Shown here piece by piece: positions 1 to 24,760 of a stretch of 24,760 nucleotides of DNA. Under the pieces are notes generated by a model. The model was not told the DNA's origin. It saw nothing but the letters and a program-made list of their open reading frames with translations, and did not search any database. This stretch comes from a virus. Position 1 is the stretch's first letter, and each line of letters opens with the position of its first letter. Both the position numbers and the translations under genes were made by a program. The stretch is from positions 1 through 24,760 of the IMG/VR virus record IMGVR_UViG_3300021170_000067; one strand, written 5' to 3'.

Positions 1-449
1 CACAACGCAGACGTGAATGAGTCGCCAAATTGATTCAGGCCAGCGTCGCGAACGTCAACGGTGTCTCGGTAAAGCAACCGTCTGTCCGCCTCACTTCGGA
101 CAGCAGTCTCAAAATCCGGGCCAGGATCGGCTGGGCGCGGTGCCGGCTGGCGGGGCTCGGTCGGCGGCTGCTGGCTGGCTTGCGCCCGCTCCAGCATTGC
201 CAGGGCTTCCTGAGCCTTGCGCTCGGCCTCCTGTGCCCGGCGGGATTCCGCTTCACGCTTTGCCGTCTCTTCCGCAATGCGCTTGAGAAACCATGGCGTC
301 TGGCCCTTGTTGCCGTGCTCTTTCGGGTCGGCTGGCGGTGGATCACCCGGAGGATCGGCCGTGATCGGCGCCGGGGGCGGATCGGTCGGCTCGGCAGGCG
401 GAGGCGTTGCCGGATCGGGTTCAACAGGCTGGACGGTCAGGTCGTTCAT
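1..449 (-). CDS. Scaffold-like head assembly protein, N-terminal part (cut by window edge)
   Basis: The frame is open from the ATG at 449 to the window edge, giving about 149 residues. The start overlaps the stop of the upstream gene by one base (TGATG). Residues 1-45 are very rich in proline and acidic residues. They are followed by a charged, glutamate/alanine/arginine-rich stretch (about 55-95) that should form a coiled coil, then another proline-rich linker. This make-up, and a place downstream of TerL and portal where P22-like phages carry scaffold and then coat, suggest a scaffolding protein that helps assemble the procapsid. The assignment rests on composition and order only. The coat gene would be expected just outside the window. 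A head-decoration or minor head protein is the alternative. Confidence 0.55.
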   Translation of the reverse strand, partial: MNDLTVQPVEPDPATPPPAEPTDPPPAPITADPPGDPPPADPKEHGNKGQTPWFLKRIAEETAKREAESRRAQEAERKAQEALAMLERAQASQQPPTEPRQPAPRPADPGPDFETAVRSEADRRLLYRDTVDVRDAGLNQFGDSFTSAL

Positions 450-895
450 CAGTGGAACCTCTTCTCAGGCAACGCCAACTCCGCAAACGAATTCGACTGC
501 TTGCCGAACTGATCGGCGATCTTGCGGTTCTCGAACGGGTCGCCGACGAATTGCTGCGTGTTCGGGGCAAGCTGCAATCGAGGGTCCTTTTCCGCCCCCT
601 GCTCCGCCATGGTGTAGAGCACAATGGCCAGATGCATCTTGCGGGCATCGGCCGCCGTCGTCTTGGGATTGCCGAGGCGATCCGCGTACATCGCACGGGC
701 GGCTTCGATGAAGTTCTTCCACTGCGTATCGGCGAAGACGTACTCGTTCGGCCAGTTCGCCCGAAACTTAAGGCTGCGCTCCATATTGTGGAACACGCCA
801 GCGATCTGCTTGGCATCGTTGCAGATCATGCGGATCAGTCCTTCGGCCTCGCCTACGGTAATGACGTCACCGTTGACGACGATGTGCCCGCTCAT
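449..895 (-). CDS. Conserved phage protein of unknown function, 148 aa
   Basis: I do not recognise a family. The start is well supported: a GGAGG motif lies seven bases before the ATG at 895. The protein is soluble and mixed alpha/beta in composition, with no membrane segment or signal peptide. The middle is rich in Ala, Arg, Asn and Trp. It lies in the head operon between a small acidic protein and the scaffold-like gene, with almost no spacing, so it is probably co-translated with them and acts in head assembly or in an operon-borne accessory role. Confidence 0.7.
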   Translation of the reverse strand: MSGHIVVNGDVITVGEAEGLIRMICNDAKQIAGVFHNMERSLKFRANWPNEYVFADTQWKNFIEAARAMYADRLGNPKTTAADARKMHLAIVLYTMAEQGAEKDPRLQLAPNTQQFVGDPFENRKIADQFGKQSNSFAELALPEKRFH

Positions 896-896
896 C

Positions 897-1169
897 TTAG
901 CCTCCGTTGACGAAAGTTACTTCAACCCCATCACCGGTTGGGAGAATTGCCCCGATTCCTGGGAAATCTCCATAGTGATCCAATGCCGATGCCATCATTT
1001 TCGCACGTTTCATGGACTGATAGACCTCTCTTGCCACAAGCTCACAAAACGAAGCGGAGTACTCGTCTAGGCAACCGGCGGCTGCCTCCGCACCTGCGCG
1101 GAGCATAGCGGGATTAATCTCGATCTCGGGCGCTCCAGCTTCCGACATTTCGGGGGTATATTCCGTCAT
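897..1169 (-). CDS. Small acidic protein, 90 aa, unknown function
   Basis: The start at 1169 overlaps the stop of the upstream 55-aa gene (ATGA), and a purine-rich GGAGGAGG motif precedes it. The first 25 residues are acidic and rich in Glu, Pro and Ala. The centre (about 25-60) is predicted helical with two cysteines. The last part is Gly/Asp-rich. I recognise no domain. Its position within the head operon and its tight coupling are the main support for it being a real gene. Confidence 0.65.
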   Translation of the reverse strand: MTEYTPEMSEAGAPEIEINPAMLRAGAEAAAGCLDEYSASFCELVAREVYQSMKRAKMMASALDHYGDFPGIGAILPTGDGVEVTFVNGG

Positions 1170-1333
1170 TTTTCCTCCTCCGCAGCCCTCCCCGAATTGA
1201 CCGGCATCGGCCGATCCGTCGTCATGCCCTGCCGCATGCCGAGCGAGGTCATTCCGCGCTCAAAATATTCCGGCCGATCCGGCCGGCTGGTGACCGGCAT
1301 GGGCTTGGGAGATGGAGATTCATTCTTGGCCAT
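1166..1333 (-). CDS. Small basic, proline-rich protein, 55 aa
   Basis: This short ORF fills the space between two head-operon genes. It starts two bases after the stop of the 70-aa gene and ends in an ATGA overlap with the next. It has four MP or RP pairs, many methionines and a charged C-terminal EEEK tail, and is probably disordered. There is no recognisable domain. The exact fit between neighbours, with coupling at both ends, makes it a likely real gene despite its size. Confidence 0.6.
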   Translation of the reverse strand: MAKNESPSPKPMPVTSRPDRPEYFERGMTSLGMRQGMTTDRPMPVNSGRAAEEEK

Positions 1334-1335
1334 GG

Positions 1336-1548
1336 TCAGAGCACCTTCAGGACGTTGAGACTGCCGATGATCTGCCGTCCGAACCCATCAACACCGAGAT
1401 GGAATTCGATCCTCATTCCATTCGCATTGGCCTGAGACTGCACGCGGCAGACCTGCTCCAGAAGCCCCCACATTTCGGCGCGCAACTTCTTGGCGATATC
1501 GGAATCGGTAGGCGCCGGAACCATCGACAGGACCTGAGCATCATTCAT
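1336..1548 (-). CDS. Small phage protein, 70 aa, unknown function
   Basis: The ATG at 1548 overlaps the stop of the phosphatase gene (ATGA), so it is likely translationally coupled. The product has a predicted helix at about residues 17-45 (Lys/Ala/Glu/Leu-rich) followed by a short beta-rich tail that could pack as a hairpin. Nothing shows a catalytic site. It belongs to the run of small genes between portal and scaffold, where P22-type phages often carry fast-evolving accessory genes. Confidence 0.65.
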   Translation of the reverse strand: MNDAQVLSMVPAPTDSDIAKKLRAEMWGLLEQVCRVQSQANANGMRIEFHLGVDGFGRQIIGSLNVLKVL

Positions 1549-2219
1549 TGCATCTGCCCTTCCTGCTCAAACGGATTGTGCTCGACCGGCTGCAACCGCG
1601 TGGTCAGAGCCGAGCCTATCTTCATCAGCCGAGCGCTCGCCGTTGAATCGCCGTGCTTCAGCATCTCGTCGGTGTCAATCGATAGGTTAGGCTTCTGTCC
1701 TGCCTTGTCCCATGCCGCCAGCAGCCGCTCGACCCGGTGATGTGTAACGATGCCGGGGAGTCGGTCGTCATGGGCCAGAATGTGGGCCAGCGCACCAAAT
1801 ACCCGGGTCTTGAACGTATTGAACGATTCGCCGCCCGGCACCGGCTTGTCATGATCCTTGCAGATATACCGCTTGATCTCGCCGTGGACCTTGCTGGATT
1901 CCTGGCCGGTGAAGTGACCGAGATTCCATGGCTTCAACTCGGCAACCGGGACCAGTCTAGCCCCCGTGGTCTGGGCAATGTCTTCGGCAGTGTCAGCAGC
2001 CCGCGACAACGTGGAATAGTAGAGCACATCGATCCCACTGTTTGCCAGTTCGGCCGCCAATTCCTTGGCCTCTTGCCGCCCCTCTGCGGATAGGGGGACG
2101 TTCTTCCAGCCCCTGATGCGGTCAGGCGAGCCGCTTTCCTTGTTGAGCGCCGTTGCCCCGTGCCGGATCACATAGAGATCGCGGGCGAAGGGATCGTGGG
2201 AGACGGGTTCAAGCCGCAT
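1545..2219 (-). CDS. Histidine phosphatase superfamily protein (phosphoglycerate mutase-like)
   Basis: Residues 18-25 carry the family signature I-R-H-G-A-T-A-L, with the phospho-accepting His at 20 and the first phosphate-binding Arg at 19. Arg73 (in S-R-A), Glu131 (in P-G-G-E-S-F) and the His pair at 160-161 fit the remaining catalytic pocket positions. At 224 aa it matches the branch-1 phosphatases (cobC, SixA and PGM-like). These enzymes remove phosphate from small molecules or proteins, and the substrate cannot be read from sequence. It is embedded in the head operon with an 11-bp overlap upstream and an ATGA overlap downstream, so it is expressed with the late genes. That is an unusual place for a metabolic-type enzyme. 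Confidence 0.85.
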   Translation of the reverse strand: MRLEPVSHDPFARDLYVIRHGATALNKESGSPDRIRGWKNVPLSAEGRQEAKELAAELANSGIDVLYYSTLSRAADTAEDIAQTTGARLVPVAELKPWNLGHFTGQESSKVHGEIKRYICKDHDKPVPGGESFNTFKTRVFGALAHILAHDDRLPGIVTHHRVERLLAAWDKAGQKPNLSIDTDEMLKHGDSTASARLMKIGSALTTRLQPVEHNPFEQEGQMQ

Positions 2220-2451
2220 TACTTACATTAGCCTTCGCAGCAGCATATTGAGAAGAGAAGACGCCTTCATCAAAAGCGCACTGCATACTAAATGCTATCT
2301 TACATGCAGAATCAAAATTCCAAAATCTCATATTCAATGCGACCCACTCCGATTTACCTATCGCTGTATGCTTGCGCCCATCATCATATGCAGACCAGAC
2401 TTCCCAATGAAGTCCAACTCGTTTTGCAAAAAATAGTGTTTTCAGGATCAT
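2209..2451 (-). CDS. Small aromatic-rich protein, 80 aa, unknown function
   Basis: The ATG at 2451 overlaps the portal stop codon (ATGA), so it is probably translated by ribosomes finishing the portal. The gene is visibly more AT-rich than its neighbours. The product has several Trp and Phe residues in its first 50 positions, two cysteines, and an Ala-rich tail, with no clear membrane segment. I see no known domain. Its low GC hints at recent acquisition, possibly together with the phosphatase that follows. Confidence 0.6.
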   Translation of the reverse strand: MILKTLFFAKRVGLHWEVWSAYDDGRKHTAIGKSEWVALNMRFWNFDSACKIAFSMQCAFDEGVFSSQYAAAKANVSNAA

Positions 2452-5400
2452 TGAACCACCCTCAAAAACTTACCCTCACGTCCCGGCATGCGGTCCGGAA
2501 TATACCACATCCCGTCCTTTGCCTGGCGGGCGCCGTCCATGGGCGGCTGTTCGTTGCCTTGTAACTGACCGCCGGGCGACTGCTGGCCATTTGATGGCGA
2601 GCCCTGCCCGTTCGCCGCCCCAGCATCGTCATCCGTGTCAGCCGAAAGGTCCGCCTGATTGGCCTGCTCGACTAGATTATAGACGTGCTCATGCCCGCGC
2701 GCCTCGATCTCGTGCTCCATCTGGGCCTTTTGCTGCGGGGTCAACAGCAACTTGGACAGCGCGTCGATCTGTGCCTTCATCCGGTTTGTCTCGGCGTTGA
2801 ACGCATCGACGTCGCGCTTTTCCTCTCGGCCCTTCATGCTCAAATGCATCTCGGCGATCTTCTGCATCAGTTCCGAGTTGAGCGCTATCAATCGCTTGTT
2901 CTGCTCCTGGACGGCCTGCAGCTGCGGATTGACATCCTCATCGAAGAGATACGGCTTGTTCGCCTTGATCTCTTTCTGCAGCCGCTCCTGGATTTTGTCC
3001 GCTCCGGGGAAATCGCCGTACTTGAACAGAAGATCGCCGGCAACCGTGATCAACTCGTTGTTGCCCTGGAGCATGCGCTCCATCGCGTCCCACCCCTGCT
3101 GACGCTGCGTGGCATAGTCCGGGCCCGGGTCGGACACGCACTCGTATTCGCCGATCGCGGGGTTGAAGGCGAGTTGAACTGCCTCCTCGTCCTCTTTTTC
3201 GTGTTCAAGCTCGCGAACCGCTTCCTCCTGGTTCGGGTCGATCTTGATCCAGCGCTTCTCGCCATCCTCGTCCAGGATATGCAACGTGCGCTCGGTATCA
3301 TAGATATTCGGGATCAGATCCAGCAGCTGCACGCCGATGTGGCGGAGCATGTCCGAGAAATGCTCAACGAAGTGATACGTTGCGGTGTCGCCCTGCGCTT
3401 TGCGTTCCGTGATCGCCTTGCCGCTCGCCGCCGCGTCCGGTTTGGCCTCACCCATCTGATTCTCGAACTGGCCCGAGATCATCATGCTGTGCCGCTCGGC
3501 GGTCTGCATGCCCCGCTCGTGGGCTACGGACGGCTTTGGCGGATCGAGACGGAACGGTGCAGCGATCTTCTGCGCTTCGCCCTCGGCCTCATCATCAAGG
3601 TCGTTGTAGAGGATGACGGGATAGCCAAGGATGTTGATTGTCTTGTATTGCTCCTGCCCCTCGATTGCCCTGGCCGGCGCCATGAATGGCGACTTCGGCT
3701 GCAGCGCAACGATCTCGACCGCCATGGAATTGTGCGTCGGAATCATTCCATTGCCAGCAAGGAACAGGTGATTTGGCGTATCAACGCCAATGCACTTGAC
3801 TGGAACAGATGGAATTTCTTCGACCGAAACAATGCCGACACGCTTAGTCCGCCTCCATTCGGTTCCACGCGCTTTCGACTGAGCCTTGCGCTTGCGTGCA
3901 AGCTTGAAAACAGGCGTATCAGGATCGGCGGTAAAGCTGACCCGGTATGTGATCCCGGAAGTATATTCCTTCCCGTTGGGGAAAGTTTTTCTTGCGGCCT
4001 TCTGCTCGGAACAAGTCGCCTTGATGCCCAAGCTTCGGAGCAGTTCAAGAATCCCCTCAATGAGCTTCGGGTTCTTGTTGGAGAAAGAGCACTGGTTGAC
4101 GGACTTCGCGAAATGTCCGTCCGTATCCATCAGGCCCTGAAGCAGGGACAATCTTTGGCTAGTTGATCCGCGCAAATAGATTGCAGGTATTTTCTTCCGA
4201 TTTTGGCCTCGGACCCCGAGTGCGGTCAGTTTCCCACGAATATCACAGATAGTGAATCGACCTACGGTCCCGCCATTGTACAATTTCGATGTAGATAGAT
4301 CGTACCCGCAATCCTCGATATTCTTGCGCGTCTCATCGATGTCCTGAATGCAGGACGTTATCTGCGGCTCGCGCGAAGTCCCGTCTCCCAACCAAAGACC
4401 GAACACATATGGGTCAATTGGTAGATGAACTTCGCTGGTTTCGAGCGATGGAGACAACTTTATGAAATGCTTGGACCGAACCAAATCGGCCGTAGCGATC
4501 ACACGATTTGACCAGTTTTGTCCGCGAGAATTGCGCTTGCCACGCTCTTCGACACTCCACAGATGCCCACCATCTGCAACGATTTCCGTCCCATTGCTGA
4601 ATTTAACGCGGAAGCATTGACGCTCTCGGAACACACTGCTTTCGCCGAGCACTCGGCAGGGCTTGCCATTTTCATCAAAGACAAGGTCACCGGCCCGAAT
4701 TGCCCCGATCGTCGTCCAGCCCGTCGGCGTTGGGATGCGAGTATCCAACGCGAGCGGGGCGTTGTAGTTCAGCATCCGGTTGGCATCGATCAGCGGCCGG
4801 GTGTGACCCTTAAGGTCCAACGTCCCGTCAATCACAAGCTCGCGCCCCACACAGCGGCAGATCGGGATGTACTTGCCGGCCCAGTCACCACGCTCGATGA
4901 CGGTATCGCCCGCGATCAGGAACCATTCCACCTTGTCGTCAAGCACGCTGCGGCTGCCGCCCTCGAGCTTGCCAGCCTCGATGTCCTCCATCAGCTTTTT
5001 ATAGAGTTCTTCCCCGCTTTCTTTCCTGATCTCAGAGGCCAGCTTTTCGATCTCGTCCCCGCTGTCCTGCTTGAACCAGATCAGCCGGTCCCGCTTTTCC
5101 TTCTTGCGGAAATATTTGGCCAGCATGATCTCCTTGTCGGAAATCCAGTCTGCAAAGCCGTTGTCGAGCGGAGCCGTGCCAACCTTGTTCTTATAGCGCG
5201 GATATTTCCGGTTGAACTCCTTGCGCGGCATCCGTTCGAACACGAAGCCGAAATTAGCATCGGAGCCATCAGTCTCCCTGATCCAAGGGTCGAGATAAAC
5301 GCCAGTAGGATCGCGCGAGGCCTTGAGGTAGATTTCCTGGTTCCGGGTCCGGCTCGACACATAGGCCGTCTCGATCAGGATGTACCCGATTCCACCGTCG

Positions 5401-5819
5401 ACCTGCTGCTCGGCAACCTTTCTATAGGCGGAGCTCGCCTTCGAAATATATTCGATTCGGCGTATGACGCTCTGCATTATCTCGGCGGATGCGTATGAGG
5501 CCTTTCCACCAGTGGGCCTGATCCTTATACCGTAGCCATTTTTCGACAGCGAGTTGATAATAAGATCGTTGTGGACCCGCGTGTTGTTGATCGTCAGGCA
5601 TGGGAGGTCTGATCCATCTCCGGTGCGGCTCTGGTATATGTTTGCCGGCCACTGCCAGGCGTTGCGGCTGTCACCATTGGCGAACTTGATGTCCTCACGG
5701 ATGCGCTCGTCCTGGGTGCCCTGCCAGTCCTTGCAGGCCTTCCAGCGCTCTACTGCTTCCTGGACGATGCCGGCATCGCCCTTGACCGGCTCGGTGTCTT
5801 CGGCGGCGCCGTAGAGCAT
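2448..5819 (-). CDS. P22-type portal protein precursor interrupted by an intein
   Basis: This 1123-aa precursor should splice to a 780-aa portal, close to the size of P22 gp1. The portal forms the dodecameric ring through which DNA enters and leaves the head and docks the terminase. Support for the family includes the N-terminal region with R-I-R-P-T-G (about 99-104) and the joined extein sequence at the splice point, which reads R-M-L-N-Y-N-A then S-M-A-V-E-I-V-A-L-Q-P-K-S-P-F, matching the conserved N-Y-x-x-S and A-L-x-P-K-x-P-F motif of P22-like portals. The C-terminal third is helical, then Gln/Gly/Pro-rich and probably disordered (about 1050-1110). It follows TerL and a zinc-ribbon gene. 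The start abuts the stop of the latter by one base. The intein is listed separately. Confidence 0.93.
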   Translation of the reverse strand: MLYGAAEDTEPVKGDAGIVQEAVERWKACKDWQGTQDERIREDIKFANGDSRNAWQWPANIYQSRTGDGSDLPCLTINNTRVHNDLIINSLSKNGYGIRIRPTGGKASYASAEIMQSVIRRIEYISKASSAYRKVAEQQVDGGIGYILIETAYVSSRTRNQEIYLKASRDPTGVYLDPWIRETDGSDANFGFVFERMPRKEFNRKYPRYKNKVGTAPLDNGFADWISDKEIMLAKYFRKKEKRDRLIWFKQDSGDEIEKLASEIRKESGEELYKKLMEDIEAGKLEGGSRSVLDDKVEWFLIAGDTVIERGDWAGKYIPICRCVGRELVIDGTLDLKGHTRPLIDANRMLNYNAPLALDTRIPTPTGWTTIGAIRAGDLVFDENGKPCRVLGESSVFRERQCFRVKFSNGTEIVADGGHLWSVEERGKRNSRGQNWSNRVIATADLVRSKHFIKLSPSLETSEVHLPIDPYVFGLWLGDGTSREPQITSCIQDIDETRKNIEDCGYDLSTSKLYNGGTVGRFTICDIRGKLTALGVRGQNRKKIPAIYLRGSTSQRLSLLQGLMDTDGHFAKSVNQCSFSNKNPKLIEGILELLRSLGIKATCSEQKAARKTFPNGKEYTSGITYRVSFTADPDTPVFKLARKRKAQSKARGTEWRRTKRVGIVSVEEIPSVPVKCIGVDTPNHLFLAGNGMIPTHNSMAVEIVALQPKSPFMAPARAIEGQEQYKTINILGYPVILYNDLDDEAEGEAQKIAAPFRLDPPKPSVAHERGMQTAERHSMMISGQFENQMGEAKPDAAASGKAITERKAQGDTATYHFVEHFSDMLRHIGVQLLDLIPNIYDTERTLHILDEDGEKRWIKIDPNQEEAVRELEHEKEDEEAVQLAFNPAIGEYECVSDPGPDYATQRQQGWDAMERMLQGNNELITVAGDLLFKYGDFPGADKIQERLQKEIKANKPYLFDEDVNPQLQAVQEQNKRLIALNSELMQKIAEMHLSMKGREEKRDVDAFNAETNRMKAQIDALSKLLLTPQQKAQMEHEIEARGHEHVYNLVEQANQADLSADTDDDAGAANGQGSPSNGQQSPGGQLQGNEQPPMDGARQAKDGMWYIPDRMPGREGKFLRVVQ
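3729..4757 (-). mobile_element. Class 3 intein with LAGLIDADG homing endonuclease inside the portal gene
   Basis: The intein covers portal residues 355-697 (343 aa). Block A begins P-L-A-L-D-T and has no Cys or Ser at position 1. Block B contains H-L-W (His419, Trp421). Block F has Cys676 in V-K-C-I-G-V-D, and block G ends T-H-N with Thr695 and Asn697, followed by Ser698 as first residue of the C-extein. Trp in block B, Cys in block F and Thr in block G form the WCT triplet that defines class 3 inteins, which start splicing from the block F Cys. Between blocks B and F lie two LAGLIDADG motifs, G-L-W-L-G-D-G-T (474-481) and L-L-Q-G-L-M-D-T-D-G (559-568), with the acidic residues kept, so the homing endonuclease may be active. 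The insertion point is a conserved portal motif, as is usual for inteins. Confidence 0.93.
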
Positions 5820-5993
5820 TTACCCGACCCGACATGTGACTTCGTTGAAGCAGCCATCGCAAACGTAGAGGGCGACATCACACGTCGGCGTTCTTTCCTG
5901 ACGAGAACCAAACTCGGATGGGCCAAGCGTATATGGCACAATGCCGTCGTCGCGTCGAAACTCATGGCCGCATCTGGCGCACAGATATTTCAT
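5820..5993 (-). CDS. Small zinc-ribbon protein, 57 aa
   Basis: The start is set at 5993 because this ATG overlaps the TerL stop (ATGA). An upstream ATG at 6008 is in frame but less likely. The product holds one C-x-x-C pair (C-A-R-C-G) near its start and a second (C-D-G-C) near its end, with another Cys between and one after. This spacing fits a zinc ribbon of about 45 residues. Its role is unknown; small zinc-ribbon proteins between terminase and portal could assist packaging or bind nucleic acid. It ends one base before the portal start codon. Confidence 0.7.
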   Translation of the reverse strand: MKYLCARCGHEFRRDDGIVPYTLGPSEFGSRQERTPTCDVALYVCDGCFNEVTCRVG

Positions 5994-7357
5994 CTTCGCC
6001 CCATCCATCCAGTGCCTCGTTCGGCCGGCAGCGTTCCCGGAAACAGATTCGGGATCGTGACTGGAGGTGCCTTGCGCTCCCGGGGCGACCGATAGCCGCT
6101 TGCAAACGTGCGCAGCGCATCCGAGCCATGAGAGGCCCAGTCATGCAGCGGACCGTCCCGGAACATCTTCAGCCTGTCGTCCCATTCCCGCCGGTAGTTG
6201 CGCAGAGCATTCAATCCGCGCTCGCAACGATCCTCATCGATCCATGCCTGATCCAGCAGCTTGCGGGTGGCATTGATGCCGTCCATGACGTTGTGTTGCG
6301 GGACGATGATCGGCTTATAGCCCAGTTCCTTCATCGTATCTTCGCGGGACTTTCCCTTGTTCCCCAACTCGCGGACCGCCATGTCATGCGGAAAGTAGTG
6401 GTTTCCATACACCCATTTGTGCTGCTGACGCCTGTCCTCAAGAATTCTGGCATACTCATCCAAGCCGATGCCGGAAGCCTCGTGATAGTCGATCAGCCTG
6501 TATTCCTGACCGGCGCGCTGAATGAACCAGATCGCCGTGGAATCGCTGACGCCGAGATCCCATGAGGTGTGAACTAGAAGCGTCCGATCAATCGGAATTC
6601 GACAGATACGGCCATCCTTGGCCATGCGAGTGAGGTACGGACCATAGAACGATCCGATCAATGCAGATTCGAACGAGCAATTATACTCCTGCTCGAAAAG
6701 CGCCCGCCCCTCTTCCTCGCCGTAATCATGGATGTATTCGTGGAGTTCGGCGGCAAGCTGCTCTTCGGTGAAGACGCCAGTGTCCTTCGCCACCAGAACT
6801 TCGGAGAACCATGTTGGATCAGAGCGGGCCAGGCTCAGCGTCTTGGCGGCATGATTGGAGCCGCGCGGCGTCGTGATGAACAGCGCCCAGCCGTTGTTTT
6901 CCATCAGGATTGGACGAAGAAAGGCCCAGGCCTGAGGATCAGCTAGCGCCCATTCGGAGAAAACGACGCCGGCAGGTGTCGAGCCAAGCAAGCTTTCGTA
7001 ATTGTCGCTACCGACAACACGCCAGAGCGACCCGGATTTGAACCGGATCGACATGTCGTTTTCACGGGTATTGTCTCGTATCTCCTTGGGAAAGGCCTGA
7101 TCGATACGCCTTCGCCCCGTGTGAGGACTAACAGCGTCCCATATGGCCTTGCGAGCCTGAGAGGCTTCCGGCAGGAGGTGCCAGTATTCACCAACCCTCT
7201 CATGCGCCGAAACAGCCGCCCAATTGAGCGCAACATCGTCTTTCCCACTCCGCCGGTGCCAGATCAGGCAGGCCCGCTTACCCCCGCCCTCGAGATAGGA
7301 CCATGCCGGGAGCTGGTAGCCGCGCGGGATCCAGTCATTTGGCAGCCTTATCCGCAT
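5990..7357 (-). CDS. terL: Terminase large subunit (TerL)
   Basis: TerL is the ATP-driven motor and nuclease that cuts concatemeric phage DNA and pumps it into the procapsid through the portal. The 455-aa product carries an atypical Walker A, H-R-R-S-G-K-D (34-40), a Walker B ending V-V-F-S-E-W (131-136, Glu135), and the coupling motif I-T-T-P-R-G (161-166). The C-terminal RNase H-like nuclease has the acidic residues Asp267 (S-W-D-L-G), Asp325 (F-P-H-D) and Asp413 (S-H-G-S-D-A). Length and motif order are those of a complete, functional enzyme. It overlaps the TerS-like gene by 23 bp and the zinc-ribbon gene by 4 bp. Confidence 0.95.
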   Translation of the reverse strand: MRIRLPNDWIPRGYQLPAWSYLEGGGKRACLIWHRRSGKDDVALNWAAVSAHERVGEYWHLLPEASQARKAIWDAVSPHTGRRRIDQAFPKEIRDNTRENDMSIRFKSGSLWRVVGSDNYESLLGSTPAGVVFSEWALADPQAWAFLRPILMENNGWALFITTPRGSNHAAKTLSLARSDPTWFSEVLVAKDTGVFTEEQLAAELHEYIHDYGEEEGRALFEQEYNCSFESALIGSFYGPYLTRMAKDGRICRIPIDRTLLVHTSWDLGVSDSTAIWFIQRAGQEYRLIDYHEASGIGLDEYARILEDRRQQHKWVYGNHYFPHDMAVRELGNKGKSREDTMKELGYKPIIVPQHNVMDGINATRKLLDQAWIDEDRCERGLNALRNYRREWDDRLKMFRDGPLHDWASHGSDALRTFASGYRSPRERKAPPVTIPNLFPGTLPAERGTGWMGRR

Positions 7358-7613
7358 CCGATGCGTGCCTGATAATCTCGATCACGACTGGGCCGCCATC
7401 TTCATCGCCCACCACGGCCTGCGGGACCTTGCCGTCTAGACGGTCCGCCAGTTCCTTGATTGCGACGTTATCGCCGTTCTCGGCGTTTTCGATCAGGGCC
7501 CGGGCAGCTTTGCGGAGGCCGCGCTCATCACCCTTGGCCTGCAGGGCCGCGATCTCCAGCCTCAGGGCCTCCCGAAACGGCTTGTCGCGCTGTTGTCCTC
7601 TAGGATTGGCCAT
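7335..7613 (-). CDS. TerS-like small protein upstream of TerL, 92 aa
   Basis: The likely start is the ATG at 7613, giving a product beginning M-A-N-P-R-G. An in-frame TTG at 7640 lies further up. Residues 10-75 look like a short helical bundle rich in Ala, Arg and Glu. A conserved-looking stretch, A-D-R-L-D-G-K-V-P-Q, is seen in many small proteins that sit directly before TerL. Position and overlap with TerL suggest it recognises the packaging site as a small terminase subunit, but it is shorter than most TerS proteins and no HTH is obvious. A conserved hypothetical with a separate role is possible. Confidence 0.6.
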   Translation of the reverse strand: MANPRGQQRDKPFREALRLEIAALQAKGDERGLRKAARALIENAENGDNVAIKELADRLDGKVPQAVVGDEDGGPVVIEIIRHASDADKAAK

Positions 7614-7662
7614 TTGTAGAATTAAGTTGTTGCGTGACAACCAACTTCAGTCGGCTGTTCCA

Positions 7663-8208
7663 TCACTTGAAATCAATGTTGACCAAGAATGTACTGGCCG
7701 CCGGCGCCGTAGTGTCGGCATCTGTAATCCCGGTCGTGACGCAGTAGCCGATACCGTTCGCGGTCGTAATGCCAGTCGGCCCGAAGGTGATGTTGTTGGC
7801 GGCTCCATTCGCGGCCGTGGCAGCTGCGGGGATGATCAGTCGCTTGATCGGCGTGCCGGAACCACAGGTCGGCGCCGCAGCGCTATCGTAAATCTTGAGA
7901 TATGCCGGTGCCGATCCAATGCCGCCAAGCTGAACACCATAGATCGTTCCCGGGGTTCCCTTGACGCTGACGCCGGTCGTATTGTTCGGCGCTATCTCCT
8001 GCGCGCTTGAAGCACCCCCTGAAGCCACTGCGGCCCCCGTAACGGGGAACGGATTGGTCGTGCTGGCCTCAACGCAGTTGTTGGCCCCGGTGGTCGAATT
8101 GACATTCTCAACGCAAACGCGAGTGACCCCCTGCGCGCCGGCATCGGAGACAAATCCGAGCACCAGCGCGCAAAGGAGGATTGCAGACGCGAGATAGCGG
8201 CTTTTCAT
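7663..8208 (-). CDS. Exported protein of unknown function, 181 aa
   Basis: The start is taken at the ATG at 8208 because it begins a typical Sec signal peptide: K-S-R at residues 2-4, a hydrophobic core, and a G-A-Q cleavage region near residue 26. The mature part is Gly/Ala/Thr-rich and beta-type, with cysteines suited to disulfides in the periplasm or outside. Such composition is common in phage fibre and head-decoration proteins, but a signal peptide is not expected in a virion protein. It may be a lysogen-expressed surface or periplasmic protein that shares the late operon. No enzymatic motif is seen. Confidence 0.7.
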   Translation of the reverse strand: MKSRYLASAILLCALVLGFVSDAGAQGVTRVCVENVNSTTGANNCVEASTTNPFPVTGAAVASGGASSAQEIAPNNTTGVSVKGTPGTIYGVQLGGIGSAPAYLKIYDSAAAPTCGSGTPIKRLIIPAAATAANGAANNITFGPTGITTANGIGYCVTTGITDADTTAPAASTFLVNIDFK

Positions 8209-8234
8209 GGCAGGTAATCCCGCGTCGCTTGGGG

Positions 8235-8402
8235 TCACTTCGGCATCTGAACAGGCTTTTCCGGGGCCCGCGGCGGCTTTGTGTCGCCGGGATTGCTGGT
8301 GCCCGCCGTCGCGCTCGGCTTCGGAGTGCCGCAGCCCTCCTGCGTGTTCAAATTCATCGAGGTTCCGGAAATGCCCCGGACACTACCGATATCGTCTGCC
8401 AT
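8235..8402 (-). CDS. Small proline-rich protein, 55 aa
   Basis: This ORF is preceded by a good ribosome binding site, AGGAG, with nine bases to the ATG at 8402. It fills the gap between the 106-aa gene and the exported protein. The N-terminal half is Gly/Ser/Thr-rich; the C-terminal half is Pro/Lys-rich and probably disordered. It has a single Cys. There is no recognised domain. The strong RBS and fit within the operon support a real gene. Confidence 0.6.
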   Translation of the reverse strand: MADDIGSVRGISGTSMNLNTQEGCGTPKPSATAGTSNPGDTKPPRAPEKPVQMPK

Positions 8403-8419
8403 TGTCTTTTCTCCTGTTT

Positions 8420-8740
8420 TCAGATTCCCAAGATCGCGCGAAGATTGGCGTCACCATCGATCGAGTTGATGCCGGTGATGACCAGACGGCCCTGACCATC
8501 GATCGAGGCCGTGATGCCGCGAACGCTGTTGTTGATCGCGTTCACGATGTCTGAAGGGCCCATCGTGCGGACATCGATTGCGCTCGTCCGCACGCCGTTG
8601 ATGATCAGTGAAGTGGGCGACGGGACCGAAACCTGTGCCGGTGCCGAGCCCGAGCCAACGGAAGGCGGGGCGTGCTGCGCCCCGACCGGTTTTGAAATCG
8701 GCACCGCCAGTCTGGTCGAGCCGACTGAGGTGTTGGACAT
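8420..8740 (-). CDS. 106-aa protein with a flagellin IN-like motif
   Basis: The first 40 residues are Pro/Ser/Val-rich and likely unstructured. Residues about 43-100 read as an alternating strand-helix-strand unit with I-I-N-G-V, I-V-N-A-I-N, I-T-A-S-I-D and G-R-L-V-I-T-G. This order strongly recalls the IN motif found in flagellin and flagellar hook-associated proteins, which is also present in some phage fibres. It starts one base after the fibre-like gene ends. A structural or adhesion role is inferred; no homologue search was possible. Confidence 0.7.
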   Translation of the reverse strand: MSNTSVGSTRLAVPISKPVGAQHAPPSVGSGSAPAQVSVPSPTSLIINGVRTSAIDVRTMGPSDIVNAINNSVRGITASIDGQGRLVITGINSIDGDANLRAILGI

Positions 8741-8741
8741 G

Positions 8742-10106
8742 TCACATGCCCACCCAGGCCTTGATCACGCCTGAGCCGCCATTGTCCGCGAGATAGTCTG
8801 CCGAACCCGCAGCCGGGACGGTCGTGGCAACGCAGTCAAGCATGACGTTGTTGACCGATGCAGCGTTGCCGGTCACGAGAGTAGACGTGCGCAACGTGTT
8901 GCATGCACCAAGGGTGCTGCCGGCCGTCGTCGTGGCGGTGGCAAAGCCGTTGGTGTAGGTCATCGCAGGCACTGAATACATCGTCACCGGGAACTGCAGG
9001 CCGCAGATGGCGAGGGTAGTCGACGACGCCATGCACATCGCACGCACCGTCGTCGCCGCACCCTCGGCGATGGTGTAGAAAAACGCCTGCGCCTTCGTGA
9101 GTTCTTCCGACTTGCTGCGGAACTCGAACGCCGAGGCACCCGGAGAACGCTCAAGCTGGGCTCCGGTCCAGGCAAAGCCGTCCGTAGCGCCGGCACCCGT
9201 AGCGGTCGGCGTGAAGCAGATCGCAACGCCGATCTCAGTAGCGGTTGCCGGGATGGTGGCCTGCACCGCATACCGCGAGAACGTCGTAGTGACCGTGATG
9301 GCCTGATTGACCGCCGTCGCAATGCCGGTCCAGGCCGGCGTGATGGCTGGAGATGCGGTCGGCGCCGTAGTCAGGCCCTGATCGGTGCCGGTGCCGGTGA
9401 ACACCACCGCGTTGATGACGTTGTTGTTATCCGCTGCAAGCCCGGCAAGAGCCGCCGCATAGAACGAGAACGTCACGACTTGGCCGGCGAGCTGCACCGA
9501 CTGTGGCGTGGTGACCTCCTGCATGACGCAAACCGGCTGCGTCAATGCCGCGGAGTTTCGCCACACCTTCATCGCGTTGGTGAAGCCCGCTGGCGGCGTC
9601 GGCGATGACGTGATGATCGCGCTGCGGCCCTGAGCGGAGCCAACGTTCGCCTGGCAACCCCAGCGATCCGCCGACATGCTGGTAACGGTGATCGCCGCAT
9701 TGGCGGCGCATGTCACCGTCGAGGTGCCGTTGGTGTTGGTGATGTTCAGCGCGCCGTTATCGAGGAAGTTGCGCGGCGTGCCCCAGTAGTTGCCGAGCAT
9801 CGGCACCGGGATTGCGACGGTCTGCGGCGGAGCGCCGCCCGTAAGTCCAGTATCGGCCGGGACGATCTCGGAACCCGTCAGAAAGGTCGGGCCCGCCGGA
9901 ATGGTCTGGCCGCAGATCGAGCCCGTGGAGCCCTGCCCCTGACCGGTGATGCCACCAAGGCCGCCGGTGCCCGAAACGGTGGATCCACAGAACGAGCCGC
10001 TGCCGACGATCGGCAGGGTCGAGAACATGCCAGCGGCATGCGCGACCGTCGCCAGCGCGGCGAGGCCGGCAAGCGCGAGCGCCGTGCGACGCACGTTGAG
10101 TTTCAT
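8742..10106 (-). CDS. Fibre-like protein with N-terminal signal peptide, 454 aa
   Basis: The start is set at the ATG at 10106, which has an AGGAG site and opens a clear Sec signal peptide (K-L-N-V-R-R, then an Ala/Leu-rich core and an A-H-A cleavage site). The frame continues further upstream but without an RBS. The body is Thr/Ala/Gly-rich and beta-type. Around residues 310-345 is a stretch, G-A-Q-L-E-R-S-P-G-A-S-A-F-E-F-R-S, followed by E-E-L-T-K-A-Q-A-F-F-Y, that matches the Q-L-E-x-G-x-x-x-T-x-F-E motif common in phage tail fibre and collar proteins, where it ends a carbohydrate-binding-like module. The function is probably receptor or surface-glycan binding. A signal peptide on such a protein is unusual. 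Confidence 0.8.
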   Translation of the reverse strand: MKLNVRRTALALAGLAALATVAHAAGMFSTLPIVGSGSFCGSTVSGTGGLGGITGQGQGSTGSICGQTIPAGPTFLTGSEIVPADTGLTGGAPPQTVAIPVPMLGNYWGTPRNFLDNGALNITNTNGTSTVTCAANAAITVTSMSADRWGCQANVGSAQGRSAIITSSPTPPAGFTNAMKVWRNSAALTQPVCVMQEVTTPQSVQLAGQVVTFSFYAAALAGLAADNNNVINAVVFTGTGTDQGLTTAPTASPAITPAWTGIATAVNQAITVTTTFSRYAVQATIPATATEIGVAICFTPTATGAGATDGFAWTGAQLERSPGASAFEFRSKSEELTKAQAFFYTIAEGAATTVRAMCMASSTTLAICGLQFPVTMYSVPAMTYTNGFATATTTAGSTLGACNTLRTSTLVTGNAASVNNVMLDCVATTVPAAGSADYLADNGGSGVIKAWVGM

Positions 10107-10152
10107 CGTAGTCTCCTGATGATGTCCGGCACGGCCGGCGCAGATGACGGGC

Positions 10153-10383
10153 TTAGGCGGCGGCCGTCTCGCCGGACTTTGGCGTTGGAGAATATCGGCG
10201 TTCCAGCGACCAATTTGCGGAAAGCCTGATCTCCGGATTCGGCACCTGCCAGCAGGTGCCGTCCGCATCGAGAAAGACCACCCAGAGCAAATGGTGGTCT
10301 GTCCCGTAGTCGATTATGAAATAGGCCCATCCGGGGCCCTTCGGTGTTTCCAAATGAAGCGGCTGGCGAAGCTCGGTAATCAC
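10153..10383 (-). CDS. Small conserved-looking protein, 76 aa, unknown function
   Basis: The product contains a compact hydrophobic core (about residues 15-52) with several Trp, Tyr and Phe residues and D-Y-G-T-D-H-H, followed by P-N-P-E-I-R. This fits a small beta-barrel or SH3-like fold. The tail is Ala/Lys-rich. It is the first gene of the late operon after the strong hairpin at 10409-10446. No known family was recognised, but the amino-acid pattern is that of a real, folded protein. Confidence 0.65.
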   Translation of the reverse strand: MITELRQPLHLETPKGPGWAYFIIDYGTDHHLLWVVFLDADGTCWQVPNPEIRLSANWSLERRYSPTPKSGETAAA

Positions 10384-10408
10384 GCAGCCGCCATTTCTAG
10401 ATCATGAG

Positions 10409-10446
10409 GCCGGCGGGACCGCGGGGAGGAACGCGGTCCCGCCGGC
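10409..10446. terminator. 15-bp perfect GC-rich hairpin between NusG-like gene and late operon
   Basis: The arms at 10409-10423 and 10432-10446 pair over 15 bases with no mismatch around an 8-base loop. There is no T-tract on either side, so it is not a standard intrinsic terminator. Lying between the antiterminator gene and the first late gene, it could pause or stop polymerase unless it is modified, or protect the 3' end of a processed transcript. Confidence 0.6.
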
Positions 10447-10642
10447 AAAGCGCATCTGCTCTCGCGACACAAGGGGGACGGGTCGGGGATGAGAGGCGAC
10501 GCGCGATTGGGAATTTGGGGACATTTTCGGATGGGACCGCTCGGATTTCGAGCCGGTGCCATCGGTCCTCGGACTAACCACCTGAGGACGGCTGTGCCCC
10601 GCACGTATCGAAGGATCCCGGGAGGCAAATCAGTTGCGGGAG

Positions 10643-10670
10643 AAAATAGCGCATGTTCTGGGATATGCAA
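10643..10670 (-). promoter_or_regulatory. Candidate sigma-70 promoter for the late operon
   Basis: Read leftward, TTGCAT (10665-10670) and TATTTT (10643-10648) are 16 bp apart. It sits just after the NusG-like gene and before the hairpin, so a transcript from here would enter the late operon through that hairpin. The rest of the 296-bp gap (10384-10679) holds no convincing gene. The match is moderate and chance is not excluded. Confidence 0.35.
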
Positions 10671-10679
10671 GAATATTTT

Positions 10680-11312
10680 TCAGTCCCGCTTACGTAGCGA
10701 ACTCGGGTCTATCTCCAGCTTCCCCAATCCCGTAAGCAGAAGTTTGGCCCGCTTCCGGGGTTCACATGAGCGGACCTTGGCTATAAGACCAGCGAATGGG
10801 CCCTCCAGGATTTCTACCTCCTCGCCTTCCGCAAAGGCCGACATTGGCCTTGTAAAATCGAAAGCGCCTTGATCCTCAGCCCTTTGTAGCTTCTCGATTG
10901 CCATATCCGGAACTCGGATCGGAAGATCGTCAGCATTGCGGAGCAGGCCGTGCACACCGCAGATGTCCACGGGATTGATTACCCCCCAATCATCCGCTTC
11001 CCGATCGAAGCGGACGAAAATGTAGCTGCCGAGCAAGGGGATAACTCGCTCAATCTTCCGCCCATTGAACCGGATGATGCGCCTCTCCCGGGGAACGAAG
11101 GTCTCAAACCCCTCATTTTCGATCCGCCGCACAACCGGGAAGCTCCAGGCCTCGGGCTCCCCCCATTTCCTGGGCATTTTTGACCAGTGCATTTCGGCGG
11201 ATGAGGCAAAGACGACGAACCAGGCACGGCCAAGCGGGAAGCTGGCTGAGAGGAGCCCGGGAGAATGTTTCACGATTGACAATCCGTAGGTTTCAGCTGG
11301 CTGCATCGACAT
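10680..11312 (-). CDS. NusG/RfaH-like transcription antitermination factor
   Basis: The 210-aa product has an NGN-like N-terminal domain: R-A-W-F-V-V-F at about 29-35, F-V-P-R-E-R-R, then P-L-L-G-S-Y-I-F-V-R-F, a hallmark of the NusG fold. It has a C-terminal KOW motif, G-E-E-V-E-I-L-E-G-P-F-A-G, near 160-175. NusG paralogues bind the polymerase clamp and suppress pausing and termination in a chosen operon. A GGGGAG site precedes the ATG at 11312. It is placed last before the late operon, as antiterminators are in lambdoid phages, so the likely target is that operon and its leader hairpin. No RfaH-type ops element was found. The first 25 residues are extra relative to typical NusG. Confidence 0.9.
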   Translation of the reverse strand: MSMQPAETYGLSIVKHSPGLLSASFPLGRAWFVVFASSAEMHWSKMPRKWGEPEAWSFPVVRRIENEGFETFVPRERRIIRFNGRKIERVIPLLGSYIFVRFDREADDWGVINPVDICGVHGLLRNADDLPIRVPDMAIEKLQRAEDQGAFDFTRPMSAFAEGEEVEILEGPFAGLIAKVRSCEPRKRAKLLLTGLGKLEIDPSSLRKRD

Positions 11313-11336
11313 TCAATCTGCTCCCCATAACCAAAC

Positions 11337-11603
11337 TCATGCGGCCACCTCAACCGTGAACCATTCGGGCCATTGGCACGGCGCAGTCCATTCCCGAGTC
11401 GCTCCGTCCTGCTTCGCTGTCAAAAGCGCCTTGAAGCTCATCGGAGCCCAACCCAGTTTTTTGAAGTACCGAGCCCAAGCTGCGTGTTCCATGCTTCCCG
11501 CCTTCACGGCGAACCATCCCTGGTTCTGCGCCCCGAAATCGTAGGCCGCTTTCGCCCACGGATGGATTTGATTCCAAGGCACTTCTCGCTCCCTCGTCGC
11601 CAT
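11337..11603 (-). CDS. 88-aa Trp-rich protein overlapping the end of the replication gene
   Basis: A GGAGGCGAG site lies just before the ATG at 11603. The product is rich in Trp, Phe and Tyr, with G-W-F-A-V-K and L-G-W-A-P-M-S-F, a pattern of a genuine folded protein. It is read in a different frame across the last 254 bp of the upstream gene's ORF, so only one frame is likely to be under strong selection there. I favour this one. It could bind nucleic acid or another protein. No family is recognised. Confidence 0.6.
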   Translation of the reverse strand: MATREREVPWNQIHPWAKAAYDFGAQNQGWFAVKAGSMEHAAWARYFKKLGWAPMSFKALLTAKQDGATREWTAPCQWPEWFTVEVAA

Positions 11604-12402
11604 ATCTCGCCTCCAGTTCCGCGCTAGTAGGTAATCCAGGTCGCCAAGCTGATTGTGCCGCATCTGGAGGTCCAACTGCGTAATCCTCCCATCGCCGCTG
11701 GCGCAACCATGTCACGGCCTGGGCGATATAGGGCGTGCCAATCCGTTCCCGCTCGCGGCGGCCGTATTCCCCCGCCCCGGCCAAAATTGCCGGCGCCTCA
11801 GTTCCGGATTTCAAAGCAGAAAGATAGGCTTTTCGAGCAGGAGACTTGGGGTTGGCTCCGTCTCGTTTTGGATAGGCTGCCCAGAATTTTTGGAATTCAT
11901 CGTCGATAGCGGGGCGCGTCGCGATAGCGACCGCCCGAGTATCTTTCTTTCTTTCTGTTTCTATCTCTGTATCTGTCTCTGGTGCGTCACCGTGACGTGA
12001 CTGTGACGTCACAACGTCGTCACTGACTGTCTCTGTGACGTTCTGATCGACACTATCCTGTTGTTTTTCTTGTCTTTCACGATAGGCCCGCGTCCGATCA
12101 GCCGACCGATCCGAGGCAAACTGACGGTCGCCCCATTTGACCACACGGCCATCACAGATTCGGCCCATACCCTCCAGTGCGCCCACGATACTATCAAGCT
12201 CAGCCTGATCCGCTCGGAGAAAGTAAGCCGCCTCGGCGGTGTCCAGCGCGAACTTGCCATTGTCGTTGACCTCCGCTGCACTTTCTAGAATTGCGCCCCA
12301 AATCCAAACGACGCGCTCGACTGGCTGTTTGCAGCGCACAGCGGCGCTTACGAGCTTGTCGTCGCGCATCATTCCCGCGTAATGGCGGAACCAGCGGCTC
12401 AT
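11350..12402 (-). CDS. Phage replication protein (DnaT/O-like), with doubtful C-terminal extension
   Basis: The ATG at 12402 overlaps the stop of the upstream RHH-type gene (ATGA). The product (350 aa) opens M-S-R-W-F-R-H-Y and has an N-terminal winged-helix-like domain to about residue 110, an acidic Asp/Glu/Thr/Ser linker (about 115-155), then a domain starting F-W-A-A-Y-P-K-R-D and containing G-T-P-Y-I-A-Q-A-V-T-W-L. This layout is typical of phage initiator or helicase-loader proteins. Its linker-coding DNA carries an iteron-like cluster. The last 84 residues overlap the 88-aa gene in another frame and look less protein-like, so the natural end may once have been near 11600. Confidence 0.8.
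   Translation of the reverse strand: MSRWFRHYAGMMRDDKLVSAAVRCKQPVERVVWIWGAILESAAEVNDNGKFALDTAEAAYFLRADQAELDSIVGALEGMGRICDGRVVKWGDRQFASDRSADRTRAYRERQEKQQDSVDQNVTETVSDDVVTSQSRHGDAPETDTEIETERKKDTRAVAIATRPAIDDEFQKFWAAYPKRDGANPKSPARKAYLSALKSGTEAPAILAGAGEYGRRERERIGTPYIAQAVTWLRQRRWEDYAVGPPDAAQSAWRPGLPTSAELEARYGDEGARSALESNPSVGESGLRFRGAEPGMVRREGGKHGTRSLGSVLQKTGLGSDELQGAFDSEAGRSDSGMDCAVPMARMVHG
11986..12041. repeat. Cluster of GTGAC/GTCAC repeats: candidate replication origin
   Basis: Seven GTGAC or GTCAC pentamers lie in 54 bp, including the palindrome GTGACGTCAC (12003-12012) and three copies of GTGACGT. They are flanked on the left by a 40-bp pyrimidine-rich tract (11941-11981). The cluster lies in the linker region of the replication gene, the same arrangement as the lambda origin inside gene O. 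The origin role is inferred. Confidence 0.5.
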
Positions 12403-12599
12403 TGTTGGGACACCCGCTGATCTGCCGACGCAACACCGTTGGATTTGGCCGCGCGAATGGCTCGCCAAAGATGAAAACGCATGAAGGACGCTAGGGTGGG
12501 GAAGCCGGATTGCGCGCGCATGGCCTCAAGCGTCTGGCGTTCCTCAAGGGTGAGGCTTATCGCGACATGCTCTGTGCGCTTTGCTCGGCCAAGCGTCAT
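12399..12599 (-). CDS. Small ribbon-helix-helix-like protein, 66 aa
   Basis: Residues about 10-55 follow the pattern of a short strand (E-H-V-A-I-S-L) then two helices (L-E-E-R-Q-T-L-E-A-M and F-P-T-L-A-S-F-M-R-F), as in Arc/MetJ-type repressors. Start and stop both overlap neighbours by ATGA, giving strong coupling. It may bind DNA as a dimer and help control the replication operon, or assist the replication protein that follows. Identification is by pattern only. Confidence 0.7.
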   Translation of the reverse strand: MTLGRAKRTEHVAISLTLEERQTLEAMRAQSGFPTLASFMRFHLWRAIRAAKSNGVASADQRVSQQ

Positions 12600-12781
12600 G
12601 TAGCCTCCGACGCCTTATCATCGGCGATGAGCGCCTGAAGGATCGACCGAACAAACGGCCCAAGCTCTTTGTGCTCGCCACCATCCGCGCGCATTTTTTC
12701 GAGATAGGCCTTGTCCTCTTCGGTGATCCGAACCACCAGCACCTCCGGGAATCGCTGGACGCCCCACGTTTTTCCGTTCAT
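12596..12781 (-). CDS. Small protein of 61 aa, RHH-like or regulatory
   Basis: The true start is taken as the ATG at 12781, which overlaps the stop of the nuclease gene (ATGA). A longer open frame upstream is a shadow of that gene. The product has F-P-E-V-L-V-V-R-I-T-E-E-D-K-A-Y-L-E, again a strand followed by a helix, then a second helix G-P-F-V-R-S-I-L-Q-A-L. This is similar in plan to the 66-aa protein encoded directly after it, so the two may be distant relatives or act together. Confidence 0.65.
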   Translation of the reverse strand: MNGKTWGVQRFPEVLVVRITEEDKAYLEKMRADGGEHKELGPFVRSILQALIADDKASEAT

Positions 12782-13221
12782 GCCGAGCGCCCCCGCAGAA
12801 GTCCGTGCCGCGTCAGCCACGCCAGCGCATCGTCCAGCCCAAAGGCTACCCCCGTAATCGCCCCGGCATGGCCCATGCGGACCATGGTTTCCTTTTGCTC
12901 TTTGGATAGCTTGCCGGCCCCGGTTTTCAGTTCCAGCGCGTAGGTCTGGTTCGGCGTGAGGATGATGATATCCGGCACGCCTGAAACCACGCCGAGCCCG
13001 CTGTTGATCCCCGCTCGCCGGCCGCGTTGATGCATGCCGCCATTTTTGGGATGGAAGGCGAAACTGTTCGGCGCACCGTGCATTCTCAAATGAGCGAACA
13101 CGGCCCGCTGGATCTCGTTTTCGGAAAGCGAAAGCATAAATGGCCGCTCTTGTGTAGAATATCCCCTGAACGGACGCATGGCCGCCATGTCCTCGTCCGT
13201 CACATCCGTAAACGTCGGCAT
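12778..13221 (-). CDS. VRR-NUC domain nuclease
   Basis: This 147-aa protein is a single VRR-NUC domain of the PD-(D/E)xK superfamily. E-x-E-I-Q-R-A-V at 34-40 supplies the first acid (Glu36). H-P-K-N-G-G at 57-62 is the usual H-x-x-N-x-G block. Asp84 lies in G-V-P-D, and E-L-K (97-99) is the catalytic E-x-K. L-S-K-E-Q follows. Stand-alone VRR-NUC proteins in phages are thought to act on branched DNA or Holliday junctions during replication and recombination. All key residues are present. It is coupled to the small protein downstream. Confidence 0.9.
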   Translation of the reverse strand: MPTFTDVTDEDMAAMRPFRGYSTQERPFMLSLSENEIQRAVFAHLRMHGAPNSFAFHPKNGGMHQRGRRAGINSGLGVVSGVPDIIILTPNQTYALELKTGAGKLSKEQKETMVRMGHAGAITGVAFGLDDALAWLTRHGLLRGRSA

Positions 13222-13305
13222 TTGCTTGCATCCCCGTTCACGTCAACTAGCCCGGCGCTCGGCCAGGACTTCACGCAACAAACGCAACTCAAGGCTACAA
13301 AAACT

Positions 13306-13674
13306 CTAGGCGAAGGCCTTCCACCAGCTTGGACGCCAGCCGAGCGATACACCGGGCGGGAGCTTCGTTACCTGCACATTCGACGCCGCGATCACCGCAG
13401 AAAGGTTGGCGATCGGGAATTTGGAAGCTAACCGGCGTCGTCTGGCGTTCTTCATGTTCGTCGTGGCGATCAGCTTACGGGCAGCCTTGAGACCTTCGCT
13501 TTGCAGCCGTTTTCCGCGGATGGAAGTCAAGTTCAGCTTACTTAACCGGGAGGTAACGGCACCAAAGGTAATTCCCATTTCCGTGGCGATCTGTGAGTTT
13601 CTTAGTCCGCTTTTGAGAAAGCCACGTAGTTCTTGATCACGCTCAGGCGTCCAACGCTTTCTTTCCTCACTCAT
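13306..13674 (-). CDS. GcrA/Myb-type DNA-binding protein
   Basis: The first 50 residues read W-T-P-E-R-D-Q-E-L, then S-Q-I-A-T-E-M-G-I-T-F-G-A-V-T-S-R-L-S-K-L, which is the helix-turn-helix of the GcrA family and SANT/Myb-like domains. GcrA is an alphaproteobacterial cell-cycle regulator that acts with methylated DNA and RNA polymerase. This shorter phage version (122 aa) has a basic, different C-terminal half, so it may bind DNA only. A GGGGAAAG site precedes the ATG at 13674. It lies at the front of the leftward operon and may set host or phage gene timing. Confidence 0.75.
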   Translation of the reverse strand: MSEERKRWTPERDQELRGFLKSGLRNSQIATEMGITFGAVTSRLSKLNLTSIRGKRLQSEGLKAARKLIATTNMKNARRRRLASKFPIANLSAVIAASNVQVTKLPPGVSLGWRPSWWKAFA

Positions 13675-13696
13675 ACTTTCCCCTTTACGAGATACT

Positions 13697-14053
13697 TTAG
13701 TCGATCATGCGTATTGCTTCGGCGATTCGTCGCGCCTTCTTGATCTCGATCCACCATGGCGTCTCACATCCCTCCATGAGAAAGGCGAGATAGGTCCAGC
13801 CGTTTTCTGATCGGAGAAGCCAGCGCAGAAACGCCGCGGACGGCTTGACGCTGCCCGCGGCGTATTTCTGGCAAAGGCGCTCATCGACGCCTGTTGTGAG
13901 ATGCAGGATCGTGCCCGGCTTATCCGGATGCAATGCCTGCGCCATATCGGCAAACCATCCCACGTCAGATTTGACGCCTGACAGTTCTTGGACGGCAAAC
14001 TTGCCGTGGCCGTTCGTTGCGCCGTTTCCGGCGCCGATTGATAGTCCCCCCAT
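13697..14053 (-). CDS. Putative regulator with HTH-like centre, 118 aa
   Basis: The ATG at 14053 is preferred over the in-frame GTG at 14077 because AGGGGAG lies at a proper distance before it. Residues about 50-80 (T-G-V-D-E-R-L-C-Q-K-Y-A-A-G-S-V-K-P) fit a degenerate helix-turn-helix of the kind found in small phage regulators. The C-terminal part has W-T-Y-L-A-F-L-M-E-G and a helical tail. It is the first gene after the regulatory gap and may modulate the leftward operon. No family name can be assigned. Confidence 0.7.
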   Translation of the reverse strand: MGGLSIGAGNGATNGHGKFAVQELSGVKSDVGWFADMAQALHPDKPGTILHLTTGVDERLCQKYAAGSVKPSAAFLRWLLRSENGWTYLAFLMEGCETPWWIEIKKARRIAEAIRMID

Positions 14054-14129
14054 GTCCAACGCTCCCCTACGCAACACCGCATCTGAAACTGACTTGAGAG
14101 ATCAGCGCGCCGTCCCCCTCGGGGCGCTC

Positions 14130-14173
14130 GGCCGGCGGGGAATGGTGTCCCCGCCTGAGTATCCCCGCCGGCC
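14130..14173 (-). promoter_or_regulatory. Two mutually exclusive hairpins in the leader of the leftward operon
   Basis: The arm at 14130-14141 can pair with 14162-14173 (12 bp, 20-base loop) or its inner part with 14148-14155 (8 bp, 6-base loop). In a leftward transcript the two competing strands come first and share one partner. The rest of the gap 14054-14460 has no convincing gene on the minus strand. Confidence 0.45.
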
Positions 14174-14460
14174 ACCCGATCTTGGGACGGAATGACGCCG
14201 CAAACTAAACTGTGAGTTGTGCAGCCAAGGGGAAGGATGACCGCCGATGGAGAGGCCGGTAATGCGCTGGGGAAACTGTCGAGTCTGTCAGGGTTTTGCC
14301 CGTAGTTACCAGAACTTGCCGGCAAAATTTCCCTGTGGATTACTCTCCGGTAGCATTGCACACCGGTCCGATGTGGATTGCGTAAAGTTGTATTTCGGAA
14401 ACATACTCTACCCAGCCGCACTGTTGAATGCGGCAGTGCAACAACAAGCTGGGTGGCGTC

Positions 14461-14745
14461 ATGGCATTTGCGGCGGAGCAGGACCGGCCGCGGCTGGTCG
14501 AATTGGGAAACGTTCCGGAATTCTGGGCCGATGGGATCGGCAAAATCGAGGACCTGGGGGGCGGGACCTACCGGCTGCTGCTCTACAAGGTCCACAGACC
14601 CCTGGATGGGGAAGGCCCGGTCGAGCACGAGGTGGTCGCAGCTGTCTTGGTCAATCTGGCGATGGTCTCCAGCATCTTGCCGGCGCTGCGGCTGCTGGTG
14701 TGCAGGCTGCGAAACGTCGATCCGATCGTGGACCTGATCCAGTAG
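14461..14745 (+). CDS. Small protein on the opposite strand, 94 aa, unknown function
   Basis: The ATG at 14461 follows a GGGTGG motif, and the product begins M-A-F-A-A-E. The sequence has a beta-rich start (G-G-G-T-Y-R-L-L-L-Y) and a hydrophobic helix near the end (A-M-V-S-S-I-L-P-A-L-R-L-L-V), perhaps a weak membrane or amphipathic segment. It is convergent with the Cro-like gene, whose stop is two bases away, and lies between leftward genes. A transcript from the leftward phage promoter would run antisense through it, so it is a candidate lysogeny-expressed gene. Confidence 0.6.
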   Translation: MAFAAEQDRPRLVELGNVPEFWADGIGKIEDLGGGTYRLLLYKVHRPLDGEGPVEHEVVAAVLVNLAMVSSILPALRLLVCRLRNVDPIVDLIQ

Positions 14746-14747
14746 GG

Positions 14748-14972
14748 TCATGCGGCGGCGCCCACATCTCGCCGATCAAAGGCATCTGCTGGGATAGCGC
14801 CTCTGGAATAGGCGCTGAGCCTCTTGGCGAGCCCAAGAGACGCGGGGCGCCTGCCAGCCAGAATGTTCGACAGGTGAGCTTCGGAGCAGCCCACCTGACG
14901 GGCTACGTCAGCCTGGCGTGGCTTGATTGGCTGTTCTTCCAACCACTCAACGAATGGGTGCTTGATTTCCAT
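14748..14972 (-). CDS. Cro-like HTH repressor, 74 aa
   Basis: A helix-turn-helix occupies residues about 18-42 (A-D-V-A-R-Q-V-G-C-S-E-A-H-L-S-N-I-L). It is small, like Cro/YdaS-type repressors, and is the first gene of the leftward transcript. The ATG at 14972 is chosen. An in-frame GTG at 14990 lies within the promoter. With the promoter placed as below, the message would begin at or next to this ATG, making it leaderless. It probably competes with the phage repressor for the 15-bp operators. Confidence 0.85.
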   Translation of the reverse strand: MEIKHPFVEWLEEQPIKPRQADVARQVGCSEAHLSNILAGRRPASLGLAKRLSAYSRGAIPADAFDRRDVGAAA

Positions 14973-14980
14973 GGCCGCTA

Positions 14981-15032
14981 AATTTGCCACGGGAAAAGTT
15001 GTCCGTCAACAGAAAAGTTTTCTAGTGGAAAA
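14981..15032 (-). promoter_or_regulatory. Leftward immunity promoter with two operators (O1, O2)
   Basis: The -35 TTGACG is at 15004-15009 and the -10 CAAATT at 14981-14986, 17 bp apart (read leftward). Operator O1 is at 14983-14997 (as TTTTCCCGTGGCAAA on the minus strand) and O2 at 15018-15032 (TTTTCTAGTGGAAAA). Their centres are 35 bp apart. O1 covers the -10; O2 reaches the start codon of the repressor gene. Confidence 0.8.
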
Positions 15033-15379
15033 TGGACACCGAAGTACCGACTCCCGACGATTGGGGCATGACCTTCAAGCCTCCCAAGCGCGGGCGCCGG
15101 CTGTTCTTAGGCGAATGGCTGGACCGGCTCGGGCGTAAGCCAGTCGATCTGGCTGACGCTGTGGGCGTCGGAGAATCGTATATTTCCAACCTTGTTAATC
15201 ATAGGAAAAAGAATCCGTCTAGCGCGCTAATGCTTGATATTTCAGAGTTTCTTGGGATTGCGGTCAACGATCTATATCGTCCGCCACCGCCGCGCACCGC
15301 GATCGAATCCACCCGACAACTCGACCCCGCTCAGTTGGCGATTCTCAGCCGACTGCTGGACGACATGAATAAGCGCTAA
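15032..15379 (+). CDS. XRE-family phage repressor (CI-like)
   Basis: The 115-aa product has an N-terminal extension and an XRE helix-turn-helix at about 36-75 (V-D-L-A-D-A-V-G-V-G-E-S-Y-I-S-N-L). The C-terminal L-A-I-L-S-R-L-L-D-D-M could dimerise. There is no LexA/CI-type peptidase domain, so induction by self-cleavage is unlikely. It lies between two outward-facing, operator-bearing promoters, as lambda cI lies between oL and oR, which makes it the likely lysogeny repressor. The ATG at 15032 uses the last base of operator O2. A later ATG at 15068 is an alternative start. Confidence 0.85.
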   Translation: MDTEVPTPDDWGMTFKPPKRGRRLFLGEWLDRLGRKPVDLADAVGVGESYISNLVNHRKKNPSSALMLDISEFLGIAVNDLYRPPPPRTAIESTRQLDPAQLAILSRLLDDMNKR

Positions 15380-15431
15380 ACCATTGTAACAAGTAGAACA
15401 TTTAGCGAACCATCAACACTCGGAAACTTTC

Positions 15432-15483
15432 TTTTCCAGCGGAAAAGATTTCTATTGACGCCATAGTTTTCCCGTGGCAAAGT
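15432..15483 (+). promoter_or_regulatory. Rightward immunity promoter with two operators (O3, O4)
   Basis: The -35 TTGACG is at 15455-15460 and the -10 CAAAGT at 15478-15483, 17 bp apart. Operator O3 is at 15432-15446 (TTTTCCAGCGGAAAA) and O4 at 15467-15481 (TTTTCCCGTGGCAAA, identical to O1 on the other strand). Centres are 35 bp apart. It drives the rightward operon from 15508. Confidence 0.8.
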
Positions 15484-15507
15484 CTCTCCATCGAACCGGA
15501 GAGCTAC

Positions 15508-15846
15508 ATGTCCCGTCTCAACCTCGACCACCAGCTGTACCTGATCATCAAGCGCCACCGGCTCGGCGCCTTCTCGATCGAGCGCGACGTGACGTCGATG
15601 AACCGAGCCGAGACGATCAAGGCAGTCGCAGCCGACCCGGCCGACGTGGCTGCGGTGATCGAGTTCAACGCGGTCGAGGGTACGAGCCGAGACGCGACCA
15701 GCGACTTGGCGAAAGAGATCGCCGATCGCGCTGGCGATGATTGCCATCCGATCAGCGCCGCGCTCTACGAGTTCATTTCCGACCATGCCGGCATCGACTG
15801 CGCGCACGGGCTGCGCGTGTTCGATCCGAACTTCGCAGCAGCTTAA
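15508..15846 (+). CDS. First gene of the rightward early operon, 112 aa, unknown function
   Basis: A GGAGAG site precedes the ATG at 15508, which lies about 18 bases after the expected transcription start of the operator-controlled promoter. The product is soluble and helical, with E-R-D-V-T-S-M-N-R-A-E-T-I-K near the start and Ala/Asp-rich centre. No domain is recognised. Being the first product made when the repressor is lost, it may be a host-directed or regulatory early protein. Confidence 0.75.
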   Translation: MSRLNLDHQLYLIIKRHRLGAFSIERDVTSMNRAETIKAVAADPADVAAVIEFNAVEGTSRDATSDLAKEIADRAGDDCHPISAALYEFISDHAGIDCAHGLRVFDPNFAAA

Positions 15847-15863
15847 CACGGGGAGAGTGAACC

Positions 15864-16445
15864 ATGGCTGAACGCATGCTGCGCTCCATTACGATCCGCT
15901 ATGTCGAAGGTGACGAGGTTAAAACCGCCCGCGCATTCCAAATCACCCAACGGAACGCATATAGCGACGAGCCGCGTAAATATAAAACATTCTCCGTTCT
16001 TCACGGCGACACGCTTTTCGCCGCATCCATGATGGATCGCGCCCTGGACGATCTCGTAACGTGGCGCACTCGTTATGCTCCCTACACCGATATGTGGGTG
16101 CGCTTTGGAGACGTGTTCCAGGTTGTCGTCAACCAAATCTCTGAATTTCAGGACGAGTTTTTGTCGAAAGACGTGACGGCTGGAACTGATGACGCCCTCG
16201 TAAAACTGCTCACTTGGAAAGAGGATTGTCGGGCAATTCTCGAAACGTGGATCGCTGCGCGCGAACAAGTCAAATACATCATGGACGCGATCAGCGAAGC
16301 GGAGACGATCTTTGGTCGCCTGCGTCAGCAGGACCGCGACTGCATGACCTGCGGAAAGACATTCAAGAGCTTCGGGCCGGGACACCGGCTCTGCGATAAG
16401 TGCAGCAAAACGCCGTCCGGATTGGACGAATTGAGTGTCGCATGA
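15864..16445 (+). CDS. 193-aa protein with C-terminal zinc ribbon
   Basis: The protein is mainly helical in its middle, with aromatic residues, and ends in a zinc-finger-like motif, C-M-T-C-G-K-T-F ... L-C-D-K-C (about 164-187). The N-terminal 60 residues are beta-rich and basic. A GGGGAGAG site precedes the ATG. The zinc ribbon suggests nucleic-acid binding or a partner role in the early operon. The family is not recognised. Confidence 0.75.
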   Translation: MAERMLRSITIRYVEGDEVKTARAFQITQRNAYSDEPRKYKTFSVLHGDTLFAASMMDRALDDLVTWRTRYAPYTDMWVRFGDVFQVVVNQISEFQDEFLSKDVTAGTDDALVKLLTWKEDCRAILETWIAAREQVKYIMDAISEAETIFGRLRQQDRDCMTCGKTFKSFGPGHRLCDKCSKTPSGLDELSVA

Positions 16446-16582
16446 GGATGTCAACCATGACCCGCGATCCCGGCTTCTACACCAAGCCCGTCTACCGCCC
16501 CAGCGCCATTCCCTACCTCATCGCTGGCGCCTTATGGGTGCTGATCGTGTTCACGGGCGGCCATTTGATTGGCTGGATTTGA
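16442..16582 (+). CDS. Small single-pass membrane protein, 46 aa
   Basis: The ATG at 16442 overlaps the stop of the preceding gene (ATGA). Residues about 22-44 form a hydrophobic helix (I-P-Y-L-I-A-G-A-L-W-V-L-I-V-F) after a short basic, Tyr/Pro-rich N-terminus. It would sit in the inner membrane. The function is unknown. Small early membrane proteins of temperate phages often act in exclusion or membrane disturbance, but nothing here shows it. Confidence 0.65.
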   Translation: MRMSTMTRDPGFYTKPVYRPSAIPYLIAGALWVLIVFTGGHLIGWI

Positions 16583-16599
16583 AAGGGAGGGTAGCTGAA

Positions 16600-16860
16600 A
16601 TGTCGATCAGTTCGGAAAATATCCTGTTCAACTGGCGCGTCAGCGTGATCGAGGCCAACGCGAGCGAAATCGAAGGCTATGCCCATTTGTTCGACCGCCT
16701 CGGTCATTGGGATACGGCCATGGAGAAATTCGATCTGCGCCGGTCAGCTCAGCGCTTACGCGAAGCTGCCGCCAAGATCGACAACATCGCCGATCAGATT
16801 CAAGGGCCGGTAACGGCCTTCCCTGATTTCGAGGCAATGAAACAGCAGGCGGCGGAGTGA
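16600..16860 (+). CDS. Small helical protein, 86 aa, unknown function
   Basis: The start at 16600 has a GGGAGGG site at a good distance. An open frame further upstream lacks one. The product is mostly helical, with F-D-R-L-G-H-W-D-T-A-M-E-K and repeated Ala/Arg/Asp. It overlaps the Gp157-like gene by one base (TGATG). Its place just before recombination genes suggests a helper role in the early operon, but there is no motif to confirm it. Confidence 0.65.
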   Translation: MSISSENILFNWRVSVIEANASEIEGYAHLFDRLGHWDTAMEKFDLRRSAQRLREAAAKIDNIADQIQGPVTAFPDFEAMKQQAAE

Positions 16861-17366
16861 TGACGATGCTGCGCCTCAATCAGAATATCGTTCGCCAGCA
16901 AATCGACAACCTGTTGGTCGCTTACCCCGAGTTGCGGGAGGATGAAATCCTGCGCTCAGACACCGTCGAGGGCGAGACCGAGGCATTTGAATTCCTCGCC
17001 ATGATCGTTCAACTGATCGAGGACACGAAGGCACTGCAGGACGGTACGTCGGCCCGGATCGATGAGTTGAAGGCCCGCGTCCAGCGGTTCGAGCGGCGCG
17101 AGGAAAGCCTTCGCTCGCTGGCTTTCAAGATCATGCAGGCTGCCGATCTGAAAAAGGCCGAACTGCCATGTGCGACGCTCTCGGTTCGCCGAGTTCCGAC
17201 GAAGATTGTCATCACAGACGAATCCGCGCTGCCGGATATCGCCTGCAGGTTCGTGCGTAAGCCAGACATGGCGAAGATCAGGGAGTTGCTGACCGACGCG
17301 ACGGCTTTCTGCGCCGGTGCCGAACTGAGCAACGGCGGCGAAACTCTTTCCATTCGGGTGAAGTGA
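16860..17366 (+). CDS. Siphovirus Gp157-like protein
   Basis: The 168-aa product shows the long coiled-coil helix typical of Gp157 (about 40-95: A-R-I-D-E-L-K-A-R-V-Q-R-F-E-R-R-E-E), followed by L-K-K-A-E-L-P-C-A-T-L-S-V-R and a beta-rich C-terminus. Gp157 proteins are common next to single-strand annealing proteins in phage recombination modules and have been linked to phage resistance in lactococci, though their biochemistry is not settled. It is followed at once by the Rad52-type gene, which fits this pairing. Confidence 0.85.
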   Translation: MTMLRLNQNIVRQQIDNLLVAYPELREDEILRSDTVEGETEAFEFLAMIVQLIEDTKALQDGTSARIDELKARVQRFERREESLRSLAFKIMQAADLKKAELPCATLSVRRVPTKIVITDESALPDIACRFVRKPDMAKIRELLTDATAFCAGAELSNGGETLSIRVK

Positions 17367-17368
17367 CC

Positions 17369-18040
17369 ATGTTCGACCAATTGCGAGCCCCCTTCCCGCC
17401 GGATCGTATCTCCTGGCGCGTCGGTGCGACGAACAAAGACAAGACCAAGGGCATGGCGCTGGCCTATATCGACAGCCGCGACGTGCAGGATCGTCTCGAC
17501 CAAGTATGCGGCCCCGCTGGGTGGCAATGCCGATATCCTCACGCCAACACCAAGACGGTCTGCGAGATCGGCATCAAGGTTGGCGACGAATGGATATGGA
17601 AAGCTGATGGTGCCGGCGACAGCGACGTGGAGGCCGAGAAGGGGGCGCTTTCTGATGCCTTCAAACGCGCGGCCGTGAAGTGGGGCATCGGCCGCTATCT
17701 CTACGACGTGCAGTCGCCGTGGATCGAGATCGAGGCTTACGGTAAATCCTACAAGATCAAAGACAGCGAATACGCCAAGTTGCGCAAGTCGCTCGGGAGC
17801 GAATGGCGCCAACCTGCGCCTACTCGTGCGGTAGCGGATGATAGCCCGAAGATCGGCGACGCCGCCCTTGGCTTCATCGACAAGCTCGACCAATGCGCGA
17901 CCGTCAAGGCGCTGGATAATTACGGGGCAGGGATCGCGGTAGAAATCTCCAAATTGCCGGCGGATCAGGCAGATGTCGTGCGTGGACATTTCGCCTCGCG
18001 CAAGAAAGCACTCAAACAGGCCGAAAACCTTGCAGCATGA
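17369..18040 (+). CDS. Rad52/Rad22-family single-strand annealing protein
   Basis: This 223-aa protein is a phage recombinase that anneals complementary single strands. The Rad52-type core covers about residues 5-125, with I-S-W-R-V-G, L-A-Y-I-D-S-R-D-V, and the strongly conserved D-A-F-K-R-A-A-V-K-W-G-I-G-R-Y-L-Y (97-113). The C-terminal 70 residues are a linker and helical tail. ATG at 17369 is the better start; a GTG two codons up is also possible. No partner exonuclease was found nearby. Confidence 0.9.
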   Translation: MFDQLRAPFPPDRISWRVGATNKDKTKGMALAYIDSRDVQDRLDQVCGPAGWQCRYPHANTKTVCEIGIKVGDEWIWKADGAGDSDVEAEKGALSDAFKRAAVKWGIGRYLYDVQSPWIEIEAYGKSYKIKDSEYAKLRKSLGSEWRQPAPTRAVADDSPKIGDAALGFIDKLDQCATVKALDNYGAGIAVEISKLPADQADVVRGHFASRKKALKQAENLAA

Positions 18041-18570
18041 GCATTCCAGCAGCCTTCCGAGCGACCTATTCCGACTGGCGCCTCGTGCGTTCGCGCAAGG
18101 TTGTCCAGATCGTTCTTGAAGTTCCGCTGGAGGGGTCATCAGAGGCTTACGACGTTCTCGGCGGAATGCCAAATCCTGCCGCAGAAACCTGGTGCGCCAT
18201 CGCGCGCCTTGATCACCAGCGAACAGAGGACACGATAGCACCCGCAAGTGCTCATGGCACACAACGAACGCAACAGCCCGCATCGGAGCGCCCGTCCCAC
18301 CCAAACCCGGCTCCGGTGCGGGCGCTTCGCAACTATCCCCAACAGGCCGGCATTTACTCCAGCAAGCCCGCGTTCTGGAAATTCGCGCAGGAGCGCGATC
18401 ATCCCGAAGTCGTCGACGCCGATACGGCCGCCGATTATATCCGCATGTACTGCGGGATCGAAACTCGAAAACAAATTCAGCCTGGGACGCAAGCCGAGCA
18501 ACGCTGGCTTCTTCTCGTTTCGGCATTCATGGCGTGGGAACGCGCGCCAGCATGCGGGATCGTGGCATGA
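18037..18570 (+). CDS. Conserved-looking phage protein, 177 aa, unknown function
   Basis: The ATG at 18037 overlaps the stop of the annealing-protein gene (ATGA). The N-terminal 60 residues look like a small beta-sheet domain (W-R-L-V-R-S-R-K-V-V-Q-I-V-L-E-V-P-L), followed by a Pro/Thr/Gln-rich linker and a helical C-terminal domain with W-K-F-A-Q-E-R-D and I-R-M-Y-C-G-I. The family is not recognised. Coupling to the recombinase suggests a role in the recombination module. Confidence 0.7.
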   Translation: MSIPAAFRATYSDWRLVRSRKVVQIVLEVPLEGSSEAYDVLGGMPNPAAETWCAIARLDHQRTEDTIAPASAHGTQRTQQPASERPSHPNPAPVRALRNYPQQAGIYSSKPAFWKFAQERDHPEVVDADTAADYIRMYCGIETRKQIQPGTQAEQRWLLLVSAFMAWERAPACGIVA

Positions 18571-18932
18571 CGCGCGCCCTTGCCGAGTGGATTGGCAAAA
18601 CTGCGGACAGCGCTGTTCCGCCACGAGTGCGCTTGCGCATCTTCCAGCGTTTCGACGGTTGCTGTCAGTGCGGTTGCGGGCGCAAGATCGCTGTAGGCGA
18701 GCGCTGGGACTGTGAAGACGCGGTTGCGCTGGTTAATGGAGGCGAGCGACGCGAATCCAATCTGCGCCCGTTCCTGACTGAGCATCACAAGCCCAAGACT
18801 GCGGACGATGTCGCCATCAAGTCCAAGACCTACCGCATGGCGCGGCGGCACGCGGGGGTGAAGCGGCCGAGGACTATCACCCGCTGGCGCCGTTTTGACA
18901 AGACGCCGGTCATCGCCCCGAGGGAACGATAA
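18567..18932 (+). CDS. HNH-type nuclease-like protein with a missing His
   Basis: The ATG at 18567 overlaps the upstream stop (ATGA). The 121-aa protein has the HNH frame: a Cys-rich C-Q-C-G-C-G (33-38), then A-L-V-N-G-G-E-R-R-E-S-N-L-R-P (about 54-68) and H-H-K-P-K-T (73-78). In normal members a His follows the Cys/Asp-rich W-x-x-(D/E) position; here Asp51 stands there (W-D-C-E-D). The change from His is one base. Catalysis may be lost or altered, but the metal-binding frame and fold seem kept. Confidence 0.75.
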   Translation: MTRALAEWIGKTADSAVPPRVRLRIFQRFDGCCQCGCGRKIAVGERWDCEDAVALVNGGERRESNLRPFLTEHHKPKTADDVAIKSKTYRMARRHAGVKRPRTITRWRRFDKTPVIAPRER

Positions 18933-19246
18933 TGGGCTTCAACACAGTCGCCGTCATCTACAACGACCACACCCATCGCCTAGCTGCCGACGACGGCACG
19001 CTGTCGCGTCGGATCGCCGATGCCATGCGAAGCTGGTCCTTCCGTGACCGCGACCGCATGGCAGTAAACTTCGGCGCCGGGATGATCTGCTCGCAGGCTC
19101 ATGCCGACCACGATCAAATTGTGGTTGTCGGGCAGAACCAAGGGCGCCCGCTCTCGGAATGCAACGACCTTGATTTCATGGCCCTCCACGAGCTTGCAAA
19201 AGCACTGGAGCGCCATGGGTGGAAGGTCAAAGAGCCGAAGCGATGA
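18932..19246 (+). CDS. Conserved phage protein of unknown function, 104 aa
   Basis: The ATG at 18932 shares one base with the preceding stop. The protein has an alternating beta/helix pattern with I-Y-N-D-H-T-H, F-G-A-G-M-I-C-S-Q-A-H-A-D-H-D-Q-I-V-V-V-G and a helical end with L-H-E-L-A-K-A-L-E. The histidine-rich centre could bind metal. No known family was recognised. The gene lies between the HNH-like and excisionase-like genes in one transcript. Confidence 0.65.
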   Translation: MGFNTVAVIYNDHTHRLAADDGTLSRRIADAMRSWSFRDRDRMAVNFGAGMICSQAHADHDQIVVVGQNQGRPLSECNDLDFMALHELAKALERHGWKVKEPKR

Positions 19247-19488
19247 GCGTCCCCCTTTCCCATCTTCGTGCTTGCCCCCGGCGCGGCTTGTCCCGCACCG
19301 AGGCAGCTCAGTACGTCGGCGTGGGGGAGACCAAGTTCGACGAAATGCGCGCGGATGGCCGGATGCCTAGGCCAGTCGAGATCGACGGCCGAAAGCTGTG
19401 GGACATCCGGGACCTGGATATGGCCTTCGATGCCCTCAAGGGCGAAACTGCGGCCCCCTCCATCGTCAACTCGTGGGCCGACCGATGA
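19243..19488 (+). CDS. AlpA/MerR-type excisionase-like DNA-binding protein
   Basis: The 81-aa product has L-S-R-T-E-A-A-Q-Y-V-G-V-G-E-T-K-F (about 16-32) followed by R-M-P-R-P-V-E-I-D-G-R-K-L-W, the winged helix pattern of AlpA and phage Xis proteins. Its stop overlaps the integrase start (ATGA), so the two are made together. The likely role is to bend att-site DNA and favour excision, or to control integrase. The ATG at 19243 overlaps the previous stop. Confidence 0.8.
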   Translation: MSVPLSHLRACPRRGLSRTEAAQYVGVGETKFDEMRADGRMPRPVEIDGRKLWDIRDLDMAFDALKGETAAPSIVNSWADR

Positions 19489-20519
19489 CCAAGATCAAGT
19501 TGCCCTACCTCAACGAGTACCGCGACCGTCACGGCCGAATGCGCCGCTACGTCAGGCGCCCCGGCTGCCGTTCCGTGGCAATCCCAGGATTGCCGGGCTC
19601 GCCGGCATTCATGGATGCCTACCGGGCGGCCATGGATGGCCCTGCGCCGAAGCCGCACCAGAGGGTCGTTTCTGGCTCGCTAAAGGCCCTCACGATGGAC
19701 TACTTCGTGTCCATCAAATTCACCAAGCTCGCCCCCGGTTCACAGGCGCTCTATCGGAAGGCGATCAATCCGGTTCTGGAAAAGGACGGTCACCGCCTGG
19801 CCGCCGACATGCCTTCCGAAATGGCGGAGACGATCATCGCCGAGATCGGCGCCCGCTCGCCTGGCATGGCGAACATCGCCCGCGCTGTTCTTCGCAACGT
19901 GTTCAAGATCGCGATCAAGCGGAAGATCCGCAAGGACAACCCCTTCGTCGAAGTGCCCAAATACGAACTGGGATCCCATCACACCTGGACCGAAGCCGAG
20001 CTCCAGCAGTTCGAGACCCGTTGGCCGCTCGGCACCCGCCAGCGGCTTGCCTATGATTTATTGCTCTGGACGACCCAGCGGGTGGGCGATGTGGCCCGCA
20101 TGGGGCGCGCCGATATAGCCGAGAGCATGATCCGTGGCGTACAGCAGAAAACCGGTACCGAGTTCGCGGTCCCGATCCGGCCCGAGCTCGCCGCGTCGAT
20201 GCGAGCGTGCCCGGCCAAGGGCCTGAGCCTGATCGGCGACACCGCTGGGCGCCCCTATAGCTCGAGGGGTCTGCAGGCGATGATGGCACGCGCGATCGAG
20301 GCTGCGGGGCTCCCGGAACGTTGCGTCGCCCATGGTCTCCGTAAGGCCGGAATGCGCCGCCTCGCCGAGAAAGGCGCCTCCACGAAGCAGCTGCAGGCGA
20401 TCTCGGGCCATAAGACGCTCGCCGAGGTGCAGCGCTATACGGATGCCGCCGAGCGTGAAGGCTTGGCCCGCGATGGAATGGCGAAGCTGGACGGTTCTAC
20501 TAACCGGGGTGGTGTGTAG
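19485..20519 (+). CDS. int: Tyrosine integrase
   Basis: The 344-aa protein is a phage-type tyrosine recombinase. The catalytic set is complete: Arg199 (T-Q-R-V-G-D), Lys222 (Q-K-T-G), His283 and Arg286 (V-A-H-G-L-R), His309 (I-S-G-H-K) and the nucleophile Tyr318 (V-Q-R-Y-T). A core-binding domain fits residues about 65-150. It joins attP to attB. The ATG at 19485 overlaps the excisionase-like gene. Its length and intact residues suggest it is active. It is the last gene of the operator-controlled rightward transcript. Confidence 0.95.
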   Translation: MTKIKLPYLNEYRDRHGRMRRYVRRPGCRSVAIPGLPGSPAFMDAYRAAMDGPAPKPHQRVVSGSLKALTMDYFVSIKFTKLAPGSQALYRKAINPVLEKDGHRLAADMPSEMAETIIAEIGARSPGMANIARAVLRNVFKIAIKRKIRKDNPFVEVPKYELGSHHTWTEAELQQFETRWPLGTRQRLAYDLLLWTTQRVGDVARMGRADIAESMIRGVQQKTGTEFAVPIRPELAASMRACPAKGLSLIGDTAGRPYSSRGLQAMMARAIEAAGLPERCVAHGLRKAGMRRLAEKGASTKQLQAISGHKTLAEVQRYTDAAEREGLARDGMAKLDGSTNRGGV

Positions 20520-20607
20520 TAGATCGTGCATGTCAATAGACTGAACTTAATACAGAATTTGCGTATGTCGAGTAAACCGAAAGTTAACGAAAATAAACGG
20601 CTGATCA
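20520..20607. other. Intergenic region after integrase: candidate attachment site
   Basis: This 88-bp, AT-richer stretch lies directly after the integrase stop, a common place for attP or a prophage junction. I could not find a tRNA fragment or a convincing core repeat. A weak promoter toward the 20608 gene is possible but not clear. Confidence 0.3.
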
Positions 20608-20862
20608 ATGACTTGGCTTTACTACCTTATTCGCGATCTCCCGTTGAAACCCATAGGGTTTTTCGAGCGGCTACTAACCCGTTTCCAGGAAATCGCTGGA
20701 ACCGTGGCGATTACAGCCTACGCCCTCACCTACATCGCTCTCGCGATTCATTTCGGCGTGGATCTCCGCTGCCGCCCCGGCGAGGTCACCACCACCAACG
20801 GGCGCGAGCTGTGCAAGGCGTCCAGCGCCAACACGTCAGTCAAAAGTTACGGGAGAAACTAA
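20608..20862 (+). CDS. Small membrane protein, 84 aa
   Basis: Residues 31-50 form a hydrophobic helix (T-V-A-I-T-A-Y-A-L-T-Y-I-A-L-A-I), with a basic N-terminus (R, K, R before it) and a polar tail with two cysteines. This suggests one transmembrane pass with the N-terminus inside. No clear RBS precedes the ATG. The gene is the first to the right of the integrase and immediately before the first pentamer array. Role unknown. Confidence 0.65.
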   Translation: MTWLYYLIRDLPLKPIGFFERLLTRFQEIAGTVAITAYALTYIALAIHFGVDLRCRPGEVTTTNGRELCKASSANTSVKSYGRN

Positions 20863-20865
20863 CGC

Positions 20866-20989
20866 CACAACACCACACCGGACGCCACACCGCTACACGA
20901 CACTGCACCACACGACGCTACAGCCTCACAACACGCCACTTCACGTCACAGGACCGCACGTCCCAACACCGCACCGCACGACACACCAC
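20866..20989 (+). repeat. Pentamer array A: CAC plus two free bases, 25 units
   Basis: Read in steps of five, triplets starting at 20866 give 25 units: 19 are CAC and the other six differ by one base (GAC, CGC, CAG or CCC). One spacer, at 20924-20926, has three bases; all others have two, and the spacer bases vary freely. The array runs from just after the previous stop to just before the RBS of the 21004 gene. It cannot encode a fixed peptide because its period is not a multiple of three. Confidence 0.9.
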
Positions 20990-21003
20990 AACGGAGAACG
21001 ACC

Positions 21004-21567
21004 ATGTATCGAGCCCACGTCATGATCAAAGGCATCGCACCTCTGTCTCAGTCCCGAATGCACGGCACGCCATTCCTCGATGGGGAGTCCCATGAGGACT
21101 ACGACCTCCGCACTTGGCGCGAGAAGTGCAACTTCGATGAAAGCGGCGTCGTCTACGTGCCGGCAATGGCGCTCAAGCAGGCGATGGACGCTGCCGCGAA
21201 GCGTCTTTCGATCCCGGACCCCGACAACAAGCGCGCCAACTTTACGAAGTATTTCGCCTCGGACGTGATCTGCGAACAGCACTTGAGCATCGGCATCCGC
21301 AAGGACGACATGGCCGGCATTACGATTTCGGCCAATGTGGACGGCGTGCGCGGCAGTGGCAAGCGCGTCCCGCGCCGGTTCCCGCAAACCCCTGAGTGGC
21401 GCGGATCGACCACGTTCCTGGTGATGGAGGAAAAGATCAAGCCGGACATCTTCGAACGCGTGCTCGCTTGCGCGGGTCGGTCAATCGGCGTTGGACAATT
21501 CCGGCCCGAGCGCGGCGGCCTCAATGGCCGGTTCGAAGTCCTCGGAGTGAAATACGAGAAAATCTAA
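21004..21567 (+). CDS. 187-aa conserved-type phage protein flanked by pentamer arrays
   Basis: An A-C-G-G-A-G site ends array A just before the ATG at 21004. The protein starts with a beta strand and G-I-A-P-L-S-Q-S-R, has V-Y-V-P-A-M-A-L-K-Q-A-M-D-A-A-A-K (50-66), K-R-V-P-R-R-F-P-Q-T-P-E-W-R-G (120-134), and a C-terminal glycine-rich loop I-G-V-G-Q-F-R-P-E-R-G-G-L-N-G-R-F (161-177). It resembles a recurring phage family of unknown function. The glycine-rich loop near the end recalls RAMP (Cas5/6/7-type) RNA-binding folds; this is a hypothesis only. Arrays on both sides make self-regulation or array binding a prime question. Confidence 0.8.
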   Translation: MYRAHVMIKGIAPLSQSRMHGTPFLDGESHEDYDLRTWREKCNFDESGVVYVPAMALKQAMDAAAKRLSIPDPDNKRANFTKYFASDVICEQHLSIGIRKDDMAGITISANVDGVRGSGKRVPRRFPQTPEWRGSTTFLVMEEKIKPDIFERVLACAGRSIGVGQFRPERGGLNGRFEVLGVKYEKI

Positions 21568-21574
21568 TGTGCGC

Positions 21575-21727
21575 CACCCCACGTCACAACACGACATCTC
21601 ACGGCACGGCACCTAACCTCACATCACGCCATGACACTTCACGATACCGCATCACACAACACCCGACTGCACTTCACAACACCGCACGGCACATGACAAC
21701 ACGGCACGTCCCTACAGCACAACACCC
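21575..21727 (+). repeat. Pentamer array B: CAC plus two free bases, 31 units
   Basis: Triplets every five bases from 21575 to 21725 give 31 units with no phase slip. Twenty are CAC and the other eleven differ by one base; mismatches gather at the right end. Spacer bases vary. The array fills the gap between the 187-aa gene and the AAAGGAG site (21728-21734) of the 21745 gene. It has the same unit and strand as array A but is not a copy of it. Confidence 0.92.
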
Positions 21728-21744
21728 AAAGGAGACACAATCCA

Positions 21745-22215
21745 ATGCTGACCTTTGAACGCTCCCCGGACACCGAGGCCGCCGTGGTGGCCTTGCGGGG
21801 CATAAACGAATTGACCTCCTACGAGACGCTTGCGAAGCGCGCCGGCCTCAAGGTCGCGCGGCTCAAGGGCGTGCTGCCCTCCGCGCGCCGCATCCTGCGG
21901 GCAGAGAAAATGCTGTTCGGCATCGAGCGCGGCATCGGCGTTCGCCGGATGGCCGACCTCGATAAGGTGCGCAAGTCCGAGGACACGAAAAAGCGCATGT
22001 CGCGCACCGCTAAGCGGGGCATTAAAGAGCTTGAAACTATCGAGCACTTTGAATTGCTCGCGCCGCCGGATCAACTTGTCGTCACTACTAACCGGACAAT
22101 CTTCCATCTGATCCAACAGCAGAGCGGTGTGAAAAACGCCGCTATCGCAGCCGCGTCGCCCACAGCGGCCCCGACTGGTCTTGCGGAGAACCTTGTGAAG
22201 CTTGGGCGGAAATAG
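21745..22215 (+). CDS. 156-aa protein, possible nucleic-acid binder, after array B
   Basis: A strong AAAGGAG site lies ten bases before the ATG. Residues about 24-50 read L-T-S-Y-E-T-L-A-K-R-A-G-L-K-V-A-R-L-K-G-V-L, in the manner of a helix-turn-helix, followed by a very basic segment (R-R-M-A-D-L-D-K-V-R-K-S-E-D-T-K-K-R). The C-terminal third is Ala/Thr/Pro-rich. It pairs with the 187-aa gene by having the same kind of leader, so both probably answer to one factor. The function is not known. Confidence 0.75.
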   Translation: MLTFERSPDTEAAVVALRGINELTSYETLAKRAGLKVARLKGVLPSARRILRAEKMLFGIERGIGVRRMADLDKVRKSEDTKKRMSRTAKRGIKELETIEHFELLAPPDQLVVTTNRTIFHLIQQQSGVKNAAIAAASPTAAPTGLAENLVKLGRK

Positions 22216-22241
22216 GTGCTCAATAATACGGAATTATAGCG

Positions 22242-22754
22242 ATGAAACAACAGCTTGAAAGGATTTACGAGGAAATGGAAGGGTCCGACGCTTCGCTCAC
22301 CTACTCCGAGCGCCACGGGATCACCTCCGCTGCGGTGCTGACTGTGATCGATGACGAGACGGCCGCCGCGATCGTCGATCACCTTGAACCGCGCATCGCG
22401 GGAAAGACCGTCGTTGAGATCGGCGGCGGGATCGGCCTGCTGGCGCTCCACATGGGCGCGGTCGCCAAGCGCGTCTACTGCATCGAGGCCAACCCGATGT
22501 GGTCATGGACGTTCGCCGAGGTGTTCCTTCACAAGAAGCCGCGCAACGTCTCGTTTCTATTCGGCGCCGCCGATGAGTTCCTAGGCGCGATCAAGGGCGA
22601 CGTGGCGATCTTCTGTACGCACTCAGGCGTCCAGGCGATGGGCCTAGTCGCCGCGCAATTCGCGTCGGTCACGATCGATGTGTACGGCGAGATCATCAAA
22701 GGCAATCCCGAGGCTTTCGACGCGACCGCGCGCAAGCTCCGGGAGTTTGCGTAA
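22242..22754 (+). CDS. Class I SAM-dependent methyltransferase-like protein
   Basis: The 170-aa protein has motif I, V-V-E-I-G-G-G-I-G-L-L-A (57-68), and an acidic end of strand 2, C-I-E-A-N-P (82-87), which are the SAM-binding features of a Rossmann methyltransferase. The D/N-P-P-Y catalytic motif of amino-DNA methyltransferases is absent; I-F-C-T-H-S-G is at that place. So it may modify RNA, protein or a small molecule. It is short, with no target-recognition domain. It lies 26 bp after the basic 156-aa gene. Confidence 0.8.
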   Translation: MKQQLERIYEEMEGSDASLTYSERHGITSAAVLTVIDDETAAAIVDHLEPRIAGKTVVEIGGGIGLLALHMGAVAKRVYCIEANPMWSWTFAEVFLHKKPRNVSFLFGAADEFLGAIKGDVAIFCTHSGVQAMGLVAAQFASVTIDVYGEIIKGNPEAFDATARKLREFA

Positions 22755-22771
22755 GCCGATAGGGGAACAGC

Positions 22772-22990
22772 ATGAGCAAAAAATCCGCCCTTGCCTTTCT
22801 CGCGATGTACGCCGCGCTACGAACAGCGAAGCGTGTGATTGCCGAGGATCGCGCGGAGCTTTGGGAGGACTTCACAATCGCGCCCGATCGGTCGTTCGAC
22901 CACATGAACAACGGCGAGCGCGCAATGGTGCGGCGCCTGGACCGCGCCCTCGTCAAGATCAACGCGGCGCTGAAAGCTGCGCAGAGTTAG
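22772..22990 (+). CDS. Small helical protein, 72 aa, unknown function
   Basis: AGGGGA precedes the ATG at 22772. The product is helical: a first helix with Ala, Leu and Tyr (L-A-F-L-A-M-Y-A-A-L-R), then an acidic stretch and a basic last helix (R-R-L-D-R-A-L-V-K-I-N-A-A-L-K). No domain is recognised. It lies in the compact run of small phage-type genes. Confidence 0.65.
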   Translation: MSKKSALAFLAMYAALRTAKRVIAEDRAELWEDFTIAPDRSFDHMNNGERAMVRRLDRALVKINAALKAAQS

Positions 22991-23007
22991 TACATTCGAG
23001 GACGACA

Positions 23008-23232
23008 ATGACACCGCAGCAACTCCACAAGATCGTTTTCGACAGCGTGAAGCACGTCCTGGAGGCCGCCCCGGGCCTGAGCGATCTCACCCGCACATCA
23101 TTCGCGACGCAGGCTGCCGTGCGGATCACGCATCACGTCAAGGGCGCGCTCAAATCGTCGGAACCGCTCCCGACATTTGATACTGCTGAATGTCTCGATC
23201 GCGACGAATACCCGAAAGGAGCGCGACGATGA
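23008..23232 (+). CDS. Small protein, 74 aa, unknown function
   Basis: The ATG at 23008 follows a GAGG motif; an in-frame ORF further upstream is a shadow of the methyltransferase gene. The protein is helical in its first 50 residues (H-K-I-V-F-D-S-V-K-H-V-L-E), then acidic and polar. It ends in an ATGA overlap with the next gene. No family is recognised. Confidence 0.6.
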   Translation: MTPQQLHKIVFDSVKHVLEAAPGLSDLTRTSFATQAAVRITHHVKGALKSSEPLPTFDTAECLDRDEYPKGARR

Positions 23233-23396
23233 CAGAACAGCAACCGGCTATGCGATGCACGCGGCCTGTCCGCGACGACGATGGCGCTATCGTCCTGTTC
23301 GACATGTGGCTTGACGGCCAGTGGCTAGGATCACGCCGCACCGTTGCGCAATGTCGGGAGGAATTTGAATACGCGGAGCGCCGCCGTGCGAGTTGA
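23229..23396 (+). CDS. Small protein, 55 aa, unknown function
   Basis: The ATG at 23229 overlaps the upstream stop (ATGA). The product has a central beta-like unit, I-V-L-F-D-M-W-L-D-G-Q-W-L-G-S, and a helical, Arg/Glu-rich end. That central part resembles a small antiparallel sheet of the kind seen in phage accessory proteins. It overlaps the next gene by 11 bp. Confidence 0.6.
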   Translation: MTEQQPAMRCTRPVRDDDGAIVLFDMWLDGQWLGSRRTVAQCREEFEYAERRRAS

Positions 23397-23520
23397 GCCG
23401 CTATTCGCTTGGTACGATCTGTGGATCGGTGCTTTCTGGGATCGCGCCAAACGCAAGCTCTACATCTTCCCGGTGCCGTGCTTCGGCATCGTCATCACAT
23501 TCTCGGAACCAAAGCCATGA
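23386..23520 (+). CDS. Small hydrophobic phage protein (W-Y-D-L-W type), 44 aa
   Basis: This gene starts at a GTG (23386) with GCGGAG eight bases before it and ends in an ATGA overlap with the next gene. The product carries F-A-W-Y-D-L-W-I-G-A-F-W-D-R and L-Y-I-F-P-V-P-C-F-G-I-V-I, a pattern I know from many small phage proteins of unknown function. It is too short for most gene callers but the pattern is distinctive. Membrane association is possible. Confidence 0.75.
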   Translation: MRVEPLFAWYDLWIGAFWDRAKRKLYIFPVPCFGIVITFSEPKP

Positions 23521-23831
23521 GTGCAGATCAGCAAAAGGGTACGTTCTTCAACAGGTGGGAGGGCGTCATCAAACAGATCGACCTGAAAGTGTCGAAGCGC
23601 AAGGGCGCCAAGAGACCCGATCCCTTCATGGAAGGCATCGCAATCGCGCTCGCGGATTTAGTCCGTCTTTATGATCAGCCGAGCATGGCGGCGGGTGTCC
23701 TCGCCGGCCACGGCTTCGCCCTCGCCGATTTCAAGGGTGTCGATCCCTACGACTTGAACGTCATCCGGAAGCTCTATCGAACGGAGAGCGTTTTGATCGA
23801 CGCTAAGGGCGCGTCAGCGAGCGACAAATGA
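23517..23831 (+). CDS. Helical protein, 104 aa, unknown function
   Basis: The start at 23517 overlaps the stop of the 44-aa gene (ATGA). The product is largely helical, with F-N-R-W-E-G-V-I-K-Q-I-D-L-K, a Lys/Arg-rich loop, and G-V-L-A-G-H-G-F-A-L-A-D-F. It ends in an ATGA overlap with the radical SAM gene, so the two are probably made together and may work together. No known domain. Confidence 0.7.
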   Translation: MSADQQKGTFFNRWEGVIKQIDLKVSKRKGAKRPDPFMEGIAIALADLVRLYDQPSMAAGVLAGHGFALADFKGVDPYDLNVIRKLYRTESVLIDAKGASASDK

Positions 23832-24700
23832 GCCTGCTCGACAAAGGAGAATGGATCAAAGGCGTTGCGCACTGGCGCGACGGCGATACCGCATTTATCT
23901 CGGTCGCCTTCACTTGGCGCCTGCCAGAGGCCCGCCGGCTGGTCGACTACTATCGCGCGATAGGCTGCACGAAGGTCCGCATCGGCGGCCCCGGCACGTT
24001 CACGATGCGGAAGTATTTAGCCGACGTTGACGCGGAGGTCGGCGGCAGCATCCCCGACGTGATGGCACGCCACAACCCGATGGCGACCAGGGCGAGTTAT
24101 GGGTGTCCCGTCGGCTGTCACTTCTGCATCGTCCCGAAGATGGACGGCAAGACGTTCACCCTCCTGCCAGACTTCCCCGTGCGGCCGATCCTCTGCGACG
24201 ACAATCTGTCCGCTCTGCCCGCCGACTATCAGCGGCACATCGTCGATCGCTACACCCGCGCTGGCGTGCCGCTGCTTGACGCCAACTCAGGCTTTGCGCC
24301 CGATACCTTCAATGAGGACACCTTCGCGCTGTGGCGCCCGATCATCAAAGGCCCTTGGCGCTTTGGCTTCGATGAGGCAAGCGAGGGCAACCACGTCGAG
24401 AAGGTGTTCCGCATCCTCAAGGGCGTCTCGCCGCGGCGCAAGCAGGTATATACGATGATCGGCCACGAGCCTTTCGACGTGTGCATGGATCGCATCCGGC
24501 GCGTGATCGGCTGGGGCGGAGAGCCCTACGCGCAAGCCTTCATCAAGCTCAACGCGATCAAAAAGGAGCCAGTCGTTCGCCACGACTGGTCATCTCAAAA
24601 GCTCCGCTGGGTCCAGCGCTGGGTGAACCGCCACCTCTGGCGCAAGACAAAGTTCGAGGACTACGACCCGTCCGCCAAAACCAGCCGCATGGCGCCGTAG
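23828..24700 (+). CDS. Radical SAM enzyme
   Basis: The 290-aa protein has the radical SAM cluster motif C-P-V-G-C-H-F-C (Cys93, Cys97, Cys100), followed by I-V-P-K-M-D-G. The N-terminal 90 residues include a Rossmann-like strand and G-G-P-G-T. The centre and C-terminus follow the usual partial TIM-barrel order, with V-Y-T-M-I-G at about 206-211. It would make a 5'-deoxyadenosyl radical; the substrate is unknown. A role in base, tRNA or cofactor chemistry is possible. There is no B12-binding or SPASM domain visible. It is tightly coupled upstream. Confidence 0.88.
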   Translation: MSLLDKGEWIKGVAHWRDGDTAFISVAFTWRLPEARRLVDYYRAIGCTKVRIGGPGTFTMRKYLADVDAEVGGSIPDVMARHNPMATRASYGCPVGCHFCIVPKMDGKTFTLLPDFPVRPILCDDNLSALPADYQRHIVDRYTRAGVPLLDANSGFAPDTFNEDTFALWRPIIKGPWRFGFDEASEGNHVEKVFRILKGVSPRRKQVYTMIGHEPFDVCMDRIRRVIGWGGEPYAQAFIKLNAIKKEPVVRHDWSSQKLRWVQRWVNRHLWRKTKFEDYDPSAKTSRMAP

Positions 24701-24735
24701 ATGTTCACGAATGGCCCGACAACGGAGGGGTAAAC

Positions 24736-24760
24736 GTGACTTTTCTTGAACTGGCGAAAG
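24736..24760 (+). CDS. Start of a further gene, cut by window edge
   Basis: GTG at 24736 follows a strong GGAGGGG site and opens M-T-F-L-E-L-A-K. This start resembles a family of phage proteins often found near head-to-tail genes, but eight residues are too few to name it. Confidence 0.45.

What the first reader, a model, noticed from the sequence alone, without database searches (positions are those of the whole stretch)
20866..21727. Two long phased CAC-N2 arrays flank one gene: a possible new regulatory or binding platform
Arrays A (20866-20989, 25 units) and B (21575-21727, 31 units) keep CAC every five bases while the two bases between vary. Thirty-nine of 56 triplets are exact CAC and the other 17 differ by one base, far above what even the C/A-rich composition would give. 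Free spacers argue against recent tandem duplication and for selection on a triplet every half helical turn. Triplets spaced by two, rarely three, bases resemble the leader sites bound by TRAP, which reads (G/U)AG repeats. Both arrays end right at an RBS, so a bound protein could block or expose translation. Alternatives are C-rich Rho loading sites or a DNA-level scaffold (GTG repeats on the other strand).
Basis: partly seen in the sequence, partly recalled or inferred. Interest (0 to 1): 0.92.

Follow-up and report, generated by a model that had tools for sequence, protein, structure and literature searches.

The report
Phage RNA-guide repeats with CAC scaffold
Two strips of repeated CAC letters in a virus of bacteria are very probably guide RNAs of a newly described CRISPR-like weapon (VIPR) that phages use on rival DNA, here built on a CAC scaffold instead of the published GGY one.

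Summary
It is not a translational leader platform. The gene between the arrays (21004-21567) encodes a Cas7/RAMP-fold protein homologous to the Vipr protein of phage SUSP1 (PDB 36pp, E 1.7e-6). The next gene (21745-22215) is a winged-helix, vap-like protein. The arrays lie where SUSP1 has guide RNAs, on the same strand. This is a VIPR locus (Viral Interference Programmable Repeat; preprint PMC13142463, 2026), in which the "free" NN dinucleotides are the guide. What differs is the scaffold: CAC/NN, not GGY/NN. Around 109 relatives an unbiased search finds CAC, CGC, GGC or GGT, switching repeatedly on the Vipr tree. One glycine-loop residue (Gln165 here) tracks the middle base: Arg in 52 of 52 middle-G loci; every Gln locus is CAC. 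Guide A2 (20927-20991), read with the published 1-nt skip, fits an IS1-like transposase motif (24 of 26 bases at best); this is only suggestive. Expression, binding and targeting are inferred. The preprint allows "a related consensus" in a supplement I could not read, so CAC may already be catalogued.

The parts
20866..20920 (+). Array A, block 1: 11 CAC-NN units, NN = AA.CA.CG.GC.AC.TA.GA.TG.CA.GA.TA; probable vrRNA guide tract
   Evidence: Sequence; phase analysis
20921..20926 (+). Phase slip, 6-base unit CAGCCT between the two blocks of array A
   Evidence: Sequence
20927..20991 (+). Array A, block 2: 13 units, NN = AA.GC.TT.GT.AG.CG.GT.AA.CG.CG.GA.AC.AA; probable guide; with a 1-nt skip fits the antisense of the conserved motif SRRFTRLTNAF of IS1-like transposases
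   Evidence: target candidate
20993..20996 (+). GGAG, probable RBS of the vipr gene
   Evidence: Sequence
21004..21567 (+). vipr gene, 187 aa, Cas7/RAMP-fold protein
   Evidence: Profile match to SUSP1 Vipr; model pLDDT 93, best fold matches type VII Cas7 and Csm3; PHROG 4652
21496..21498 (+). Codon of Gln165 in the glycine-rich loop (GVGQFRPERGG), the residue that tracks the scaffold's middle base
21575..21709 (+). Array B: 27 CAC-NN units in phase (CAT and other one-base variants included), probable guide tract(s)
21710..21727 (+). Degenerate extension of array B (about four one-base-off units)
   Evidence: Sequence
21730..21734 (+). AGGAG, probable RBS of the vap-like gene
   Evidence: Sequence
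21745..22215 (+). vap-like accessory gene, 156 aa, winged-helix N-terminal domain
   Evidence: Family present behind arrays in 22 collected instances; model and weak winged-helix matches; weak profile match to SUSP1 vap

Best explanation
The two arrays are guide RNA tracts (vrRNAs) of a phage-borne VIPR system. Inferred steps: the + strand tracts are transcribed with the vipr and vap genes; Vipr, a Cas7-like RAMP, coats the RNA one subunit per five bases, holding each CAC triplet; the NN dinucleotides point outward and together base-pair with double-stranded DNA of a competing element, skipping one target base between pairs; binding represses the target, helped by the winged-helix vap protein. 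Shown here: the arrays, the homology and fold of Vipr, the locus architecture, the conservation of scaffold and phase, the hypervariability of NN, and the switching of the scaffold triplet among relatives together with one G-loop residue. The CAC scaffold is a variant of the published GGY scaffold.
For: Vipr homology to PDB 36pp_D 'SUSP1 Vipr protein', E 1.7e-6, and to the SUSP1 genome's own gene. RAMP/Cas7 fold: pLDDT 93, Foldseek E 2.6e-7 to type VII Cas7, VIA Z 11.6 with rmsd 4.4 over 155 residues. SUSP1 has GGY-NN tracts before vipr and after vap on the vipr strand, matching this layout and the published description (PMC13142463). Arrays score 7 or more of 12 beside 103 of 109 Vipr homologues against 0 of 169 control windows; among the 80 loci found by protein alone 74 do so. 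Loci with nearly identical Vipr carry different NN strings on the same scaffold (L127/L131/L132). Relatives carry units of tract plus hairpin tail (L178), the stem kept by compensatory changes, in the orientation expected if the sense strand is the guide. Residue 165: Arg in 52/52 middle-G loci, Gln only in CAC loci, six of six informative independent pairs.
Against: The triplet is not GGY. No hairpin tail is recognisable in the window itself. vap homology to SUSP1 is weak (E 0.019 for the profile; 0.13 best domain). Target searches with several guides gave only one candidate, and the full 13-unit guide had no match within 3 mismatches in 142 genomes of an alphaproteobacterial class sample. 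Bulk skip-rule statistics are weak (skip 1: ratio 1.11, z 2.2; skips 0 and 2: none; skip 3 controls not finished). No expression or binding data.
Confidence: 0.9

Rival explanations
1. The arrays are autoregulatory RNA operators: the RAMP-like protein coats its own leader and that of the next gene and represses translation, as T4 gp32 or TRAP do; NN is neutral.
For: Both arrays end just before an RBS; the neighbouring protein has an RNA-binding fold; the tracts are predicted to be no more structured than shuffles.
Against: Relatives carry many tracts (14 in L178), also downstream of the genes, most with their own hairpin tail; homologous SUSP1 tracts are guides by published experiment (PMC13142463). 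Autoregulation could still be a side role of the tracts that touch an RBS.
Confidence: 0.05
2. C-rich, G-poor leaders acting as Rho loading sites or as unstructured translation-enhancing leaders.
For: Cytosine-rich composition and lack of predicted structure.
Against: Neither needs a strict period of five, and relatives use GGC and GGT scaffolds that are G-rich.
Confidence: 0.02
3. A DNA-level scaffold or iteron array read as GTG-NN on the other strand.
For: Half-turn spacing of a triplet in the DNA.
Against: The arrays lie on the vipr strand as in SUSP1, tails follow 3' on that strand with RNA-stem covariation, and the co-occurring protein has an RNA-binding RAMP fold.
Confidence: 0.02
4. Neutral microsatellite decay of a CACNN repeat.
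For: Pentanucleotide microsatellites (CACAG)n and (CACCT)n turned up in the same pattern search (L016, L050, L113).
Against: Those have one fixed spacer; here NN is near random while the triplet is about 95% conserved, and the arrays keep to two gene families.
Confidence: 0.01

Closest known systems
VIPR (Viral Interference Programmable Repeat), SUSP1 / Pseudomonas fulva type II, PMC13142463
   Same: Vipr homologue with RAMP fold, vap-like second gene, vrRNA-like period-5 tracts on the vipr strand flanking the genes, hypervariable NN, viral location
   Different: Scaffold triplet CAC (CAY) instead of GGY; arrays abut each RBS and array B lies between the two genes; longer fused tracts; no recognisable tail in the window; targeting rule not shown for this clade
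Class 1 CRISPR effectors (type III Csm3, type VII Cas7)
   Same: Cas7/RAMP fold with glycine-rich loop; protein multimer expected to run along a guide RNA
   Different: No CRISPR repeats or contiguous spacers and no other cas genes recognised among the window proteins scanned; guide information in dinucleotides
TRAP and (G/U)AG leader repeats of trp operons
   Same: RNA triplets at about five-base spacing with free spacers, near an RBS
   Different: Different triplet, different protein fold, far more units, arrays also behind genes in relatives
IMG/VR relatives with CGC, GGC and CAC arrays (L122-L201)
   Same: Same gene family, same period, same gene order in most
   Different: Middle and first base of the scaffold differ between clades; some have hairpin-tailed multi-unit arrays

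Membership tests
VIPR | Vipr: small RAMP-fold protein homologous to SUSP1 Vipr | tested here: met
   E 1.7e-6 to 36pp_D; Cas7/Csm3 fold, Z 11.6
VIPR | Tandem five-base repeats with conserved triplet and hypervariable NN, about 9-16 units per guide | tested here: met
   modal length 11; several window and relative tracts are longer and probably fused or staggered guides
VIPR | Triplet is GGY 'or a related consensus' (wording of the preprint) | tested here: inconclusive
   GGY itself is absent: CAC here. Homologues form a series CAC, CGC, GGC, GGT, which argues for a related consensus, but the supplement that defines it could not be read
VIPR | Accessory vap gene | tested here: inconclusive
   A small winged-helix-like gene follows vipr and recurs in the family; homology to SUSP1 vap weak
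VIPR | Guide tracts lie in intergenic regions on the vipr strand, in a viral genome | tested here: met
   (virus record)
VIPR | Constant 3' tail with RNA structure | tested here: inconclusive
   Met in relatives L178/L166/L201; none recognised in the window
VIPR | vrRNA expressed and bound by Vipr | not testable with these tools
   Needs RNA sequencing and pull-down
VIPR | DNA recognition by NN with a 1-nt skip | tested here: inconclusive
   One candidate target for guide A2; weak bulk statistic; other scans at chance level or empty
CRISPR-Cas class 1 | CRISPR array with contiguous spacers plus several cas genes | tested here: not met
   No such repeats; no cas genes among the window proteins scanned
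TRAP-regulated leader | TRAP-fold protein and (G/U)AG triplets | tested here: not met
   Triplet is CAC; neighbouring protein is RAMP-fold

The most novel reading that the evidence does not exclude
VIPR systems use a family of orthogonal guide scaffolds (first base C or G, then A or G, then pyrimidine: CAC, CGC, GGC, GGT), and one glycine-loop residue of Vipr (Gln165 against Arg) selects A or G at the middle position, so that clades can switch scaffold by few protein changes and keep their guides from being used by rival Viprs. The window's guide A2 would aim at a widespread conserved motif of IS1-like transposases.
Probability: 0.4. Interest if true: 0.83.

Novelty: new variant of a known kind. 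Interest (0 to 1): 0.7.

Why it matters
VIPR is a months-old proposal for the ancestor of CRISPR with a new, noncontiguous guide code. This locus, found blind from its repeats alone, independently supports that Vipr proteins and period-5 arrays belong together. It also shows that the scaffold triplet is evolvable, and it names one residue to mutate to test how Vipr reads its guide. That makes both the recognition rule and the possibility of orthogonal guide systems directly testable.

Tried and rejected
Near-relative protein searches with the window Vipr in GenBank phages and IMG/VR: none. Skip-rule target search inside fetched loci: no signal. Viral-contig scans with guides of L151/L161, L178, L011 and L136: one unrelated hit, none, none, and five hits with no convincing extension. 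Genome scan of the family of a Roseomonas MAG with a guide of L204: 5 genomes hit against about 4 control hits, chance. Full A2 guide in 142 alphaproteobacterial genomes: none. Sharing of guides between CAC and CGC loci: little beyond near-identical contigs and the L151/L161/L178 group. Rfam on the window and five relatives: nothing at gathering score; sub-threshold microRNA and sRNA matches in L178 are taken as chance. Sigma-70 promoters around the arrays: none. Literature beyond the VIPR preprint: none relevant.

Full report
Observation. The arrays are as described. Array A has 25 units with one phase slip (20866-20920, then 20927-20991), array B 31 units (27 strictly in phase, 21575-21709). 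39 of 56 triplets are CAC, the other 17 differ by one base. Elsewhere in the window the best phased count is 4 of 25. B exceeds all 2000 dinucleotide shuffles in phase count; A, because of its slip, exceeds them only in the number of CAC pairs five apart.

Recurrence. A pattern scan of IMG/VR for six exact CACNN units gave at least 120 stretches. Some are microsatellites with a fixed spacer (L016, L050, L113), but many have free spacers and two or three arrays 550-700 bases apart. The genes behind such arrays fall into two families, about 190 and 165 aa, the window's two genes among them. So the unit is array - gene 1 - array - gene 2, often with a further array.

Gene 1. No Pfam or NCBIfam family; PHROG 4652, unknown function. 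A profile of 17 members matches one PDB chain below E 0.001, 'SUSP1 Vipr protein' (36pp_D, E 1.7e-6). The AlphaFold2 model (pLDDT 93) is Cas7/RAMP-like: type VII Cas7 E 2.6e-7, Csm3, VIA Z 11.6. Gene 2 has a winged-helix start (weak) and matches SUSP1's vap weakly.

The known system. PMC13142463 (preprint, version of June 2026) describes VIPR: Vipr, an ancestral RAMP, plus vap, with guide RNAs of 9-16 GGY/NN repeats whose NN dinucleotides pair with DNA with one skipped base between them, and a 3' tail. I checked the SUSP1 genome: GGY-NN tracts lie before vipr and after vap on the vipr strand. The window has the same kind of layout with CAC in place of GGY and one array between the two genes.

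Scaffold series. I collected 80 further loci by protein alone and looked around 109 homologues for any conserved triplet at period 5. 103 reach 7 of 12 or more, against none of 169 control windows from the same contigs. In the 80 protein-found loci 74 do; the CAC loci were chosen by their arrays, so their having one is by construction. The triplet is CGC (54 loci), CAC (41), GGC (11) or GGT (2); near-identical contigs are counted separately here. On a tree of 88 Viprs the label needs 14-15 changes, far fewer than shuffled labels but many more than single origins would need (quick tree, moderate support).

A residue that tracks the scaffold. Residue 165 in the glycine loop is Arg in 52 of 52 middle-G loci; in CAC loci it is Gln (20), Arg (11) or Ala (2). 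Every Gln locus is CAC. In nine non-overlapping CAC/CGC pairs on the tree six differ at 165, all as Gln/Arg, and no other column does as well. Six of six is p = 0.03 two-sided before correction for the number of columns, so this is a strong lead, not proof. The Arg-containing CAC loci (the GGFYGRF group) must solve it otherwise. That Arg reads G and Gln reads A is my inference from general knowledge.

Guide character. Relatives with nearly identical Vipr (L127, L131, L132) have the same scaffold and different NN. Locus L178 has 14 tracts, most ending in AA units and a hairpin, CCAGCCCC-GCGA-GGGGCTGG, whose stem is kept by compensatory changes in L166 and L201. Variable part then structured tail, on the vipr strand, is the published vrRNA design. 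No such tail is seen in the window.

Target test. Searches within fetched DNA and four viral-contig scans with other guides gave nothing convincing. The scan with window guide A2 (units 2-9, one skipped base) hit 91 stretches; 76 of them match at least 21 of the 26 guide bases, and two (L235, L279) match 24. Nearly all are the antisense of one conserved motif, (S)RRFTRLTNAF, in IS1-like transposases, with the skipped base at the wobble position, as reported for known VIPR targets. A rough estimate, assuming 10-35 Gb of viral DNA and the composition, is 0.04-0.14 expected stretches with a perfect ten-unit match, but several guides were tried and the matches are one gene family. I call it suggestive. 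The full guide had no match within 3 mismatches in 142 genomes, and over all guides the excess at skip 1 is small.

Conclusion. This is a VIPR locus with a CAC scaffold, with confidence about 0.9 for membership and less for the details of targeting in this clade. Whether the preprint's supplement already lists this consensus is unknown to me.

Noticed in passing
window 2448-5819 (-): P22-like portal protein carries a LAGLIDADG homing-endonuclease insertion, probably an intein.
   Followed up: no
L178: Fourteen CGC-NN tracts, most hairpin-tailed, in one locus, like a guide bank; the constant part also holds a second long inverted repeat (GGCACCTCCGACCG...CGGTCCGAGGTGCC) that matches no Rfam family.
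   Followed up: partly
L151, L161, L178: Three related phages share a guide with substitutions (GT.TC.TC.AT.CA.CT.GA.AA...), as if following one diverging target.
   Followed up: partly
L178 tracts at 1157 and 1478 (relative to the vipr ORF start); L136; L011: Near-duplicate guides within one locus that differ by a few bases in NN, suggesting guide duplication and divergence.
   Followed up: partly
L213 (Pseudomonas phage LESphi2, OQ594955.1) 2200-3228: A Vipr homologue with GGC-NN tracts upstream in a P. aeruginosa LESB58 prophage, annotated as hypothetical.
   Followed up: partly
L048 / L122, array before vipr: A 70-unit array that mixes CAC and CAT, suggesting that the third scaffold base is a pyrimidine rather than strictly C.
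   Followed up: no
L214 (Azospirillum oryzae plasmid NZ_CP054617.1) 3623-4387: Weak partial Vipr-like match on a plasmid; no clear long array in the flanks.
   Followed up: partly
window 22242-22754: Gene after vap is a small methyltransferase-like protein (weak KsgA/Erm match).
   Followed up: no
window 23828-24700: Radical SAM-like protein (PHROG 9298).
   Followed up: no
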